Shown: in pieces, positions 1-64,000 of the stretch
Layout: each line of letters starts with the position of its first letter
Numbering within the stretch: the first letter of the stretch is position 1
Origin: Segetibacter sp.
GTDB lineage: Bacteria; Bacteroidota; Bacteroidia; Chitinophagales; Chitinophagaceae
Length of the DNA stretch: 64,000 bases
Assembly (NCBI GenBank): GCA_028288485.1
Contig: JAQBNO010000088.1
Span: 1 to 64,000 of the forward strand
Direction of reading: 5' to 3'
The notes under the pieces: model-generated
What the model was told of the DNA's origin: nothing
Databases searched by the model: none
The model's input: only the letters and a program-made list of their open reading frames with translations
Program-made: the position numbers and the translations under genes

Positions 1-2
1 AG

Positions 3-935
3 GCTACGATTTTCGCGCAGGCAGATCTTGCTTTCGGGAAAGGGTGGATTGTAACTGGTGGCCTGAGCCTGAACACATCTTTGGTCGAATTCAACAGGCT
101 GTCTGTGGTTCCTTCCTTTAATTATAAGACGAACTTTAATAACCAGGTTGCTCCGCGGTTGTCGGTATTGAAGAAAATAGGTGAAAACGTATCGCTGTAC
201 GCACTGGTCTCAAAAGGCTTCTCACCTCCAACGGTGGCAGAATTACTTCCATCTACCAGCGTTATTAATACCGACCTGCAGGCGGAGAAAGGAACGAATT
301 ATGAATTTGGTTTTAGAAGCAGCTTTATTAGTAACCGTCTGTTTATAGATATTAATACTTTTTCATTTGGTTTAGAGAACGCTATCAGTCAACGCCGGGA
401 TGTTAGCGGTGCCGATTATTTTATCAACGCAGGAAAAACAAAACAAAAAGGAGTAGAAACTTCTCTTAATTATTACATCGTCCGTAATTCAGACAAGTTT
501 GTCACAACATCTAATACCTGGTTAAGCTATTCGTACCACCATTTTAAATATGCGGAATTTAAGCAGGTGGCTACAGATTTTTCAAACAATAAAATTCCCG
601 GTATTGCTCCGCATACGCTTGCTGCAGGTTTTAATATTGAAACAAGGCCCGGGTTATACTTAAACGCTAATACTTTTTACAGCAGTAAAATACCTTTAAA
701 TGATGCAAATGCTGAATTTGCTGATTCTTATTTTTTGTTAGGTTTCAGGGCTGGCTATAAGAAGGCTTTAAGCAGGCACATCAATGCGGGGTTTTTTATT
801 AATGGAGACAATTTATTAAATGAGACCTATAGCCTTGGGAATGATATTAATGCTGCCGCTAACCGTTTTTACAATACTGCTCCCGGTATTAATTTTATGG
901 CGGGTATTTCTTTGCAGTATGGTTTTAAAAAGTAG
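3..935 (+). CDS. TonB-dependent receptor, C-terminal part (5' end outside window)
   Basis: The frame is open from base 3, so the gene begins before the window; about 310 residues are visible. The protein is rich in alternating aromatic and hydrophobic beta strands and ends in a strand closing with YGFKK, as expected for an outer-membrane barrel. Phrases such as GFSPPTVAELLPS, NYEFGFRSSF and FINAGKTKQKGVETSLNY match the barrel of siderophore-type TonB-dependent receptors rather than SusC-type glycan porins. It presumably imports an iron chelate or another bulky ligand using TonB energy. The next gene starts 181 bp later, so co-transcription with the polysaccharide module is doubtful. The plug domain and TonB box lie outside the window, so substrate cannot be judged. 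Confidence 0.85.
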   Translation, partial: ATIFAQADLAFGKGWIVTGGLSLNTSLVEFNRLSVVPSFNYKTNFNNQVAPRLSVLKKIGENVSLYALVSKGFSPPTVAELLPSTSVINTDLQAEKGTNYEFGFRSSFISNRLFIDINTFSFGLENAISQRRDVSGADYFINAGKTKQKGVETSLNYYIVRNSDKFVTTSNTWLSYSYHHFKYAEFKQVATDFSNNKIPGIAPHTLAAGFNIETRPGLYLNANTFYSSKIPLNDANAEFADSYFLLGFRAGYKKALSRHINAGFFINGDNLLNETYSLGNDINAAANRFYNTAPGINFMAGISLQYGFKK

Positions 936-1116
936 TGCCTACTACTTCCAGCCGTCTTTTTAGCGTTTTTTGCATCATTTATAATACACCGTCAAACGGA
1001 GCGTCGCAAGGATGAATCGACAAAGATGAAATGCCGGCGTCAAAAAACATAGTAGATTTAAAATGGTAACAAGTGATCGGTGGAATGATAATTAAGCAAA
1101 AAATGAAACGATTGAT

Positions 1117-2424
1117 ATGAGCCGGATTTTACTGGTAGTTTGTTGCCTGCTTCAAAATATTGTCTCTGCCCAGGTAGTTGATACACGTAGCGTTAATGTA
1201 GGATTGGGTTGGTCTAACAACTCAGTAAATACAGTTGCCTTTAGAAAAAATTCATTAGTTACATTCGGCGATACGCAATACATTTCGTACTATGATACAG
1301 CGCGATATGTTGTACTAGGTAAAAGGAAATCGGGTTCAGTTGCCTGGCAATTAAAAAGAACAGCGTACCAGGGAAATACTTCAGATGCGCATAACACAAT
1401 CAGCATTATTGTAGACGGTGAGGGATATCTTCATGTTTCGTGGGACCACCATAATAACCAGTTGAGATACTCGAGAAGTATACGACCGGGGTCATTAGAG
1501 CTGACGGAAAAAATGCCAATGACAGGTAAGTTTGAAAGCGCTGTCAGCTATCCCCAGTTTTATAAAATGCCCGATGGAAATTTAGTTTTTTTCTATAGAG
1601 ATGGAGGGTCGGGCAACGGCAACCTTATTATTAACCAGTATGATGTGAAGACGCAAAAGTGGACCCAGCTTCATAGTAACCTTATAGATGGCGAAGGGAA
1701 AAGAAATGCATATTGGCAGGCGTGTACCGATAACAAGGGCACAATCCATGTTTCATGGGTGTGGCGCGAAAGCCCCGATGTTGCCAGTAACCATGATATC
1801 TGTTATGCGAGATCTAATGATGGAGGAAAAACATGGCAGAAATCGAACGGAGAAAAATACGAGGTACCTATTACAGCAGCTACGGCAGAATATGCATGGA
1901 AGATTCCACAAAGGAGCGAATTAATCAACCAGACGTCGATGAGTGCAGATGAAAAAGGAAACCCTTTCATAGCTACCTACTGGCGCGAGGCTAATTCTAT
2001 GATTCCGCAATATCATTTAGTGTATCATAACGGAAAAGAATGGGAATCGAAATCACTCAATTTCAGAACGACAATGTTCACATTAAGCGGGGTCGGTTCT
2101 AAACGTATTCCAATTGCCAGGCCGCAGGTAATGGTAAAAAAATCGGGCAAAAATGCGTCGGTATTGATTGTTTTTCGCGACGAAGAAAGAGGCAGCAAAG
2201 TTTCAGCAGTTACCATACGAAAAATAAAAAAGGGGGAGTGGAAATTAACAGATCTTACACCCGCATCAGTTGGTTCGTGGGAGCCAACATTTGACTCTGA
2301 ACTTTGGAAAATGAAAGGAGTGCTGGATTTATTCGTTCAGGCGGTAGAACAGGTTGATGCCGAAGGCACAGCGAATATTCCACCACAAACAGTACAGGTA
2401 TTAAAGTGGAAGCCGAAATTTTAG
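1117..2424 (+). CDS. Secreted BNR_4-family beta-propeller protein, possible polysaccharide lyase
   Basis: A 435-residue protein with an N-terminal signal peptide cleaved after VSA. It has the hallmarks of the BNR_4 family (PF15892): DAHNTISIIVDGEGYLHVSW, DHHNNQLRYSRS, YPQFYKMPDGNLVFFYRDGG, IHVSWVWRESPDV and the Asp-box-like SNDGGKTW. Beta-propellers of this general type include uronic-acid lyases of families such as PL24, PL25 and PL42, where His residues act in beta-elimination; the DHH pair near residues 110-115 would be the candidate site. Downstream by 36 bp is a GH88 unsaturated uronyl hydrolase, the enzyme that removes the product such a lyase leaves. Lyase activity is therefore inferred from family and context; a sialidase-like or binding role is possible. 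Confidence 0.75.
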   Translation: MSRILLVVCCLLQNIVSAQVVDTRSVNVGLGWSNNSVNTVAFRKNSLVTFGDTQYISYYDTARYVVLGKRKSGSVAWQLKRTAYQGNTSDAHNTISIIVDGEGYLHVSWDHHNNQLRYSRSIRPGSLELTEKMPMTGKFESAVSYPQFYKMPDGNLVFFYRDGGSGNGNLIINQYDVKTQKWTQLHSNLIDGEGKRNAYWQACTDNKGTIHVSWVWRESPDVASNHDICYARSNDGGKTWQKSNGEKYEVPITAATAEYAWKIPQRSELINQTSMSADEKGNPFIATYWREANSMIPQYHLVYHNGKEWESKSLNFRTTMFTLSGVGSKRIPIARPQVMVKKSGKNASVLIVFRDEERGSKVSAVTIRKIKKGEWKLTDLTPASVGSWEPTFDSELWKMKGVLDLFVQAVEQVDAEGTANIPPQTVQVLKWKPKF

Positions 2425-2460
2425 ATGAAAATTATTTACGAACGATCCAATTATTGAATA

Positions 2461-3678
2461 ATGAAGTTGAATTTTAATTTAAGCATCACTCTTACGCTGT
2501 GCACTTTAATTTTCATCACGTCGTGCGCCGTCAAAAAAGGGAAAAAACTAAGCGCAAAACCGGCGCTTGTCCAAACGTTTGAGAAGAACTTCCAGGACGC
2601 CGCGCTGCAGTATAAATTGATGATGAAGAACCTTCCCCCTGAAAGGTTTCCTAAAACTTATCATCCAACTACCGATAAATTTGAAACCAGTTCTTCAAGC
2701 TGGTGGTGCAGCGGATTTTATCCCGGAACTTTATTGTACTTGTACGAGCAAACAAAAGATCAAACGTTGTATGATGAAGCATTGCGTATGATGAAAGTGC
2801 TTGAAAAGGAGAAGAACAATAAAGGCACGCACGACCTCGGTTTTATGATGTTCTGTAGTTTTGGAAATGCAAACCGCATCGAGCCAAAACCTGAGTACAA
2901 AGAAATTTTAATTACAAGCGCAAAATCGCTGTCAACACGGTTCGATCCTAAAGTTGGTTGCATTAAATCGTGGGATGCGAAAGAAAACGAATACCTCGTT
3001 ATCATCGACAACATGATGAACCTGGAGCTGTTATTCTGGGCCACAAGAATAACGGGAGATTCATCGTATTATAAGATTGCCGTAACCCATGCCAACACAA
3101 CCATGAAGAACCATTTCCGGCGGGATTATAGTTCTTATCATGTTATAAACTATAATTCAAAAACCGGCGCTGTGCAGCAAAGAAGAACAGCACAGGGATA
3201 TTCAGATGAATCTGCATGGGCACGCGGACAGGCCTGGGGACTTTATGGTTATACTGTAATGTACCGTGATACAAAGGACAGGAAGTACCTCGACCAGGCA
3301 AATCATATTGCCCAGTTTCTGTTAAATCATCCAAATCTTCCTGCCGATAAAATTCCTTATTGGGACTTTAATGCGCCCAACATTCCTAATGCTTTACGCG
3401 ATGCTTCAGCAGCTTCAATAATGGCTTCGGCACTGCTCGAGTTGAGCCAGTACGTAGATGATGCTTTATCGAAAAACTATGTGCATGTTGCAGAAACAAT
3501 GCTTCAATCTTTGTCTTCCGGGCGCTATAAAGCTGCTCCCGGAACCAATGGTGGATTTATTATTAAACATGGTGTCGGACATCTTCCACAAAAATCAGAA
3601 GTAGATGTGCCCCTTACCTACGGAGATTATTATTTTATAGAGGCTATGGCACGATATAAGAACAAAGGAATTTTTTAA
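2461..3678 (+). CDS. GH88 family unsaturated glucuronyl hydrolase, lipoprotein
   Basis: The 405-residue product begins with a lipoprotein signal (lipobox ITSC, Cys near residue 22), so it is probably anchored at a membrane. The remainder is an alpha/alpha-barrel typical of GH88: SSSSWWCSGFYPGTLLYLYE, HDLGFMMFCSFGNA with D125, and IIDNMMNLELLFWA with D183, the two positions matching the catalytic Asp pair of Bacillus unsaturated glucuronyl hydrolase. ESAWARGQAWGLYGYT and a DASAASIMASALLEL helix complete the family pattern. These enzymes hydrate the 4,5-unsaturated uronic acid left by lyases and release it from the oligosaccharide end. The gene follows the BNR_4 gene by 36 bp and is very likely co-transcribed. 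Length is normal for the family. Confidence 0.9.
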   Translation: MKLNFNLSITLTLCTLIFITSCAVKKGKKLSAKPALVQTFEKNFQDAALQYKLMMKNLPPERFPKTYHPTTDKFETSSSSWWCSGFYPGTLLYLYEQTKDQTLYDEALRMMKVLEKEKNNKGTHDLGFMMFCSFGNANRIEPKPEYKEILITSAKSLSTRFDPKVGCIKSWDAKENEYLVIIDNMMNLELLFWATRITGDSSYYKIAVTHANTTMKNHFRRDYSSYHVINYNSKTGAVQQRRTAQGYSDESAWARGQAWGLYGYTVMYRDTKDRKYLDQANHIAQFLLNHPNLPADKIPYWDFNAPNIPNALRDASAASIMASALLELSQYVDDALSKNYVHVAETMLQSLSSGRYKAAPGTNGGFIIKHGVGHLPQKSEVDVPLTYGDYYFIEAMARYKNKGIF

Positions 3679-3699
3679 AACAATTGTTTTGTTACAAAC

Positions 3700-3960
3700 G
3701 GTTGTTTCCCACGGAATCATCGTTGCGTCGCATTACGTTCGTCTGTAAACCAATGAGGAGCTTTTTAAAAGTTATAGGATAAAGGTAACCAGCCATTGAA
3801 GTGGAACCATTTGACGTGACTACCGCTCAATTGATCCAGGAAAACAACTCCCCGGGTCGAAAAAGCTCAAGGCCGTTTGCCGTACAAGTGATTGACACTA
3901 CTTGTCCCGTTACGTAACGACGATGCTGTGAAAAATACCGGCTTGTACCCAAAAAACTGC
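3700..3960. repeat. Gene-free stretch with two degenerate copies of the intergenic repeat
   Basis: The 370 bp between the GH88 and arginase-like genes contain no convincing gene. A forward fragment (about 3709-3765) carries ATCATCGTTGCG. A reverse fragment (about 3881-3960) carries GTACAAGTGATTGACACTAC, a diverged form of the GTACAAGTGAGTGACACAAC core, followed by ACGATGCTG, ACCGGC and a CCCAAAAAACT end that mirrors the TTTTTTGG start of other copies. Confidence 0.5.
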
Positions 3961-4050
3961 TCTTTGTTAATTAAACCGACTGCTGAATTCATTATTCCCC
4001 ATTAATATTCCTGAAATTCTTTTGGCGTAAGTTTGTTTAAAAGCAAGCTG

Positions 4051-5187
4051 ATGGCCGATTATGAAAGTATTTTAGATTTCCTGGAGCCTGTCAATTTATA
4101 CGAACTGTCGGACGACGAGGGTTATAAAGACACGCAGTTAGGTAAGCATATTCTGGTGAACGACGAATACTTTCCCGACCTGGAGGAAGCGGATTTTGTC
4201 ATTGTCGGTTTTGGTGAAAGTCGCGGTTTTGCGCCTTCCCCCAACATTAATGCCGGGCCAAATGCTATACGGAAAGAGTTTTATTCTTTGTTCTACTGGC
4301 ATAAAGAGGTACGGGTTGCCGATGTAGGAAACGTAAGGGCAGGAGCAAGTTTGCAGGATTCTTATGCAGCATTGAAATCGGTGGTCCACGAGCTTATCCA
4401 GCATAAAAAAAGGGTGGTAATATTAGGGGGGAGCCATGATCTCACCCTGGCCCAATACAAGGCCTACGCATCTAATGAACAAATTATAGAAGCGACTTGC
4501 GTAGATGCTAAAATTGACCTTAATATGGACAGCATTCTACCTGCTGATCATTTCCTGATGGACATGTTGGTAGGTGAACCAAATTTTGTCAGGCATTATA
4601 ATCACATTGGTTTCCAAAGTTATTTTGTTCACCCTAACATGCTCGAAACAATTGATAAACTCCGTTTTGATTGCTACAGGGTTGGACGGGTGAAGGAGAA
4701 ACTGGAGGAAATGGAGCCGGTAATTCGTAACTCCGATCTTTTTAGCTTTGATATTTCTGCGATTCAACACAGTCATGCACCTGCAAACCGGCTTACTCCG
4801 AATGGTTTTAATGGCGAAGAAGCATGCACGCTCATGCAATATGCCGGAATGAGCATGAACGTAAATACGATCGGTATTTATGGCTACTTACCCCACCAGG
4901 ACGAACATGATTTAACGGCAAAGCAAATATCGCACATGCTTTGGTACCTGATGGACGGCATTTACAAAGGCAAAAATGAAGCGAAGCTCGAAGACAGGCA
5001 CAACTTTAATGAATTCAGGATGGCTTTTGCCGAACTCGAAACTACTTTCCTGCAAAGCAAGAGAACCGGAAGGTGGTGGATGGAAGACCCAAACGGAAAA
5101 ATGATTGCGTGCAGCCATTTTGATTATATGGTTGCTTCTGCCAACGATATTCCCGAAAGGTGGATGCGGGCAGCAGAAAGAAGTTGA
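4051..5187 (+). CDS. Arginase/ureohydrolase-fold protein with altered metal ligands
   Basis: The chosen start is the ATG at 4051; an upstream TTG at 4033 would add six residues and looks less natural. The 378-residue protein has the ureohydrolase core: GFGESRGFAPSPN with NAGPNAIRKEF, GGSHDLTLAQ, VDAKIDLN and SFDISAIQHSHAPA. The first metal ligand is kept (H129), as are D152, D156 and D234. In canonical arginases the motifs read DAHxD and SFDxDxxDP; here the His is K154, the second Asp is S236 and the DP is QH. Bacteroidota proteins of this kind are often annotated formimidoylglutamase, but with two ligands replaced an intact Mn-Mn site is unlikely, so catalytic activity is uncertain. No histidine- or arginine-catabolism genes lie nearby, and the gene stands alone. 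Confidence 0.75.
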   Translation: MADYESILDFLEPVNLYELSDDEGYKDTQLGKHILVNDEYFPDLEEADFVIVGFGESRGFAPSPNINAGPNAIRKEFYSLFYWHKEVRVADVGNVRAGASLQDSYAALKSVVHELIQHKKRVVILGGSHDLTLAQYKAYASNEQIIEATCVDAKIDLNMDSILPADHFLMDMLVGEPNFVRHYNHIGFQSYFVHPNMLETIDKLRFDCYRVGRVKEKLEEMEPVIRNSDLFSFDISAIQHSHAPANRLTPNGFNGEEACTLMQYAGMSMNVNTIGIYGYLPHQDEHDLTAKQISHMLWYLMDGIYKGKNEAKLEDRHNFNEFRMAFAELETTFLQSKRTGRWWMEDPNGKMIACSHFDYMVASANDIPERWMRAAERS

Positions 5188-5401
5188 AGAAGGGTTGCAG
5201 GTTACCGGTTTCAAGTGGCGAGATGAGACAAGGCATAAAAAATGAGGCCAAAAATTGTCAATAGATATATTAAGAATTAGAGTGTCTTCAGTTTCTGCTT
5301 GTAGATAATAAGGCTTAGTGCCGACGAGCTGGTACAAAATCGATTTACAATTTATGCTTGGCCTCCTTCTACCTTCGGGAAGGATCGAGGATGTGGTGAA
5401 A

Positions 5402-6721
5402 ATGAAAATAATGCAACAGAAAATGAGAAGCCTGTTTTTTATCAATATCGCGTTCTGCCTTCTCGTTTCCTGCTCCAGCCAGAAACAAATCTCCAAAAAG
5501 GCCCGTACAACTTTATTAGACTATAAAGGTTTAGCACCGGCAAATATTGGGATTTCTATTTTTGATGCGGGCAGAAATAAATTTTTGTACAACTACGAGG
5601 CTGAAAAGTATTTTACACCTGCCAGTAACGTTAAGCTGTTTACCCTATATGCGGGGCTGAAGTATTTGGATGACAGCATTGTAGCGGCTCGTTTTGCACT
5701 CGATGAAGGAACGTTGGTTCTGCAGGCAACAGGTGATCCTACTTTCCTTCATCCCGACTTTAAAAGTCAGCCGCTGTTACAATTCCTTCAACGGCCGGAA
5801 ATCAGGCAGATAAGGATCAATACCGCTTTTGCCGCTGAATCGTTCGGCTCAGGTTGGTCGTGGGACGATTATAAAGAGGAATACATGGCTGAAAGGGATC
5901 CTTTTCCTATGTACGGCAATGTTGCTACGGTTATTTTTACAAGTGATAGCCTTAAAACCATTCCAACGGTCATAAAACCGTTTTTTGTTGGAATGCCCGT
6001 TCAAAACCACCGGTGGGAAGTAGAGCGTCCACTCGGTGGCCATATTTTTACGATTGATACTACAAAAGGCACCACTGGTCATGTTAAGCAAATTACGATG
6101 GCAATGGGTAAAGGGCTTTTTGCAAGTCGTTACCTTGCCGATACACTGCACAAAGAAGTGATCAACGAGTATATTCAATTAAATGGTGCTGAAGGCCTTC
6201 CCTTCTATTCGCAGTCAACAGATTCACTGTTTAAGATAATGATGCACAGGAGTGACAATTTTTTTGCCGAGCAAACTTTACTGATGGCGAGCAATGAAAA
6301 ACTGGGCGAGATGAATGATAAGCGGATGATTGACACGTTATTGAAAACAGACCTGCAGGGTCTTCCGCAAATGCCGAGATGGGTTGATGGAAGCGGACTT
6401 AGCCGCTATAATTTATTTTCTCCACGCGATTTTATTTACATCCTCAATAAACTTAAAGATGATTTCACCCTTGAACGATTGAAGGTAATTTTACCGGGCG
6501 CAGATGAAGGAACACTGGCGGGTCTGTATAAGGGTTACGAAGGACACATTTATGCAAAAACGGGCACCCTGAGTAACAACATAGCGCTAAGTGGCTTTCT
6601 GGTGACCAGGAAAAACCGTACTTTAATTTTCTCTATCCAGGTAAACAATCATATGACTTCAGCAACCGGTTTACGAAAGCAGTTTGAAAAGCTTTTAACA
6701 GGGTTGATTGATAAGTATTGA
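5402..6721 (+). CDS. dacB: D-alanyl-D-alanine carboxypeptidase/endopeptidase, PBP4 type (S13)
   Basis: The frame is open further upstream from a GTG, but the ATG at 5402 (or 5411) puts a lipoprotein signal at the front, with lipobox LLVSC. The 439-residue product carries the three penicillin-binding motifs: SxxK as SNVK in FTPASNVKLFTLYAGL, SxN as SDN in MHRSDNFFAEQTL, and KTG in YAKTGTLSNN. FVGMPVQNHRWEVER and VDGSGLSRYNLFSPRDF are also typical of S13 peptidases. It trims D-Ala from peptidoglycan stem peptides or cleaves D-Ala-mDAP cross-bridges in the periplasm. Lipid anchoring is common for Bacteroidota periplasmic enzymes. The gene seems monocistronic; a repeat element begins just after the stop. 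Confidence 0.9.
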   Translation: MKIMQQKMRSLFFINIAFCLLVSCSSQKQISKKARTTLLDYKGLAPANIGISIFDAGRNKFLYNYEAEKYFTPASNVKLFTLYAGLKYLDDSIVAARFALDEGTLVLQATGDPTFLHPDFKSQPLLQFLQRPEIRQIRINTAFAAESFGSGWSWDDYKEEYMAERDPFPMYGNVATVIFTSDSLKTIPTVIKPFFVGMPVQNHRWEVERPLGGHIFTIDTTKGTTGHVKQITMAMGKGLFASRYLADTLHKEVINEYIQLNGAEGLPFYSQSTDSLFKIMMHRSDNFFAEQTLLMASNEKLGEMNDKRMIDTLLKTDLQGLPQMPRWVDGSGLSRYNLFSPRDFIYILNKLKDDFTLERLKVILPGADEGTLAGLYKGYEGHIYAKTGTLSNNIALSGFLVTRKNRTLIFSIQVNNHMTSATGLRKQFEKLLTGLIDKY

Positions 6722-6734
6722 CCGCCTTTGTGTT

Positions 6735-6828
6735 GGTAGTTTTTTTGTTGCAGGCATTCTGGTCATTTTGCATCGCCAGTTGTGTCACTCACTTGTACTG
6801 TATCTTTTCACGGCGCCTTTCCAACGCC
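6735..6828 (+). repeat. Intergenic repeat copy (TGTCACTCACTTGTAC subtype)
   Basis: It begins with a T-rich AGTTTTTTTGTTGCAGGCAT start and has the full core GTTGTGTCACTCACTTGTAC at 6779-6798, followed by TGTATCTTTTCACGGC. It lies between the DD-peptidase stop and the surviving part of the Uma2 gene, and its bases have become a false N-terminus for the Uma2 open frame. Confidence 0.75.
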
Positions 6829-7200
6829 AATATCGCTGACGTTGATAGGGTGCCTGATCTTGCTCAGGAAATTTATTTGTACCCTGACATTGTAGTAACT
6901 AATCCGAGTAATGAAGTAGTAAAAGAATATGGCAATTACATTATTCATCAACCTACTTTAATTGCCGAAGTTCTTTCAGACTCTACACGCAAATGCGGTT
7001 CCGCCGATAACTTCATTCAATATCAAAAAAAATCTTCGCTTCGCTATTACCTATCCGTGGAACCCGAAATGCATTTGATAATATTCTGTCAAAAAGATGA
7101 CCAGGGAAGAATGCTTATCAAAGCCGTATAAAGAACTAACGAGGTGATCTCCTTACCTGTGTTACAAGCTGAATTTACGCTTGCCGATATTTATTCATAA
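6829..7200 (+). pseudogene. Uma2-family (DUF820) PDDEXK nuclease remnant
   Basis: Translation gives the second half of a Uma2 protein: EIYLYPDIVVTNPS, PTLIAEVLSDSTRKCG, NFIQYQKKSSLRYYLSVEP, then, in the same frame past an internal TAA at 7129-7131, EVISLPVLQAEFTLADIYS and a proper stop at 7198-7200. A whole Uma2 protein is about 190 residues; the first third is missing and is replaced by the repeat at 6735-6828. The gene is thus truncated at its 5' end and carries one in-frame nonsense codon. Uma2 proteins are abundant in some bacteria, often in mobile or defence contexts, with unclear function. This copy cannot yield a normal product. Confidence 0.8.
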
Positions 7201-7204
7201 CCAA

Positions 7205-9076
7205 CTATTTCCCAAACATCCTTTCCAAATAATCCGCTTTAAATTCCAGGTAAGTTGGGCTGCCATTCGGAGTAACATTGGGAGTTTCGCAATCAAATAA
7301 CTCTTCAACAAGCACCGTCATTTCTTTTTGTGATAAGACTTTCCCGCTTTTAATAGCCTGTTGTTTTGCAACACATCTTACCAGTTTTTCGCGCTTGCTG
7401 AACTTAATATCGTTACTGAAATGTTTGTATTGTTCCAGTAACAACTCGATAGCCATTTTCTCATTTCCCTCTAAAATGTCTGCTGGCGTTCCTTGCACAA
7501 CAAAGGTATTATTGCCGAAAGGTTCAATAAGATACCCCAACACTTTTAAGTCAGGTAACAACTCATTCATTAAAACAGAGTCTGAAACACTCAATTGAAT
7601 CGTCGAAGGAAAAAGGCTTTGCTGTGCAGGCATATGTTTTCCATGTATTGCCTGGCTATATCTTTCGTATAATACGCGCTCATGCGCCTGTTGTTGGTGT
7701 ACCAGTAAAAAGCCTAAGGGGGTTGGAGTAACAATATAAGTCTGGTGAAGTTGGGTTAATACAGTGTCAGACAACAGCCGAAGTTTCGGCTCCTCTTTTA
7801 ATAATGAATATCCTGTGTACTCTAATTTCCCGTTTGTGTTCTCATTGCCGGTTATAGTTTCCAGGTCCGAAGGAAGTTGTTGTGTTAATGGTTCATAAAA
7901 ATCTTTCCAGTTCCTTAGTTCACTCCTGTTGGTTCCTTCAATTTTATGTGCCTGGTTCTTTTGCGTAAATGTTTTAAAAAGATTGGAAGAGGTTATTGAT
8001 TCAATCCGTTCTTCAGAAACCGGTTTTGAAACCGCCTCCATTTGCTGGATATCTGCATTTAAGCTAAAATCAAGAGATGGTGCAATGCTAAACTGGGCGA
8101 GGGCATGTTTTACCGCAGCCTGAACGAAAGCATACACAATCTTCTCATCCTCGAACTTTATTTCCTGTTTGGTGGGGTGGACATTAATATCCAATTGCGC
8201 GGGGTCAAGATCGATGAACAAAACATACATAGGGAAACTATCCCTGGCAACCATCTCATTAAAAGCATTCGTTACCGCATGATTTAAGTAAGCGCTTTTA
8301 ATAAACCTGTTGTTTACAAAAAAGTACTGGTCTCCACGCGTTTTTTTTGCTGTTTCGGGCTTGCCTACAAAACCATACACGTTCAGGTAATCGGTATTCT
8401 CATTTACGTTTACCAGCTTCGAGGTGTACGATGTTCCCAAAATCTGTAAGATCCTTTGTTTAAGACTTCCTGCTTCCAGGTGAAAGACCTCCTGGCCGTT
8501 ACCGGTCAGAGAAAAGAAAATTTGCGGAAACGCCATCGCCACCCGTATGAACTCATCAATAATATGGCGCATTTCTGCTGCATTGCTTTTTAGAAAATTC
8601 CTCCTCGCCGGTACATTGAAGAACAGGTTCTTCATACAAATATTGGTTCCTGGTGAAGTTCCACAGGGTTCCTGCTTCTTTACAACACTGTTTTCTATTT
8701 CCAGGCAGGTGCCTAATTCTTCATCGGCCTTCCTTGTTTTTAATTCTACCTGCGCAACTGCAGCAATAGATGCAAGAGCTTCTCCGCGAAACCCCATAGT
8801 CTTTATCTTAAAGAGATCTTCGATGTTAGAGATTTTCGAAGTGGCATGCCGCTCAAAAGACATTCTTGCATCGGTTTCAGACATTCCTTTTCCATTATCA
8901 ATAACCTGGATCAGGTTTTTTCCGGCGTCTGTAACTACCAGTTTTATTTCAGTAGCCCCTGCATCGACTGCATTCTCCATTAGCTCTTTTACAGCACTCG
9001 CCGGCCTTTGAATAACTTCACCTGCTGCAATCTGGTTGGCAATATTGTCTGGTAATAACTGTATAATATCCGGCAC
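7205..9076 (-). CDS. mutL: DNA mismatch repair protein MutL
   Basis: The 623-residue protein opens with the GHKL ATPase domain: IANQIAAGEVIQRPASAVKEL, ENAVDAGAT, DNGKGM, RHATSKI and TMGFRGEAL, followed by a transducer domain (NVHPTKQEIKF) and a variable linker near residues 340-430. The C-terminal dimerisation domain starts about residue 440. MutL couples MutS mismatch recognition to downstream excision. In endonuclease-type MutL this domain holds DQHAxxERxxYE; here residues 460-471 read HQQQAHERVLYE, so the first Asp and the His are replaced, and the later motifs read CVAKQQAIK and TPNGSP rather than ACHxAIK and CPHGRP. The metal site is therefore unusual. The gene ends 4 bp from the Uma2 remnant on the other strand. 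Confidence 0.95.
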   Translation of the reverse strand: MPDIIQLLPDNIANQIAAGEVIQRPASAVKELMENAVDAGATEIKLVVTDAGKNLIQVIDNGKGMSETDARMSFERHATSKISNIEDLFKIKTMGFRGEALASIAAVAQVELKTRKADEELGTCLEIENSVVKKQEPCGTSPGTNICMKNLFFNVPARRNFLKSNAAEMRHIIDEFIRVAMAFPQIFFSLTGNGQEVFHLEAGSLKQRILQILGTSYTSKLVNVNENTDYLNVYGFVGKPETAKKTRGDQYFFVNNRFIKSAYLNHAVTNAFNEMVARDSFPMYVLFIDLDPAQLDINVHPTKQEIKFEDEKIVYAFVQAAVKHALAQFSIAPSLDFSLNADIQQMEAVSKPVSEERIESITSSNLFKTFTQKNQAHKIEGTNRSELRNWKDFYEPLTQQLPSDLETITGNENTNGKLEYTGYSLLKEEPKLRLLSDTVLTQLHQTYIVTPTPLGFLLVHQQQAHERVLYERYSQAIHGKHMPAQQSLFPSTIQLSVSDSVLMNELLPDLKVLGYLIEPFGNNTFVVQGTPADILEGNEKMAIELLLEQYKHFSNDIKFSKREKLVRCVAKQQAIKSGKVLSQKEMTVLVEELFDCETPNVTPNGSPTYLEFKADYLERMFGK

Positions 9077-9199
9077 TACTCGATTTTTTAAAGTGTAAAA
9101 TTAGCCTTCTGCGTCGGCATTTGGATTTCTCATTTATAATATTTGGGAGAGGATTTCGTTATAGAGTATCGTAATATTTAGCTTAAACATCCCCAGGCC

Positions 9200-9808
9200 G
9201 TGAAAAAATTAATTATCCTTAGCTTGATCGTCCTTTCACTAACATCGTGTGAAAAGAAGATCGATGCCCTCATAAATAGAATTGTTACAAAAAAACATAC
9301 TGCAGAAATTACTTCAACCGAATTTGTCAAATACACCATCAAGCAAGGCGAACAGTTCTGTGACAAAAGCGTCCACATCCCTGCAGCTTACGATGAGTTA
9401 TCATTCATTGTAAAATTCGATAGCTCTGCTATTTATCAAACTCTAAAGTCAGACAATCAACAAGACATTAACAAGCTGCTTGGCTTTAGCGATAACAATA
9501 AGGCGCACCACGAGTTTAGCGCAAGATTTGGCTGGAGGTGGAGCAAAAATGCACTTCGTTTATTCGCCTACAACTACAACAACAGTGTAGTAAGCAGTAA
9601 AGAGCTGGGTATTGTCGTCATCGGGGCTCAAAACAATTGTTCAATTAAAGTAGACAACGACAAGTACATTTTTACTTTGAACGGAAAAACCCAAACGATG
9701 CCAAGAGCCAGCACTACTTTAAAAGCAGAAGGCTACAAACTGTATCCATATTTTGGAGGCGATGAGTTTGCACCTCATACTATAGGCATTTGGATCAAAG
9801 AGAAGTAG
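9200..9808 (+). CDS. Hypothetical lipoprotein
   Basis: A 202-residue product from a GTG start, with a clear lipoprotein signal (MKKLIILSLIVLSLTSC). Mature sequence has no motif I can assign with certainty. The C-terminal part YKLYPYFGGDEFAPHTIGIWIKE resembles the last strands of a jelly-roll fold seen in secreted Bacteroidota proteins, and two Cys residues (in GEQFCDKS and NNCSIK) could pair. It is divergent from mutL, with 123 bp between the starts, and probably has its own promoter. Function unknown; location is probably the periplasmic or outer face of a membrane. Confidence 0.7.
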   Translation: MKKLIILSLIVLSLTSCEKKIDALINRIVTKKHTAEITSTEFVKYTIKQGEQFCDKSVHIPAAYDELSFIVKFDSSAIYQTLKSDNQQDINKLLGFSDNNKAHHEFSARFGWRWSKNALRLFAYNYNNSVVSSKELGIVVIGAQNNCSIKVDNDKYIFTLNGKTQTMPRASTTLKAEGYKLYPYFGGDEFAPHTIGIWIKEK

Positions 9809-9845
9809 AGAAGATAATTTTATTAATAATGCCGGTACTACCAGG

Positions 9846-10066
9846 AAGAGTTTTTTGGTTGCCGGCACTTGTTTTTCCGGCATCATCGTTGCCCGTCCAA
9901 ATAGCCAGTCCGGTGGATGTGGTACACTTGTACTTTTTTATATTTTCACCGGCCACGATGAAAATAAGGCCCCGAGGGCGTTTTTAAGATTGAGAATAAG
10001 TAATTAGTTGTGACGGACAATAAAAGACTCAACAAAGGACAAAACGATGCAGTGAGTGACACAACA
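9846..10066. repeat. Gene-free stretch with intergenic repeat fragments
   Basis: The gap 9809-10269 has no supported gene. A forward repeat starts at about 9849 (AGTTTTTTGGTTGCCGGCAC, then GCATCATCGTTGCCCG), continues with a GTACACTTGTAC stretch near 9921, and a reverse core fragment AGTGAGTGACACAACA lies at about 10051-10066. The last 200 bp (10067-10269) are AT-rich and presumably hold the promoter of the next gene, although no perfect TAnnTTTG was found. Confidence 0.55.
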
Positions 10067-10269
10067 GAAGCTGAGTAAGGAATCCATGCAGGTAACCCCC
10101 AACTTGTTCTAATAAACTACTACTTTAATTATAATCTGTAATCCTGCAAGCCGCTTTTAAAATTTGACCCATTTCACGGACTTATTAAAAAACTTTGTTC
10201 TTTTTTTAGCGCTCGTACGATAATTGATTTCTTTACTTTGTGCTAATTTTTTTAAGCAACTCCACTATA

Positions 10270-13197
10270 ATGAAATTTTTGCTAACCCCGGTTCTCCTTT
10301 TTGTTTTTGCAACATCTTTTGGGCAGTATCATAGTAGCCTACCTGCTGGCGAATGGGTCGACAGTGTTTTTAAATCCCTTAACAAAAAGCAAAGAATCGC
10401 CCAACTGATGATTATTAGAGCGCATAGCAACTTAGGCCAAGAACACGTTACTTCGGTTACAGCGCTGATAAAAAAGTATGACGTGGGCGGATTGTGCTTC
10501 TTCCAGGGCGGGCCGGTGAGGCAGGCTAACCTTACAAATTTGTACCAGGGAATTGCAAAAACGCCATTAATGATCACGATAGACGGGGAGTGGGGATTAG
10601 GAATGCGCCTCGACAGCGTTACAAACTTTCAAAGGCAGTTAATGATAGGTGCTGTTACCGATGCCAAACTGGTGTATAAATTTGGACATGCCGTAGCAGA
10701 ACAATGTAAAAGATTGGGAATTCATGTAAACTTTGCGCCGGTTGTTGATATCAACAACAACCCCGATAACCCTGTTATAAACGACCGAAGCTTTGGCGAG
10801 GATAAATACAAAGTGGCTCTATATGGCGTACAATACATGAAAGGGATGCAGGACGCCGGCATAATGGCCTGCGCAAAACATTTTCCCGGTCACGGCGATG
10901 TAGCCGTCGATTCGCACCTTGACCTTCCTGTAATTAATAAGACCCGTCAACAACTCGACTCTCTTGAGCTGTATCCTTTCCGGCAACTGATTAAAGAAGG
11001 TGTGGGCAGCGTAATGATTGCACATTTATACATTCCCTCAATTGATACGATTTCCAACCAGGCAACTTCGCTTTCTTATAATAATGTCACAGGGCTTCTA
11101 AAAAATGAGCTGGGCTTCAAGGGGCTTACTTTTACCGACGCGCTGGAAATGAAGGGAGTGACGAAATATTTTCCTGCAGGCGAGGCTTCTGTTCAATCAT
11201 TAATTGCCGGCAACGATATGCTGTGTTTACCGGAAGACATCCCGGGAAGCATAAAAAAGATCCGCAAAGCCATCAGGAAGCGACAAGTAACAAAAGATGA
11301 TTTCCAGGCAAGGGTTAAAAAAGTGCTTCTCGCAAAATACAACCTCGGACTCAATAAGTTCGATACCATACAAACCGCTAACCTTACCAACGACCTGAAC
11401 GCAAACACAAATGAATTAAAGACTCTAATTTCTCAAAATGCAATTACTCTTTTAAAGCTGGCAAATAAAGATATCCTTCCGTTGAAAGCTAAAAAAATTG
11501 CTTATCTCGGAGTTGGTATCGATAAACCAAATGCTTTTGCCAACAGGCTTAAACAGGATTTTGTTGCTGACGTATTCACCTTTAACTATAGAAATGATAC
11601 GAGTAGGGTTGCCAGGCTGGTTGATTCATTGAAAGGACATTACGAACTCGTAGTAATTGGCATGCATAATTACAGTCGTCGACCAGCCAACCGGTTTGGC
11701 ATTTCTCCTGCAGCTTACCAGTTAATTAACGAGGTTCAATCGCAAACCAATGCGGTTACCTTTGTTTTCGGAAATCCGTATGCAATGAAAAATATTGCAA
11801 CTTCATCGGCTAACCTCGTAGCCTGTTATGAAGACGATGAAATTACCCAACTAACGGCGGCAGATGTATTACAGGGTAAGGTGATGCCAAAAGGCAAACT
11901 TCCGGTTACAGTAAGTGATGAATTAAAATTTGGAGCAGGCATGTCAATCAACAATTTCTTTCCGTTGGTTTCCGCCGAAAGTGTAGGTTTTAACCCCGCT
12001 ACACTCAACAAAATTGACTCCATCGCAAACGATGCGATAAAAAAACATGCAGCTCCGGGTTGCGTAGTGCTGGCTGCAAAAGATGGTAAGGTGGCATTTC
12101 AGCGTTCGTATGGCTATACAAATTACGATAGCGTTGAGGCTGTGAATAATGATATGATTTACGACCTCGCGTCAGTAACCAAAATATCTGCTACCGCCGT
12201 TTCTGTGATGAAATTGTATGAAGAAGGCCGACTGGATATCGACAAAACGCTCGGAGACTATTTACCCTGGGTAAAAGGCAGCAACAAGGAAAATATTAAA
12301 TTAAGAAACCTGCTCCTCCACCAGGCCGGGCTTGTAGCCTGGATTCCTTTTTATGCCGAAACGCTCGATAAGCAAGGAAAACCACTTCCTGCTATTTATA
12401 GCCCTGTTCAAACAGATTCTTTTTCAATACGGGTGGCGGAAAATATATACATGCGTAACAGCTGGAGAGATACCATGTACAAGCGTATACTTACCAGTAA
12501 ATTAACCGAACCCAATAAATATGTTTACAGCGATCTTGATTTTATTTTCCTCGGAAATGTTGTGGAAGCAATAACCGGCAAACCGCTGGAAGAATATGTA
12601 AAACAAACCTTTTACACTCCGCTTCAAATGACTACTACTTCGTTCAGGCCAAGGGATCATTTTGCGCTGGGTGCAATTGCTCCTACAGAGCACGATAAAG
12701 CATGGAGACAACAATTGCTGAGAGGTGATGTTCACGACCCCGGAGCTGCTATGTTTGGTGGAGTTGCGGGTCATGCCGGCTTGTTCAGTAATGCGTACGA
12801 TCTTGCTATCCTGTACCAAATGCTTTTAAATGGTGGCGAGATGAACGGAGTTCGTTACCTGGAAAAAGCCACGATCGATAAATTTACTGCTTACTCAACT
12901 AATGTTAGCCGCCGCGGACTGGGCTTCGATAAACCTGAAAAAGACAATGCCACACGAAGAGATCCTTATCCCACTTTAAGTGCTTCTCCGTTAACTTTCG
13001 GTCATACCGGTTTTACAGGCACCTGCGTTTGGGCCGATCCTGCAACTAATCTTATCTATATCTTCCTATCTAACCGTGTAACGCCGGAAGGAGAAAATAA
13101 TAAGTTACTGAGAATGAATGTAAGATCGAACATCCAGGAAATTATTTACAAGGCGCTTAATAGCAACAATTTAAAACCGATAACACAGCGTAAATAA
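10270..13197 (+). CDS. Bifunctional GH3 (NagZ-like) glycosidase / serine beta-lactamase-like fusion
   Basis: The start chosen is ATG 10270, which gives a good signal peptide (to ATSFGQ); a GTG 30 bp upstream is in frame. Residues about 30-370 form a GH3 domain of NagZ type: KHFPGHGDVAVDSHLDLP with catalytic His H208, and FTDALEMKGV with nucleophile D290. Residues 370-560 look like the GH3 alpha/beta sandwich. Residues about 575-960 are a beta-lactamase/DD-peptidase fold with S635-x-x-K638 (SVTK), Y753-S-D and H912-T-G. The fusion suggests coupled action on muropeptides or cell-wall glycans in the periplasm: beta-N-acetylhexosaminidase plus a serine hydrolase on the peptide or an ester. This architecture is known in Bacteroidota; the exact substrate is inference. 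Confidence 0.9.
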   Translation: MKFLLTPVLLFVFATSFGQYHSSLPAGEWVDSVFKSLNKKQRIAQLMIIRAHSNLGQEHVTSVTALIKKYDVGGLCFFQGGPVRQANLTNLYQGIAKTPLMITIDGEWGLGMRLDSVTNFQRQLMIGAVTDAKLVYKFGHAVAEQCKRLGIHVNFAPVVDINNNPDNPVINDRSFGEDKYKVALYGVQYMKGMQDAGIMACAKHFPGHGDVAVDSHLDLPVINKTRQQLDSLELYPFRQLIKEGVGSVMIAHLYIPSIDTISNQATSLSYNNVTGLLKNELGFKGLTFTDALEMKGVTKYFPAGEASVQSLIAGNDMLCLPEDIPGSIKKIRKAIRKRQVTKDDFQARVKKVLLAKYNLGLNKFDTIQTANLTNDLNANTNELKTLISQNAITLLKLANKDILPLKAKKIAYLGVGIDKPNAFANRLKQDFVADVFTFNYRNDTSRVARLVDSLKGHYELVVIGMHNYSRRPANRFGISPAAYQLINEVQSQTNAVTFVFGNPYAMKNIATSSANLVACYEDDEITQLTAADVLQGKVMPKGKLPVTVSDELKFGAGMSINNFFPLVSAESVGFNPATLNKIDSIANDAIKKHAAPGCVVLAAKDGKVAFQRSYGYTNYDSVEAVNNDMIYDLASVTKISATAVSVMKLYEEGRLDIDKTLGDYLPWVKGSNKENIKLRNLLLHQAGLVAWIPFYAETLDKQGKPLPAIYSPVQTDSFSIRVAENIYMRNSWRDTMYKRILTSKLTEPNKYVYSDLDFIFLGNVVEAITGKPLEEYVKQTFYTPLQMTTTSFRPRDHFALGAIAPTEHDKAWRQQLLRGDVHDPGAAMFGGVAGHAGLFSNAYDLAILYQMLLNGGEMNGVRYLEKATIDKFTAYSTNVSRRGLGFDKPEKDNATRRDPYPTLSASPLTFGHTGFTGTCVWADPATNLIYIFLSNRVTPEGENNKLLRMNVRSNIQEIIYKALNSNNLKPITQRK

Positions 13198-13264
13198 GAT
13201 GACCTCAGGGAGTATAAATTACTGTATGAACGTACATTTATTCCTACGATGAATAGGTTTGTAT

Positions 13265-13445
13265 ATTGCCTTTTGGTACAAGCATTGTATTACATAGCAT
13301 CATCGTTGCCACGCTCGGTTCACAGGCAGCCTTTCATAGCAGCCATGGCAGTTTTGCCTTGAGCCTCCTAAAAATTATACTGAGCCTGTCGAAGGCTTAC
13401 TATAAGTTCATCGGCAATCCTGTCGGCATCTTTTATTAAGTTGTA
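13265..13445 (+). repeat. Intergenic repeat copy (CGTTGCCACGCTCGG subtype)
   Basis: It starts TTTTGGTACAAGCATTG, then GCATCATCGTTGCCACGCTC, CATAGCAGCCATGGCAGTTT and GAGCCTGTCGAAGGC. It aligns over some 60 bases with the copy at 17887-17975 with only about ten differences. It sits between convergent genes. The rest of the gap down to 13528 shows nothing recognisable. Confidence 0.7.
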
Positions 13446-13527
13446 AGTAACCGAACATCGACTGTGTTGCCGAAATAAAGAGTAATCGTTCCCAAATTTT
13501 CCCGTTATTCTTACTTCTCTAAAGTCA

Positions 13528-13562
13528 TAAAAAAGCCTGCTTAATTTTGAGCAGGCTTTATC
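13528..13562 (-). terminator. Intrinsic terminator of the small minus-strand cluster
   Basis: Read on the minus strand, a ten-base stem AAAGCCTGCT / AGCAGGCTTT with an eight-base loop is followed by a T run. It lies 35 bp after the stop of the 54-residue ORF and supports that ORF being the end of a real transcript. Confidence 0.8.
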
Positions 13563-13596
13563 GTAAATACTTGTAAGAATAGTTTAAAAGGGAGAC

Positions 13597-13761
13597 TTAA
13601 CAATAAGCCCCTTTACTACCTATAAATTCTGCTTCCGTTTTCCTGGCTTTTAATTTCTTTTTGAATTCTTTCAAACGCTTAATTGCTTTCAGCTTAAATT
13701 GTAAATCTGCATAAGACTTATAATAACCTAAAGTGAATTCTACGGGATATGCTATGTACAT
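13597..13761 (-). CDS. Small basic protein, 54 residues, unknown
   Basis: ATG to TAA encodes a 54-residue peptide starting MYIAYPVEFTLGYYK and ending SKGAYC, with a strongly basic helix in the middle (KLKAIKRLKEFKKKLKARK). Support comes from the intact frame, the intrinsic terminator 35 bp downstream and its place at the end of the minus-strand cluster behind the LacI-operator promoter. The basic helix could bind nucleic acid or membrane, but no family is recognised. It lies 64 bp after the truncated oxidoreductase-domain gene. Confidence 0.5.
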   Translation of the reverse strand: MYIAYPVEFTLGYYKSYADLQFKLKAIKRLKEFKKKLKARKTEAEFIGSKGAYC

Positions 13762-13825
13762 AATACTTTAATTTAATTGTTAATGATTTTTAGTTCCATT
13801 AATCCTTTTGCTGCTGTAGGGAAGC

Positions 13826-14116
13826 TTATATAACTCTTACCGACTTGCCTGCCTGCATTATTGGTTTAACAAACCCCAGATGAGTGGCCGATACAATTAC
13901 CAATGTTATATCGCTATCATTTACAATAGCTTCTACGTTATTCACGATCTCCGCGTTAGGATATTCTTTTTGAATTCCTTCAGCCGTACTGTTGCTAACG
14001 AAAATTTTCTTCCAGTAAAACTTCTCCATCCTGTTACTTAAAGAAGTCTGGAAAAAGTCTTCCTTCATGTCGCATCCTATTATACCTGCATTTATTGTAT
14101 GAATGGTAGTGTTCAT
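13826..14116 (-). CDS. Mini Gfo/Idh/MocA-like NAD(P)-binding domain protein
   Basis: A 96-residue ORF. NAGIIGCDM is a Rossmann glycine-rich start, YPNAEIVNNVEAIVNDSDITLVIVSATHLGFVKPIMQAGKSVRVI follows the N-terminal domain of Gfo/Idh/MocA oxidoreductases (yPnaevv..eeli.d..IdlVvi....h...v..al.AGKhV). Whole enzymes are about 350 residues; this one stops cleanly where the catalytic domain should begin, lacking the EKP-type motif. The ATG, the intact frame and an orderly end suggest a genuine short protein, perhaps a nucleotide sensor, rather than random decay, although a truncated remnant cannot be excluded. It belongs to the minus-strand cluster transcribed away from the LacI-family gene. Confidence 0.6.
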   Translation of the reverse strand: MNTTIHTINAGIIGCDMKEDFFQTSLSNRMEKFYWKKIFVSNSTAEGIQKEYPNAEIVNNVEAIVNDSDITLVIVSATHLGFVKPIMQAGKSVRVI

Positions 14117-14176
14117 AATCTTTAGTTTTAGCTACATGTTTTCTTTACATGTAATAATGAAATTTATTTGTGTTTT

Positions 14177-14275
14177 TTAAAAACGCCTGTCCACGGCTAT
14201 CAATATTGCCCTTATAAAACGGAAAGGTGATCGTGCAAATGCACTAATCGGCGCACTTTGTGCGTTTTGTCCCAT
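14177..14275 (-). CDS. Possible 32-residue peptide
   Basis: ATG 14275 to TAA gives 32 residues (MGQNAQSAPISAFARSPFRF at the start, then IRAILIAVDRRF). The start lies four bases after the stop of the preceding 38-residue ORF, an operon-like arrangement. No homologue is recognised and the length allows chance; reported because it lies in a promoter-to-terminator unit. Confidence 0.3.
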   Translation of the reverse strand: MGQNAQSAPISAFARSPFRFIRAILIAVDRRF

Positions 14276-14279
14276 GGTT

Positions 14280-14396
14280 TTAATTCGCTTTAGCAACCGT
14301 TGTTATGTAAGCTGATTTTTTTACGGTGATTTGTATTTGTCGAAACAGCACTAACCACTTCTGTGATAAACTTGTGATCTTCATGGTTGTTTTCAT
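14280..14396 (-). CDS. Possible 38-residue peptide
   Basis: ATG 14396 to TAA encodes 38 residues beginning MKTTMKITSLSQKWLVLFRQ, basic and partly hydrophobic. It is the first ORF after the hairpin at 14424-14450 and is followed at once by the 32-residue ORF. No known family. Confidence 0.3.
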   Translation of the reverse strand: MKTTMKITSLSQKWLVLFRQIQITVKKSAYITTVAKAN

Positions 14397-14423
14397 AATG
14401 ATTCTTTTAATAGTTAATAAAAT

Positions 14424-14450
14424 AGAAAAGCCCGCTAACTCTTAGCAGGC
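14424..14450 (-). terminator. Hairpin plus T run in the leader of the small-ORF cluster (attenuator-like)
   Basis: On the minus strand GCCTGCTAA, a three-base loop GAG, then TTAGCGGGC (one G.T pair) and TTTTCTATTTT. It looks like an intrinsic terminator, but it lies about 80 bases after the predicted start of transcription and before the small ORFs, so it may control read-through. Confidence 0.5.
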
Positions 14451-14536
14451 AGGCAATCATTTTATCGTCTTGGGGTTCTGTGTAAGTTCTTTTTTAGTAC
14501 TTATACTAAAACCACCGGCTACATTTTATTCTGATA

Positions 14537-14544
14537 CAAAGATA
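14537..14544 (-). promoter_or_regulatory. -7 promoter element of the small-ORF cluster
   Basis: TATCTTTG on the minus strand, a perfect match to the Bacteroidota TAnnTTTG element. Operator 1 lies 8 bp upstream, over the -33 region. Confidence 0.55.
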
Positions 14545-14552
14545 CTTGTTTT

Positions 14553-14568
14553 GTTTAAACGATTAAAC
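14553..14568. promoter_or_regulatory. LacI-type operator 1
   Basis: GTTTAAACGATTAAAC is a 16-base CG-centred palindrome with one mismatched pair, the typical form of LacI-family operators. It overlaps the -33 region of the minus-strand promoter. Confidence 0.6.
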
Positions 14569-14674
14569 TAGTTATTGTTAAAAGTCATCTCTTAACCTTT
14601 TGATAATATGCCCTCATTTTAAAAGACAGGTACAGGTTGTATCATTTAGTTGCTCCTGGGACAAATATAATACC

Positions 14675-14682
14675 TAAATTTG
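14675..14682 (+). promoter_or_regulatory. -7 promoter element of the LacI-family gene
   Basis: TAAATTTG fits TAnnTTTG exactly; a TTG at 14650-14652 with a 22-base spacer can serve as the -33 element. Confidence 0.55.
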
Positions 14683-14683
14683 T

Positions 14684-14695
14684 TTAAACGTTTAA
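14684..14695. promoter_or_regulatory. LacI-type operator 2
   Basis: TTAAACGTTTAA is a perfect 12-base CG-centred palindrome. It starts one base after the -7 element, so it would cover the transcription start: a classic repressor position. It shares its half-site with operator 1. Confidence 0.65.
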
Positions 14696-14736
14696 CTACC
14701 GTTCGTTAGCTTTTTATATTAATCACTTGTTGCCGT

Positions 14737-15753
14737 ATGAAAAAAAAGACCTCTTTAAAGGATATTGCTCAAAAAGTTGGAGTTTCAACAGCCCTGGTAT
14801 CGTATGTATTGAATAACAAAAAGGAGGGCAGGATAAGTAAACAAATAGCAGAGAAAATAAGGGCGACAGCAATAGAATTAAATTATAAGACCAACCAAAT
14901 AGCCCGCAGCCTTAAAACAAACAAAACGTATACAATAGGTTTAGTTGTAGCTGATATTGCCAACGCTTTTTCCAGCACCCTTGCACGGATCATAGAAGAT
15001 GAGGCAGAAAAAAATAATTATACAGTATTGTTCGGAAGTTCGGATGAAAATGCGCAGAAATCAGAAAAACTGATCAATGTATTATTAGATCGCCAGGTAG
15101 ATGGTTTAATAATAGCACCGGTAGAAGATACCGCATCACAGATCGTTCAACTACAGGAAAACGAAGTGCCTTTTGTTTTGATCGACCGTTATTTTCCTGA
15201 CATGAAAACAAATTATGTCGCAATGGATAATTATAAAGCTGCTCATGCTGCGGTGTCTCATCTCATTAATGGTGGTAACAAACGTATTGGGTTGGTAACT
15301 TTTAAAACCACTATTTTTAATATCGTTGAACGAAAAAGAGGTTACGTTACCGCACTCAAGGAATATAAAACATCGGCAAAAAGAAGCTGGATCAGGGAAG
15401 TGAGTATTCAAAATGCACAGGAAGAAGTTAGAGAAGCGATTGATCAACTGCTTTCACTTTCCGAACCCGTGGATGCGATCCTCTTTTCATCAAACCTGTT
15501 ATCTACGTATGCACTAAAGTACCTCAATACACTGCCTGTTAAAGTGCCCGATCAATTAAATATTGTCACGATTGATCAGTCAGATGCATCTGATACCTTT
15601 TATGCACCACTCACTTATATCAGGCAGCCTTTACTGGAAATGGGACAGCTGGCGACAAAAATTTTATTAGAAAGCATAAGTAAGAATAATAAAATAACCC
15701 AGGTGAACCTGGAGCCGGAATTAGTTGTTGGAAAGTCAACTTCTAAAGTATAA
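14737..15753 (+). CDS. LacI-family transcriptional regulator
   Basis: A 338-residue protein of normal length. The N-terminal helix-turn-helix reads SLKDIAQKVGVSTALVSYVLNN (residues 5-26) with the hinge helix NYKTNQIARSLKTNKTYTIGLVV. Residues 62-338 form a periplasmic-binding-protein-like effector domain (VADIANAFSSTLARIIEDEAEK, DRQVDGLIIAPVED, GGNKRIGLVTF, ending in QVNLEPELVVGKS). It probably senses a sugar or sugar derivative. Two CG-centred operators (14553-14568, 14684-14695) with the same half-site sit between it and the divergent small-ORF cluster, so it probably represses itself and that cluster. Effector unknown. Confidence 0.93.
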   Translation: MKKKTSLKDIAQKVGVSTALVSYVLNNKKEGRISKQIAEKIRATAIELNYKTNQIARSLKTNKTYTIGLVVADIANAFSSTLARIIEDEAEKNNYTVLFGSSDENAQKSEKLINVLLDRQVDGLIIAPVEDTASQIVQLQENEVPFVLIDRYFPDMKTNYVAMDNYKAAHAAVSHLINGGNKRIGLVTFKTTIFNIVERKRGYVTALKEYKTSAKRSWIREVSIQNAQEEVREAIDQLLSLSEPVDAILFSSNLLSTYALKYLNTLPVKVPDQLNIVTIDQSDASDTFYAPLTYIRQPLLEMGQLATKILLESISKNNKITQVNLEPELVVGKSTSKV

Positions 15754-15799
15754 TGGAAAGTCGCCCGACATTGTAAAGCAGCAACTCATCTCCTCGCTG

Positions 15800-15985
15800 G
15801 AAAAACAGGTTGATTAGTGGCTACCAATTGCTTCGCCAGGCGGCGTAAGGCGAACGAATAAACGAGCCGCTGCATCACCACTCTCTTTAATTGGCCGATA
15901 CGGTTCAACAGTAAAAGTGTGCGACGCAACAGTAGTTTAATAGAAGTTATTGGCTTAGTACAAAAAAAACAAGTTTAAACATTGA
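15800..15985. repeat. Convergent gap with degenerate repeat fragments
   Basis: The 254 bp between the lacI-type gene and rnhB contain GCGACGCAAC (15920-15930) followed by a spacer and a TTGGCTTAGTACAAAAAAAAC end, a diverged reverse-orientation copy of the intergenic repeat. Nothing else is recognisable. Confidence 0.4.
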
Positions 15986-16007
15986 GCGAGGTATAGCGGA
16001 ACGCCGC

Positions 16008-16628
16008 TTACATTAAAATACTTTCTTCTTCAACATCTAAAGCAAGCGGTTGCTTATTTATATTAAAACTCATGCGATGGTACTTGCATAACCCATGCGA
16101 TTCTATTGCCAGGCGATGCTCCTCGGTCCCGTAACCTTTGTTGCTGTTCCAGTTATAAAGCGGGTATTCGTGGTGAAGATTTTTCATGAACTCGTCGCGA
16201 TATGTTTTTGCTAAAACACTTGCAGCCGCAATGGAAGAATACAGTCCGTCGCCTTTTACAATGCACTTATGCTTAACGTCCTGGTATGGAGTAAACCTGT
16301 TGCCATCGATTAAAAGATACTTTGGGCGCTTTTTCAGGTTATCTAAAGCCAGGTGCATGGCTTTTATGGAAGCACGCAAAATATTAATACGGTCAATTTC
16401 CTCGTGATCAACTTTCGCTACGCTAAAACAAACAGCTTCTTTCTCGATAATGGGGCGCAATTCATTTCGCTGTGCTTCTGTTAATTGCTTGCTATCGTTC
16501 AAAAAAGGATGTTGAAAATCTTTGCGAAGAATAACGGCGGCTGCGAAAACCGGTCCGGCATAACAACCTCTTCCGGCTTCATCGCAGCCGGCTTCTATAT
16601 ATCTTTTCTGGTAAAAGGGCTGAAGCAT
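16008..16628 (-). CDS. rnhB: Ribonuclease HII
   Basis: An endonuclease that cuts the RNA strand of RNA-DNA hybrids, including single ribonucleotides left in DNA. The catalytic signature YIEAGCDEAGRGCYAGPV is near the N-terminus, with the other acidic residues in DSKQL, LLIDGNRF and SVLAKTYRDEF. HGLCKYHRMSFNI is a usual C-terminal end. I chose the ATG at 16628, giving 206 residues, the normal size; the frame stays open to an ATG at 16688, which would add 20 residues with no family equivalent. It is divergent from the heme A synthase gene and convergent with the LacI-family gene. Confidence 0.95.
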   Translation of the reverse strand: MLQPFYQKRYIEAGCDEAGRGCYAGPVFAAAVILRKDFQHPFLNDSKQLTEAQRNELRPIIEKEAVCFSVAKVDHEEIDRINILRASIKAMHLALDNLKKRPKYLLIDGNRFTPYQDVKHKCIVKGDGLYSSIAAASVLAKTYRDEFMKNLHHEYPLYNWNSNKGYGTEEHRLAIESHGLCKYHRMSFNINKQPLALDVEEESILM

Positions 16629-16713
16629 GGGTACAAAAATGAGGTTTCGTTTTTTAAAATTCACAAAAAGCTGCGAAAGATTGAACAAAAAGTTATCACC
16701 ATTGATTAACCGT

Positions 16714-16721
16714 TAATTTTG
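16714..16721 (+). promoter_or_regulatory. -7 promoter element of heme A synthase gene
   Basis: TAATTTTG, an exact TAnnTTTG match, 51 bp before the chosen start. No clear -33 TTG at normal spacing. Confidence 0.4.
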
Positions 16722-16772
16722 CCGCGCCAATAGCTATCACACTGCACTTTATACGCATTGGAAATAAAAAAT

Positions 16773-17846
16773 ATGCATCAGGATAAATCGACACGAATTG
16801 TAGCCAATTGGATTTTTTTAGGGGTGGCTATGTTAATTATCCAGGTTTTATTAGGTGGAATTACACGGCTAACGGGTTCGGGGTTATCAATTACCGAATG
16901 GAAGCCGCTGATGGGAGCACTTCCGCCGACGAGTGAAGTCGAATGGCAGGAAGCCTTCAATAAATACCAGCAGATCGCTCAATATAAATACATCAACCAG
17001 CATTTTACATTAAGTAATTTTAAATTCATTTTTTTCTGGGAATGGTTTCACCGCGTCTGGGCCAGGCTGATTGGCGTTGTCTTTCTGATTCCTTTTATCT
17101 ATTTCCTCGCAAAAAAATATTTCAAAAACTGGATGATTGTTCCGCTGGTTGTTCTTTTTATACTAGGCGCTTTACAGGGAGCAATTGGCTGGATAATGGT
17201 GCAGAGCGGGTTAAACGATAATGATGTATATGTAAGCCATATCCGCCTGGCTGCACACTTTATGGCAGCAATGGTGTTAATAGCGTATGCCCTGGTATTT
17301 GGATTAAAGTTGTCGTTAGCGCCAAAAGACAGAATAGCACAACCCCAACTTCTTAAAGGAGCAGTGGTAATAACTTTTTTGCTTTGCCTTCAACTGGTTT
17401 ATGGAGCTTTCATGGCCGGCTTAAAAGCTGCGGTAACTGCGCCTACGTGGCCCGACATAAACGGAATGATTATTCCCGGAGGCCTCTTCTCTGGTGACGG
17501 ATTTCTGCGCAGTATCGTTCACGATAAAATAGCTATTCACTTTATTCACCGTACGCTTGCTTACCTGCTTACATTTTTAATTATTATGTGGTGGTTTAGC
17601 GCAAAGCGTATATCTTATTCGCCGGCTTTCAATAAAGCTAAACATCTTACTATAATTCTCGTTTTTATACAGGTTGCTTTAGGAATATTTGCCGTAATAA
17701 ACAGCCCGGGCATAACTGCGGGCAAATTCGGATCTTTTGAATGGCTGGCTCAATTGCACCAACTTACTGGAATGCTGTTATTACTCGATCTGGTAGCTGT
17801 TATTTATATTACTTCAAAGAAACCGCGTTTCAATTCCAATTCTTAA
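16773..17846 (+). CDS. ctaA: Heme A synthase (COX15/CtaA)
   Basis: An integral membrane protein of about 357 residues with eight predicted membrane helices, oxidising the C8 methyl of heme O to make heme A for cytochrome oxidase. The family residues are present: GGITRLTGSGLSITEW, the first-half histidines in EWFHRVWARLIG and VSHIRLAAHF, and the second-half histidines in IHFIHRTLAYLL and LAQLHQLTGML. AVTAPTWPDINGMI between helices is also typical. The ATG at 16773 is preferred over a TTG 15 bp upstream. No ctaB or oxidase subunit genes are nearby. Confidence 0.95.
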   Translation: MHQDKSTRIVANWIFLGVAMLIIQVLLGGITRLTGSGLSITEWKPLMGALPPTSEVEWQEAFNKYQQIAQYKYINQHFTLSNFKFIFFWEWFHRVWARLIGVVFLIPFIYFLAKKYFKNWMIVPLVVLFILGALQGAIGWIMVQSGLNDNDVYVSHIRLAAHFMAAMVLIAYALVFGLKLSLAPKDRIAQPQLLKGAVVITFLLCLQLVYGAFMAGLKAAVTAPTWPDINGMIIPGGLFSGDGFLRSIVHDKIAIHFIHRTLAYLLTFLIIMWWFSAKRISYSPAFNKAKHLTIILVFIQVALGIFAVINSPGITAGKFGSFEWLAQLHQLTGMLLLLDLVAVIYITSKKPRFNSNS

Positions 17847-17886
17847 TAATAGAATATTTTATAAACCAGGCGGAATTGCTACTATC

Positions 17887-17975
17887 GATCATCGTTGCCA
17901 CGCCCGGTTCACAAGCTGGTTTTCATAGCAGCGGTGGCAGTTTACCCTGCACTTGTCGAAGGGTCGCAGTACGTT
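17887..17975 (+). repeat. Intergenic repeat copy (CGTTGCCACGC subtype)
   Basis: ATCATCGTTGCCACGCCCGG, then CATAGCAGCGGTGGCAGTTT and TTGTCGAAGGGTCGCA. It lies between convergent genes and is a close relative of the copy at 13265. Confidence 0.7.
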
Positions 17976-18064
17976 CACCGGCAAACCATCGTGCAGCTTT
18001 TTTCAAGTAGTGTAAGAATTTATCCTGACTTTGTTTAAACCAACTAATTCTGCAGATATGCAAA

Positions 18065-18985
18065 TTACTCTTCAATTTTTGCCTCCGGTTGAAATAGTTT
18101 AAAGCATCTTCTGATAATATCAATTTTAAACTCTGCCGCTGTTTCTGCCGGTTCGCCATCCACGTGAAAAGGAGCATGCTTAAGGTTGCGGATGGTAAGG
18201 GAAGGCGTTTGAAAATACAGGATGTTTTTTTGCGACATATCATCCACCAGTTGCTGCAGCTCGTTGTTTCCCCTTATCTGCCGTAGAATTGCAAATGGCA
18301 GCTTCGCCTTATTCATTTTTTGAACAATAACAATATCGAGTAACCCGTCGTCAAGACTGGCTTTCGGTGCAATGGTGAAGTGATTGCCGAATTGATTAGC
18401 GTTTGCAACGCTGATAAAAAAAGCATCACTGTAAAAAGAAAAATTATCCAGTACAATTTCAAACTGGTAAGGGTGTGCTTTAAAGTATTGATATAAGCTT
18501 TGCTGCGTATAGGTTAATAAACCCCGGGAAGCTTTATTTGCAAAATCATGTGCTACCTGTGCATCAAATCCTAACCCACTTAACATGCAGCTAAACCGGT
18601 CGTTTATCCTAAAAGCATCAACATAACCTGTCTTATTGGTAAAAATAATATCAAGTGCTTTCGTCGGGTTTTTAGGAATGCCTGCGCAAAAAGCAAGGCC
18701 ATTTCCACTCCCCATAGGAATAATACCAAAACTAACGCCGGTTTCAGATAATGACGACACCACCTGGTTAACTGTTCCATCTCCCCCCGCCATTACTACG
18801 TCAGTTATCGCTTCTGTTTCAATTTTATCTTTTAAATAATCATAGTCACCTTTTATATTAGTGTGAATTATTTCAAAGTCGATTGATTCAGCCTTGGTTT
18901 TCTTCTGTATTAATTTTTCTACACTTTCTTTCTTCCCCGTACCTGACACAGGGTTAACGAGGTAAACAATTTTTCGTTGCATCAT
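18065..18985 (-). CDS. YegS/diacylglycerol-kinase-type lipid kinase
   Basis: A 306-residue lipid kinase of the DAGK catalytic family. The N-terminal half has VNPVSGTGKK, VVMAGGDGTVNQVVSSL (nucleotide-binding GGDGT) and IIPMGSGNGLAFCAGIP. The second half has the GLGFDAQVAHDF strand, SLDDGLLDIVIV and HVDGEP, the usual end of the beta-sandwich domain. Such enzymes phosphorylate diacylglycerol or related lipids at the inner face of the membrane. Its start is 8 bp from the stop of the secreted-protein gene upstream on the same strand, so the two are probably co-transcribed, perhaps with fabH. Confidence 0.9.
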   Translation of the reverse strand: MMQRKIVYLVNPVSGTGKKESVEKLIQKKTKAESIDFEIIHTNIKGDYDYLKDKIETEAITDVVMAGGDGTVNQVVSSLSETGVSFGIIPMGSGNGLAFCAGIPKNPTKALDIIFTNKTGYVDAFRINDRFSCMLSGLGFDAQVAHDFANKASRGLLTYTQQSLYQYFKAHPYQFEIVLDNFSFYSDAFFISVANANQFGNHFTIAPKASLDDGLLDIVIVQKMNKAKLPFAILRQIRGNNELQQLVDDMSQKNILYFQTPSLTIRNLKHAPFHVDGEPAETAAEFKIDIIRRCFKLFQPEAKIEE

Positions 18986-18993
18986 ACATTAAT

Positions 18994-19431
18994 TTAGTTC
19001 CAGTCTATCTTACATAACAAAACCCTTCTAATTCTTACCACTGCCGCTTTTGAAGGGTCTCTTGGTAAAGAAGTAGTAAAAATGAAAACCGGTCTTTTCT
19101 TGTCTATCATTTCTTTAAGAGCGGAAACCTTAAAAGATACACAACCGCTTTGTTTATTTAAATGCAAAGTTTTAATATTCTGGTCAACCGAATCATTGAC
19201 ATAAAAAGTACGTTTCCAGCCAATATCCGCGTTATCCGTGTTATACCTAATGGTCAAACAATCCGACATTTTTAGGCTTTTTGTTTTTACAATAGCTGTC
19301 GGGTTTGACCGATCGCTATTGCCTTTAAAAATTGATTGCTTATTGAGTAATATCTGCCAGTTATCAGGTGACTGAGCCTTTGAAAAAGACAGTACCAGGA
19401 AAGAAAGTAAGAAAATAAGCAGCCGTTTCAT
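18994..19431 (-). CDS. Hypothetical secreted protein
   Basis: The ATG at 19431 gives 145 residues with a signal peptide (MKRLLIFLLSFLVLSFSKAQ). Mature sequence is mainly beta, with QSIFKGNSDRSNPTAI and RPVFIFTTSLPRDPSKAAVVRIRRVLLCKIDW. No family recognised. It sits between fabH (67 bp upstream) and the lipid kinase (8 bp downstream) on one strand and is probably in their transcript. Three Cys residues. Confidence 0.65.
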   Translation of the reverse strand: MKRLLIFLLSFLVLSFSKAQSPDNWQILLNKQSIFKGNSDRSNPTAIVKTKSLKMSDCLTIRYNTDNADIGWKRTFYVNDSVDQNIKTLHLNKQSGCVSFKVSALKEMIDKKRPVFIFTTSLPRDPSKAAVVRIRRVLLCKIDWN

Positions 19432-19498
19432 AACCCGATTATTAATAATTGGCAAAGGTGTCATGTTTAATCTGCCTGTAAAGGTTTAACCGGAAATA

Positions 19499-20542
19499 TT
19501 ACCAACGGATTAACGCACTCGCCCAGGTAAACCCGCTGCCAAAAGCGGCGAGGCAAACGAGGTCCCCTTTTTTGATCTTTCCTTCCTGCCATGCCTCGCA
19601 TAACGCGATAGGCACACTTGCAGCAGTAGTGTTCCCGTAACGCTGAATATTATTATATACCTTGTCATCCGAAAGGCGGAGTAGTTTTTGAATCATCTGG
19701 CTGATCCGCAAATTTGCCTGGTGTACGATCAGCATATTAATATCAGAAGTCTGTAGTCCGTTGGCCTGCAAACCCTCCATAATAACTTCAGGAAACTTTA
19801 CGACAGCCTTTTTAAATACCGCAGGTCCATTCATATTGGGGAAGTTTTGTGCTTTTTCGATCATTGCTTCGCTCATGAACGCTTCACCTATTTCAGCGTC
19901 ATTAAAATCAGCAAAATGCCCCCAGCGGTTACCATGAGTTCCGGGATTATACATAGCAAGTATCTCGGCACTTTCGCCGTCGCTATGTAAATGTGTGCTT
20001 AATATTCCCCTGCCTTCTTCTGCTGTTGGTTGCAATACGACTGCGCCTGCACCATCTCCAAAAATTACACTTATATTTCTTCCCCGTGTAGTAAAGTCAA
20101 GTCCGAAAGAATGTTTTTCGCTGCCGATTACGAGTATATTTTTATACATGCCGCTTTTAATGAACTGGTCGGCAACACTGATCGCATACAAAAAACCGCT
20201 GCATTGGTTGCGTATATCCAACGCGCCAATTTCTTTCATTTTCATTTCGCGTTGCACAATCACTCCGCAACCGGGGAAGTAATAGTCGGGGCTTAAAGTG
20301 GCAAAAATAATGAAGTCAATTTCCTGCGGGGTTATTCCGGCTCGTTCAATGGCGATCTTAGCAGCTTCAATTCCCATTGTTGCAGTGGTTTCACCTAGCC
20401 GATCTGCATAATGCCTTGCCTGTATCCCGGTTCTTTCCTGTATCCATTCATCACTTGTTTCCATATACCGGGTTAGATCCTGGTTGGTGTACACATTTTT
20501 TGGCACATACATTCCAATACCTGCAACTATACTTCGGGGCAT
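19499..20542 (-). CDS. fabH: Beta-ketoacyl-ACP synthase III
   Basis: A 347-residue thiolase-fold enzyme starting fatty-acid synthesis by condensing an acyl-CoA with malonyl-ACP. The catalytic Cys is in IRNQCSGFLYAI, the His in VHQANLRI and the Asn in RYGNTTAASVP; the N-terminal TSDEWIQERTGIQARHY and the C-terminal GSGFTWASALIRW are diagnostic. It has an insertion (STHLHSDGESAEIL to GEAFMSEAM) common in Bacteroidota FabH paralogues. No other fab gene is adjacent, as is frequent for extra copies, so it may serve a specialised acyl primer. First gene of a likely three-gene transcript. Confidence 0.92.
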   Translation of the reverse strand: MPRSIVAGIGMYVPKNVYTNQDLTRYMETSDEWIQERTGIQARHYADRLGETTATMGIEAAKIAIERAGITPQEIDFIIFATLSPDYYFPGCGVIVQREMKMKEIGALDIRNQCSGFLYAISVADQFIKSGMYKNILVIGSEKHSFGLDFTTRGRNISVIFGDGAGAVVLQPTAEEGRGILSTHLHSDGESAEILAMYNPGTHGNRWGHFADFNDAEIGEAFMSEAMIEKAQNFPNMNGPAVFKKAVVKFPEVIMEGLQANGLQTSDINMLIVHQANLRISQMIQKLLRLSDDKVYNNIQRYGNTTAASVPIALCEAWQEGKIKKGDLVCLAAFGSGFTWASALIRW

Positions 20543-20701
20543 TACAATCGTTTAAGCAGCCAAAGTAGTAAATTTTAGAGGGTTTGCTTCACTAATTTTT
20601 TCCCCGGCTTTTCGATCAATAGTTTTACTTACCACAAAACCCGCCAGGGTTTAATAACTTACAACAAGAACTTAAAACGCGAGAAGAATTAACTCACAAC
20701 C

Positions 20702-20709
20702 TACCTTTG
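20702..20709 (+). promoter_or_regulatory. -7 promoter element before the DUF2905 gene
   Basis: TACCTTTG fits TAnnTTTG, 10 bp before the ATG, implying a very short leader. Confidence 0.45.
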
Positions 20710-20719
20710 TAGCTTTGTT

Positions 20720-20941
20720 ATGACTCCTCAAACAGGTAAAATTTTAATTATTCTCGGCATTTCAATTGTTGTTATTGGAATGCTCGTTTATTTTTTTCCT
20801 AATGTTACAAAATGGTTTGGACGTTTACCCGGAGATATAAGAATTGAAAGAGCAAATTTTAAATTCTATTTCCCGATAACAACCATGATATTGATAAGCC
20901 TGCTGCTAACTTTAATCCTCAATATTTTTAAAAGAATGTAG
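20720..20941 (+). CDS. DUF2905 membrane protein
   Basis: A 73-residue protein with two membrane helices (residues 6-26 and 50-70) separated by WFGRLPGDIRIERANFKFYFPI, the DUF2905 signature. It is a small inner-membrane protein of unknown role found widely in bacteria. Full length. Immediately after the stop lies GTGAAACGTCAAA (20946-20958), a motif also present as an inverted pair at 43168-43223. The gap to adk (20942-21187) has diverged repeat-like bases near 21061-21110 and no gene. Confidence 0.85.
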   Translation: MTPQTGKILIILGISIVVIGMLVYFFPNVTKWFGRLPGDIRIERANFKFYFPITTMILISLLLTLILNIFKRM

Positions 20942-21187
20942 TGTTGTGAAACGTCAAAAGTCAAAAGGTGTCTTTAATTAATCACTTCTGCCATTCATCA
21001 GCATTTGGCTGGCCAGTATCAAATAAGAAAGGCTTAATAGAATACCCGGAAGTCAAGAGGGTGACATCACCTCCAAAGGAGTCATAGACAAAGGGATCGG
21101 ACAACGATGTCAAACAGAGTTAAGATAGCTGGCTCGCAAAAATCCGGATCCAAATACATTCAATGGGTTCTCACTATTCTCCAAATT

Positions 21188-21216
21188 AAAAAAGCCCTCC
21201 ATGTAGGAAGGCTTCG
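21188..21216 (-). terminator. Intrinsic terminator of adk
   Basis: On the minus strand AAGCCTTCC and GGAGGGCTT form a stem (one mismatch) around ATGT-type loop bases, followed by a T run. Confidence 0.65.
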
Positions 21217-21243
21217 TGCAGTTGGTATTGGATTGCTAAAATC

Positions 21244-21819
21244 TTATTTTCTTTTATCTATTTCAATACAAAGGCTTTCAAATATTTCGTCCACACTTCC
21301 TTCACCAGGTATAGTAACTACTTTATTAAATTTACGATAATAATCTGCTACTGCCGAAGTTTTTTTATGATATTCTACAATTCTTGCCCTTATTACCTCC
21401 ACGTTATTGTCGTCACTTCGTCCGCTTGTTAAACCGCGGTTCAGTAACCTTTTCACCAATTCTTCTTCGCTTACCATTAAAGCCAGTACAACGCCTATTT
21501 CAGTTCGCTTCAGTTTCAGCAATTCATCCAGGGCTTCCGACTGCGCTTCGGTGCGTGGAAAACCATCAAACAAAAATCCATTTACGTCAGGATTATTCTC
21601 AAGAGCCGAACTGATCATGCCGATAACCACTTCATCCGGCACAAGCTGACCCTTATCCATAAAATTTTTAGCCTCTAATCCAAGTGGTGTCTGCGACGCT
21701 ATTTCGCTTCTTAGAATATCCCCTGTAGAAAGATGCTTCAGGCCGTATTTTGAAATAAGCCTTTCGCTTTGCGTACCTTTGCCACTGCCTGGAGGACCAA
21801 ACAAAATAATATTGAACAT
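21244..21819 (-). CDS. adk: Adenylate kinase
   Basis: Converts ATP plus AMP to two ADP in the cytoplasm. The 191-residue protein has the P loop GPPGSGKGTQ (residues 8-17), the AMP-binding STGDILRSEI, FDGFPRTEAQ, and a lid-side RSDDNNVEVIRARI. The lid is short and lacks zinc cysteines, the short-lid class. It has its own predicted promoter (TATATTTG at 21846-21853) and a terminator, so it is a single-gene unit. Confidence 0.96.
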   Translation of the reverse strand: MFNIILFGPPGSGKGTQSERLISKYGLKHLSTGDILRSEIASQTPLGLEAKNFMDKGQLVPDEVVIGMISSALENNPDVNGFLFDGFPRTEAQSEALDELLKLKRTEIGVVLALMVSEEELVKRLLNRGLTSGRSDDNNVEVIRARIVEYHKKTSAVADYYRKFNKVVTIPGEGSVDEIFESLCIEIDKRK

Positions 21820-21845
21820 TAATGGAACTTACTTTGAATGAGCAG

Positions 21846-21853
21846 CAAATATA
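21846..21853 (-). promoter_or_regulatory. -7 promoter element of adk
   Basis: TATATTTG on the minus strand, an exact TAnnTTTG, 26 bp before the adk ATG. Confidence 0.45.
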
Positions 21854-21997
21854 GGGGATGGCCTTTAAATATCCTTTAACAGTTTCGTCTAACGTTTATA
21901 CATCATTCGGTAATAAGTGGTAAAAATTATTTAAAACGCAATTGTAGTAAAACTTCCGGGAATACTAACGCGTAGTTTTAAAAGTCAAATTTTAAGC

Positions 21998-22567
21998 ATG
22001 AGAACCTGGATTTTTATAATTTTTGCAACCCTAACCAGTACAGGTTGTTATTCACAAACGGAAAAAAGGAATACTATGGACCCAATTAAAAAGAACAATC
22101 CCGTTTATTCGAAAACCGATAGCAATAAAGTAGTGTTGAACGAGGAAGAATGGAAGAAAATTTTGCCGGCCGATGTATATTATATAGCTCGTGAAAAAGG
22201 AACCGAAAGGCCGTGGACAAGCAAATTCGAGGATTTTAAAGAGGTGGGATCTTATTATTGCGCTGTCTGCGGTAATGCTCTATTTAAAAGCGATACCAAA
22301 TTTGACAGTGGATGTGGTTGGCCAAGTTTTTACGAGCCTATTAGCAAAGGCTCCATAATTTATACGCCCGATAACACTCATGGAATGGAGCGTACCGAGG
22401 TTCAATGCGGTAGATGTAAATCACATTTGGGTCACGTTTTCGACGATGGTCCTCCCCCAACAGGTTTACGTTATTGCATAAATGGCGTTGTTCTCGACTT
22501 TGAAAAAGCAAAAGCAGCAGAACAAAAATACAATAACGGGCAAAAAGGAACTACTACGGTCCAATAA
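21998..22567 (+). CDS. msrB: Peptide methionine-R-sulfoxide reductase, lipoprotein form
   Basis: Reduces methionine-R-sulfoxide in oxidised proteins. The 189-residue product starts with a lipoprotein-type signal (STGC), so it acts outside the cytoplasm. The MsrB domain covers about residues 45-180: RPWTSKFEDFKEVGSYYCAVCGNALF, FDSGCGWPSFYEPI, RCKSHLGHVFDDGPPPTGLRYCINGVVLDF. CAVC and CGRC are the four zinc ligands; the Cys of RYCING is catalytic. It is followed by its own terminator and is monocistronic. Confidence 0.95.
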   Translation: MRTWIFIIFATLTSTGCYSQTEKRNTMDPIKKNNPVYSKTDSNKVVLNEEEWKKILPADVYYIAREKGTERPWTSKFEDFKEVGSYYCAVCGNALFKSDTKFDSGCGWPSFYEPISKGSIIYTPDNTHGMERTEVQCGRCKSHLGHVFDDGPPPTGLRYCINGVVLDFEKAKAAEQKYNNGQKGTTTVQ

Positions 22568-22587
22568 TAAGCTGGAACTATATTTCT

Positions 22588-22628
22588 AAAAGCCGCTGAT
22601 ACCTAAGAGGGCATTAGCGGCTTTTTTT
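22588..22628 (+). terminator. Intrinsic terminator of msrB
   Basis: Stem AAAAGCCGCT / AGCGGCTTTT with a 17-base loop and a run of seven T. Confidence 0.8.
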
Positions 22629-22679
22629 CTTCATGAAGATCAATTCATTTGCATTTTTGGTATCCAGCAATGAATTTTC

Positions 22680-22730
22680 ATGGCAACTCCGGTTGTGTCA
22701 CTCACTTTTACTGTATCTTTTTATGGCATC
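22680..22730 (+). repeat. Intergenic repeat copy (TGTCACTCACTTTTAC core)
   Basis: GTTGTGTCACTCACTTTTAC at 22692-22711 followed by TGTATCTTTTTATGGCATC, the same order as at 6779-6828. The rest of the 22629-22894 gap has no recognisable feature. Confidence 0.7.
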
Positions 22731-22894
22731 CTGCAAAGAATATGCTTAAGAAAACCATCTTCTTCAATCACATTCGGTAAGAAGCAGGAATTCGACTTAT
22801 AAACCACTGGTATTATTTACCCTTTATCGGCTTAAAAATCACAAAAAGCCTTAATTTTTAAAGATGCGATCGGTAAATTCTCATTTTCAACTAT

Positions 22895-22902
22895 TACTTT
22901 TG
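22895..22902 (+). promoter_or_regulatory. -7 element four bases before an ATG (leaderless candidate)
   Basis: TACTTTTG is an exact TAnnTTTG and ends four bases before the aminotransferase ATG, so transcription would start at or just beside the start codon. Confidence 0.45.
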
Positions 22903-22906
22903 CCGC

Positions 22907-24163
22907 ATGAAATTAAGTCACCTTGCTGAAACTCTCATTGGCTCTGAAATTGTAAAACTTGGAAACGCAATTAGCGAACGCGTTAAGAATGGGGAAAGAA
23001 TTTACAATTTTACAATTGGAGATTTTGATCCTAAAATTTTTCCAATTCCGCAGGAGCTTGAAAATGAAATTATAGAGGCGTATAAAAGCCATTATACAAA
23101 CTACCCTCCTGCCGATGGAATTCCTGAACTCAGAAGCGCTGTTTCCGGGTTTATAAAAGACTGGGAAGGAATTGAATACAATAATAGTGAGATCTTAATT
23201 GCCGCAGGTGGCCGTCCTTTGATTTACACCATTTTTAAAACGATAGTTGATAAGGGCGATAAAGTTATTTATGCAACCCCTTCCTGGAACAATAATCACT
23301 ACACCCACATGACCGAGGCGGTGCATTGTATGATTGAAGCGACGCCCGAAAACAACTTCATGCCGCTTGCTGCTGATATTGCTCCCCACGTTGCCGGTGC
23401 AACTTTAATTTGTCTTTGCTCTCCTCAAAACCCAACCGGAACTACTTTACCAAAAGAAGAATTGGAGAAAATTTGTGATTTGGTTCTCGAGGAAAACAAA
23501 AGGCGCGCTGAAGGCGAAAAGAAGTTGTTCGTAATGTACGACCAAATGTATTGGACATTAACCTATGGCGATACGCAGCATTATAATCCCGTTTCTGTTC
23601 GGCCAGAAATGAAAGAGTACACCATTTTTGTGGATGGTATTTCTAAGGTGTTTGCTGCTACCGGGGTAAGAGTAGGTTGGTCATTAGGTCCTGCTTTTAT
23701 TATCGGGAAAATGAAAGCCATTTTAAGCCATCTTGGTGCATGGAGCCCAATGGCTGAACAAAAGGCTACTGCAAAATACCTTCTCCAAAAAGAGAACGTT
23801 CAAAAATACCTGGTGCATTTTAAAGCGGAAGTTGAAGAAAGGCTCAGAAGGATTTATGAAGGCTTTATCAACCTAAAAAATCAAGGCTTTCCTGTTGACG
23901 CCGTTTCTCCACAAGCTGCAATATACCTTACGATCAAATTTGAACTTTTGGGTAAAACCGTATCAGGCGGAAAAACCCTGGAAACACAGGCGGATGTCAC
24001 AGATTATCTGTTGAGTGAAGCGAAACTTGCTGTTGTTCCGTTTTATGCCTTCGGCGCCGACAGGCAATCACCCTGGTATCGTCTCAGTGTTGGGACATGC
24101 AAAAAAGAAGAAATTGACGAAATGCTGGGTAAACTGAAAGAAGCTCTAAGCAAACTTCAATAA
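22907..24163 (+). CDS. PLP-dependent class I/II aminotransferase
   Basis: A 418-residue fold-type I aminotransferase. YNFTIGDFDPKIFPIPQ, NYPPADGIPELRSAVSGF, the aromatic stacking region, SPQNPTGTTLP and the Schiff-base lysine near K247 in DGISKVFAATGVRVGW place it in the aspartate/aromatic aminotransferase group; the C-terminal PWYRLSVGTCKKEEI contains the substrate-carboxylate Arg. It transfers an amino group between an amino acid and a 2-oxo acid in the cytoplasm; the substrate is not clear from sequence. A predicted promoter with almost no leader and a bidirectional terminator make it a single-gene unit. Confidence 0.9.
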   Translation: MKLSHLAETLIGSEIVKLGNAISERVKNGERIYNFTIGDFDPKIFPIPQELENEIIEAYKSHYTNYPPADGIPELRSAVSGFIKDWEGIEYNNSEILIAAGGRPLIYTIFKTIVDKGDKVIYATPSWNNNHYTHMTEAVHCMIEATPENNFMPLAADIAPHVAGATLICLCSPQNPTGTTLPKEELEKICDLVLEENKRRAEGEKKLFVMYDQMYWTLTYGDTQHYNPVSVRPEMKEYTIFVDGISKVFAATGVRVGWSLGPAFIIGKMKAILSHLGAWSPMAEQKATAKYLLQKENVQKYLVHFKAEVEERLRRIYEGFINLKNQGFPVDAVSPQAAIYLTIKFELLGKTVSGGKTLETQADVTDYLLSEAKLAVVPFYAFGADRQSPWYRLSVGTCKKEEIDEMLGKLKEALSKLQ

Positions 24164-24180
24164 TATATTTGTAGATAAAT

Positions 24181-24213
24181 AAAAAAGGGACTGCTTTACA
24201 GCGTCCCTTTTTT
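24181..24213. terminator. Bidirectional intrinsic terminator
   Basis: AAAAAAGGGAC / GTCCCTTTTTT with a T run on either strand, serving the aminotransferase gene and the convergent small gene. Confidence 0.85.
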
Positions 24214-24236
24214 ATTTACTTTGTCTTTAAAGTAAC

Positions 24237-24485
24237 TTAGTTTTTGTTATTTATAAACTGGAAAGGTTCCATTTTACCTTGCCTTACTATTTTTTCAATC
24301 TTTGTTGGCTTTGATATTATCTTATATTTATTTAAGTCGATGATCTCGTTCACAATACAAAAATTCTCCATCGACTCAACATGAAACAACAGCTTATGCA
24401 ACTTTTCAACCTCAAGCTCCATCTCTTTTTTATCGCCAGATCCTTTTTTGGAAAGTAGAAGTATATCTCTATTTGAAGAGTTCAT
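24237..24485 (-). CDS. Hypothetical 82-residue protein
   Basis: A highly charged 82-residue protein (MNSSNRDILLLSKKGSGDKK start), with a probable helix KEMELEVEKLHKLLFHVESMENF and a basic C-terminal half. No signal peptide, no recognised family. Its stop is 24 bp from a bidirectional terminator, which supports transcription of this strand. It lies downstream of the tiny lipoprotein gene on the same strand, with 57 bp between them. Confidence 0.5.
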   Translation of the reverse strand: MNSSNRDILLLSKKGSGDKKEMELEVEKLHKLLFHVESMENFCIVNEIIDLNKYKIISKPTKIEKIVRQGKMEPFQFINNKN

Positions 24486-24542
24486 AATTTGGGTTTAACC
24501 AGATGTTTAATTGGATATAAGTATTACGAAAAATTCCGCTGC

Positions 24543-24659
24543 CTATCCTACTGATCTTTTCTGCACGCCGGGACAACCGCATTTATTTACACTGCAACCA
24601 GTTAAAGAAACTGCCAATAAAAAGAACAATAAAACTGATATTTGGTTTATTTTTTTCAT
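24543..24659 (-). CDS. Tiny lipoprotein, 38 residues
   Basis: ATG 24659 to TAG gives a 38-residue product: a lipoprotein signal peptide (MKKINQISVLLFFLLAVSLT then GC) and only 17 mature residues containing CGCPG. The signal is textbook (n-region KK, hydrophobic core, LTGC lipobox), which is unlikely by chance in such a short frame. The three Cys after the lipobox region could bind metal. Divergent from the glycosyltransferase gene. Role unknown. Confidence 0.6.
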   Translation of the reverse strand: MKKINQISVLLFFLLAVSLTGCSVNKCGCPGVQKRSVG

Positions 24660-24706
24660 AATCACTTCTAATTAATTTGTACAAAAACCGGGCAATTTTT
24701 CAATCC

Positions 24707-25807
24707 GTGCCAGAAAAACAAAAATTTACAGTTCTTGTCGCACCTCTTGACTGGGGGCTTGGTCATGCTACCCGTTGCATACCACTCATAAAACATTTAC
24801 TACAACTGGGCTGTAAAATAATAATTGCTACCGAAGGTAAACAGGAAAAACTGTTAAAAACGGAATTTCCATCTCTTCTTTTTGTAAAGCTACCGGGGTA
24901 CGGGATTACGTATACAACGAACAAACGTTTTTTTTCAATTAAAATTATAGCGCAACTACCTAAGATTTTAAAGGCCGTTAAGAACGAGAGAAAGTGGTTG
25001 AATGACTTTCTTGATAATAACAAGGTAGAGGCAATTATTTCGGATAACAGGTACGGATTGTATCGTTCTGATCTGCCATCAGTTTTTATTACCCACCAGT
25101 TATTAATTAAAGGGCCATTTGCTTTTGCAGAAAGAATTATGCAGAAGATTAACTACAGCATGATCAGAAAGTTTTCGGAATGCTGGGTGCCTGATGAGAA
25201 AGGAAATATAAACCTTGCAGGTGCCTTATCACATCCGCGTTTACTTCCAAAATTGCCTGTTCATTTTATAGGTGGCATTAGTAGGTTGGAACTGCAGGAA
25301 GATGTTCAAAAAAAGTATGATGTCCTTATTGTTATATCTGGCCCCGAGCCACAACGAACGTTATTGGAGCATAAAGTGCTAAAGGAAATTGAAAAGTTTA
25401 CAGGAAAGATATTGTTGGTTAGAGGTTTGCCCGGTGATTTGGAAGAATTAGCATCCACTAACCAGGTTACAATTATTAACCACTTACCGGCAAAAAAGCT
25501 GGAGGATGCTTTTAATGCCAGTGAGTTTATTATAAGTCGCAGTGGGTATACAACCGTGATGGACATTTGTAAACTACAAAAGAAATCTGTCTTAATTCCC
25601 ACTCCAGGTCAGACAGAACAGGAATACCTTGCAAAACATTTGCAGGAGCAGGGTTGGTGCCTTTCTGTTCGGCAGGAAAATTTTTCGCTGCATGAGATGT
25701 TGGAACGGGCACGCAGTTTTCAATATAAGATTCCAAAGTTGAATATGGAAGAATATAAAGCGGTGCTAACTGGGTTTGTAAACAATCGTATATCCTCTAA
25801 GCGCTAA
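24707..25807 (+). CDS. MurG-like (GT28 fold) glycosyltransferase
   Basis: A cytoplasmic or membrane-associated GT-B enzyme. VLVAPLDWGLGHATRCIPLIKHL is the N-terminal donor-fold glycine-rich segment seen in MurG/UGT-type proteins; the C-terminal half has VIISGPEPQR, NHLPAKKLEDAF, and ISRSGYTTVMDICKLQKKSVLIPTPGQTEQEYLA, the nucleotide-sugar-binding region of GT28. The acceptor is unknown; the protein family is often annotated simply glycosyltransferase. I use the GTG at 24707 (366 residues); a TTG at 24677 is in frame but overlaps the likely promoter. It is not close to peptidoglycan genes, so it is not the housekeeping MurG. Confidence 0.8.
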   Translation: MPEKQKFTVLVAPLDWGLGHATRCIPLIKHLLQLGCKIIIATEGKQEKLLKTEFPSLLFVKLPGYGITYTTNKRFFSIKIIAQLPKILKAVKNERKWLNDFLDNNKVEAIISDNRYGLYRSDLPSVFITHQLLIKGPFAFAERIMQKINYSMIRKFSECWVPDEKGNINLAGALSHPRLLPKLPVHFIGGISRLELQEDVQKKYDVLIVISGPEPQRTLLEHKVLKEIEKFTGKILLVRGLPGDLEELASTNQVTIINHLPAKKLEDAFNASEFIISRSGYTTVMDICKLQKKSVLIPTPGQTEQEYLAKHLQEQGWCLSVRQENFSLHEMLERARSFQYKIPKLNMEEYKAVLTGFVNNRISSKR

Positions 25808-25894
25808 TAATCCGGACTATTGAGAAAAAAAACTGGTTGCTGAACTAGTTGATTTTTGCGTCATTGGCGATACGGGGAACGATGCCATTAACGC

Positions 25895-25960
25895 TACAAG
25901 TACAAGTGAGTGACACAACAATGTTGCACAGTGCGACTCCGGTCGATTAACAAAACTGTC
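25895..25960 (-). repeat. Intergenic repeat copy, reverse orientation
   Basis: GTACAAGTGAGTGACACAAC at 25900-25919 is the exact complement of the core, followed by ATGTTGCACAG, CTCCGGTCG and ACAAAACT, the mirror of the usual T-rich start. Convergent gap. Confidence 0.75.
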
Positions 25961-25982
25961 TTCTTAGCGTTACACATAAAAT

Positions 25983-26020
25983 AAGAAAGCTGCCTCCATT
26001 TTACTGGAGGCAGCTTTCTT
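25983..26020 (-). terminator. Strong intrinsic terminator of typA
   Basis: A perfect 16-base stem AAGAAAGCTGCCTCCA / TGGAGGCAGCTTTCTT with a six-base loop, ending 17 bp after the typA stop. Confidence 0.9.
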
Positions 26021-26036
26021 AAAATATTGAGAGTAA

Positions 26037-27842
26037 TTATGCTACACTTTCAGCTTTCTTAGTGTCGCGCTTTCTAGTTTCTTCATCGAGGAACACTTTA
26101 CGCATCCGGATGTTTTTAGGGGTTACTTCAATACACTCATCCTGCTGGATGTATTCCATACATTCTTCCAGGGTTAAAAGAGTCTTAGGAGCAATCCTTG
26201 ATGCGTCGTCACTACCACTTGCGCGGTGATTGGTAAGTTTTTTAGGCTCTGTTGCATTTACAACCAGATCTCCCGGCTTAATATGCTCGGCAATTATCTG
26301 TCCTGTGTAAACCTCTTCTCCCGGGTCAACAAAAAACTTACCACGGTCCTGCAATTTATCGATAGAGTAACCGGTAGTTTTTTCGGTATTCTTTGAAATC
26401 AATACACCATTGCTTCTTCCAGGAATAAAACCTTTCCACGGTTTGTATTCGCTGAAACGGTGTGCCATAACGGCTTCACCTTGTGTATTGGTAAGCATTT
26501 GAGAACGAAGACCAATCAAACCTCTTGAAGGAATATCGAACTCAAGGTGTTGCATTTCGCCTTTGCTTTCCATGATCAGCATTTCGCCTTTACGCTGTGT
26601 AACAAGGTCAATCACTTTACCGCTCAGTTCCTGCGGTACATCTACCACTAAAACTTCATAAGGCTCGTGTTTTTTTCCGTCGATTGTTTTAACCAATACC
26701 TGTGGGTTACCTACAGTCAGTTCATATCCTTCACGACGCATCGTTTCCACCAGTACGCCTAAGTGAAGAATACCACGGCCAAACACATTGAAACTATCGG
26801 CACTATCTGTATCTTCTACTCTTAATGCCAGGTTCTTTTCAGTTTCTTTCATCAGGCGGTCACGAAGGTGACGTGAGGTAACGAACTTTCCGTCCTTTCC
26901 GAAGAAAGGTGAGTTGTTGATGCTGAACATCATACTCATAGTAGGTTCATCAACACTTACAACAGGTAAACCTTCAGGATTTTCAAAATCTGCAATGGTA
27001 TCGCCAATTGTGAAATCTTCAAGACCAACAACAGCGCAAATATCGCCTGCTAAAACTTCGGGAACTTTTCTTTTACCTAAAGATTCAAATATATATAGTT
27101 CTTTAACTTTCGACTTTTTAATACCGTCGGCTGTTACCAGGCTAAACGGCTGACCTTCTTTGATACCTCCGCGAATTACTTTTCCGATAGCAACACGGCC
27201 AAGGAAAGTTGAGTAATCCAATGAAGTGATTTGAAGTTGGAGATTTCCTTCTTCTATTTTTGGTTCAGGAACATATTCCAAGATACCATCTAATAAAGGA
27301 GTGATGTCTTCACTTTGCTCGTTTTTGCTGTTGAACCAGCCATTTTTACCTGAACCATAAAAGGTAGGAAAATCAAGCTGCTCTTCAGTGGCGTCGAGGT
27401 TAAAAAACAATTCGAAAACTGCGTCGTGAACTTCATCCGGACGGCAGTTTGGTTTGTCTACTTTATTGATGATTACAATCGGCTTCAGGTTTAATTGCAA
27501 TGCCTTTTGTAATACGAAACGTGTTTGAGGCATTGGGCCTTCAAAAGCATCTACCAGCAGGCACACTCCATCAGCCATTTTTAATACCCTTTCCACTTCA
27601 CCACCAAAGTCGGCGTGACCGGGAGTATCAATAACATTTATTTTAACGCCCTTGTAAACTACAGAAGCATTTTTACTAAAAATAGTAATGCCTCTTTCTC
27701 TTTCAAGGTCGTTGCTATCCATAATAAGGTCACCTGTTTCCTGGTTTGCGCGGAAAACATTGGTTTGGTGAAGAATTCTGTCAACCAATGTAGTTTTACC
27801 ATGGTCAACGTGCGCAATAATGGCGATGTTTCTAATATTCAT
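26037..27842 (-). CDS. typA: Ribosome-associated GTPase TypA/BipA
   Basis: A 601-residue translational GTPase of the EF-G family needed for ribosome assembly and stress growth. G1 HVDHGKTTLVDR, switch region RERGITIFSKNASV, G3 DTPGHADFGGEVERVL, G4 NKVDKPNC. The BipA-specific C-terminal region shows SRGLIGLRSQMLTNTQGEAVM and PKTLLTLEECMEYIQQDECIEVTP. Full length. Its predicted promoter (TACATTTG at 27944-27951) leaves a leader of about 95 bases containing a small CCCCT/AGGGG hairpin (about 27907-27923). Confidence 0.97.
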   Translation of the reverse strand: MNIRNIAIIAHVDHGKTTLVDRILHQTNVFRANQETGDLIMDSNDLERERGITIFSKNASVVYKGVKINVIDTPGHADFGGEVERVLKMADGVCLLVDAFEGPMPQTRFVLQKALQLNLKPIVIINKVDKPNCRPDEVHDAVFELFFNLDATEEQLDFPTFYGSGKNGWFNSKNEQSEDITPLLDGILEYVPEPKIEEGNLQLQITSLDYSTFLGRVAIGKVIRGGIKEGQPFSLVTADGIKKSKVKELYIFESLGKRKVPEVLAGDICAVVGLEDFTIGDTIADFENPEGLPVVSVDEPTMSMMFSINNSPFFGKDGKFVTSRHLRDRLMKETEKNLALRVEDTDSADSFNVFGRGILHLGVLVETMRREGYELTVGNPQVLVKTIDGKKHEPYEVLVVDVPQELSGKVIDLVTQRKGEMLIMESKGEMQHLEFDIPSRGLIGLRSQMLTNTQGEAVMAHRFSEYKPWKGFIPGRSNGVLISKNTEKTTGYSIDKLQDRGKFFVDPGEEVYTGQIIAEHIKPGDLVVNATEPKKLTNHRASGSDDASRIAPKTLLTLEECMEYIQQDECIEVTPKNIRMRKVFLDEETRKRDTKKAESVA

Positions 27843-27943
27843 AAAACCCCTTAAATCCTTGCGGACTTTTAATATTTAAATTAATAAACCCTTTTTTAAA
27901 AAAATTCCCCTCATTAAAAGGGGCTAAGGGTTCGTTTCGACTG

Positions 27944-27951
27944 CAAATGTA
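27944..27951 (-). promoter_or_regulatory. -7 promoter element of typA
   Basis: TACATTTG on the minus strand, an exact TAnnTTTG match. Confidence 0.45.
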
Positions 27952-28066
27952 CGTTATTGCAACCGCTTTTCCTTCGGCTGTATATTATAGTAATCTTAAT
28001 AATATTCAAAAGTTGGAAGAAGTTGCGATGGCATGAAAGTTTTGTACTATTTATAAACGATGTTTT

Positions 28067-28306
28067 ATGAGTACAGAAAATAAAGATCAGCAACGTAATC
28101 AAGTTGTAGAAAAGACGGCTTCTGACGGTAAAACGCCAAATGTTGGAAGCGGGCCGGTGGCATCCGTGGCAGACGGTGGTGTTGAAGGAGAGGCAAAACA
28201 ACCCAAAGAAAATACGGGTAACCTGACGAATATGGGTGGAGCTACAGGCGGCACTGCGGGGCTTCCCGATGCAAGTGAAGGAAATGACAATACAGGAACC
28301 GCGTGA
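28067..28306 (+). CDS. Small disordered acidic protein, 79 residues
   Basis: A 79-residue, Gly/Asn/Glu-rich hydrophilic protein without hydrophobic core, starting MSTENKDQQRNQVVEKTA and ending NDNTGTA. Composition suggests an intrinsically disordered, possibly stress-related protein. An ATG start and a strong terminator 20 bp after the stop support it as a real single-gene unit. No family recognised. Confidence 0.65.
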   Translation: MSTENKDQQRNQVVEKTASDGKTPNVGSGPVASVADGGVEGEAKQPKENTGNLTNMGGATGGTAGLPDASEGNDNTGTA

Positions 28307-28326
28307 TAAGAATAATACAGGTTTTA

Positions 28327-28371
28327 AAAAGACCAATAGACGGGTTTTATAAACTGGTCTATTGGTCTTTT
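28327..28371 (+). terminator. Intrinsic terminator
   Basis: Stem AAAGACCAATAGAC / GTCTATTGGTCTTT (14 perfect pairs) and a short T run. Confidence 0.85.
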
Positions 28372-28481
28372 AGTATCGCTCCAATAAATGCTGGAACAAA
28401 AATTCATATAACCACTTTGCTACCCGGCTACTTTTGCAGCGGCATGCGAATTGAATACTACAACTAGCTAAATGAAAAAAT

Positions 28482-28646
28482 ATGAAACGTAGTTTAATTA
28501 TTACTGCAATCGCCCTCGGAGTCTATTACCTGGTAAGAGAAATATTAGGAAAGGAAGAAGAAACAACCGTTGTGGCGCGAAAAAAACATCTTACTACTGC
28601 ATTTTCGAAGGCAAAAGACCATGCCGTGAAAGCTGCAACAGAATAA
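28482..28646 (+). CDS. Small membrane-anchored protein, 54 residues
   Basis: ATG 28482 to TAA: one N-terminal hydrophobic helix (SLIITAIALGVYYLV, residues 4-18), then a charged tail (REILGKEEE, ARKKHLTTAFSKAKDHAVKAATE). It resembles the small membrane proteins with YtxH-like charged tails common in Bacteroidota, but the family cannot be fixed. It lies 110 bp after the terminator of the preceding small gene and 140 bp before the MFS gene. Confidence 0.55.
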   Translation: MKRSLIITAIALGVYYLVREILGKEEETTVVARKKHLTTAFSKAKDHAVKAATE

Positions 28647-28786
28647 ACTCGTTTTTAAATATAATTTCGCTGGCACCTACTTTTGATAAAGGTAATATTG
28701 TCGTCTTGCTCTTAAGCTAAATCGCTCATTAAGTATTTGAGATCAAGGCTAAAATTAACAACCGGATTGCTGCGATTGCACTGCAA

Positions 28787-29938
28787 ATGGAAGAAACACA
28801 AAGATCTCTGCCAGCCATACGACTACGTATCAGTTTATTCTTTTTCTTTTACGGATTTACTTTTGCTTCGTGGGCTTCACGAATTCCAACCATTCAGCAA
28901 AACCTGCATTTATCAGAAACGCAACTTGGTGCGGTATTGCTTGCTATGCCTGTCGGATCGTTTATCACACTTCCCTTCTCGGGGTATCTTACTTCGAAAG
29001 TAGGAAGCCGGAAAGTAGTAATTTTTGCCGCTTTCATTTATAGCTTTTTATTAACCGGGATCGGACTTTCTTCCACTGTTTTACAGTTGACAATCTGCCT
29101 TTTTCTTTTTGGGTCTGCAGGTAATATGATGAATATTGCCATTAATACCCAGGCGCTGGCCCTGGAACGATTATATCAAAAAGTCATCATCTCTTCCTTT
29201 CATGGTATGTGGAGCGTTGCCGGGCTGGTTGCTGCTTCGTTTGGGACTTACCTTATAGGTAAAGCATTTCCTGTAAACAATCATCTTTTGTTGGTTAGCG
29301 GCATATCGCTTGGAAGCTTCATTTTGTGTATGCCTTACCTTTTACACGACCAGCCGAAGCAGCAGGAAAAACGTCCATTCTTTCTAAAACCCGGAAAAGC
29401 TTTTATGGGTCTTGGATTCATTGCCTTCTGTTCAATGATCTGCCAGGGAGCAATGTTTGACTGGAGCGGAGTATACTTCAAAAAAGTAGTTACCGATAAC
29501 CCGGCTTATATAGGTATCGGCTATACTGCATTCATGGTGTCTATGACATTCGTACGCTTTATAACCGATTGGCTGACTCAAAGGGTAGGATTTAAAAAAA
29601 TTATTACCTGGTGCGGCATAGCTACAACTGCTGGTTTATTAATTGCCGTTTTCCTGCCTTACCTCGTACCTGCTACGCTCGGTCTTTTGCTGGTAGGAAT
29701 GGGTGTTTCGCCTGCCGTTCCGCTAGTTTTCAGCGCCGCGGGAAATTCAAAAAAACTACCGGCTCCTGTTGCCATAGCCGCTGTATCTTCTATAGGTTTT
29801 ATCGGGCTATTAATTGGGCCCCCAATCATAGGTTTTGTAGCCGGATTAACAAGTTTAAAAATTTCGTTTTTAATACTTTCTTTTTTTGGGTTAGCTATAT
29901 CCGTTTTAGCTGTATTGTATAAAGGGGAGGAAACATAA
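28787..29938 (+). CDS. MFS transporter (YbjJ/fucose-permease-like)
   Basis: A 383-residue inner-membrane protein with about twelve hydrophobic helices. FFFYGFTFASWASRIPTIQQNLHLSETQLG, the loop GYLTSKVGSRKVV between helices 2 and 3, and NTQALALERLYQKVIISSFHGMWSVAGLVAA are typical of the YbjJ-like branch of the major facilitator superfamily, close to sugar/drug exporters. Substrate cannot be inferred. The protein is slightly short but complete. It ends before a 365-bp gap leading to a pseudogene. Confidence 0.85.
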   Translation: MEETQRSLPAIRLRISLFFFFYGFTFASWASRIPTIQQNLHLSETQLGAVLLAMPVGSFITLPFSGYLTSKVGSRKVVIFAAFIYSFLLTGIGLSSTVLQLTICLFLFGSAGNMMNIAINTQALALERLYQKVIISSFHGMWSVAGLVAASFGTYLIGKAFPVNNHLLLVSGISLGSFILCMPYLLHDQPKQQEKRPFFLKPGKAFMGLGFIAFCSMICQGAMFDWSGVYFKKVVTDNPAYIGIGYTAFMVSMTFVRFITDWLTQRVGFKKIITWCGIATTAGLLIAVFLPYLVPATLGLLLVGMGVSPAVPLVFSAAGNSKKLPAPVAIAAVSSIGFIGLLIGPPIIGFVAGLTSLKISFLILSFFGLAISVLAVLYKGEET

Positions 29939-30249
29939 ATCAATTAGGCGGAAGACAATTACCGGGTATAGGAAGTATAACGCATTTCGGATACAGGAAA
30001 TCTAAAGCCATCCTATCTTTATTCCGAGAGCCAATCTTCTATTACTGGGTAAATCAGCTGAATGCCTTACAAGAATATTATTTATGGTTGGGCAAAATTC
30101 ATCATGGGTAGCATAAGCAAAATAGCCTTATCCCTTCACTGCGATAACGGAAGGATCAGGAAAATCATCATTAACCCGCGGGTTAGTGTAATAGGTTTGC
30201 AATAGGTTTTGCTGCATTTGCTAAAGGTAAAGTGTTTGTGATTTTATAG

Positions 30250-30317
30250 GCAGTAAGAAGTTTTTTGGTTACGAACTGTATAACCGCTATGTACATCGTT
30301 GTGTCACTCACTTATAC
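30250..30317 (+). repeat. Intergenic repeat copy next to DUF1016 remnant
   Basis: AAGTTTTTTGGTTACGAACT, then ACATCGTTGTGTCACTCACTTATAC (core 30298-30317 with one change). It directly abuts the 3' end of the DUF1016 pseudogene. The rest of the gap (29939-30250) has no feature I can assign. Confidence 0.7.
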
Positions 30318-30319
30318 TT

Positions 30320-30700
30320 TTTGTACCAAAAGGTTCATCCATCTGTGTTTTGAAAACTTCAGACACCGTCTGACCAAGCTGGGGATATAAAAGATAAAAT
30401 TGCCTGTTAAGCTTAGGATTGTTGTGTGAGATGCCTTTTATAGAAGCCGAAGTTGCAATCTTTTTAAGAAGTATATCTCCATTTAGCACGATCTTCTCCA
30501 TTCGGTTCAAGTTCAACAATATAGTAGCCTATAAGCCAAATTTCTACAAGTTAAGGCGCCGTTAACTGCATGAGCCACCTGTTGTTGCAGTACATCATGT
30601 GTTTGCTGAATGGTTTGTATGAGCGGCGGAAAATCGATAACCGTAACATTAAGTAAATAAAAATTAATTGTCGAACCAGGGGTCAACCGTGAAAACGGAG
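30320..30700 (-). pseudogene. DUF1016 (YhcG-type PDDEXK nuclease) N-terminal domain, frameshifted
   Basis: Three successive minus-strand frames rebuild the DUF1016 N-terminal domain. First frame: FPPLIQTIQQTHDVL, AHAVNGALTCRN. After a one-base shift: WLIGYYIVELEPNGEDRAKW. After a second shift: NGDILLKKIATSASIKG, then NRQFYLLYPQLGQTVSEVF. Together these follow the family consensus AxxAVNxxLTLRNWLIGYYIVEfEqnG..RakYG..Ll..Ls....G.s..nl...RqFYl.YPqigqT. The C-terminal nuclease domain is missing; the sequence ends at the repeat at 30317. DUF1016 proteins are common near restriction and toxin-antitoxin loci, so this is probably a relic of an acquired defence-type gene. Confidence 0.8.
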
Positions 30701-30722
30701 CGTCGCAACAATGTTTCATAAA
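30680..30722 (-). repeat. Intergenic repeat fragment on the other side of the DUF1016 remnant
   Basis: GTCAACCGTGAAAACGGAGCG followed by TCGCAACAATG; matches the GGTTAACCGTGAG and CGACGCAAC parts of other copies. Confidence 0.45.
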
Positions 30723-30733
30723 AGAACAAATGC

Positions 30734-33700
30734 TTACCCAACCATTTCGTTACTCAATATTCCCTCGAGCATTTCGATCTTATTTGCTTCAGGACAGGAA
30801 GTAAAAATTCCGTTGTCTGATCCTTCTCTCACGCCTCTTACAAACAAATATATTATGCCTCCAAAATGTTGCTCGTAATCAAAATCGGGCAAGCGGCTTT
30901 GGAGGTATTTTTTGGCAGCTACTGTGTACAGCAGGTATTGTAAATGGTAATTGTTTTCGCTCATTGCTGCCGCCAGCAGTTCTTTTCGATAATAATCAAT
31001 GGAATCGCCAAGGAAGTTTGACTTCCAGTCGAGGATGTAGTACTTGCCTGCGTATTCAAAAAACATGTCCATTTTACCGTTCATTATTCCTTCGATAGAC
31101 TCGTAATACTTTACGTTAATAAGGTTGTCACCTTCTCCTACCGAGCCAAGTTGAGAGGGACTGAATTCAGGAACATTAAAATCGAACTCTAGTTCGTTCA
31201 ACCGCTTTTCGACGGGTATGCCAGCGAGCGTAAAACTTCGGTCTGCCACTTTGATGTTTACATTTACAACGTGTTCCAATAGCTGCATCAGCATCGGGAA
31301 ATACTCCTGCCTGTATTTCGGCATAAACTTTTTCAACGCGCTTTCAACGTGATAGTGCCAAAATAGATTGTTGGAGAAGTCTATGTTTTCGAAAATGTCG
31401 TGCAACATATTGCCGGTTTTACTGCCTTTAATCAGTTGCTTGAAGACAAAATGATCGTATTCCCCATCGACACTATTTGAATTATTTTTAGGGGAGTTCG
31501 TATGCGTAGCAGCAAGCGATGTATAACTGATCTTTCTCCAGTTAACCTGAGAAAGGTGGAAGTTAACAGGCTTAATATTATTATTCGCCGGCACCCATTT
31601 CTCTGCTTTTGAATAATAATATTTATCGGGAATAGTGGGCGTTTCTTCAAAACGAATAAGGGCAGGATCTGCTCCTTTAAGAGAAGTTACAAAAGGCACT
31701 AAAGATGAGTCTTTGTAATAGTTTGCAAGACTTTTATTTATATAGCATTTATAAACAGCGCGTGTAATAGCCACATAAATCAGCCGGCGATTTTCCTGTT
31801 CGGTTTGTTCGTCTACTATTTGCTGTTGTTCGGGATTTAGTTGCTGACTGTCGGCAAAAATATAATCACCGGTTTCGGTATCCCTGAAACTGCAAAAACG
31901 GAAATGAATTTTTGTATCGAGGTCAAGAAATGGAGCGAAAACAATATTATATTCCAGTCCTTTACTCTTGTGCAGTGTTACAATTTTTACCGCTTCTTCA
32001 TCACTTTCCACCCGTTGTTCAAATTCATCACCTTCTGTTTGCATGCCGTCTATTCCCCGTTTTAACCAGCTTACAAGTTCAAGTGCTGAGAACTGTTTTT
32101 CTGACTGTACTTTATGCAATACTTCAATTACCTGGAAAAGGTTAGCAATAGTTCGCTCGCCGTTTTCGGTATGATGATTCAACAGCAGCGCCCTTACCTG
32201 GTAGTCGGAAACAAACTTCATTAAAACACTATACACACCATCTTTGTCCCAGATGTTTTTGTATTCCCTGAAGTCGTTTAAAACCGCTTCTTCGTTTAAC
32301 GCCAGTACGGCCTTAGTATCGTAGCCGGTAAAGGGAGACAACAAAGCTTTATTGATGGCTGATCGGTTCAGGTCAATCAACGCCTCTAATAGGTACAGCA
32401 CGTATACGGCTTCTTCCGATTGTAAGATTTTAGAATCGTCGATTGTAACAGCAGGAATTCCGCGCTTTGCAAGACAGGCTTTTACTGCAATTGCCTGTTT
32501 GTTTTTTCGTACCAGTATGCCTATGTCTGATGGTCTCACTCTTCGTGAAGTTCCTTTTTGATTGATAAAGTACTTTTCATTTTCGAGCAGTTGAATAATT
32601 TGTGCGGTAACTGATTCTGCTATTTCACCGTTGTTCTGGTTGCCATATATCGTTATCGGAACGTCATGTTGCCCGTTAAATAATAATGCTCCTTTTTTGT
32701 TATCTGCAGGAGATTCAACACTGATGTATTCAATTGAATGTTCCTGTCGATTAAAATAAAAAGTATCAAAATCTTCGTGAGGCTTAAAAAACAGGTTCAT
32801 AGCACCTATGAAGGGAGCAGATGAACGGTAATTAACGTTCATCCCATATTTATTATCGACCTCGTCCGATGCCTTGAAGTAGGTGAAAATGTCGGCCTTT
32901 CTCCATGCATAGATCGACTGTTTGGGATCGCCTATGTAAAACAAGATATTTTGTCCACTGGCAAAAGTTGTATGAAAGATCTCATACTGCAGTTTATCCG
33001 TATCCTGGAATTCGTCCACGAACACCGCCTGGTATTTTTTCTGAAGTGAAGAAACCAGGTTTTTATTGTTGTCGTGTACAACAGCTTTGTGAAGGTTTAC
33101 GATCATATCGTCGAAACCCAGCAAGCTGTTACGTTGTTTGTATTGATCAATTGCTTTTGTTACCGTGCCAATAGCATGACAATAAATTTTATTAATAACT
33201 GACCGCAGGATATCATTTTTTTCTTCTACCAGTTCATCACATTCTCCATGTTGTTCTATAATGTCTCCATATAACTTGTCGATATATCCTGTGCCTTTTT
33301 TGCTGACAACCAGGTTTACAAATTCGGCTGGCGTATCTACTAAATGTAACAAACTTGTTTTAGCATACCGGTTGCCTTCAGTTATGGATTTAAGGTGCGA
33401 TGCATTTTTCCTGATGTGATCATACACACATTCTTTTATTTCCTTGTCCTTTTCAGCCAGTTCTTTTATCGTATTTGAAAAGCTCTCCTGGTCCTCGTCG
33501 CAAATAGAATAGCTTTCGTTTTCGTCGTATTCAAAATATTTTTTGCCTGAAAGATGTTCCCTGATTACTGAAGTGATATCTGACCTGCTTAATCCGTGCT
33601 CTATCAATTGTCGCAGGAGGTTTACATTCATGGTCGTAATGTGCTGCCGCCAGAATTTATTCACTTCGCTTTCAATAAGCGTAACAATGTCCTTCAGCGT

Positions 33701-34132
33701 TTCAGACCCAAAAAGCTGGTTGGTCTCAAAAGCAAATTCAGTAAGGGTTTGCTGGCAAAAACTATGAATGGTAAGTACAGAAGTCTCGTCTAAAAACAAT
33801 ACGGCGTCTTTAAGTCGCTGTTGAACATCCTCTTTCGAGGTGCCGTTTATGGCCCGGGCAACCAGATCAGCAATCGTCAAATCAGCAATCGCAGCTCCAA
33901 GACTGGCCTTATGTGCCTGCCGGATAAACAATCTTATCCGCTCTTCAAGTTCAGCAACTGCGGCTTTGGTAAAGGTTACCATCAAGATCTGCCTGATAGA
34001 TATGTCTTTTTCCAAAACCAGGCGCAATACCATTATCGCAATGGAGTACGTTTTACCCGTTCCGGCACTGGCTTCTATGAGATTGCTGCCACTTAAAGGA
34101 ACGGTTGAAGCGTTGAAGTTTTTTGTTTGCAT
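30734..34132 (-). CDS. recB: RecB-type helicase-nuclease (exodeoxyribonuclease V beta subunit)
   Basis: A 1132-residue SF1A helicase with a C-terminal nuclease domain. Walker A EASAGTGKTYSIA near residue 18, motif Ia VTFTKAAVAELEERI, Walker B VFVDEFQDTDKLQYEIF, motif III YIGDPKQSIYAWRKAD, motif V VTLHKSKGLEYNIVF, motif VI RRLIYVAITRA. The RecB nuclease motif is in KMDMFFEYAGKYYILDWKSN, with HLQYLLYTVA after it. It resects double-strand breaks for recombination. No recC or recD is present in the 30 kb on either side, so partners must be elsewhere. The stop is close to a repeat; amt lies upstream on the same strand, 147 bp away. Confidence 0.93.
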   Translation of the reverse strand: MQTKNFNASTVPLSGSNLIEASAGTGKTYSIAIMVLRLVLEKDISIRQILMVTFTKAAVAELEERIRLFIRQAHKASLGAAIADLTIADLVARAINGTSKEDVQQRLKDAVLFLDETSVLTIHSFCQQTLTEFAFETNQLFGSETLKDIVTLIESEVNKFWRQHITTMNVNLLRQLIEHGLSRSDITSVIREHLSGKKYFEYDENESYSICDEDQESFSNTIKELAEKDKEIKECVYDHIRKNASHLKSITEGNRYAKTSLLHLVDTPAEFVNLVVSKKGTGYIDKLYGDIIEQHGECDELVEEKNDILRSVINKIYCHAIGTVTKAIDQYKQRNSLLGFDDMIVNLHKAVVHDNNKNLVSSLQKKYQAVFVDEFQDTDKLQYEIFHTTFASGQNILFYIGDPKQSIYAWRKADIFTYFKASDEVDNKYGMNVNYRSSAPFIGAMNLFFKPHEDFDTFYFNRQEHSIEYISVESPADNKKGALLFNGQHDVPITIYGNQNNGEIAESVTAQIIQLLENEKYFINQKGTSRRVRPSDIGILVRKNKQAIAVKACLAKRGIPAVTIDDSKILQSEEAVYVLYLLEALIDLNRSAINKALLSPFTGYDTKAVLALNEEAVLNDFREYKNIWDKDGVYSVLMKFVSDYQVRALLLNHHTENGERTIANLFQVIEVLHKVQSEKQFSALELVSWLKRGIDGMQTEGDEFEQRVESDEEAVKIVTLHKSKGLEYNIVFAPFLDLDTKIHFRFCSFRDTETGDYIFADSQQLNPEQQQIVDEQTEQENRRLIYVAITRAVYKCYINKSLANYYKDSSLVPFVTSLKGADPALIRFEETPTIPDKYYYSKAEKWVPANNNIKPVNFHLSQVNWRKISYTSLAATHTNSPKNNSNSVDGEYDHFVFKQLIKGSKTGNMLHDIFENIDFSNNLFWHYHVESALKKFMPKYRQEYFPMLMQLLEHVVNVNIKVADRSFTLAGIPVEKRLNELEFDFNVPEFSPSQLGSVGEGDNLINVKYYESIEGIMNGKMDMFFEYAGKYYILDWKSNFLGDSIDYYRKELLAAAMSENNYHLQYLLYTVAAKKYLQSRLPDFDYEQHFGGIIYLFVRGVREGSDNGIFTSCPEANKIEMLEGILSNEMVG

Positions 34133-34279
34133 TCAGGAGTAAACTTAAGAAAAATTGGCCGAATCGTACCACAGTTAAGCGGTATTTGGGTGCGTGACGA
34201 ATAGAACTGCTAAGCAATTAGCATTTCCTCAACCATAAAAAGAGAAAGATGGTTAGTATAAAAGCAAACCTTTCTCGAA

Positions 34280-35599
34280 TTACAACGTTTCTCCATGCTG
34301 GCTCAAATCCAGCCCTTCTTTTTCTTCGCTATCATTTACCCTGAGTGGAGTGATCAGGTCAGTAACTTTAAGTAGTATAAATGAAGCTATAATACAGAAG
34401 ACCGATACAGCTAACATAGCAACTAGCTGGATGAAGAAAAGCTTCGTTTCGCCGAAAATAAGCCCGTTATCTGCTATTGCCGGGTTTATATTCTTATTTG
34501 CAAAAACACCTGTTAGTAACATCCCTGCAAGACCTCCAACCCCGTGACAAGGGAAAACGTCTAAAGTATCATCAACAGAGGTGCGGGTACGCCATTCGAC
34601 CATTATATTGCTGATAATGCTACTAATAATTCCGACTGCTAAAGCGTGAGGGATACTGATAAATCCCGCCGCCGGGGTAATCGCTACCAGGCCAACTACC
34701 GCCCCTATGCAACTTCCCATTGCTGAAGGCAGGCGACCACGCATTGCATCAAAAATTATCCAGGAAAAAGCGGCAGCAGCGGAGGCCGTCATCGTGGTTG
34801 CCAATGCAGTAGCGGCAATATTATTGGCCCCAAATGCGGAACCGGCATTAAAGCCAAACCATCCAAACCACAATAAGCCCGTTCCTAATATTACATACGT
34901 TATACGTGCAGGTTTGTGAACCTGGTTATTTCTTGACTTTAAATAAATGGCGGAAGCGAGTGCCGCCCAGCCCGCACTCATATGAACTACTGTTCCTCCT
35001 GCAAAATCCAAAACGCCAAACCTCGCTAAAATACCATCGGGATGCCAGGTTGCATGGGCAATCGGGCAGTAGATGAATAAACTGAAAAGGACAATAAAGA
35101 CGATATAAGATTTAAAGCGAATTCGCTCAGCAAACGCCCCGGTAATTAGCGCGGGCGCTATAATGGCAAACTTTAATTGATAAAAAGCAAATAATATAAA
35201 AGGTATAGTGGGAGCCATTCTCCACGGTGCACCTTCCACCACTCCATTCATCATAAAAAAAGTTGCCGGATTGCCAAATACTCCAATAACGGAATCGCCG
35301 AAAACCATGCTAAATCCCACTATCACCCATAATACCGTTATCACAACCATGCAAATAAAGCTTTGGAGCATTGTTGAAATAACATTCTTTTTATTAACCA
35401 TTCCACCGTAAAAAAAAGCAAGGCCGGGGGTCATTACCAGGACCAATGCCGAAGAGGTTAACATCCACGCTGTATCCGCTCCATTTATTACAGTAAGGTG
35501 ATTTACAGGTGAAACGTCTCCCGAAAAGACGATTATCAGAACAACTAATAAAAACATAACAAGTACAGGAAAAATTACAGGACGGGAAGCCATGGACAT
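34280..35599 (-). CDS. amt: Ammonium transporter
   Basis: An Amt/Rh family membrane channel with an N-terminal signal-like helix followed by eleven helices. The ATG at 35599 (439 residues) is preferred to a TTG at 35644. Family motifs: DTAWMLTSSALVLVMTPGLAFFYGG, FDFAGGT-like LDFAGGTVVHMSAGWAAL with the first pore His, WFGWFGFNAGSAFGAN, and DVFPCHGVGGLAGML with the second pore His. It brings ammonium into the cell, usually under nitrogen control with GlnK; no glnK is next to it. The 15-residue cytoplasmic tail is short. Confidence 0.95.
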   Translation of the reverse strand: MSMASRPVIFPVLVMFLLVVLIIVFSGDVSPVNHLTVINGADTAWMLTSSALVLVMTPGLAFFYGGMVNKKNVISTMLQSFICMVVITVLWVIVGFSMVFGDSVIGVFGNPATFFMMNGVVEGAPWRMAPTIPFILFAFYQLKFAIIAPALITGAFAERIRFKSYIVFIVLFSLFIYCPIAHATWHPDGILARFGVLDFAGGTVVHMSAGWAALASAIYLKSRNNQVHKPARITYVILGTGLLWFGWFGFNAGSAFGANNIAATALATTMTASAAAAFSWIIFDAMRGRLPSAMGSCIGAVVGLVAITPAAGFISIPHALAVGIISSIISNIMVEWRTRTSVDDTLDVFPCHGVGGLAGMLLTGVFANKNINPAIADNGLIFGETKLFFIQLVAMLAVSVFCIIASFILLKVTDLITPLRVNDSEEKEGLDLSQHGETL

Positions 35600-35844
35600 A
35601 AAATGATTGATTAAAGACTTTAATTTTCCTAACAAGAGGGGCAAAATTGAGGGAAAAAGGCCTTACAAAAATTTCATTTTCATAAAATGTTTTTTCAAAT
35701 GTGAAAAAACTGGAACTTTTTTGATGAGATTAATTGAAGAGAAGACCTTTTGAGGCACATTTCAGCAGTAATTGGTCGAAGAGGAATGCCAGGACAAGAT
35801 TGTCGAAATATTTTTTTTCTTGAGATTCTTAATTACCAGGCAAA

Positions 35845-36738
35845 CTACCTTTTCTTATTTAGAGCACTTAGTTTTTCCCTTTTTATCGAGTATAAAGTGG
35901 ATTGTACCTCCTTTGTTTCTTCACAGGCAAAATAAATTTCGCCGCTGTCATTAAAAGCTATGCTCTCAATTTGCCAATCCCACGGTTTATCAGCAAGTTC
36001 GATCCGTTGCGTATTTCCTTCCAAAAAATTATTGCCCTTGAAATCTTTAAATAACAGGATGAAAGGATGCTTATGCCCTTTATTATAACCCGTAAGTGCT
36101 ACTTCGTTGTTCTGCCTATTAATGGATGCATCGGTGACCAGCCCTTTACTATCAAATGTGCCAATTGATCTTGCTATGTAATTCCCCGGCGTTTTTGGCA
36201 AACTAAAAAGTTCTGTCTGCAAGTCGGTGCGACGTTTTGTAAATAAATAAAGAGAATCGCCAAAGCTTAGGATCGACTCACAATCGTAGTTATTCTTTTT
36301 TTTCTTGTCAACTATCACATCGTTTGAGAAGCGAAAGGTTATTATTTCACCGGTTACTTCAGCATTTTTTTCCTTTCCAATTGAAGCTTTCGAAACTTTG
36401 ATCACCTGCCTTTCTTCACGGTCTCCTTCATTATCACCCAGGTCGCCTATATAAATATAATTGTCATCTTTTGTCACTGCTTCAACGTCTGATGCCTTTG
36501 CATTTGTCACTGACACCTCCTGCAGTAATTTTCCTTCTGCGTCGAGCTTATATACAACAGCTTTAGGTTTATCAGTTATTGCCCATAATTCGTTTCCATC
36601 TGCTACAATCCCCGAAATTTCATTTAGCGGTTTAGATAGCACTTCTTTCGAATCCAGTTCGCTGTGTGCCGACTTTTCCTGGCAACAGACCAGCAAACAC
36701 ACAAAGAAAGCAAGGGCTACTGTTTTCATAATTCTCAT
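35845..36738 (-). CDS. Lipoprotein, beta-propeller-like (SdiA-regulated/esterase-like type)
   Basis: A 297-residue protein with lipobox LLVCC. The mature region shows regular repeats of four-stranded blades: ISGIVADGNELWAITD, VTKDDNYIYIGDLGDNEGDRE, YDCESILSFGDSLYLFTKRR, IESIAFNDSGEIYFACEE. These resemble propellers in the SdiA-regulated and phytase/esterase-like families, where GDLGDN is a frequent strand-turn. No catalytic site can be assigned. ATG 36738 or 36729 are both possible starts. The 245-bp gap before it on the plus side and the upstream repeat suggest a single-gene transcript. Surface or periplasmic location expected. Confidence 0.65.
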   Translation of the reverse strand: MRIMKTVALAFFVCLLVCCQEKSAHSELDSKEVLSKPLNEISGIVADGNELWAITDKPKAVVYKLDAEGKLLQEVSVTNAKASDVEAVTKDDNYIYIGDLGDNEGDREERQVIKVSKASIGKEKNAEVTGEIITFRFSNDVIVDKKKKNNYDCESILSFGDSLYLFTKRRTDLQTELFSLPKTPGNYIARSIGTFDSKGLVTDASINRQNNEVALTGYNKGHKHPFILLFKDFKGNNFLEGNTQRIELADKPWDWQIESIAFNDSGEIYFACEETKEVQSTLYSIKREKLSALNKKR

Positions 36739-36861
36739 TTACTGATTTGTAACATTATTGTGCCAATGATATCAAAACCGTTAACCGGAAGTTAGCTAAC
36801 CCCTTAATTATTAATGATTCTAACTACTTTTTGGTGGAATAGTGTCTTGAGCCAGCTTTAG

Positions 36862-36920
36862 TTGCTGGATGTATCCCCGGTTGTGTCACTCCCTTCTACG
36901 GTATCTTTCCATAGCAACAG
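36862..36920 (+). repeat. Intergenic repeat copy, diverged core
   Basis: GTTGTGTCACTCCCTTCTAC at 36880-36899 (two changes from the core) followed by GGTATCTTTCCATAGC. Located between two minus-strand genes. Confidence 0.6.
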
Positions 36921-36986
36921 TTTTTGAAGAAAGTAAATTACGGCTACTTATCAATTTTTAGATTGAACAGAAGTATCAATCCTTAG

Positions 36987-37571
36987 CTATAAAGACGCTA
37001 AGGCCTTGTAATCATCTGCAGTATCGATATCTATGTTGCCCAAGGGGAAAGGGATGAGAGCCACCTCTTCACTATGCTTAACGAGGAGTTTTTTGGCTCC
37101 GTCCTGCCCTTTCAACAACAGCAATTCGGGAAATAACGACTTATCAAACAAAACAGGAACGCCTGCTGTATTATTGTAAAAAGAGGCGACTATTTTTTTT
37201 CCAGTCGATTTTTTTGCTTCTATTAATTGCTGAAGTAATAGGGAGTCTACGAACGGCTGGTCACACACCATAACGATTACGTAACTTATTGCAGGTTCTG
37301 CTTTTTGCAATTCATCTATGCCTAACCTTATCGACGATGCCATGCCTTCCTGCCATTGCGAGTTATGTATTATTCTAACCCGCAGGTTTTCTAATTCATC
37401 TTCGATTGGACCGGCATTTGCACCCAAAACAACGATAACCGGTGAGCAGCCAGAATGAATTGCAGTATCAATTGCCTGCTGTAACAACGTCTTACCCTTG
37501 AACTGCAGTTGTTGTTTAGGTTGCCCTAACCTTGTTGAAGCACCTGCTGCCAATAATACTAATCCTGTCAT
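36987..37571 (-). CDS. MobA/MocA-like nucleotidyltransferase
   Basis: A 194-residue NTP-transferase. LVLLAAGASTRLGQPKQQLQFKGKTLLQQA is the nucleotide-binding start of the MobA-like family, followed by NSQWQEGMASSIRLGIDEL, VMVCDQPFVDSLLLQQLI and GNIDIDTADDYKAL. The closest group is molybdenum-cofactor cytidylyl- or guanylyltransferase (MocA type). No molybdoenzyme or xdhC gene is close by, so the cofactor assignment is inference; other small NTP transfers are possible. Full length. Confidence 0.85.
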   Translation of the reverse strand: MTGLVLLAAGASTRLGQPKQQLQFKGKTLLQQAIDTAIHSGCSPVIVVLGANAGPIEDELENLRVRIIHNSQWQEGMASSIRLGIDELQKAEPAISYVIVMVCDQPFVDSLLLQQLIEAKKSTGKKIVASFYNNTAGVPVLFDKSLFPELLLLKGQDGAKKLLVKHSEEVALIPFPLGNIDIDTADDYKALASL

Positions 37572-37674
37572 AATTTAAAAATTCAATTGTTCGCAGGAAC
37601 AAGTCGCAACCTGTCCCTACAACACGATGCATATTATGCCGAATTTATTACAAAAAGATGAACGGATTGCCACC

Positions 37675-37790
37675 CTTCGGCTTTGCCCTGGGTTAACTGC
37701 TACGCTCAGTTCAATTTATAAATAAAAAGTTGAACTGAGCGTAGCAACGATGATTCATTAACTAGAAATGCCGGTAACCAAATAACAGAT
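37675..37790 (-). repeat. Hairpin-containing repeat element, copy A
   Basis: Perfect 17-base inverted arms (TGCTACGCTCAGTTCAA at 37698-37714, its complement at 37730-37746) around a 15-base AT loop. Flanks CCCTTCGGCTTTG and GGTTAAC on one side, AACGATGAT and ATGCCGGTAACCAAA on the other, match copy B at 52930-53055 in the opposite orientation. The remaining gap to 37890 is featureless apart from an ATGA tetranucleotide repeat (37883-37897) over the next start codon. Confidence 0.85.
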
Positions 37791-37890
37791 TGTTATAAAT
37801 AATGTTCGTGCAACGACGCGGAACGACCACCACATGGTACAAAACCATAAACAACGTAAATTTGTGGCCGTTTATAAAACCCATGAATGA

Positions 37891-40827
37891 ATGAATGCGA
37901 AGCTGAAGCAATTGGCGCGTGAACTGGAAGGTGAATTATATGATGACAAAAGGATGCGGATCCTTTATGCGACTGATGCCTCCGCCTACCGTGAGATGCC
38001 ACTTGCTGTTGCAATGCCACGAACTGTACAGGATATTAAAAAGCTTATTTCTTTTGCCCGTGCCGAAAAAACATCTCTAATTCCAAGAACTGCAGGTACT
38101 TCCCTCGCCGGCCAGGTGGTAGGAAATGGGATCGTGGTAGATGTATCGAAAAACTTCACTCAAATACTTGAGCTAAACACAGCTGAAAAATGGGTTCGTG
38201 TTCAACCAGGAGTGATCAGGGATGAATTAAACATTTTCCTGAAACCTCACGGCCTGTTCTTTGGCCCCGAAACTTCCACCGCTAACCGGGCTATGATCGG
38301 CGGAATGGTTGGTAATAATTCATGTGGTTCTAACTCTGTTGTTTACCGCAGTACACGTGAACACTTGCTTGAAGTAAAGGCATTACTCAGCGATGGTTCA
38401 GAAGTTGAATTCAAAACCTTTGGGCTTGATGACTTTCATGCTAAATGCGAAGGCGAAACGCTTGAGGCGAATATCTACAAAACTATTCGCCGCATTTTAA
38501 GCAACTACGATAACCAGGTTGAGATAAGGAAGCAGTTTCCTAAGAAAAGCGTTGAAAGACGAAATACGGGTTATGCTGTGGATGTTTTGCTGGAATCGGC
38601 ACCTTTTACTGCCGGTGGAGAGGACTTTAATTTTTGTAAACTTATTGCCGGTTCAGAAGGCACTTTGGCTTTTATTACCGAAATAAAAGTAAATGTTGTA
38701 CCACTTCCACCTAAAGAGCAGGGGTTGCTTTGCGTTCATTTTAATACGATTGATGAAGCTTTAAGAGCTAACCTTATTGCCTTAAGATATAACCCTAGTG
38801 CCAGCGAACTCATTGATCATTATATTTTAGAATGTACGAAAGACAATATTGAGCAAATAAAAAACAGGTTTTTTGTGCAGGGCGATCCCGGGGCAATATT
38901 GGTGGTAGAATATTCCCGGACCAGCCGGGAAGAGGTAATTGAAATCGCCCGCCAGGTGGAAGCTGATATGAGGGCTGAAGGATTGGGATATCATTTCCCT
39001 TTATTATTTGGTGACGATACCAAGAAGATCTGGACGTTGCGAAAAGCCGGCCTTGGATTACTAAGTAACCTACCGGGCGATGAAAAGGCTGTTCCGGTGA
39101 TCGAAGATACGGCGGTAGATGTGCACGATCTGCCTGCATACATTCGCGACTTTAACGAGATCCTTAAAAAGTATGACTTGTATTCGGTGCATTATGCACA
39201 TGCAGGCTCAGGGGAAATACATCTGCGGCCGATTATTAACCTGAAAACGGAGGAAGGCAACCGGCTCTTTCGAAAAATCGCAGAAGAAATTGCTACTCTC
39301 GTTAAAAAGTACGACGGCTCTTTAAGTGGCGAACACGGCGATGGAAGGCTTCGTGGCGAATTCATTCCGCAAATGATTGGTGAGAAAAATTACGAGCTAC
39401 TTAAAGAAATAAAACGTAGTTGGGACCCGCAAAACATTTTCAATCCGAATAAGATTATTGATACGCCATCGATGAATACCATGCTAAGGTATACGCCGGG
39501 CCAACAAACACCTGCTTTTAAGACCGTTTTCCGTTATCAAAACCAGGACGTATTGCAACACGCCGAGCAATGCAACGGTTCGGGCGACTGCCGTAAAACG
39601 CAATTATCGGGAGGAACTATGTGCCCGTCTTTCATGGCAACGCGTAGTGAAAGAGATACTACCAGGGCGAGAGCGAATATTCTCAGGGAATTTCTTACCA
39701 ACTCAACAAAAGTTAACAGGTTCGATCATGAAGAGATAAAGGATGTAATGGACCTGTGCATTAGTTGTAAGGGCTGTAAATCCGAATGTCCCTCGAATGT
39801 AGATATGGCGAAGTTAAAGGCGGAGTTCCTGCAACATTATTACGATGCTAACGGTGTTCCCTTTCGTTCGAGGCTGATTGCTAACTTCAATAATTCTGCA
39901 AAACTGGGAGCAATACTTCCGGGCATGTACAATTTTGTAATGACAAATAAAAGCATCAGCACCTTAGTGAAGAAGTTCTCTGGTTTTGCCGTTGAACGTT
40001 CAATGCCGACAATGTATAAGACGACCTTGAGAAGTTGGTTCGAAAAGCACCGGAAGGATGACGTTTCAGGGATGGCACGAAGAGGAAACCCGTCAACTAA
40101 AAAAGTGAATCTTTTCTGCGACGAGTTTACTAACTATAACGACACTGAGATAGGAATAAAGGCGATTTTATTATTGGAAAAGCTCGGCTACGAGGTAATG
40201 CTGCCGAAACACGGAGAAAGTGGTAGAGCGTGGCTATCTAAAGGGTTGCTTCGGGATGCTAAAAAGATTGCTCAAAAGAATGTTTCCATGTTAAGCAAGG
40301 TAGTTAGTGAAGACGCCCCTCTGGTAGGGATAGAGCCTTCAGCCATTCTCACTTTCCGCGATGAATATCCCGACCTTGCCGATGATGATCAGTTAGAGGT
40401 TACGCAGGAATTGTCGTCGAATACATACCTGATCGATGAATTTATTACCAAGGAAATTGCAAAGGGCAACATTAGCAAGGAGCAGTTTACGAAAGAGCAA
40501 AAGCTTATAAAATTGCATGGTCATTGCCAGCAGAAGGCGTGGAATGCTTTGGCTGCATCTGTTCACATGCTGTCGTTGCCGGAGAATTATAAGGTTGAAA
40601 CGATACCTTCCGGTTGCTGCGGCATGGCTGGCTCTTTTGGTTACGAGAAAGAGCATTATGATATCTCTATGCAGATCGGGGAACTGGTATTGTTGCCAAC
40701 CGTTCGTCAACAACCGGATGATGTGATAATTGCTGCCCCCGGAACCAGTTGCCGGCACCAGATAAAAGATGGAACAAAAAAGATTGCGAAACACCCAGTA
40801 GAGATTTTGTATGAGGCGCTGGTGTAA
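37891..40827 (+). CDS. FAD-linked oxidase / Fe-S dehydrogenase fusion (YdiJ-like 2-hydroxyacid dehydrogenase)
   Basis: A 978-residue three-part enzyme. Residues 15-500 are a GlcD-type FAD domain (PRTVQDIKKLISFARAEKTSLIPRTAGTSLAGQVVGNGIVVD, GVIRDELNIFLKPHGLFFGPETSTANRAMIGGMVGNNSCG, HYAHAGSGEIHLRPI, SGEHGDGRLRG). Then a ferredoxin-like region: NGSGDCRKTQLSGGTMCPS and C623xxCxxC with C633 (CISCKGCKSECP). The C-terminus has CCG motifs (GHCQQKAW, PSGCCGMAGSFGYEKEHY). This layout matches YdiJ-type D-2-hydroxyglutarate/D-lactate dehydrogenases that feed electrons to the respiratory chain. The substrate is not settled by sequence. Probably monocistronic. Confidence 0.92.
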   Translation: MNAKLKQLARELEGELYDDKRMRILYATDASAYREMPLAVAMPRTVQDIKKLISFARAEKTSLIPRTAGTSLAGQVVGNGIVVDVSKNFTQILELNTAEKWVRVQPGVIRDELNIFLKPHGLFFGPETSTANRAMIGGMVGNNSCGSNSVVYRSTREHLLEVKALLSDGSEVEFKTFGLDDFHAKCEGETLEANIYKTIRRILSNYDNQVEIRKQFPKKSVERRNTGYAVDVLLESAPFTAGGEDFNFCKLIAGSEGTLAFITEIKVNVVPLPPKEQGLLCVHFNTIDEALRANLIALRYNPSASELIDHYILECTKDNIEQIKNRFFVQGDPGAILVVEYSRTSREEVIEIARQVEADMRAEGLGYHFPLLFGDDTKKIWTLRKAGLGLLSNLPGDEKAVPVIEDTAVDVHDLPAYIRDFNEILKKYDLYSVHYAHAGSGEIHLRPIINLKTEEGNRLFRKIAEEIATLVKKYDGSLSGEHGDGRLRGEFIPQMIGEKNYELLKEIKRSWDPQNIFNPNKIIDTPSMNTMLRYTPGQQTPAFKTVFRYQNQDVLQHAEQCNGSGDCRKTQLSGGTMCPSFMATRSERDTTRARANILREFLTNSTKVNRFDHEEIKDVMDLCISCKGCKSECPSNVDMAKLKAEFLQHYYDANGVPFRSRLIANFNNSAKLGAILPGMYNFVMTNKSISTLVKKFSGFAVERSMPTMYKTTLRSWFEKHRKDDVSGMARRGNPSTKKVNLFCDEFTNYNDTEIGIKAILLLEKLGYEVMLPKHGESGRAWLSKGLLRDAKKIAQKNVSMLSKVVSEDAPLVGIEPSAILTFRDEYPDLADDDQLEVTQELSSNTYLIDEFITKEIAKGNISKEQFTKEQKLIKLHGHCQQKAWNALAASVHMLSLPENYKVETIPSGCCGMAGSFGYEKEHYDISMQIGELVLLPTVRQQPDDVIIAAPGTSCRHQIKDGTKKIAKHPVEILYEALV

Positions 40828-40849
40828 ATGTTGACGAATAAACTTGTTT

Positions 40850-40982
40850 GAAAGTTTTTTAGTTCCCTTCCAAAGATCTTTTCTGAACAGCCATTGCTTT
40901 CGATAGCATTGGAAGGCTTGTACTGTAATGCATTATTCAGCGTAGCAGTCTACCCTGAGCTCGTGGAAGGGTCGCATCCTTG
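40850..40982 (+). repeat. Intergenic repeat copy, diverged
   Basis: AAGTTTTTTAGTTCCCTTCC start, CAGCGTAGCAGTCTACCCTG in the middle and GAGCTCGTGGAAGGGTCGCA at the end, the same order as in 52930-53055. Confidence 0.55.
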
Positions 40983-40990
40983 TACATTTG
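40983..40990 (+). promoter_or_regulatory. -7 promoter element of the GH43-like gene
   Basis: TACATTTG, exact TAnnTTTG, 25 bp before the ATG. It lies at the edge of the repeat copy, so the repeat may have supplied part of the promoter. Confidence 0.45.
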
Positions 40991-41015
40991 TTCCTTTATA
41001 CACTAATAAAGCCAT

Positions 41016-41963
41016 ATGAAATTTCACAAAGCCTTTTTCTTTTTATTAATGGTCTTAGCTGCATCACCATTAGTGGCGCAGGTGAACAACGACAGTGTTC
41101 ACCTTTTTTGTTATTTTAAAAATAATGGAGAAGACGGGCTCCACTATGCCTACAGCCAAGACGGCTACAACTGGAAAACGCTGTTTAATGACAGCTCCGT
41201 GTTAGCTCCTACGGTTAGTAAAGACAAGCTGATGCGTGATCCCTGTATAATCAAGGGTGGCGACGGCAAGTACCATATGGTGTGGACTGTAAGCTGGAAC
41301 GACCGGGGTATCGGCTATGCCTCTTCCGACGATCTGTTGCATTGGTCGGAGCAAAGGTTTTTACCGGTAATGCAGCATGAAGACTCCGCCAGGAATACAT
41401 GGGCACCTGAAGTTACTTATGATGGCAAGAAAAAATATATGATCTATTGGGCGACGACAATTTACGGCCGCTTTCCTTCAAATGATACTGCCGCCGAAAG
41501 TAAATACAATCATCGCATCTATTACGTAACTACTAAAGATTTTAAGAAATTCAGTAAAACGAAGCTGCTGTACGACCCTGCTTTTAGTGTTATAGATGCT
41601 ACCATTTTGAAAGATAACAAGCGGTATGTGATGTTTTTAAAAAATGAAACCCGATACCCTGTTGAAAAGAATATTCGCGTAGCCTATGCCGATAAAATTA
41701 CTGGCCCGTATACTGCAGCCGGCCCGGCAGTTACTGGAAAATACTGGGCAGAAGGCCCGACAGCAATAAAGATAGATGGAAGCTGGATAGTATATTTCGA
41801 TAAATACCGCGATCATCAATATGGTGCAGTTACTTCGAGTGACCTGGTAAAATGGACCGATATTTCAGATAAGGTTCATTTTCCAAAAGGTACCCGTCAT
41901 GGAAGTGTATTTACGGTTACAAGAGCAGAGTTTGAAAAGTTAACGGGAGGTAGGCAGCATTAG
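41016..41963 (+). CDS. Secreted GH43-like glycoside hydrolase
   Basis: A 315-residue five-bladed propeller enzyme with signal peptide (to SPLVAQ). The three acidic active-site positions of GH43 are seen: D75 in LMRDPCIIK, D194 in SVIDATIL and E246 in WAEGPTAIK; GIGYASSDDLLHWSEQ and WAPEVTYDGKKKYMIYWATT fit the same family. GH43 enzymes are mainly arabinofuranosidases, xylosidases or galactosidases; the subfamily cannot be fixed here. It has its own predicted promoter and no PUL-type genes beside it. Confidence 0.85.
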   Translation: MKFHKAFFFLLMVLAASPLVAQVNNDSVHLFCYFKNNGEDGLHYAYSQDGYNWKTLFNDSSVLAPTVSKDKLMRDPCIIKGGDGKYHMVWTVSWNDRGIGYASSDDLLHWSEQRFLPVMQHEDSARNTWAPEVTYDGKKKYMIYWATTIYGRFPSNDTAAESKYNHRIYYVTTKDFKKFSKTKLLYDPAFSVIDATILKDNKRYVMFLKNETRYPVEKNIRVAYADKITGPYTAAGPAVTGKYWAEGPTAIKIDGSWIVYFDKYRDHQYGAVTSSDLVKWTDISDKVHFPKGTRHGSVFTVTRAEFEKLTGGRQH

Positions 41964-42029
41964 CCGATTACATCTTCTCATTTGGGATGTGAAAAAATCT
42001 GGAGGTTGAAGAGTTGCACAACTGTATAG

Positions 42030-42095
42030 AGTACACGCTGTGCGACGCAACGGCGGCTGCCATAAAAAACCGAAGCCGGGTCCCAAAAAAGAAAT
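42030..42095 (-). repeat. Intergenic repeat copy, reverse, diverged
   Basis: GCGACGCAACGGCGGCTGCC, then AACCGAAGCCGGGTCCCAAA, the mirror of the TTTTGGxxCCGGC start of other copies. Convergent gap. Confidence 0.5.
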
Positions 42096-42115
42096 GAAAT
42101 TACCACAGACACATA

Positions 42116-43147
42116 TTAAGCACTAAACGCATTCCAACCCTGTGCTGTCAACTTATGTGTACTACCACCTTTTGTGATGATATGAACGCCTTCCTCAATT
42201 TCTGTAATGTAACCAATCACCGACACCTGTTCGTTTAAAACCAGCTTGTCGTGATCGGACTGCGGAACCGTAAAAACAAGTTCATAATCTTCTCCCCCAC
42301 TTAATGCGCACGCTGTAGGATCGAGTTCGAGTTTATAGGCGTACTGTTTTGCATCATCATTAATGGGAATTTTCTCTTCGTATAAAAAGCAGCCGACATT
42401 ACTTTGTTTACATATGTGTAAGATCTCGCTACTTAAGCCGTCGCTTACATCCATCATACTGGTCGGTTGAATTCCTGCACTTTCAAAAAAGTCGATAATA
42501 TCTTTTCGTGCTTCAGGCTTCAGTAACCGTCCGACAATATATTGTTCGTTTTCGAGATCCGGCTGTATCTCGGGGTGTTCAAGGTAAATCTTCTTTTCTC
42601 TCTCCAGCAAAGTCAGTCCTAAAAATGCTCCCCCAAGATCGCCGCTTACACAAATAAGGTCACCTTTTTTTGCGCCGCTTCTTTTTACAATCTTTTCAGG
42701 TGTTATTTCACCAATTGCTGTTACACTAATGATAAATCCTTTCTGAGAAGAACTGGTGTCTCCTCCAATCAGGTCGACGTTGTACTTTTCGCATGCGGCG
42801 TATACGCCTTCGTAAAATTCAGAAAGCGCCTCAACACTAAAGCGGTTACTGAACGCGATGTTCAGGGTAATGTGTGTAGGCGTGGCGTTCATAGCATATA
42901 GATCGCTCAGGTTAACGATCACGCTTTTGTAGCCAAGGTGTTTTAAAGGCGTGTACATCAGGTCGAAGTGGATTCCTTCGACAAGCATATCGGATGTTAT
43001 GACTGTTTGCTTACCGAAATGATCGATCACTGCGGCATCATCACCAATACTTAGTATCGTTGATGCATTTTGAATTTCAAAGTTTTTGGTCAGGTGTTCT
43101 ATTAATCCAAACTCGCCAAGCGAAGATATTTCGGTTCTGGTAGTCAT
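42116..43147 (-). CDS. thiL: Thiamine-monophosphate kinase
   Basis: Makes thiamine diphosphate from the monophosphate with ATP. The 343-residue protein shows the PurM/ThiL fold: FGLIEHLTKNF, SIGDDAAVIDHFGK, TSDMLVEGIHFDLMY, VNLSDLYAMNATP, LIGGDTSSSQKG, VSGDLGGAFLGLTLL, MMDVSDGLSSEI and SGGEDYELVFTV. Full length. No other thiamine gene is adjacent; the upstream inositol-monophosphatase-family gene on the same strand is 91 bp away with an inverted repeat between. Confidence 0.95.
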   Translation of the reverse strand: MTTRTEISSLGEFGLIEHLTKNFEIQNASTILSIGDDAAVIDHFGKQTVITSDMLVEGIHFDLMYTPLKHLGYKSVIVNLSDLYAMNATPTHITLNIAFSNRFSVEALSEFYEGVYAACEKYNVDLIGGDTSSSQKGFIISVTAIGEITPEKIVKRSGAKKGDLICVSGDLGGAFLGLTLLEREKKIYLEHPEIQPDLENEQYIVGRLLKPEARKDIIDFFESAGIQPTSMMDVSDGLSSEILHICKQSNVGCFLYEEKIPINDDAKQYAYKLELDPTACALSGGEDYELVFTVPQSDHDKLVLNEQVSVIGYITEIEEGVHIITKGGSTHKLTAQGWNAFSA

Positions 43148-43167
43148 AATTAAACGTAGGTTTTTAA

Positions 43168-43223
43168 GTGAAACGTCAAACTTGAAGCTAAGCCTGAAGT
43201 TAGTTGGAGTTTTGACGTTTCAC
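43168..43223. repeat. Inverted repeat between the suhB-like gene and thiL
   Basis: GTGAAACGTCAAA (43168-43180) and its exact complement (43211-43223), 13 perfect pairs and a 30-base loop, followed on the plus strand by GTTTTT. The same 13-mer occurs singly at 20946-20958. Confidence 0.65.
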
Positions 43224-43238
43224 GTTTTTGACAGGTGA

Positions 43239-44027
43239 TTATAGCACAATGGGTTTCCATTTTCCGTTAATTGCCAAAAGCAGATCTTCATGAATTTTGC
43301 CGTTAGTAGCCAAAAGATTTGGTTGGTAAAGAGAATAGTAGTCGCCTTTAAAATCGGTTACTTTTCCTCCTGCTTCTTCTACAATTAAAAACCCGGCTGC
43401 ACTGTCCCATGCATTCAGGTTGTGTTCGTAAAATCCGTCAAACCTGCCTGCTGCAACCCAGCACAGGTCTATTGCACCACTACCGAGTCTCCTAACCGGG
43501 ATATTTGCCCGTATCAGTGTTTCAAAAACCTCGAGTGGGCCGTTAGGCACGTCGAGGTACGAATAAGGAAAACCTGTAACGAGGCAGCTTCTTGTCAAGT
43601 CGGCTTTATCGCTAACCTGTATTTTTTTGTCGTTTAGCGTAGCGCCCGAGCCTCTTTCTGAAAAGAAAAACTCGTTTATGAAGGGGTTATATACTGCACC
43701 CAGTATCATTTTCCCATCTTGCTCAATGCCTATGCTTACACAACAGATTGGTATGCCATTAGCAAAATTTACGGTACCATCGATCGGGTCGATGATCCAT
43801 TTAATATTGCTGCTGCTTTTTAATTCACCCGTTTCTTCACTGAGAATAAAATGATCCGGATATTCACTTTTTATCACTTCGAAGATGGCCTTTTCAGATT
43901 CTATGTCAGCCTGCGTGACCAGATCGTTGATATTGGATTTGCTGCTCACAGTAAAAGTTCCGTTGAAATACTGTTGTAAAACCCGTGCTCCGGCAAATGT
44001 TGCGTTTATGAGTGTCTGTTTTAACAT
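43239..44027 (-). CDS. suhB: Inositol-monophosphatase-family phosphatase
   Basis: A 262-residue magnesium-dependent phosphatase. Metal and substrate residues: SEETGE (residue about 58), WIIDPIDGTVNFANGIP, and NAWDSAAGFLIVEEAGGKVTDF near the C-terminus. Such proteins hydrolyse inositol-1-phosphate or related sugar phosphates; some are CysQ- or HisN-like, but the WIIDPIDGTVNF form best fits the IMPase/SuhB branch. Full length, and the first gene of a possible two-gene transcript with thiL. Confidence 0.88.
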   Translation of the reverse strand: MLKQTLINATFAGARVLQQYFNGTFTVSSKSNINDLVTQADIESEKAIFEVIKSEYPDHFILSEETGELKSSSNIKWIIDPIDGTVNFANGIPICCVSIGIEQDGKMILGAVYNPFINEFFFSERGSGATLNDKKIQVSDKADLTRSCLVTGFPYSYLDVPNGPLEVFETLIRANIPVRRLGSGAIDLCWVAAGRFDGFYEHNLNAWDSAAGFLIVEEAGGKVTDFKGDYYSLYQPNLLATNGKIHEDLLLAINGKWKPIVL

Positions 44028-44309
44028 TTTGCAAATATACTACCTGCTGCAACAACGTAATTTATTGATGCTACCGATGGAAGAGTAATTACGACAATAA
44101 ATAATACCTGCAGACAACAGGAGCGTATTTGAACGACTATTTATAAGTGAAAAACTGTAATCGGCTGCAGCACCGTAAAATCATATTAAAAAGTTATAAA
44201 CTGTTGGAAGCCAAACAACAACGTGGGCACAATCGTTTTATGTTATGGTTACACAATTTCTTTTCATTTTAATGTAGTTTCGTACACTTTTTATAAATCT
44301 ACCTTTTGC

Positions 44310-45842
44310 ATGGCCATATTCGATATTAAAATACCCTCTCGTTTGGCAAAAGCTTTACGGCTACCGGAGAATAATCTTCGGTACCAGCAGGGTAAGGTAT
44401 TGAAGAGACTCCTGAAAAAGGCGAGGTTCACCGAGTTCGGCCAAACATTCAGGTTCGACGAAATTTTATTAAGTAAGAACCCCTCTAAGAAATTCCAGGA
44501 ATTGGTGCCTGTTTTTGATTACAATAAAATATATAAAGACTGGTGGCACCGCACACTGGAAAATAAACCAGACGTTTGCTGGCCTGGCAGGATAAAATAC
44601 TATGCACTCAGCAGTGGTACCAGCGAAGCAGCCAGTAAATACATCCCTATCACAAATGATCTTCTGAGGGGAAACAAGATGGCGATGATAAAGCACTTGC
44701 TTACGTTACGGCACTATCATAGTCTTCCTGTAAAATCGATTGGCAAGGGTTGGTTGACAATCGGTGGAAGCACGCAATTAAAAAAGGAGCAGGGTTATTA
44801 TGCTGGTGACCTGAGTGGAATTACTCAAAAGAAAGCGCCTTTTTGGTTCCAGCCTTTTTACAAGCCCGGAAAAAAAATTGCCCGTAACCGGGACTGGGAT
44901 AAAAAAATTAATGAAATAGTTGAGAAGGCACCGCAATGGGATATTGGTTTTATTGTAGGAGTTCCTGCGTGGATACAGCTTACGATGGAAAAAATAATTG
45001 AAAGATACCAGCTTCACACTATTCATGATATGTGGCCAAATCTTGCATTTTTTGTACATGGCGGTGTGGCATTTGAACCGTATAGAAAAGGTTTTGAAAA
45101 ACTGCTGGCAAAACCACTCATATATATAGAAACGTATTTGGCGAGCGAGGGCTTCATCGCCTACCAGGATTCACAATACTCGAAAGGAATGAGGCTCGTT
45201 ACCTCGCAACATATCTTTTTGGAGTTTATTCCATTCAACGAAAAGAACTTTGATACCGATGGTAATGTGAGCGAAAAGCCGGAGGTTTTGATGTTGCATG
45301 AAGTAGAAGAAGATAAGAATTACGCACTGCTGCTTAGCACCAGCGCGGGAACGTGGCGGTACCTTATTGGCGATACTGTAAAGTTTGTAAATAAGGAGCG
45401 CGCCGAAATCATTATAACAGGCCGTACAAAACATTTTTTAAGCCTTGTTGGCGAACACCTTAGTGTTGACAATATGAACCAGGCGATCAGGCAAGTCAGC
45501 CAGGAAATGAACATTTCGATCCCGGAGTTTACTGTTGCCGGAGTTCCTTTCGATAGCTTTTTTGCTCACCATTGGTATGTTGCCTGCGACGATGGAGTTG
45601 ATAAAGAAGTACTTAGAAGAAAGATAGATGAAAAGTTAATGCAACTAAACGACGATTATGCAATCGAAAGAACAAGTGCCCTTAAGGAAGTTTTCGTTGA
45701 TGTTCTTACAGAGGCCGATTTTATGGAATTTATGCGGCAAAAAGGAAAAATCGGGGGCCAGCACAAGTTTCCGCGGGTATTAAAGGGCCAAATGCTCGAC
45801 GACTGGCAAAGATTTTTGAAAAGTAAAATGGAATCTAACTAA
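44310..45842 (+). CDS. GH3 auxin-responsive-promoter-family acyl-adenylating enzyme
   Basis: The ATG at 44310 gives 510 residues; the frame is open upstream without natural start signals. The three acyl-adenylate motifs of GH3 proteins are visible: YALSSGTSEAASKYIP (SSGTS), YIETYLASEGFIAYQ and STSAGTWRYLIGDTVKFV. GH3 proteins activate a carboxylic acid with ATP and couple it to an amine, usually an amino acid. In bacteria the substrates are mostly unknown. A LysE-family exporter gene follows 20 bp later on the same strand, so the two probably form an operon, with the exporter moving a conjugate or amino acid. Confidence 0.9.
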   Translation: MAIFDIKIPSRLAKALRLPENNLRYQQGKVLKRLLKKARFTEFGQTFRFDEILLSKNPSKKFQELVPVFDYNKIYKDWWHRTLENKPDVCWPGRIKYYALSSGTSEAASKYIPITNDLLRGNKMAMIKHLLTLRHYHSLPVKSIGKGWLTIGGSTQLKKEQGYYAGDLSGITQKKAPFWFQPFYKPGKKIARNRDWDKKINEIVEKAPQWDIGFIVGVPAWIQLTMEKIIERYQLHTIHDMWPNLAFFVHGGVAFEPYRKGFEKLLAKPLIYIETYLASEGFIAYQDSQYSKGMRLVTSQHIFLEFIPFNEKNFDTDGNVSEKPEVLMLHEVEEDKNYALLLSTSAGTWRYLIGDTVKFVNKERAEIIITGRTKHFLSLVGEHLSVDNMNQAIRQVSQEMNISIPEFTVAGVPFDSFFAHHWYVACDDGVDKEVLRRKIDEKLMQLNDDYAIERTSALKEVFVDVLTEADFMEFMRQKGKIGGQHKFPRVLKGQMLDDWQRFLKSKMESN

Positions 45843-45862
45843 TAGATCAGCAATATATTAAT

Positions 45863-46501
45863 ATGTTTATCTCGGCACTATTAAAAGGGTTGGCTTTAGG
45901 ATTCCTGCTGGCTATTTCAGTAGGGCCAATCATTTTTGCCATTATTAAGCAAAGTATCAATAACGGGCACAAAGGCGGCTTTGCTTTTATTGGCGGTGTT
46001 TCTGCCAGCGACATAACCATCGTTGTAATCAGCAGCCTTTTTACCGAGATGTTCGAAAACCTGCTTGAATACAAGAATGAAATCGGAATTGGAGGAAGTG
46101 TTTTGCTGATTGCATTGGGTGTATATGTAACTTTTTTTAAGAAGATTAAAGTAAACCCAAAAGGGATACAGATTATCAGGATCGAGACACACCAGTATAT
46201 TAAAATTTTCTTGTCGGGGTATTTTATGAATATCTTAAATCCCGGCGTAATAGGCTTTTGGTTGCTTGCTTCTACTTCCCTGCTTGCCCATCCCGGAAAT
46301 TATCGCTTCATAGTATATGTTACCTGCCTCATCGTTGTCGCGCTTACTGATATAATTAAGGTAATGGCTGCAGGCCGTATTCGTGAAAAGTTGACGCCTC
46401 ATAACATTCACATTATTAACCGGATTAGCGGAATGATATTGATCGGTTTTGGTATAGCATTAATTTGGGGTATCCTCGAATTCTCCGAAAAGCTGGGGTA
46501 A
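45863..46501 (+). CDS. LysE/RhtB-family exporter
   Basis: A 212-residue inner-membrane protein with about six helices. FISALLKGLALGFLLAISVGPIIFAIIKQSINNGHKGGFAFIGGVSASD is the LysE/RhtB signature at the N-terminus, with FLSGYFMNILNPGVIGFWL after helix 3. The family exports amino acids and related small molecules. It begins 20 bp after the GH3 acyl-adenylase gene, so it is likely in the same operon; the exported molecule may be the conjugate the GH3 enzyme makes or its amino-acid substrate. Confidence 0.88.
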   Translation: MFISALLKGLALGFLLAISVGPIIFAIIKQSINNGHKGGFAFIGGVSASDITIVVISSLFTEMFENLLEYKNEIGIGGSVLLIALGVYVTFFKKIKVNPKGIQIIRIETHQYIKIFLSGYFMNILNPGVIGFWLLASTSLLAHPGNYRFIVYVTCLIVVALTDIIKVMAAGRIREKLTPHNIHIINRISGMILIGFGIALIWGILEFSEKLG

Positions 46502-46504
46502 GGG

Positions 46505-46700
46505 TTATTGTACCGGTATTTCGTTTTTATCGCGTCATCGTTGTCCGAATGTATCATCCATCCGGTAGCGATCCATCCAATAGTGCCCAGTACCCTGATC
46601 GAAGCAAATTCTTTTGTAGTGTCTTTCATTCCCTTTGGTGACGCGCAATCACTTCATCTAAAAAACCGTTGGGCAGCTTTAGTCTTTATTGCAAATCTTT
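46505..46700 (+). repeat. Gene-free stretch with a repeat fragment
   Basis: TTATTGTACCGGTATTTCGT followed by GCGTCATCGTTGTCCG is a diverged repeat start. The rest of the 398-bp gap to mtgA (46560-46899) is AT-rich with no gene, repeat or terminator I can support. Confidence 0.45.
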
Positions 46701-46899
46701 AATAAACATTCAATAGCTTCTGCAATTCCCCACAGAGATAAATCACATTTTGGGAATAAGAATTGCCTGTCTTTTTTTATGTGAGTAATTAACCCGGTCG
46801 CTTACCTCGTTTGTTTTAATGTGGGTAAAAAATAGAAAGATCCATACAATACTTTCTCTCGTTTAGACTATAGAATATTAACTTGCCGCATATTTTTCC

Positions 46900-47625
46900 A
46901 TGACTGTAAAAGACCTTTTTAAAAGATTATTCGGTAGAGTACTGAAGTGGTTCCTTTGGGCATTTCTTCTTTCGAACCTGTATCTGGTACTTTGCAAATG
47001 GATGATGCCTCCTGTTACGCTTACACAGTTAGGTAGCTTTTTTGGAGGTTATGGACTAAAAAGAGATTATATAGATAAAGATGAGATGGCCCCCGCAGCA
47101 ATGCTGGCTGCTATGGCCAGCGAAGACCAGCTTTTCCCTGATCATGGAGGATTCGACTGGAAATCTATTCAGAAAAGCATCCAGGGAAATCCCAGGAAGA
47201 AGAATAAGGTAGCAGGAGCAGGCGCAAGTACCATTAGCCAGCAGGTAGCCAAAAACGTTTTTTTATGGCAGGGAAGTGGGGTAGGTCGTTACCTAAGAAA
47301 GCTGCCAGAAGTATATTTTACGAAAATGATTGAATGGGTGTGGGGCAAAGAAAGAATATTGGAAGTTTACATGAACATAGCTGAGATGGGTGAAGGTATT
47401 TTTGGAATCCAGGCGGCAGCAGAAGCGTATTTTGGAAAACCTGCTATTAAGCTAAGCCGCCCCGAAGCAGCCATGATTATTGCTTGCCTTCCCAGTCCAA
47501 AAAGGTTTACGGTTAAGCCAATGAGCAAATGGGTAAGGTGGAAATACCCAAGAATCCTGAACCAAATGAGGTATATCGAAGATGACCCGGATATTCAGAA
47601 GCTCGTTTATACTAAAGTCAACTAA
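46900..47625 (+). CDS. mtgA: Monofunctional peptidoglycan glycosyltransferase
   Basis: Polymerises lipid II into glycan strands at the outer face of the inner membrane. The 241-residue protein has one N-terminal membrane helix (WFLWAFLLSNLYLVL) and the GT51 domain: AMLAAMASEDQLFPDHGGFDW (catalytic Glu), GASTISQQVAKNVFLW, ERILEVYMNIAEMGEGIFGIQAAAEAYFGK and RPEAAMIIACLPSP. There is no transpeptidase domain. Its stop overlaps the end of the convergent nadR-like gene by 8 bp. Confidence 0.95.
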   Translation: MTVKDLFKRLFGRVLKWFLWAFLLSNLYLVLCKWMMPPVTLTQLGSFFGGYGLKRDYIDKDEMAPAAMLAAMASEDQLFPDHGGFDWKSIQKSIQGNPRKKNKVAGAGASTISQQVAKNVFLWQGSGVGRYLRKLPEVYFTKMIEWVWGKERILEVYMNIAEMGEGIFGIQAAAEAYFGKPAIKLSRPEAAMIIACLPSPKRFTVKPMSKWVRWKYPRILNQMRYIEDDPDIQKLVYTKVN

Positions 47626-48184
47626 ATATTATTGTATCGATTGCTGTTACTGCAGCCTTCAACCGCTCTTCATTACTTCCGCTAATATTTACCCAGCGAA
47701 CCTGCTGGTTAATAAGTATATCCTTGTAAATATGGTACAATTCCTCCCGGCTTTTTAAGTCGGGATACTCGCGTAATTCATCTTTTACCCACGGCAAATC
47801 GATGTTGCATAAAAGGTATAGATCACAGGTGCTCTCGACTATCTTATCTAAGATGAACTGGTGACATTTACCAAAAACATATTCGCACCACACTTTCATT
47901 ACATACATATCTGTATCAACAAACAAAAGGGGGTGGTGATTTTTATTTTTGTTCAATTGCCACTTTTCGATCACCTTATTTACATATTCATCTTCTAAAG
48001 CAAGTTGGCCTTTTGCAATAACCAGAAGGTCGTCGTAAGTATAATTCGTTCCATGAGTTATTAAATATTCTCTTGCGAATTCGCCGCACCAGGTTGCGTC
48101 GTAATGTTTTGCCAGTAGCTCACATAAAGTACTTTTACCGGTACTTTCGGGTCCTATGATGACTATTTTTTTAACTTGTTGCAT
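47618..48184 (-). CDS. nadR: NadR-like ribosylnicotinamide kinase (AAA_28 ATPase)
   Basis: The ATG at 48184 gives 188 residues and leaves a 14-bp overlap with pnuC. P loop IIGPESTGKSTLCELLAKHY, then WCGEFAREYLITHGTNYTYDDL and LLFVDTDMYVMKVWCEYVFG, as in the C-terminal kinase domain of NadR. It phosphorylates nicotinamide riboside to NMN after uptake; the adenylyltransferase and repressor domains of full NadR are missing, so NAD would be completed by another enzyme. Coupling with PnuC directly supports the role. Confidence 0.88.
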   Translation of the reverse strand: MQQVKKIVIIGPESTGKSTLCELLAKHYDATWCGEFAREYLITHGTNYTYDDLLVIAKGQLALEDEYVNKVIEKWQLNKNKNHHPLLFVDTDMYVMKVWCEYVFGKCHQFILDKIVESTCDLYLLCNIDLPWVKDELREYPDLKSREELYHIYKDILINQQVRWVNISGSNEERLKAAVTAIDTIIFS

Positions 48185-48800
48185 ACTTTGCTTTTCTGTG
48201 CCATGTAACCAAACCCGCAAAGGCCATAACTAATAAAACCAAAAACTGGAAGCTGGTAAAAACATATCCCTTAATAAAATACAAAGGAATGGATGCGGTA
48301 TTGGTGATGATCCACCAGATCCAACTTTCTACCTTCTTCCTGGCCATTAGCAACATGCCGGTATAAGCACTTGCCGACGCAAAAGCATCTGCAGCAGGAA
48401 TGGCACCGGGGGCAAAGTCCTGTTTCAAATAAGACAACGCAAAAAATATACTGAGATATAAAGTTGTGAAAAATAACAGGTGTAAGCCCCATTCTTTAAG
48501 GGTACTGTGTTTAATAACTAAAATTGTTTGATGGTGTTCATCTTTTTTAGACCACAAAACCCAACCGTAAATGCTCATGATCGTGTAAAAAATATTTACA
48601 CTGGCCTCGCCAAACAGCTGCCCTTTAATGCTGAGATAAATATAGATCACTGTATTGATAATGCCAGTAGGATAAACCCAGATATTCTCCTTTCTCGAAA
48701 ACCAAACACTCACAATACCCATCATAACCGCTATAAATTCCAGTGCTCCAGTTTGTTGTAACCCGGTTACGAATTGCCGGTAGATTTCTGTTAGGTTCAA
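48171..48800 (-). CDS. pnuC: PnuC family nicotinamide riboside transporter
   Basis: A 209-residue membrane protein with about seven helices. GIVSVWFSRKENIWVYPTGIINTVIYIYLSIKGQLFGEASVNIFYTIMSIYGW is the PnuC signature, and ESWIWWIITNTASIPLYFIKGY contains the WxxWxxxN substrate motif in the later helices. It takes up nicotinamide riboside by facilitated diffusion, trapped by phosphorylation by the overlapping nadR-like kinase. Bacteroidota also have PnuT-type thiamine forms, but the kinase partner here argues for nicotinamide riboside. Confidence 0.92.
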   Translation of the reverse strand: MNLTEIYRQFVTGLQQTGALEFIAVMMGIVSVWFSRKENIWVYPTGIINTVIYIYLSIKGQLFGEASVNIFYTIMSIYGWVLWSKKDEHHQTILVIKHSTLKEWGLHLLFFTTLYLSIFFALSYLKQDFAPGAIPAADAFASASAYTGMLLMARKKVESWIWWIITNTASIPLYFIKGYVFTSFQFLVLLVMAFAGLVTWHRKAKYATS

Positions 48801-49141
48801 TCTTGCATTTTTGTAAAGATATAATTTGAAAGAAATATTAATGGACCTGAGATTTCAGGATTGCGGCTTGCGCGTTCGTTTGCACAATTAAAGCCTTTGA
48901 ACGAGTATGACTTCTATATCTTTCCATAATAAGGCAAGGGATAAAATGTTTGTTTTTATCCGCTGCATTTTAAAAAAAAGGTAAATTGAAAATCGCCGTG
49001 TACAAGTCTGTGACATCACCAAAGGGATCCATTCAAACAACTATGTTGGCATAAAAAACAATTGTCGGCAACATAAAAATTCCTCCTGTTAAAGTAAAAC
49101 CTTTCCGACTTACTAAGGCCCTTCTTTGCAAAAGCTACTCT
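48801..49141. other. Gene-free stretch before fabG
   Basis: A 341-bp AT-rich gap with no supported gene. Around 49009-49080 GTGACATCACCAAAGGGATC and ACAACTATGTTGGCATAAAA resemble worn reverse-orientation repeat pieces; the first part also resembles bases at 21061-21100. No terminator is clear. Confidence 0.4.
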
Positions 49142-49891
49142 TTAGATATTTAAACCCCCGCAAACACTTATTACCTGCCCGGTTACATAACTACTCATAT
49201 CGCTGGCGAGGTACAAGGTTGTATCGGCAATTTCTTCGGCCTTTCCAAAACGGCCTAATGGTATTTTTTGCAAGAAGTCCTTTGAAGCTTCTCCTTCTTT
49301 CAGGTAGTGTGTCATGTCTGTTTCCACGAAACCGGGAGCAATTGCGTTACATCGTATGTTGCGGCTTCCGAGTTCATGAGCCATCGATTTTGTAAAACCT
49401 ATTATACCGGCTTTTGAAGCAGCGTAACTACTTTGCCCGGCGTTACCTCTCATCCCGATTATCGAACTCATGTTTACAATGCTGCCTTTTCTCGCCTTCA
49501 TCATTGGTCTTATGACCTGCTTTGTCATGTTGTAAACACTCTTCAGGTTAATATTCATTACATCGTCCCATTGTTCCGGCGTCATTCTTAAAAGCAGGTT
49601 GTCTTTGCTAATGCCTGCATTGTTTACACAAACATCAATGGTTCCAAATTCTTTCACAGCATCACTTACCATTGTTTCACATTCGGAATATACGCCGGCA
49701 TTACTTTTATAGGCCTTTGCTTTTACGCCGAGTGCCTGCAGTTTTTCTTCGAGTGCTTTGGCTTTTTCATCGCTGCTTACATAGGTAAAGGCGATGTTTG
49801 CACCGTGTTCTGCTAATTTTAAAGCGATAGCCTCACCAATACCACGGCTCGCACCTGTAACAATAACAACTTTTCCGTCAAGTAATTTCAT
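49142..49891 (-). CDS. fabG: 3-oxoacyl-ACP reductase FabG
   Basis: A 249-residue short-chain dehydrogenase for the first reduction step in fatty-acid elongation. Cofactor motif VTGASRGIGEAIALKL at residues 11-26, NNAGISKDNLLLRMTPEQWD, the catalytic tetrad Ser in NMSSIIGMRGNAGQSSYAASKAG with Tyr and Lys, and PGFVETDMT. It fits the FabG family in length and in the NLLLRM motif. It is a single-gene unit with no fab neighbours. Confidence 0.93.
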   Translation of the reverse strand: MKLLDGKVVIVTGASRGIGEAIALKLAEHGANIAFTYVSSDEKAKALEEKLQALGVKAKAYKSNAGVYSECETMVSDAVKEFGTIDVCVNNAGISKDNLLLRMTPEQWDDVMNINLKSVYNMTKQVIRPMMKARKGSIVNMSSIIGMRGNAGQSSYAASKAGIIGFTKSMAHELGSRNIRCNAIAPGFVETDMTHYLKEGEASKDFLQKIPLGRFGKAEEIADTTLYLASDMSSYVTGQVISVCGGLNI

Positions 49892-50091
49892 AATGGTAGA
49901 ATTGATTTCAAAAACTGAGCAAAAGTACTATCAAACGTAATCGGTAGAATAATTTTATAAAGGGGATTGGGAATATTATTTAGCGCATTAAGAAGGTAAT
50001 CTATAATTATCTTCTTTGCACAAAGCGGGCTAACAGCTTGCAAAATCAGATATGCGGTTATACAACCTTCTAAAGAGCAGGTATGGCCCAA

Positions 50092-50333
50092 AAAGAGGCG
50101 GAAAGATCTTTATTGCTGATAAAAGAACCGGTAAATAAAAAATTTTGAAGCTAAAAACGAAGTTCCTGCAACTAAAACAGATTTAGCAGCGCTTGAAGTT
50201 AGAATTGCCCAGTTCGGAAGAAAATTTAAAACTAAATTAGTTCAAACAGAAACACGCCTTATTCCTAAGCATCTGTGTTTTGGGCAACACAATTGGGGCC
50301 GTATTTGCTTTATTAATATTTGTTATTAAATAA
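50092..50333 (+). pseudogene. Remnant of a small coiled-coil membrane protein (DUF1640-like)
   Basis: The sequence starts MAQKEAERSLLLIKEP, then, after frame changes, EVPATKTDLAALEVRIAQFG and, in another frame, IGAVFALLIFVIK followed by a stop. ATKxDLAALEVRIAQ then a C-terminal membrane helix is the layout of DUF1640/CCDC90-like proteins, often found beside mobile or toxin-antitoxin-type genes. At least two shifts and a lost middle make a normal product impossible. Identification rests on short matches. Confidence 0.5.
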
Positions 50334-50413
50334 GTCGATAGCTTTTTCACATTTCCTGACGGACATAGGACTGTACTAGCTTTTGCCCTTTCTCTCTTTG
50401 AGGATCACGAAAA

Positions 50414-52090
50414 TTACAAACTCTTCCTTGCCATTTTTATTCTTTTGGAACTAAGGGTTTCAAAATTAATATGAGGGGCTGACTGTATATTTTCAATTGT
50501 GAACCAACTTCTCCGGTCCTGCGTGGATGTTGCTTCATTATCTACCGTTAATAAAAACGGCTGTTCCAGGTATTCAAGCGATGCTTTAGAAACAACGCGG
50601 AAAGCGCCTTTAACATTCATCATCTTTCTATTTCCTTCCTCCAAAGAATTTAAGGCCTTTAGCTGTTTTGAAGGATCCCACTTACTACCGATAAAAAAAT
50701 AAACAAGATTTAACCCGTGCCGAATATTTATGGAAGCTGTATCGTTTTTATTTATAAAACATGAAAAGGTTGAATCCTCAGTTTCCACTATGGCAACTAT
50801 TTCATGTTCTGTCGTGTTCTCAAATTGCACTTGTTCTCTATAATAGTTAGACTTTGTAGAAACCAGGTTGTTTTTGCCACCAACAGCTGACGTTGTAGTT
50901 AATGAAGAATCGGCCCTGTCCTCCCCGTCATCTCCCAGTAAAGAATTGTATTGGTAGCCATTAATTCCTGCTTCCCGAAATATTTCTTTGTATGGGTCAG
51001 TTCCTGATTGTATAATAACTCCTTCTTTTAAATTGCCGGAAGTATAATAAGTGGTATCGCTGCAATAAGCAGCTATCTGGTTAATAAAAGAATTCGTTGC
51101 TTTATACCTTTTAGTCAGAGAAAAATGCTGTTCGTTAATGGTCGCATAAATGTTGCTTTTCTCATTAAACTCGTTGTAGATCGTTGCATTGTAATCCTGT
51201 TTGGTGTCGCAATGACTTAATGCTACAGTAATCCTTATAAAAAGGATAATTATTCCAAACAACTGCCATGAACCAAATTTAAAAGGCGACTTTTGCGGGT
51301 GCAAGTTATTGTATAGTATCTCGTAACGATCCTCGTTTTGTTCCTGGATGTAATCTGAACAATTCAACAATCGTACATTTTCCAGGATACTTACTGCCAG
51401 TTTTAAATTGATATGCTGTATTGCAATCCCCGTGTTTATCAACTCCAACGAATACTCATCCCTCACTTGCCGGAATTCATCAGGAAGTGTATTCCATACA
51501 GTGATTAAGTTTGCATCAAAAAATAACAGGAATTCATCCAGCCGCGCCTTACCCTTTTCGACAGCCCAATCTTTTGCCTGTAACAGCTGGTTTTTTTGCT
51601 CTAAAAGATGACGGCGGATTTGGCTGCTGCTTTGTTCATGACATTTTCCGTCTAACAACAACGGGTTGTTCCACAGTTTAGCAAGCATTTCAGTTTCATC
51701 GTTTCGAAGGGCTTTTAAAACTGCAGTGGTGAAAACATCCCTATAGTACGGTGCAATAAAACGCACAAATCCAGGTTCCGAATACAAGGCATTGTTTGCA
51801 AAACTTCCGCTACCTGTAAGATTGCCGGTAGTGAGAAAATTATGCAGTACTGTATCGGCAGCAATTGCAGCATGATAAATTACTTCATCGCCATTTTGAA
51901 GTCCGTCAAACAACTTTAAAACGTCGTCTTTGTTCAACTCCGCTTCTTTCACCAAAACCGTTTGCCTTTCCGACAACTCTATCTCGGCAAGCAGCTTTTT
52001 CTTTTGCAGCAAAAGGTCCTTCTTATCAGGAGGTTGATTTGCTGTATAAGATTGGTCTGTCAGAAAGGATAAAGGGTTAACGTATTTCAT
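50414..52090 (-). CDS. Uncharacterised 558-residue protein with one central membrane segment
   Basis: No family is recognised. Residues 1-270 are helical and charged (DKKDLLLQKKKLLAEIELSE near the start, a DDVLKLFDGLQN helix). A single hydrophobic segment follows (LFGIIILFIRITVALSH, about residues 272-290), then a mainly beta, polar region of about 270 residues with many Asn, Ser and Thr (TEHEIVAIVETEDSTFSCFI, GLNLVYFFIGSKW). The layout suggests a membrane-anchored protein with a cytoplasmic helical part and an outer beta domain, or the reverse. It is intact, lies alone, and the next gene is a divergent glycosylase. It was probably not gained recently, since base composition is like its neighbours. 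Confidence 0.6.
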   Translation of the reverse strand: MKYVNPLSFLTDQSYTANQPPDKKDLLLQKKKLLAEIELSERQTVLVKEAELNKDDVLKLFDGLQNGDEVIYHAAIAADTVLHNFLTTGNLTGSGSFANNALYSEPGFVRFIAPYYRDVFTTAVLKALRNDETEMLAKLWNNPLLLDGKCHEQSSSQIRRHLLEQKNQLLQAKDWAVEKGKARLDEFLLFFDANLITVWNTLPDEFRQVRDEYSLELINTGIAIQHINLKLAVSILENVRLLNCSDYIQEQNEDRYEILYNNLHPQKSPFKFGSWQLFGIIILFIRITVALSHCDTKQDYNATIYNEFNEKSNIYATINEQHFSLTKRYKATNSFINQIAAYCSDTTYYTSGNLKEGVIIQSGTDPYKEIFREAGINGYQYNSLLGDDGEDRADSSLTTTSAVGGKNNLVSTKSNYYREQVQFENTTEHEIVAIVETEDSTFSCFINKNDTASINIRHGLNLVYFFIGSKWDPSKQLKALNSLEEGNRKMMNVKGAFRVVSKASLEYLEQPFLLTVDNEATSTQDRRSWFTIENIQSAPHINFETLSSKRIKMARKSL

Positions 52091-52225
52091 GCATCATAAC
52101 GGTGGTGTCAAAATATGCCTTTAAAAAAGGACTTTCTACAGTTACTTTGATGAAATTATGGAAAACATAGCTGCACTTGAAAAAATCTATATTTTTATAA
52201 CGCCACTTTATCGAATATTTATAGC

Positions 52226-52900
52226 TTGACTTACTCACAAAAAATACGCTCTTTTGTTGCAGACCTGCAGTTTACAGTTGAACTTCCGCCAGGTATAGAA
52301 GTAATGCACCCATTTACAGAAGCAGAAACGAGGCGTGTCGGCCAGCTCTTTTATGATAAGTTCTATAACGACGACAATCCCCGTTACTGCATTATAGGCA
52401 TTAATCCCGGAAGGTTTGGTGGTGGTGTAACCGGTATTCCATTCACCGATCCTATTCGCCTGAAAAAAGAATGTGGAATAGAAAACAGCTGGCCATTTAA
52501 ACAGGAACTCTCTTCTGTGTTCGTTTACGACATGATCAATGCTTTTGGAGGTCCTGCAGCGTTTTATAAAAAGTTGTATTTTACTTCAGTCAGTTTATTG
52601 GGGTTTACAAAAGAAGGCAAAAACCTGAATTATTATGACGACAAGCTTTTAGCCGAACGCATTATTCCTTTTGCTGTTGATTGTTTTAAAGCGCAGATCG
52701 CATGGGGACTAGATACTTCCGTTGCATTTTGTCTTGGCGAGGGAAAGAACTATAAGTTCATGCGCAACCTGAACGAAGCGTACAAATTATTCGATCGAAT
52801 TGTACCGCTTTCTCACCCGCGCTTCATTATGCAGTATAAACTAAAAACGAAGGATGATTATATCAATAAGTATTTACAGGAGTTTTCGCAACTGCAGTAG
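52226..52900 (+). CDS. SMUG2-type uracil-DNA glycosylase (DUF4918)
   Basis: A 224-residue base-excision-repair glycosylase of the SMUG2 branch described in Bacteroidota. The UDG superfamily motif 1 is GINPGRFGGGVTGIPFTDP; motif 2 lies in LSHPRF near residue 200, with the HPRFI histidine. NSWPFKQELSSVFVYDMINAFGGP is typical of DUF4918. The start is a TTG at 52226: no ATG lies between the upstream in-frame stop (TGA at 52178) and this codon. The protein removes uracil or damaged pyrimidines from DNA. Its activity is by family; it is divergent from the 558-residue protein gene. Confidence 0.88.
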   Translation: MTYSQKIRSFVADLQFTVELPPGIEVMHPFTEAETRRVGQLFYDKFYNDDNPRYCIIGINPGRFGGGVTGIPFTDPIRLKKECGIENSWPFKQELSSVFVYDMINAFGGPAAFYKKLYFTSVSLLGFTKEGKNLNYYDDKLLAERIIPFAVDCFKAQIAWGLDTSVAFCLGEGKNYKFMRNLNEAYKLFDRIVPLSHPRFIMQYKLKTKDDYINKYLQEFSQLQ

Positions 52901-52929
52901 TGAATGGTTTAATACTTTCAACTTTTTTT

Positions 52930-53055
52930 GGAGAGCTTTTTTGGTACCGGCACTGGTTTCCATGGCATCATCGTTGCTACGCTCAGTTCAACTTTTTATT
53001 TATAAATTGAATTGAGCGTAGCAGTTAACCGTGAGTAAAGCCGAAGGGTCGCAAT
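52930..53055 (+). repeat. Hairpin-containing repeat element, copy B
   Basis: AGCTTTTTTGGTACCGGCAC start, GGCATCATCGTTGCTACGCT, then a 17-base stem (52975-52991 with 53007-53023, one G.T pair), GTTAACCGTGAG and CCGAAGGGTCGCA. The stem-loop matches copy A (37698-37746) at all but one base in reverse orientation. The rest of the 443-bp gap up to 53330 holds no gene I can support. Confidence 0.85.
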
Positions 53056-53330
53056 CACTTCATCACGATCACAATATTCCTCGTTAGCCTCTAAAGCAAA
53101 AAGCTTTTGAAATCTTTAAACACCGGTTTCGGAAATGTTAGTTTAAATTAAATTAGTAAATCTCGAACTAATCTACGACAGACTTGACAAAAGAAGCAAT
53201 TATACAAAGGACCCTAAATGTGCTTTGGTAATAAAAGAATTAAACCAGAAACTCATGCAGTTATTACAACTTGGTTAACCTTTATTATTCTCATTCTTAA
53301 TCCTTATTAATCCAATAAATCATGGTTCTA

Positions 53331-53338
53331 TACCTTTG
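53331..53338 (+). promoter_or_regulatory. -7 element five bases before an ATG (leaderless candidate)
   Basis: TACCTTTG fits TAnnTTTG and ends five bases before the DsbA-like ATG, so the transcript would have almost no leader. Confidence 0.45.
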
Positions 53339-53343
53339 CTACC

Positions 53344-53985
53344 ATGAAACCAGTTTTAATTTATTGTTACGACGCGTACTGCGGTTGGTGCTATGGATTT
53401 AGCCCGGTAATAAAAAGAATTGCAGAGGAATATAAAGACAAGTTAGACGAGGATGTTTTATCTGGCGGAATGATTCTTCCCGAAAAACCGACCGGTATAG
53501 CTCAAATTGCTCCATTTATTCAAAAGGCTTATCCAACCGTAGAAGAAACTGCAGGAATTAAGTTTGGACAGGATTTCCTCTGGCACATTTTCAACTTCGA
53601 AGAAAGCGACTGGTTTCCCAACTCTGAAAAGCCCGCAATAGCAATGTGCGTATTTAAAGAATTTTATCCCGACAGGTCAATAGAGTTTGCTGCAGACTTA
53701 CAATACGCATTAAACTATGAAGGAAGAGACTTGACAGACGATGAAGCTTACAGGCACCTCCTTGATAAATACAGTATCAGGCCCGAAATTTTTTATGAAA
53801 GACTGGATAGTGAAGAATACAAAGAAAAAGCATATTATGAATTTCAACTGGTAAAGCAGCTCAAGGTTTCAGGCTTTCCGTGTGTTTTTATTCAATCGGG
53901 GGAATTGAAGTTTCATATGGTTGCCAGGGGTTTTACCGATTATGAAACGTTGAAGGATAGAATCGATAATGTATTGACTGCTTAG
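53344..53985 (+). CDS. DsbA-family (FrnE-like) oxidoreductase
   Basis: A 213-residue thioredoxin-fold protein with the redox pair CGWC in IYCYDAYCGWCYGFSP and cis-Pro loop SGFPCVFIQSG. It has no signal peptide, so it acts in the cytoplasm, like FrnE and related DsbA-type proteins; a second Cys in FPCVF could form the extra disulfide described in FrnE. Substrate unknown. It precedes the truncated hemoglobin gene by 174 bp on the same strand, but a separate transcript is likely. Confidence 0.88.
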   Translation: MKPVLIYCYDAYCGWCYGFSPVIKRIAEEYKDKLDEDVLSGGMILPEKPTGIAQIAPFIQKAYPTVEETAGIKFGQDFLWHIFNFEESDWFPNSEKPAIAMCVFKEFYPDRSIEFAADLQYALNYEGRDLTDDEAYRHLLDKYSIRPEIFYERLDSEEYKEKAYYEFQLVKQLKVSGFPCVFIQSGELKFHMVARGFTDYETLKDRIDNVLTA

Positions 53986-54159
53986 CCATTTTTGCAATCA
54001 CCGACCTCGCAATCGCCACCCAGCGGCTGGTGATTATATTTTAAAGCCGCCGGCTTGCTTTTGAAGGAATTTATTGTTGTATTAGTAATCCAGGCAGGAC
54101 GCCTGATAATAACCGTTACCAGCCGGAGGCTGGCGACAGCGAAACAAGGAGATTATAAA

Positions 54160-54546
54160 GTGGAGATTATAAAGAAGGATATTGAATCGAGAGAAGATAT
54201 TTTTTTGCTGGTAAAGAAGTTTTATGAAAAGCTGCTGACAGATGACACCATCTCTTACATTTTTACCGATGTTGCTAAAATTGATTTGGATCACCACTTG
54301 CCTATTCTTGTAGATTTTTGGGACATGGTTTTGTTCGGTGCCGATACCTACAGGAAGAATGCCATACAGCCACACATGGTGTTACACCAGAAATCAAGTT
54401 TTGAAAAGCATCATTTCGAAACCTGGCTCGGCTATTTTAACACAACTGTTGATGAATTATTTGATGGACCGGTAGCGTTTTCAGCTAAGCAAAAAGCCAA
54501 AAGTATAGCTACGATCATGCAGATAAAAATTGCACAAATGAAGTAA
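54160..54546 (+). CDS. Group III truncated hemoglobin
   Basis: I start at GTG 54160, preceded by an AAGGAG Shine-Dalgarno 11 bases upstream, giving 128 residues, the normal size for group III truncated globins. The frame is open back to 54055, but that part (LIITVTSRRLATAKQGDYK) comes from a dispersed AGCCGGAGGCTGGCGACAGC-type stretch and is not globin. FYEKLLTDDTISYIF, LPILVDFWDMVLFG and HQKSSFEKHHFETWLGYFNTTVDELFDG, with the proximal His in this helix, are diagnostic. It binds heme and may handle oxygen or nitric oxide. Neighbour is a DsbA-like gene. Confidence 0.9.
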   Translation: MEIIKKDIESREDIFLLVKKFYEKLLTDDTISYIFTDVAKIDLDHHLPILVDFWDMVLFGADTYRKNAIQPHMVLHQKSSFEKHHFETWLGYFNTTVDELFDGPVAFSAKQKAKSIATIMQIKIAQMK

Positions 54547-54699
54547 CGAAGGGAATCGGTTCTCCGTCGTTGATTTGATGGAAAAAAAAGTGGCTTTAAA
54601 ATAGAAATTTATATAATGTCATTTTCAATGAACTTTTACAGCCACCTTAAATTAACCACTCGCGATGACGAGCTGCTTTTCTTGCTTCCGCTTCCACAA

Positions 54700-54770
54700 T
54701 GATTTGCGGTACAAGTGAGTGACACAACGATGTTGAAAGAAGATCTGGCAGCTTGTCCCCCAAAACCTGC
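54700..54770 (-). repeat. Intergenic repeat copy, reverse orientation
   Basis: GTACAAGTGAGTGACACAAC at 54709-54728 (exact core complement) followed by GATGTTGAAAG, ATCTGGCAGCTTGTCCCCCA and AAAC. The rest of the 54547-54862 gap has a weak AAGTGGCT/AGCCACCTT pair (54590-54650), perhaps a poor terminator. Confidence 0.75.
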
Positions 54771-54862
54771 TTTCTTCAATCAAAATCTTAAAATTCCTAA
54801 TTAGAACGTGGTTTTAGGTAATTCCATTTATCTTGCACGTCCTTAAAAATAATAGATTGACT

Positions 54863-55345
54863 ATGGAATACGGTAAAATAATTTCTGTAACGGGGCTGGG
54901 AGGTTTGTATGAATTGGTGGGGAGTAAGAAAGACGGGGCGATTGTTCGCTCCCTGGAAGATAAAAGCACAAAATTTGTCGCCAGCAGGGTTCATAACTTC
55001 TCGCACCTTGAAAGTATAGAAGTTTATACGGTTCGTGATAATGTGAATCTTGTAGATGTACTTACTGCTATGGAAAACAGCACTGAACCTTTGCCTTCCG
55101 ACAAGGACGGTAGTGCTGTGAAAGCCTATTTTCAAAAGGTGTATCCTGATATGGACTTTGAAAGAGTGTATGCCAGCGATATGAAAAAGATGGTAAAATG
55201 GTTTTCGGTTTTAAAGGCAAACAACGTGGAAATAAAGCTGAGCCAGCAGGAAGAAGAGGGTGAAAGCGAAGAGTCGGCTGAAGGTGTAGAGGTAACAGAA
55301 CCGGATACACAGGTTGCTGGCGTAGAAAAAACTGAAGGACAGTAA
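54863..55345 (+). CDS. DUF5606 protein
   Basis: The ATG at 54863 gives a 160-residue protein; an upstream open extension has no support. EYGKIISVTGLGGLYELVGSKKDGAIVRSLEDKSTKFVASRVHNFSHLESIEVYT is the DUF5606 N-terminal domain, found in Bacteroidota, and YASDMKKMVKWFSVLKAN ends the conserved part. The C-terminal 35 residues are very acidic (QQEEEGESEESAEG) and probably disordered. Function unknown. It is followed by a long hairpin and then the peptidase gene. Confidence 0.88.
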   Translation: MEYGKIISVTGLGGLYELVGSKKDGAIVRSLEDKSTKFVASRVHNFSHLESIEVYTVRDNVNLVDVLTAMENSTEPLPSDKDGSAVKAYFQKVYPDMDFERVYASDMKKMVKWFSVLKANNVEIKLSQQEEEGESEESAEGVEVTEPDTQVAGVEKTEGQ

Positions 55346-55360
55346 CTCATTTAATATTGG

Positions 55361-55413
55361 ATCCGGGTGTCGGAAACTGAATAACGATTCAGGTTTCGAT
55401 ACCCGGATTTTTA
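55361..55413 (+). terminator. Long hairpin with T run between DUF5606 and the M3 peptidase
   Basis: ATCCGGGTGTCG / CGATACCCGGAT (12 pairs with one G.T) around an inner AAACTGAAT / ATTCAGGTTT stem, then a T-rich stretch, 12 bp before the peptidase ATG. Either a terminator or an attenuator of the next gene. Confidence 0.7.
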
Positions 55414-55424
55414 AATTTTATACT

Positions 55425-57146
55425 ATGACTTTGACTGCAGATATTAAAAAGCTCGAAAGAAATTATGTTCCTGCCGATTTTACATTAACCGATTGGAATG
55501 CTTTGGAGCCATACTTCAAAGAATTGGTTGAAAGACCCATTAATTCGCGACATGACCTTGAAAAGTGGCTGAAAGATATGAGCGAAATGGAGGCTGTAGT
55601 GAGCGAAGATGCATGCTGGAGGCAAATTAAAATGACGTGCGATACAACCGATAAGTCGCTCGAAGAATCGTTCAATTTCTTCTGTATGCAAATTCAGCCA
55701 AAACTTCAGCCGTATGCCGACCTTTTGAATCGTAAACTCGTTGAAAACCCGTTTACGAAAGAGCTGGACCAGCAACAATACTTTACTTACCTGAGAAGTG
55801 TACGTAAAAGCATCGAGCTGTTCAGGGAAGAGAATATTTCTATCCAGGCGGAGTTAAGCGTAATGGCACAGCAGTTTGGCCAGATTTCGGGCCAGATGAC
55901 CGTTGAAGTAAAGGGACAGGAATACACTTTGCAGCAGGCTTCAAAATTTTTAGAAGACCATGACCGGTCGCTTCGGGAAGAGGTGTACCGGAAGATCCAG
56001 GAAAGAAGAAAGCAGGATAAAGATGCGCTGAATGACCTTTACACGCAGCTGATTCAAAAACGTCACCAGGTAGCAGTAAACGCCGGTTTTGCAAACTACC
56101 GCGATTATAAGTTTGTGGAAATGGGTCGCTTCGATTATACAAAGGAAGATTGCTTCCAGTTTCATGAAGCGGTGAAACTGCACGTAATGCCTTTGGTTAA
56201 AAAGATAAACGAGAAGAAAAAACAAAAGCTCGGGGTAGATACATTACGTCCGTGGGATACAGAAGCGGAGCCTGAAGGTGTTGAGCCGCTGAACCCTTTC
56301 AAAACCAGCGAGGAACTAACCGAGAAAGCGATCAGGTGTTTCGAAGAACTGAACCCGTTCTTTGCCGATTGTTTACGCAAGATGAAAGAATTGGGTCACC
56401 TTGACCTTGAAAGCCGTAAGGGCAAGGCGCCGGGGGGATATAATTGTCCATTGGCAGAAAGCGGAGCTCCATTCATTTTTATGAATGCTGCCGGCCAAAT
56501 GCATGATGTAACTACTATGGTTCATGAAGGCGGTCATGCAATTCATTCATTCTTGTCGCACCCGTTGCCATTGAGCTCTTTTAAAGAATACCCGATGGAA
56601 ATTGCCGAAGTGGCAAGCATGGCCATGGAACTTTTCAGCATGGATTACTGGACAGTTTTCTTCGACAACGAAGCGGACCTGCAACGAGCGAAAGAACACC
56701 AGCTGGAAAGAACGATCACTATTTTTCCATGGATTGCCACAATTGACAAATTTCAGCATTGGGTGTATGAAAACCCGAATCATTCGGTAGATGAAAGAAC
56801 CGGGAAATGGATGGAGATCCTGGAAGAGTTTTCAACCCAAACCGTTGATTTTACAGGATTGGAGGAATACCGTAAGATCGGTTGGCAAAGACAACTGCAT
56901 TTATTTGAAGTGCCTTTTTATTACATTGAATACGGTATTGCCCAACTTGGTGCTATTGGCATGTGGAAGCAATTTAAAACCAATAAAGAGCAGGCGCTGC
57001 AGAACTACATTAATGCGCTAAGTCTTGGTGGAACCAAAACTTTACCTGCCTTGTATGAAGCTGCCGGATTACAATTCGATTTATCTCCCGATCATATTAG
57101 GTCGTTGATGGATTTTGTGAATGAGGAATATGCAAAGATTTCGTGA
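55425..57146 (+). CDS. pepF: M3-family oligoendopeptidase F
   Basis: A 573-residue cytoplasmic zinc metallopeptidase cutting short peptides. The zinc motif is HEGGHAIHSF (HExxH), with the third ligand Glu in the following helix (EIAEVASMAMELFSMDY); PGGYNCPLAESGAPFIFMNAAGQMHDVTTM and YYIEYGIAQLGAIGMW are also family features. Length matches the usual 560-600 residues. It ends before its own terminator (57233). A long hairpin ends 12 bp before its start, so it has either its own promoter in a very short space or read-through from the DUF5606 gene. Confidence 0.93.
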   Translation: MTLTADIKKLERNYVPADFTLTDWNALEPYFKELVERPINSRHDLEKWLKDMSEMEAVVSEDACWRQIKMTCDTTDKSLEESFNFFCMQIQPKLQPYADLLNRKLVENPFTKELDQQQYFTYLRSVRKSIELFREENISIQAELSVMAQQFGQISGQMTVEVKGQEYTLQQASKFLEDHDRSLREEVYRKIQERRKQDKDALNDLYTQLIQKRHQVAVNAGFANYRDYKFVEMGRFDYTKEDCFQFHEAVKLHVMPLVKKINEKKKQKLGVDTLRPWDTEAEPEGVEPLNPFKTSEELTEKAIRCFEELNPFFADCLRKMKELGHLDLESRKGKAPGGYNCPLAESGAPFIFMNAAGQMHDVTTMVHEGGHAIHSFLSHPLPLSSFKEYPMEIAEVASMAMELFSMDYWTVFFDNEADLQRAKEHQLERTITIFPWIATIDKFQHWVYENPNHSVDERTGKWMEILEEFSTQTVDFTGLEEYRKIGWQRQLHLFEVPFYYIEYGIAQLGAIGMWKQFKTNKEQALQNYINALSLGGTKTLPALYEAAGLQFDLSPDHIRSLMDFVNEEYAKIS

Positions 57147-57232
57147 TTGTGGGATAGAGATGCCTTTGTCTGCGTCACGGCCGCGTGGCCTTCGCGGAAG
57201 CTGTTGAGTGTTTAAGCTATAAATTTTGTTAG

Positions 57233-57264
57233 AAACGCCTGGTAATCGCCAGGCGTTTTCTTTT
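57233..57264 (+). terminator. Intrinsic terminator of pepF
   Basis: Perfect ten-base stem AAACGCCTGG / CCAGGCGTTT, six-base loop, then TCTTTT. Confidence 0.85.
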
Positions 57265-57339
57265 ATCTAATTTCTTTTTTATGACTAACTTGAAAGTCCT
57301 TAAAAATTCTTAAAACAATAATCCTATCAATTGTTTAGA

Positions 57340-57819
57340 ATGAAAACTATTTTTTTACAAGCCTTCGTCGCTATATTCACTTTATCTATTACCGTTTCTG
57401 TAAAAGCACAAAAAAAGCGAGCTGCCTACAAAAAAACGCAAAATGTTTCAAAAGCGTCTTCCGATATGTTGTCTATGCTTCAGGGAAGATGGTCTTCGCT
57501 TGATGATAAAAAGACATTCTTTCACATCGAGGGAAATCAGCAAATTGATATTTACGGCAGGGATATTTTGGACACAGCAACTGTTAACTTTTATGATGAA
57601 TGTCCTAATAGAATTAATGCCGGCGACGAGAAAAGAAAAAGCGGAAGATACCTTACGGTTCAGTTAAAGCCTGATGATTTTTATTGCTATAGCGTGGAAA
57701 AGATCTCTTCCCAGCAACTTGTATTAATGTACTTACCGAAAGGGAGTATACTTAGGTATAAAAAAGTTCCCACTAAAAAACTCGATAATAACAATCCTTT
57801 GGAAGAAAAAGAGGATTAA
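57340..57819 (+). CDS. Hypothetical secreted protein (lipocalin-like size)
   Basis: ATG 57340 gives 159 residues with a signal peptide (to SVKAQ). The mature part has MLQGRWSSLDDKKTFFHIEGNQQIDIYG near the start, reminiscent of the GxW strand of small lipocalin-like Bacteroidota proteins, and a charged C-terminus (NNNPLEEKED). No precise family. It ends four bases inside the fur gene on the opposite strand. Confidence 0.65.
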   Translation: MKTIFLQAFVAIFTLSITVSVKAQKKRAAYKKTQNVSKASSDMLSMLQGRWSSLDDKKTFFHIEGNQQIDIYGRDILDTATVNFYDECPNRINAGDEKRKSGRYLTVQLKPDDFYCYSVEKISSQQLVLMYLPKGSILRYKKVPTKKLDNNNPLEEKED

Positions 57820-58232
57820 CAATTCTTGCAAATTCCGCTTACAACTACATCAATAACCTGCGGTTTAAAACCTTGAGGAAGATTAACTTCAGGCGTTACA
57901 ACAGAGTCAAGACAATAGGTAACATTGCAGTTATCACACACAAAATGTACATGGTTATCGTGGTGATGGCCGGTTGTACATTCATCTTTACAAAGAGCAT
58001 ATAAAACAGAGTTATCTGCGGTAGGTATGGTATGAATAATACCTTTTTCAACAAAGGTTTGTAAGGTGCGGTAAATGGTTACTCTATCGAATTTTTCCCC
58101 CGTTCTTTTCTCGATATCGCTATGTGCCAGTGCGCCTGCATTTCCCTGGAAAAGTTCTAAGATCTTCTTCCGGCTGTCGGTAACACTTAGCTGGTTTCGT
58201 TTTAAAATGTTGTCGATAGATATCGTTTCCAT
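57816..58232 (-). CDS. fur: Fur-family metalloregulator
   Basis: The ATG at 58232 gives 138 residues of Fur type; the open frame upstream belongs to the sco1 gene region. The winged-helix DNA-binding domain is residues 1-80 (LFQGNAGALAHSDIEKRTGEKFDRVTIYRTLQTFVEKGIIH), followed by the metal-binding region: CTTGHHHDNHVHFVCDNCNVTYCLD (HHHDNHVHF and CxxC) and a C-terminal CKNC pair for structural zinc. It may sense zinc or iron. The sco1 stop is 19 bp upstream, so the two are an operon, and palindromes 58972-58985 and 59060-59074 are candidate targets. Confidence 0.9.
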   Translation of the reverse strand: METISIDNILKRNQLSVTDSRKKILELFQGNAGALAHSDIEKRTGEKFDRVTIYRTLQTFVEKGIIHTIPTADNSVLYALCKDECTTGHHHDNHVHFVCDNCNVTYCLDSVVTPEVNLPQGFKPQVIDVVVSGICKNC

Positions 58233-58251
58233 GCTTGTAAACTTACGACTT

Positions 58252-58911
58252 TTATTGAGGATTATTGCTGAAGACGCTGTTAACAAAGCCATTCGGACCG
58301 ACCTTTTCTTGCAAAAGGCCCTTAATATCTTTAGTCAGCTTCTCCATCTCATCCTTCTTTAGGGCATCATAAACACCACCTCTTACATTGCCGCTTTTAT
58401 CAACAAGCGCTAAAAACTGTGTGTGGAGAAATTGATCCTCTAATTTTTCAACACTGTTTGCAGGATCATCCAATAGGTAACTGCTACGGGCAGCTTTGTA
58501 CAAACTATCTTTTCTGCCGGTTACCAAAATCCATTTTTTGGTGTCTATTTTCATGCTGTCAGCATAAAACCGAAGTCTTTGAACACTGTCAATTTCCGGC
58601 TGAACTGTATGGGCAAGAATTAAAAAATCGGGTTCGTCTTTAAACTCCGCATATATCTTTTTAAGACTTGTATTCAATTTAGGGCAAATGCCCTTACACG
58701 TGGTAAAAAAATATTCTACAACCGTAACTTTCCCTTTCAGGTCATCTTCATCCACCGTCTTCCCGTCCTGGTTAGTAAACGAAAATGGTTTTACATAACT
58801 TACCGTCGGAAGCTTAGCCTTCCAGTTATCGGTACCCCTAAAAAGAAAATAGAAGAATGCAAGGGTTAGCACAACAAAAAACGCAAGATACCCAATAGCC
58901 TTTTTGCTCAT
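58252..58911 (-). CDS. SCO1/SenC-family copper protein
   Basis: A 219-residue thioredoxin-fold protein with an N-terminal membrane anchor (YLAFFVVLTLAFFYFLF). The copper site is CKGIC in EYFFTTCKGICPKLN and the His of LEDQFLHTQFLALVD. It delivers copper to cytochrome oxidase or acts as a thiol oxidoreductase on the outer side of the inner membrane. It lies first in an operon with fur (19 bp gap) and is divergent from merC, with palindromic boxes between. Confidence 0.93.
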   Translation of the reverse strand: MSKKAIGYLAFFVVLTLAFFYFLFRGTDNWKAKLPTVSYVKPFSFTNQDGKTVDEDDLKGKVTVVEYFFTTCKGICPKLNTSLKKIYAEFKDEPDFLILAHTVQPEIDSVQRLRFYADSMKIDTKKWILVTGRKDSLYKAARSSYLLDDPANSVEKLEDQFLHTQFLALVDKSGNVRGGVYDALKKDEMEKLTKDIKGLLQEKVGPNGFVNSVFSNNPQ

Positions 58912-58971
58912 GATCTTTCTTTAGCCGGTAAAGTTACAACCGGCGTTGTTAAGGCTTTTATATTTAAGTAC

Positions 58972-58985
58972 TTACAACGTTGTAA
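58972..58985. promoter_or_regulatory. Perfect 14-base palindrome upstream of sco1-fur
   Basis: TTACAACGTTGTAA. A weaker ACAAC-CGGC-GTTGT pair lies at 58936-58949. Likely binding sites for the Fur-family protein coded in the same operon. Confidence 0.55.
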
Positions 58986-59059
58986 AGAGGTTCGGCCTTG
59001 TTGGGTCGGAGTCAATAATAGAAGTAAAATTTGGAAAAGGTTTTAACAACAATTAATTC

Positions 59060-59074
59060 TGCAACTTTGTTGCA
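59060..59074. promoter_or_regulatory. Fur-type palindrome in the merC promoter
   Basis: TGCAACTTTGTTGCA: perfect six-base arms around TTT. It ends seven bases before the merC -7 element, the place for a repressor. Half-site AACxxxGTT resembles the 58972 box. Confidence 0.6.
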
Positions 59075-59080
59075 AACCTT

Positions 59081-59088
59081 TATCTTTG
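59081..59088 (+). promoter_or_regulatory. -7 promoter element of merC
   Basis: TATCTTTG, exact TAnnTTTG, 12 bp before the ATG. Confidence 0.5.
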
Positions 59089-59100
59089 CCATCCTTGAAA

Positions 59101-59493
59101 ATGAATTCTAAGATAAACTGGGATGCTTTAGGAATTACTACTTCGCTTGCGTGTGCTATCCATTGCGCGCTTTTGCCGTTATTTTTTACCAGTCTTCCAA
59201 TCTTTGGCGTCAACATTATTGAGAACTATTTCTTTGAGATTATAATGGTGGCTGTAGCTTTTGTAATTGGCATTTATTCCCTTTACCACGGCTGGAAGAA
59301 GCACCATCACAGCATCGTGCCAATGCTTGTTTTTACCGTAGGTTTTATTTTTCTTGTATTAAAGCTGTTCTTTGTTGAGTACGAGGGCTGGTTGCTTATA
59401 CCTGCAGTTACAGGGCTTATAGTTGCGCACATCATCAATTACCGATCCTGCAAAGTACACAATCATGCCCACGCAGATGATTGTAATCATTAA
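59101..59493 (+). CDS. merC: MerC-domain membrane protein
   Basis: The ATG at 59101 gives 130 residues; TTG 59086 would add five. Four membrane helices and the MerC motif LGITTSLACAIHCALLPL with its Cys pair, plus a His/Cys-rich tail (SCKVHNHAHADDCNH) suitable for metal binding. MerC proteins bring mercury, but in Bacteroidota such small MerC-domain proteins are commonly under zinc or iron control. The palindrome in its promoter next to a fur gene suggests metal regulation here, so zinc, iron or copper handling is more likely than mercury resistance; no merA or merR is present. Confidence 0.88.
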   Translation: MNSKINWDALGITTSLACAIHCALLPLFFTSLPIFGVNIIENYFFEIIMVAVAFVIGIYSLYHGWKKHHHSIVPMLVFTVGFIFLVLKLFFVEYEGWLLIPAVTGLIVAHIINYRSCKVHNHAHADDCNH

Positions 59494-59560
59494 GAAGTTT
59501 TTTTGGTATCGGCATAATTTCTTTCCTCAACATCGTTGTGTCACTCACTTGTACTTGTAG
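59493..59560 (+). repeat. Intergenic repeat copy, forward, exact core
   Basis: AAGTTTTTTTGGTATCGGCA start directly after the merC stop, and ACATCGTTGTGTCACTCACT with TTGTAC (core 59535-59554, exact). Convergent gap with cysS; the remaining 160 bp show nothing. Confidence 0.8.
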
Positions 59561-59723
59561 TAATTCTATTCCGCGTCGGGCTTTAGGTCTACCGCTTAAA
59601 TATTTTTACATCTTATTTGTCTTTAAACTACAATTCAACTTTATGGGCCTGGTGACACATGAAAAGAGTTTAAGTGAAAAAGAGTAACAGCGTTGGTGGC
59701 GGGTAAGATAAGCGAAACAACGA

Positions 59724-61241
59724 TTATACAAAGGAATAACTGATATTCCCATCCTTCTCATCTTTCAAAGCAATCCCTAAATCTGATAGCTGTTTCCGAA
59801 TTGCATCAGAAGTAGCGTAATCTTTTTTTACTTTGGCTTGTTTTCTTAATTCAATCAACACCTGCAATACTCCATCCAGTTTGTTGAAATCACCTTGTAA
59901 CTCACTTTTTAATCCAAAAATATCTTCTACAAAAACTTTCATTTTCAACTGCAAAAGATCAAAGGTGTCGCGGTTTAAGGCGTTTGCAGAAATATGTTTG
60001 TCTTTAATTGAATTTATTACATGCACGATTTCGAACATGTTTGCGAGCACTTTAGCGGTATTGAAGTCATCATTAATAAACTCATCAAACTCAGTAAGTA
60101 AAGTCAGCACTTTTGTGTCCAGTTCGGCATCAGCGTGTGCTTCATCAAAATCGACCTCTGTTGCCTTCATTTTTTGAAGTGCTTCGTGTGCTTCCCACAA
60201 TCTTTTTAATCCTTTTTCTGCTGCCTGCAGTGCTTCATTGCTAAAGTCTAACGTGCTTCTATACTGCGTTTGCAAAATAAAGAAGCGAATGGTCATAGGG
60301 CTATAAGCCTGCTCGAGTATCGGATGACTACCAGTAAATAATTCACTCAGTTTAATTACATTATTGTAACTCTTGCCCATCTTTCTGCCATTGATGGTAA
60401 TCATATTATTATGCATCCAGTATCGGGCCGGGTTCTTGCCATTGCATACCGCGCTCTGGGCAATTTCACATTCATGGTGCGGAAACTGTAGGTCCATTCC
60501 GCCACCATGTATATCGAACTCGTCACCCAGGTATTTCGTACTCATCGCCGAGCATTCTATATGCCAGCCCGGAAAACCATCACCCCACGGGCTTTTCCAG
60601 CGCATAATATGTTCGGGCGGTGCATTTTTCCATAGTGCGAAGTCTGACTTGTTCCTTTTTTCTTCCTGGTTGTCCAGGTCCCTGGTAGAGTCCTGCTGAT
60701 CGTCTAAGATCCGGCCGCTTAATAAGCCATAAGGAAGCCCTTTCTTAGAAAAGTCATCATTGTATTTTTCTACATCAAAATATACACTGCCGTTCGCTTC
60801 ATATGCATACCCGTCGTCAATGATCTTTTCGATCATCACAATTTGTTCAACTATGTGGCCGGTTGCAGTAGGCTCAATATTAGGTTCTATTGTGTTGAAC
60901 TGGTTCATTGCCCAATGATACAGGTTGGTATATTTTTGAACAAGCTCCATCGGTTCCAGTTTTTCAATTACCGCTTTCTTACTGATCTTGTCTTCTGCTT
61001 CGCGTCCTTCTTCCTCAAAATGACCTGCATCAGTTATGTTGCGAACGTATCTTACTTTGTAACCCAGGTATTGCAGGTAACGGAAAACTATATCAAAAGT
61101 TATATAGGGCCGGGCATGCCCCAAATGGCTTTCACCACTTACGGTAGGTCCGCAAACATACATACCAACATGACCAGGGATTATTGACGTAAATTCTTCT
61201 TTCTGACGGGTTAAAGTATTATAAACTTTAAGTGAAGACAT
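59724..61241 (-). CDS. cysS: Cysteinyl-tRNA synthetase
   Basis: Charges tRNA-Cys. The 505-residue class I synthetase starts with [23 protein letters not shown] (HIGH-like SHLGHA and the zinc Cys), has [36 protein letters not shown] (other zinc ligands), and the KMSKS loop reads KMGKS in [14 protein letters not shown]. The C-terminal domain has [26 protein letters not shown]. Full length and standing alone. The second zinc site His pair (HHE) is present. Confidence 0.97.
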
Positions 61242-61464
61242 ACTTAAGTAAGATTGTTTTAAACTAAAATTTTATGTAAAAGGAGACAAAGGTAAACGGA
61301 ACTGCTTAGCAGCAGCAACACAAAAGGGGAATATCGTAAATAAGTGCCAACTTGTTGTAATTGTAATGCGAATATAGTCGTTTTACGTCTTTTTAGTTTT
61401 GCCGGTATAAATTATTAAATACCTTTTTCCAAAGATAAAGTTTCTGCTTCCTGCTGCAAAAACT

Positions 61465-61575
61465 TGCCGAAGTTCTTTAAGTAAAAGTGTGCGACCCTTT
61501 TGCGAGCTCAGGCTAAACCGCCGCGGTAAATAATGCGTTACAGTACAAGCGAGCGTGGCAACGGCTGCTGAAAGA
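61465..61575 (-). repeat. Intergenic repeat copy, reverse, long form
   Basis: Reverse complement reads CGTTGCCACGCTCGCTTGTA, GGCGGTTTAGCCTGAGCTCG and AAAGGGTCGCACAC, the same order as copies at 13265, 17887 and 52930. The remaining gap from 61242 to 61627 has no gene. Confidence 0.65.
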
Positions 61576-61627
61576 AAGTTAATGACGGCTACCAAAAACT
61601 TCTACACAGATAATAGTAATAAAGAAG

Positions 61628-62734
61628 TTATCTTATTCCAATATCAGCTACCAACATCAAATGGTCGCTTAAATTTTCGTCGACCAAATCGAACTGCTGA
61701 ATATAAAAATTATTGTCGGGAAGTATATAATCAATACGAAGGGTGGGCGCAACAGCGAGGTAAGTACGGCCAATACCTAAAGAGGTTGCAAGGAATACAT
61801 CCTGCCAGTTGTTGCGGATGTGAAAGTAAGTGTAGCTGTTTGGAACGTCGTTAAAATCGCCGCAAATTACGGCTGGATAAGGCGATTTATCTAAGGCATC
61901 CCGAACAATATTGGCCTGCTCTCCTTTCTTCGTATATGCCAGTTTCATTTTTTCTATAATACTTTTTGAAGCAGGCAACGCTTTCTCTTCGGTATTTTTG
62001 ATTTTTTCTATTCGCTCGTAATCTTCCTGTTTAAATTTGAAGGATTGCATATGTGTTGTGAACACCCGGATAATTTTACGGGGTGTTTCTATATCAGCAT
62101 AAATAAGGCTTTCACTTGAAGTGCCGGGAAACTGTACCTTCCCGGAGTCGACAATAGGAAATTTAGAGAATATGACGCTCCCCGCCTGGTAGTCTTGCTT
62201 TTCTCTTTCAAAGTCTTTTGAAAAGTAGTAATAAGGATATTTTTCCTGGAACCGGATAAAGTTATTTTGAGCAGCAGAGCTATTGAATTCCTGCAAGCAA
62301 ATAATATCGGGGTTTTGGGCAATGATTGTTTCGGGGATAGTTGCCCGGTCCAACCTTTTTTTATCTGCTTTATCACTCAAACCTACCAGGCTCCTGATAT
62401 TCCAGTCAACGATACGAATGTGTGTGCTATCTTTTTTCTCGGTAAATGTTTCGTATTTATTGGTAGCAAATAAAACACTTAGTTGCTTCCAGCCGATAAG
62501 CAACGTAATAATTGGAATGATTGACCATACCGGCTTAACGACCCACCAGAAAAAGATGAAGAAAACGAGCGTTAAGGCAAGGTAAGGAACCGAAAGTCCT
62601 AAAAGCCCCATAAACCACCAGACGGAAGGATTAAGATATGGTACAAGGCAAGCAATAAGAAAAAGCCCCGCGAAAAGGCAGTTGATAATTATGAAAAGAC
62701 GTTTGAATATTTCTTTAACCTTTCTACCCCCCAT
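61628..62734 (-). CDS. Endonuclease/exonuclease/phosphatase (EEP) family membrane protein 1
   Basis: The ATG at 62734 gives 368 residues. Residues 1-100 hold three hydrophobic helices (INCLFAGLFLIACLVPYL, WWFMGLLGLSVPYLALTLVFFIFFWW, IIPIITLLIGW); residues 105-368 are an EEP domain: IRIVDWNIRSLVGLSD, PDIICLQEF, VFTTHMQSF, VICGDFNDVPNSYTY and LRIDYILPD, LSDHLMLVADI. Active-site Asn, Glu, Asp and His are present. Substrate unknown (nucleic acid, phospholipid or sugar phosphate). It is a tandem paralogue of the next gene, with 53 bp between them. Confidence 0.9.
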   Translation of the reverse strand: MGGRKVKEIFKRLFIIINCLFAGLFLIACLVPYLNPSVWWFMGLLGLSVPYLALTLVFFIFFWWVVKPVWSIIPIITLLIGWKQLSVLFATNKYETFTEKKDSTHIRIVDWNIRSLVGLSDKADKKRLDRATIPETIIAQNPDIICLQEFNSSAAQNNFIRFQEKYPYYYFSKDFEREKQDYQAGSVIFSKFPIVDSGKVQFPGTSSESLIYADIETPRKIIRVFTTHMQSFKFKQEDYERIEKIKNTEEKALPASKSIIEKMKLAYTKKGEQANIVRDALDKSPYPAVICGDFNDVPNSYTYFHIRNNWQDVFLATSLGIGRTYLAVAPTLRIDYILPDNNFYIQQFDLVDENLSDHLMLVADIGIR

Positions 62735-62787
62735 GCTGTAAATATAAAGCAATTAAATATCAGCTATTTACAGCAACCTGGAAATTA

Positions 62788-63900
62788 TTAGTGCCATTCA
62801 AGATCGGCCAGTTGTGGAAAATGGTCGGATAAGTGAACATCGTGTTTTTGAAAACTTTTTATCGAAAATCTTTTATCAACGAGGATAAAATCGATTCGGA
62901 GTGTTTTAGGCAGGCTATCTAAAGTTGTTCCTAAACCAGATCCGTTAGCGATAAATGCATCTGTTAAACCTTTAGACATAACATGATATGGGTAAGATGT
63001 AGGAACAGAATTCATGTCGGCCAGATAAATTAGTGGATAAGGGCTTTTATTAAGTTGGTCTTTTGCAATAAAAGCCTCCCGAACATGGTCCTGTGCAAAA
63101 ACTTTGAGTTTCTCGAATTTTGTAGCTTCATATACATAGTATGGATCGTTATGAAACAAAACACCAGTACTGGAGTTGCGGTTGGCAAATAAATTTAAAG
63201 ATTTAAAGTGAGTAGCAAAAACCCGCAGACGCCTGTTTTTGAAGGAGACATCAATAAAAGCAATATGCTCCGGGAAAGACGGATCGCCTAGCAAAGTCTT
63301 ACCAGAATCAAGCAGGGGAATTTTTGAAAATATAGCTGACCCGGTTTTTGCGGTTCCCCAGCCAAAAGTTTTTACGATTTCGGCGGTTTGATAATTATGA
63401 ACATAACCGAGAGTAATCAATTGTTTTGTATTGGAAGTAAAGGCTGGACCGATGTATTCCGTAAATTCCTGCAGGCAGAGAATGTCGGCATTTGAATTTT
63501 TAATATAATCAAACATTTTTCTCCTGGCGGAATTGGGAGAGTCTGCATGAATAGCAGGATTGTCGAAACTTCTTACATTCCAACCCAATACTCTTAATGT
63601 ATTTGAGTCTTTTAAATAAGGTTTCGACGAGTTGGATAAACTAATGGCAAAAGTTGAAAAAAGATTTTGGAAACCTACCAGCAATAACAACAGTAAACAA
63701 AAGGCAATTTTTTTTCTAACAAATACCCAGGGAAATGCAATGACCAAAATTGCAATAAACAGGTAAGGAAATCCTAAAGCGAGAAAAGCCATTGGCCAAA
63801 AATCGATCGGGCTAATATAGGGTGTTAAGCAACTGATTAAATAAGTTAGAGACGCAACAACTGTTACAATACTTAAAAGTCCGACAAAAAATCTCTTCAT
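62788..63900 (-). CDS. Endonuclease/exonuclease/phosphatase (EEP) family membrane protein 2
   Basis: A 370-residue paralogue of the neighbour with the same three N-terminal helices and EEP domain: LRVLGWNVRSFDN, ADILCLQEFTEY, VFATHFKSL, IYLADMNSVPTSYPY (Asp-Met-Asn in place of Asp-Phe-Asn), LRIDFILVD and LSDHFPQLADL. Its start is 3 bp from the end of the rhomboid gene upstream, so the three genes are one transcript. This arrangement of rhomboid protease followed by EEP genes is common in the group. Confidence 0.9.
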   Translation of the reverse strand: MKRFFVGLLSIVTVVASLTYLISCLTPYISPIDFWPMAFLALGFPYLFIAILVIAFPWVFVRKKIAFCLLLLLLVGFQNLFSTFAISLSNSSKPYLKDSNTLRVLGWNVRSFDNPAIHADSPNSARRKMFDYIKNSNADILCLQEFTEYIGPAFTSNTKQLITLGYVHNYQTAEIVKTFGWGTAKTGSAIFSKIPLLDSGKTLLGDPSFPEHIAFIDVSFKNRRLRVFATHFKSLNLFANRNSSTGVLFHNDPYYVYEATKFEKLKVFAQDHVREAFIAKDQLNKSPYPLIYLADMNSVPTSYPYHVMSKGLTDAFIANGSGLGTTLDSLPKTLRIDFILVDKRFSIKSFQKHDVHLSDHFPQLADLEWH

Positions 63901-63903
63901 TAA

Positions 63904-64000
63904 TTAAAATTCCTCGCTGCTCGCCTTTTTCAAAAATTCTTTTTCCTCTTCTGTTAACGACGGATACCCCTTATTGTGTATCTTATCAAGAAGATCGTCG
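63904..64000 (-). CDS. Rhomboid-family intramembrane protease, C-terminal end (partial)
   Basis: Only the last 31 codons are in the window: DDLLDKIHNKGYPSLTEEEK, then EFLKKASSEEF and a stop at 63904. KIxxKGxxSLTEEExxFLxxaS is the C-terminal tail of Bacteroidota rhomboid proteases. The stop is 3 bp from the start of the EEP gene. The catalytic domain lies outside the window. Confidence 0.7.
   Translation of the reverse strand, partial: DDLLDKIHNKGYPSLTEEEKEFLKKASSEEF

Follow-up and report, generated by a model that had tools for sequence, protein, structure and literature searches.

The locus

The window, that is, the whole stretch of DNA analysed here, comprises 64,000 nucleotides of a Segetibacter sp. 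genome (contig JAQBNO010000088.1, assembly GCA_028288485.1). Its plus strand carries the gene for a LacI-family repressor of 338 aa (14737..15753), and divergent from this gene is a minus-strand unit of very small proteins. The operator of the unit, O1 (GTTTAAACGATTAAAC, 14553..14568), is followed after 8 nt by a perfect minus-strand TAnnTTTG (-7) promoter element (TATCTTTG, 14537..14544). The leader contains a hairpin element with a T tract (14420..14462, minus strand), and beyond it are minus-strand open reading frames (ORFs) of 38 aa (14280..14396), 32 aa (14177..14275), 96 aa (13826..14116) and 54 aa (13597..13761). An intrinsic terminator at about 13528..13559 (minus strand; folding z -3.8) ends the unit. 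All of these elements had been described in an earlier note, and all are present in the window sequence.

The same note proposed that the small proteins form one unit, from promoter to terminator, under a LacI-family repressor of their own. Sequence comparison supports this prediction, and operators are kept in other genomes. When relatives were searched for the signs that would speak against it, namely unconserved frames and operators absent elsewhere, the core claim was not refuted; the 96- and 54-aa frames, the operator and the hairpin all recur, which is more than chance. The minus-strand unit is real, and it extends beyond what the window shows.

The repressor and its predicted operators

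Membership in the LacI family is indicated by an N-terminal helix-turn-helix (HTH) domain (PF00356, 45 bits; cut-off 27) and a periplasmic-binding-protein-like ligand domain (PF13377, 75.7 bits; cut-off 26.5), both above the Pfam cut-offs. In the whole 6.4-Mb genome, O1 alone matches the operator with 0 mismatches; allowing up to 2 mismatches gives 22 sites, compared with 10 from a reversed control pattern. A second operator-like palindrome, O2 (GTTTAAACGTTTAACT, 14682..14697), has 2 mismatches to the strict 16-mer and lies in the lacI promoter region. It had been thought to cover the predicted start of lacI; in fact, the lacI ATG at 14737 comes about 40 nt after its end. Autoregulation of lacI through O2 is possible. 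Two related loci (L084 and L085) have a second site with 1 mismatch near lacI, and none was seen in 12 other genomes scanned with an 18-mer.

Across relatives, the operator can be followed by way of the 96-aa protein, which we call mini-Gfo and which is found at 36 loci. Of these, 31 served to define the operator motif, and the five later loci come from genera already sampled; LacI, operator and a major facilitator superfamily (MFS) gene are present at 5/5 of the later loci. The operator is intact at 27/36 mini-Gfo loci, and TAnnTTTG follows it in 24 of those 27. A LacI gene lies within 1 kb of mini-Gfo at 25/36 loci (divergent in 20 of the 25), and the operator is intact at 25/25 loci with an adjacent LacI gene versus 2/11 others (Fisher p 6e-7, with kinship between genomes ignored). 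Both genomes of the two operator-bearing loci without an adjacent LacI gene have a LacI ortholog elsewhere. LacI and mini-Gfo are unlinked in S. koreensis and in genome G087. The 18-mer scan (up to 1 mismatch) gave exactly one site in 7/12 genomes, always at the promoter of the mini-Gfo unit, and a search of 177 kb of control loci found no operator. In G087 (L238) and G135 (L189), operators also precede genes for small proteins of the module. At L190, LacI is divergent to an MFS gene and the operator is present; at L188, LacI adjoins an aldolase gene. Two observations count against reading these loci as a LacI module: G135 has a LacI ortholog and a mini-Gfo gene without operator, and L017 and L018 keep an operator with 1 mismatch in genomes that lack a LacI ortholog.

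Mini-Gfo, a conserved half of a dehydrogenase

The 96-aa ORF had been taken for a truncated Gfo/Idh domain. The Gfo/Idh half of that description stands: the predicted fold is of the Rossmann type, with query TM-scores of 0.71-0.76 to 3gfg and 3gdo, and the match is to the N-terminal half of these proteins. The match to Pfam PF01408 (18.1 bits) is below the cut-off of 24. What does not stand is the idea of a mere truncated gene, as the family occurs in 36 of 394 sampled Chitinophagaceae genomes. The glycine-rich NAD loop GxGxxG is absent (no G.G..[GAS] in the first 40 residues of any of the 36 proteins), as is the catalytic EKP motif (EKP or ERP in 0/36). The stop codon coincides with the EKP position of Gfo/Idh proteins, the C-terminal substrate domain is missing, and 30/36 proteins end in GK.VR[IVLT]. 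The closest pair has dN 0.065 and dS 0.90. Open frames range from 80 to 139 aa across loci, with a shortened copy of 76 aa at L104; because start codons were chosen nearest to 97 aa, length conservation is weaker evidence than it appears. The conserved frame and C-terminus, together with dN/dS, led us to reject the pseudogene reading, and mini-Gfo is, as judged from sequence, a conserved family rather than simply a truncated gene.

The other small proteins

All four ORFs exist as described earlier; conservation as proteins is shown for the 96- and 54-aa products only. No Pfam or NCBIfam family scores above cut-off for the tested small products. The 54-aa protein is small and basic (MYxxY...YY...F..KA..RL), and is seen in Segetibacter only, where it is conserved. 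One family member, L106, lies directly upstream of an MFS transporter gene. A wider family was considered, and of the hit loci inspected, L106-L122, only L106 was kept; L107-L122 were dropped as shadows, since in 15/16 the open frame (44-53 aa) is an other-frame reading of an ECF sigma gene, and L115 has a stop.

The 38-aa ORF begins 23 nt after the hairpin, where a module gene would be expected, and is unrecognisable by sequence. Its N-terminus weakly matches the expected small-protein family (E 0.029), and the frame is poorly conserved in S. koreensis. The 32-aa ORF has no counterpart in relatives. Together the two might be taken for a split YFAGPH leader protein; given that weak match for the 38-aa ORF and none for the 32-aa ORF, we do not claim this. 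Small proteins with an aromatic-x-Ala-x-Pro motif (YFAGPH, FVAWP, YIAYP) belong to the module elsewhere, and L236-L238 all carry it. A defence or phage origin was also considered and rejected after database searches: PADLOC anti-phage models were matched only weakly and in part (best E 0.0013, against a short model), and for four proteins PHROGs yielded nothing up to E 0.01.

A hairpin element before module genes

The attenuator-like hairpin noted earlier in the leader is present (stem 14430-14450) and recurs in relatives as a conserved RNA element. Its consensus is GATTGCCTGC-loop-GCAGGC-T tract, and 26 copies are known (18 seeds and 8 new); the window copy is one of the seeds (35.3 bits). 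The 5' GATTGCCTGC is fixed in all 18 seeds, including four unpaired bases. All 26 copies stand before module or HAD genes, 9-97 nt ahead of MgsA-like, MFS transporter, HAD and small-protein genes. Of 200 shuffles of the 113-nt leader, 199 fold less well than the leader itself (z -2.9), and from its sequence the hairpin is possibly a transcription attenuator. Searches of Rfam 15 left it unmatched up to E 1 (window region 13000-16000 and six loci). In 800 kb of control sequence, five GATTGCCTGC sites were found and none has such a hairpin; one match (E 0.01) is an ordinary terminator with another stem. The terminator of the unit itself weakly matches the hairpin model (E 0.18).

At 17/36 mini-Gfo loci, the search gave no hairpin with E 0.02 or lower. 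Copies also occur in leaders of unlinked genes in five mini-Gfo genomes (G017, G260, G209, G087 and G000). Genome G002 has hairpin, MFS and LacI with no mini-Gfo found, and G642 (L237) has the hairpin and is not among the mini-Gfo matches.

Neighbouring genes

The earlier remark that the cluster has no enzyme or transporter is true of this genome, where the operon comprises mini-Gfo and the 54-aa protein without a transporter. It fails elsewhere: an MFS transporter gene lies downstream at 18/36 mini-Gfo loci, and an MgsA-like gene at 10/36. At the other 18, no MFS gene was detected within 2.5 kb with two seed profiles. NCBIfam AraJ and TsgA matches of the MFS proteins are below cut-off. A search of the window genome for the relatives' MFS proteins turned up only paralogs (43-53% identity). 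Its mgsA and an MFS paralog are close together on contig C86, with no operator within 2 mismatches near the pair. A 1-mismatch operator and the hairpin element occur together at a HAD-like gene of the same genome.

The catalytic residues D71, H19 and H98 (E. coli numbers) are intact in 4/10 MgsA-like neighbours (L017, L018, L019 and L103). All three are lost in L084, L085, L086, L095 and L098; in L105, D71 and H19 are lost and the contig end cuts the gene before H98. Residue roles are taken from PMC7843640, in which the residue spacing of the C. difficile enzyme fits L018.

Comparison with known systems

The module, which occurs in soil bacteria of the family Chitinophagaceae, appears to be undescribed so far; a literature search found no description of a LacI/mini-Gfo/hairpin module. 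Among Gfo/Idh/MocA oxidoreductases, the YvaA group (3gdo, 3gfg) shares the fold of one half with mini-Gfo, with sequence in register up to GKHV, whereas mini-Gfo lacks the GxGxxG loop, EKP and C-terminal domain and has 91-99 aa instead of about 350. Gal80 of yeast is a case of a Gfo/Idh fold serving as a regulator; it is full length and eukaryotic, and came up at rank 50 in the fold search with mini-Gfo. Local repressors of the LacI family (LacI, RbsR, Cra) have in common with the present one the HTH and sugar-binding domains and, as predicted here, a CG-centred palindromic operator, divergent control and possible autoregulation; here, however, the constant target would be a small non-enzyme, and the others would be MFS and MgsA-like genes rather than a catabolic pathway.

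Leader attenuators with RNA-binding antiterminators are known from the BglG/LicT and TRAP types. What our element has in common with them is a hairpin of terminator-like form and fixed sequence immediately ahead of the genes that it would control, but here there is one short hairpin, with no known binding protein and no alternative antiterminator structure identified.

The SgrR/SgrS/SgrT/SetA phosphosugar-stress locus of enteric bacteria is comparable in how it works only. According to PMC4021124, SgrT has 43 aa and inhibits PtsG, SgrS has the HAD phosphatase YigL among its targets, and setA lies just downstream of sgrS. Shared, on that account, would be a tiny protein, an MFS efflux gene, a HAD phosphatase target and sugar-responsive control. 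The sequences are unrelated, LacI stands here in place of SgrR, a base-pairing RNA is shown for the Sgr system only, and mini-Gfo, the MgsA-like gene and the hairpin are extra. Methylglyoxal synthase MgsA is linked to the module as a neighbour gene, with canonical copies at the four loci named above and catalytic residues lost in the others.

Interpretation

In our reading, the unit belongs to an accessory module that LacI controls and that serves sugar export or carbon flux, and the hairpin would gate its downstream genes; we infer its biochemistry, and we regard the reading as about evenly poised between right and wrong. LacI would bind TGTTTAAWCGWTTAAACA, the palindrome that directly precedes the TAnnTTTG promoter, and repress the minus-strand unit, a step well supported by comparison, and would perhaps repress itself through O2. 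By analogy with the LacI family, repression would be relieved by a sugar or sugar phosphate. The constant product, to judge by its conservation, would be mini-Gfo, devoid of NAD loop and EKP and made alongside other small proteins. The terminator-like hairpin of fixed sequence has a conserved position before the MgsA-like, MFS, HAD and small-protein genes, where it would act on transcription, so that read-through is probably under separate control. The partner genes suggest that the products would tune an MFS sugar-type transporter and/or flux at dihydroxyacetone phosphate (DHAP), and that the cell would thereby vent or redirect excess sugar. Weighing against this reading, besides the G135, L017 and L018 cases, are the 18/36 loci with no MFS gene detected, the 17/36 with no hairpin found, the AraJ and TsgA matches below cut-off, and G002 with its hairpin, MFS and LacI but no mini-Gfo found.

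A possible but clearly less favoured explanation is a phosphosugar-stress response like that of E. coli SgrR/SgrS/SgrT/SetA, in which LacI senses a sugar phosphate, small proteins block uptake, and the pool is emptied by an exporter, a phosphatase and methylglyoxal synthase. AraJ-type or other MFS, MgsA and aldolase genes do recur in the module, the HAD-like gene of the window genome has its 1-mismatch operator and hairpin, and PMC4021124 offers SgrT, YigL and setA as parallels. Yet key catalytic residues are missing in 6/10 MgsA-like neighbours, the 18-mer scan of 12 other genomes showed no second operator, and SetA's own role is unsettled according to PMC4021124. Rather doubtful is the proposal that mini-Gfo is itself the regulator, binding hairpin RNA and deciding read-through, or acting on LacI in the way that Gal80 does on Gal4. 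No pair is more constant than LacI and mini-Gfo (25/36), many loci have the hairpin between mini-Gfo and the next gene, mini-Gfo genomes carry it in unlinked leaders too, and Gal80 appears, at rank 50, in the fold search. Against this, G002 and G642 have the hairpin without a detected mini-Gfo, 17/36 mini-Gfo loci have no hairpin found, the pair is unlinked in S. koreensis and G087, and mini-Gfo has no known RNA-binding motif.

The hairpin does resemble an intrinsic terminator, and the terminator of the window operon shares a similar core, so it might be the common terminator of this lineage, lying between genes by chance and with no regulatory meaning. We think this unlikely, given the fixed 5' sequence with its four unpaired bases, always just before the start codon of a module gene in the 18 seeds, and the 800 kb control, whose five sites have no such hairpin. 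More improbable still is a secretion reading, in which the small proteins would give rise to secreted peptides and the MFS protein would export them: proteins with YIAxP/FVAWP motifs do occur near the MFS gene, but the conserved part is a C-terminal motif and not a leader, in genus g9 the N-terminus of the MFS protein apparently carries a similar stretch as a fusion, and no modification enzyme was noticed among ORFs read by eye. Least credible of all is a decaying Gfo/Idh operon remnant of pseudogene fragments and chance ORFs. The unsupported 32-aa ORF, the unrecognisable 38-aa ORF and the shortened mini-Gfo of L104 would suit it, but the evidence on the 96- and 54-aa genes already contradicts it, and 36 genomes keep the mini-Gfo frame and C-terminus, with dN far lower than dS.

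Significance

The accessory module joins several small-protein families that no database names, a catalytically gutted dehydrogenase and an RNA element absent from Rfam under one predicted regulator, and they are therefore testable together. The mini-Gfo case illustrates that a real family can hide behind a 'truncated gene' call. Enzymes stripped of catalysis and retained in many species suggest that sugar export or the DHAP branch point is regulated at the protein level. More tentatively, and as a bolder form of the accessory-module reading that we consider possible rather than probable, Bacteroidota may have a two-tier control, in which a LacI-governed mini-Gfo is combined with an unnamed family of GATTGCCTGC hairpins. 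Read by mini-Gfo or another factor, these would gate partly unlinked genes: an exporter, an MgsA relative often without catalytic residues, a HAD gene and tiny proteins that partner the exporter. If so, sensor-like pseudoenzymes together with an RNA code would govern sugar overflow.

Operator, promoter and repressor

All the elements described in an earlier note for a LacI-controlled unit of small ORFs are found in the window sequence, with one correction: the operator-like palindrome said to cover the predicted lacI start (O2, 14682-14697) sits upstream of the lacI ATG (14737, plus strand). The operator at the promoter of the minus-strand unit (O1, 14553-14568) is the sole exact match of the strict operator 16-mer in the whole 6.4-Mb window genome, and TATCTTTG lies on the minus strand 8 nt past it; TAnnTTTG is the Bacteroidota -7 promoter element.

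The unit was compared over 36 loci carrying a relative of its 96-residue protein (13826-14116, minus strand), here called mini-Gfo, which corresponds to the Rossmann-type half of a Gfo/Idh protein. The operator consensus across these loci is GKTTAAWCGWTTAAMC. It is intact in 27 of the 36, so that operators are indeed present elsewhere in relatives, and is followed by TAnnTTTG in 24. A LacI gene lies within 1 kb of mini-Gfo in 25 loci, divergently in 20 of them, and the operator is intact in all 25, versus 2 of the 11 other loci. These two, from S. koreensis and G087, both have a LacI ortholog elsewhere in the genome; G135 is an exception, with a LacI ortholog elsewhere and a mini-Gfo lacking the operator. 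The motif was derived from 31 loci, and five later loci served as a check, two from genus g9 and three from g5, both genera already in the motif set; LacI, the operator and a major facilitator (MFS) gene were present in 5/5 and TAnnTTTG in 2/5.

When 12 genomes were scanned with the operator 18-mer (at most one mismatch), seven had exactly one site, always at the mini-Gfo unit promoter, and five had none; the control, a reversed 18-mer, matched in one genome. Perfect degenerate-form operators also occur in G087 (L238), 197 nt ahead of a small-protein ATG and with TATGTTTG, and in G135, where a second perfect operator near LacI (L189:4778) precedes a small protein containing QYWASPN; 177 kb of control loci contained no degenerate-form operator. 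In four relatives (G004, G005, G008 and G009, the G008 genome being 88% complete) no comparable LacI passed the threshold; their best operator-like sites have 6, 1, 3 and 1 mismatches, respectively.

The LacI proteins encoded next to mini-Gfo share 47-65% identity with the window LacI. Other LacI genes are mostly at or below 39%, and because four reach 42-49%, identity by itself does not fully separate the two groups. Two of these four, fairly close paralogs of the window LacI (L150 and L151; 49% and 45% identity), adjoin a gene that we take to be L-fucose isomerase, a hint as to sugar class.

The mini-Gfo family

That the 96-residue frame is conserved in relatives was borne out. Searching with one protein gave short homologs that stand alone in 7 of the genus's 10 genomes, a profile search counting short frames found them in at least 29 of 294 family genomes, and a broader profile (frames up to 139 residues) in at least 36 of 394, the G176 match being partial; the samples overlap, and the counts are lower bounds, as each genome's top candidates were scored. 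Across 396 genomes of the order (E 1e-9), a short frame occurs just once beyond the family, in G446 (106 residues, at a contig edge).

The C-terminus GK.VR[IVLT]. (the dots standing for any residue) is found in 30/36 mini-Gfo sequences (exceptions L099, L102, L103, L202, L203 and L204); in the alignment, GKHVIVEKP of full-length Gfo proteins corresponds to GKHVRIV-stop. None of the 36 contains a GxGxxG-like loop or EKP motif. An AlphaFold model from six sequences (pLDDT 79, weak at residues 1-4 and 24-30) best matches the Gfo/Idh structures 3gfg and 3gdo (E 6e-6 to 9e-5). For the pair L017-L018, dN is 0.065 and dS 0.90; most other pairs are saturated. Comparison shows mini-Gfo to be a conserved small protein, predicted to be a non-enzyme.

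Small-protein families

Relatives of the 54-residue ORF (13597-13761, minus strand) come after mini-Gfo in L016-L019; the one in L106 sits immediately ahead of an MFS gene. Close pairs have dN below dS (0.137 vs 0.99); the window-L018 pair is uninformative (0.52 vs 0.75). Separately, 15 of 16 ECF sigma-factor genes (L107-L122) have an open alternative frame of 44-53 residues, starting MYIPYAG or similar about 226 nt into the gene. Its constancy is striking, and it is probably a codon shadow.

One family, whose members carry a [NH][YF]FAGPH-like motif at the C-terminus, is placed after mini-Gfo, after MFS or in leaders. Its profile, built from seven sequences, matches 13 of 394 genomes, seven being the seeds and the window genome not among them; all six new matches have the motif or a close form. 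The small proteins of L233, L234, L236 and L237 also have MYVA[YG], resembling MYIAYP in the window.

FVAWP/YIAYP-type motifs occur in L020, L190, L202, L203, L204 and L218, and a similar stretch is found at the MFS N-terminus in L089, L090, L200 and L201. Five small proteins with FVAWP/YIAWP-type motifs are encoded near MFS genes (L202:1410-1634, L204:2042-2242 and L020:4965-5246, minus strand; L203:5296-5589 and L218:3763-4008, plus strand), most with two motifs; those of L204 and L020 were compared with Pfam, without a hit up to E 0.1. The pattern [YF][IVFWTL]A.P is present in 16 of 28 such sequences versus 0.2 by shuffling, a circular count because a similar pattern had served to collect some of these sequences. 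For the six small proteins tested, Pfam gave nothing up to E 0.1 and NCBIfam nothing better than E 0.087. A 56-residue family (..LYNLLFAGRISLKEYLQ..) lies downstream of MFS in L202, L203 and L204, from three genus g5 genomes; its L204 member, searched up to E 0.1, matches nothing in Pfam or NCBIfam.

Transporter and other partner genes

An MFS gene lies downstream of mini-Gfo on the same strand in 18/36 loci (within 2.5 kb; two seed profiles). We label this transporter YbjJ-like by assumption; one group scores 390.8 bits against the AraJ model (cut-off 499), and the other is weakly TsgA-like (27.9 and 37.7 bits, cut-off 221). LacI is divergent from a module-type MFS, with the operator in between, in G002 (L190). 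In G001 (L188) LacI adjoins an aldolase gene, the contig ending on the divergent side of LacI, and in G004 (L021) mini-Gfo is upstream of a gene that we take to encode an aldolase. The window genome yielded only paralogs of relatives' module MFS (43-53% identity). One, at 28787-29938 (plus strand; 44%), has no visible link to the LacI unit. A GH3 glycosidase fused to a beta-lactamase-type domain (985 residues) is encoded at 10240-13197 (plus strand).

An MgsA-like gene is found in 10/36 loci. The catalytic residues D71, H19 and H98, with roles as given in PMC7843640, are kept in L017, L018, L019 and L103 and all lost in L084, L085, L086, L095 and L098; L105 has lost D71 and H19, its sequence being cut before H98. 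In the window genome, a HAD-like gene (L157:1049-2072), presumably NagD-type, has a one-mismatch operator (2057-2072) and the hairpin element (1955-1993) upstream.

A recurrent RNA hairpin

The window leader hairpin (14420-14462, minus strand) begins with GATTGCCTGC. Among 25 distinct sites of this sequence in 1.14 Mb (redundant) of collected loci, 18 form a hairpin with a T tract and 7 do not. All 18 hairpins directly precede a module gene or the HAD gene, counting the window's 38-residue ORF (14280-14396, minus strand) by position. Standard pairs fill 94.3% of pair cells; the outer six pairs are nearly invariant, and the inner two are variable. The both-sided changes among the latter number 8, a count reached in 2 of 500 shuffles and far higher than in slid structures. 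Compared with shuffles, the leader fold is exceptional in the window (z -2.9) and not in S. koreensis (z -1.0).

A hairpin model run on 95 loci (643 kb, E ≤0.02) found 26 distinct sites, the 18 seeds and 8 new ones (L017, with equal score on both strands, L018, L019, L091, L094, L096, L100 and L204), in a sample biased towards the module because most loci were chosen for mini-Gfo or small proteins. The fair comparison for occurrence is an 800-kb control (40 stretches from G172 and the window genome), where the sole match (E 0.01) is a terminator with a different stem and none of five GATTGCCTGC sites has such a hairpin. The 26 hairpins lie 9-97 nt upstream of the start codon of an MgsA-like (6), MFS (6), FAGPH-type (9), FVAWP-type (3) or HAD (1) gene or the window 38-residue ORF (1), and none is directly ahead of mini-Gfo. 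At this threshold the element is present in 19 of the 36 mini-Gfo loci and absent from 17. It has no Rfam match.

Proposed working of the module

Neither the LacI-type repressor nor the protein folds are new in kind. Searches of family libraries and of the literature, most subscription journals being outside coverage, did not turn up the combination, the small-protein families or the RNA element. Comparison of sequences shows a putative module in which a single repressor and a single operator go with a conserved small protein, predicted to be a non-enzyme; MFS, MgsA-like and small-protein genes recur as its partners and are preceded by a hairpin of fixed form. The SgrT/SetA/YigL system (PMC4021124) is an analogue in manner of working only. 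In the working that we propose, the LacI protein would repress the unit, a sugar or sugar phosphate would release the repression, the hairpin may gate the partner genes, and the products may act on export or DHAP flux.
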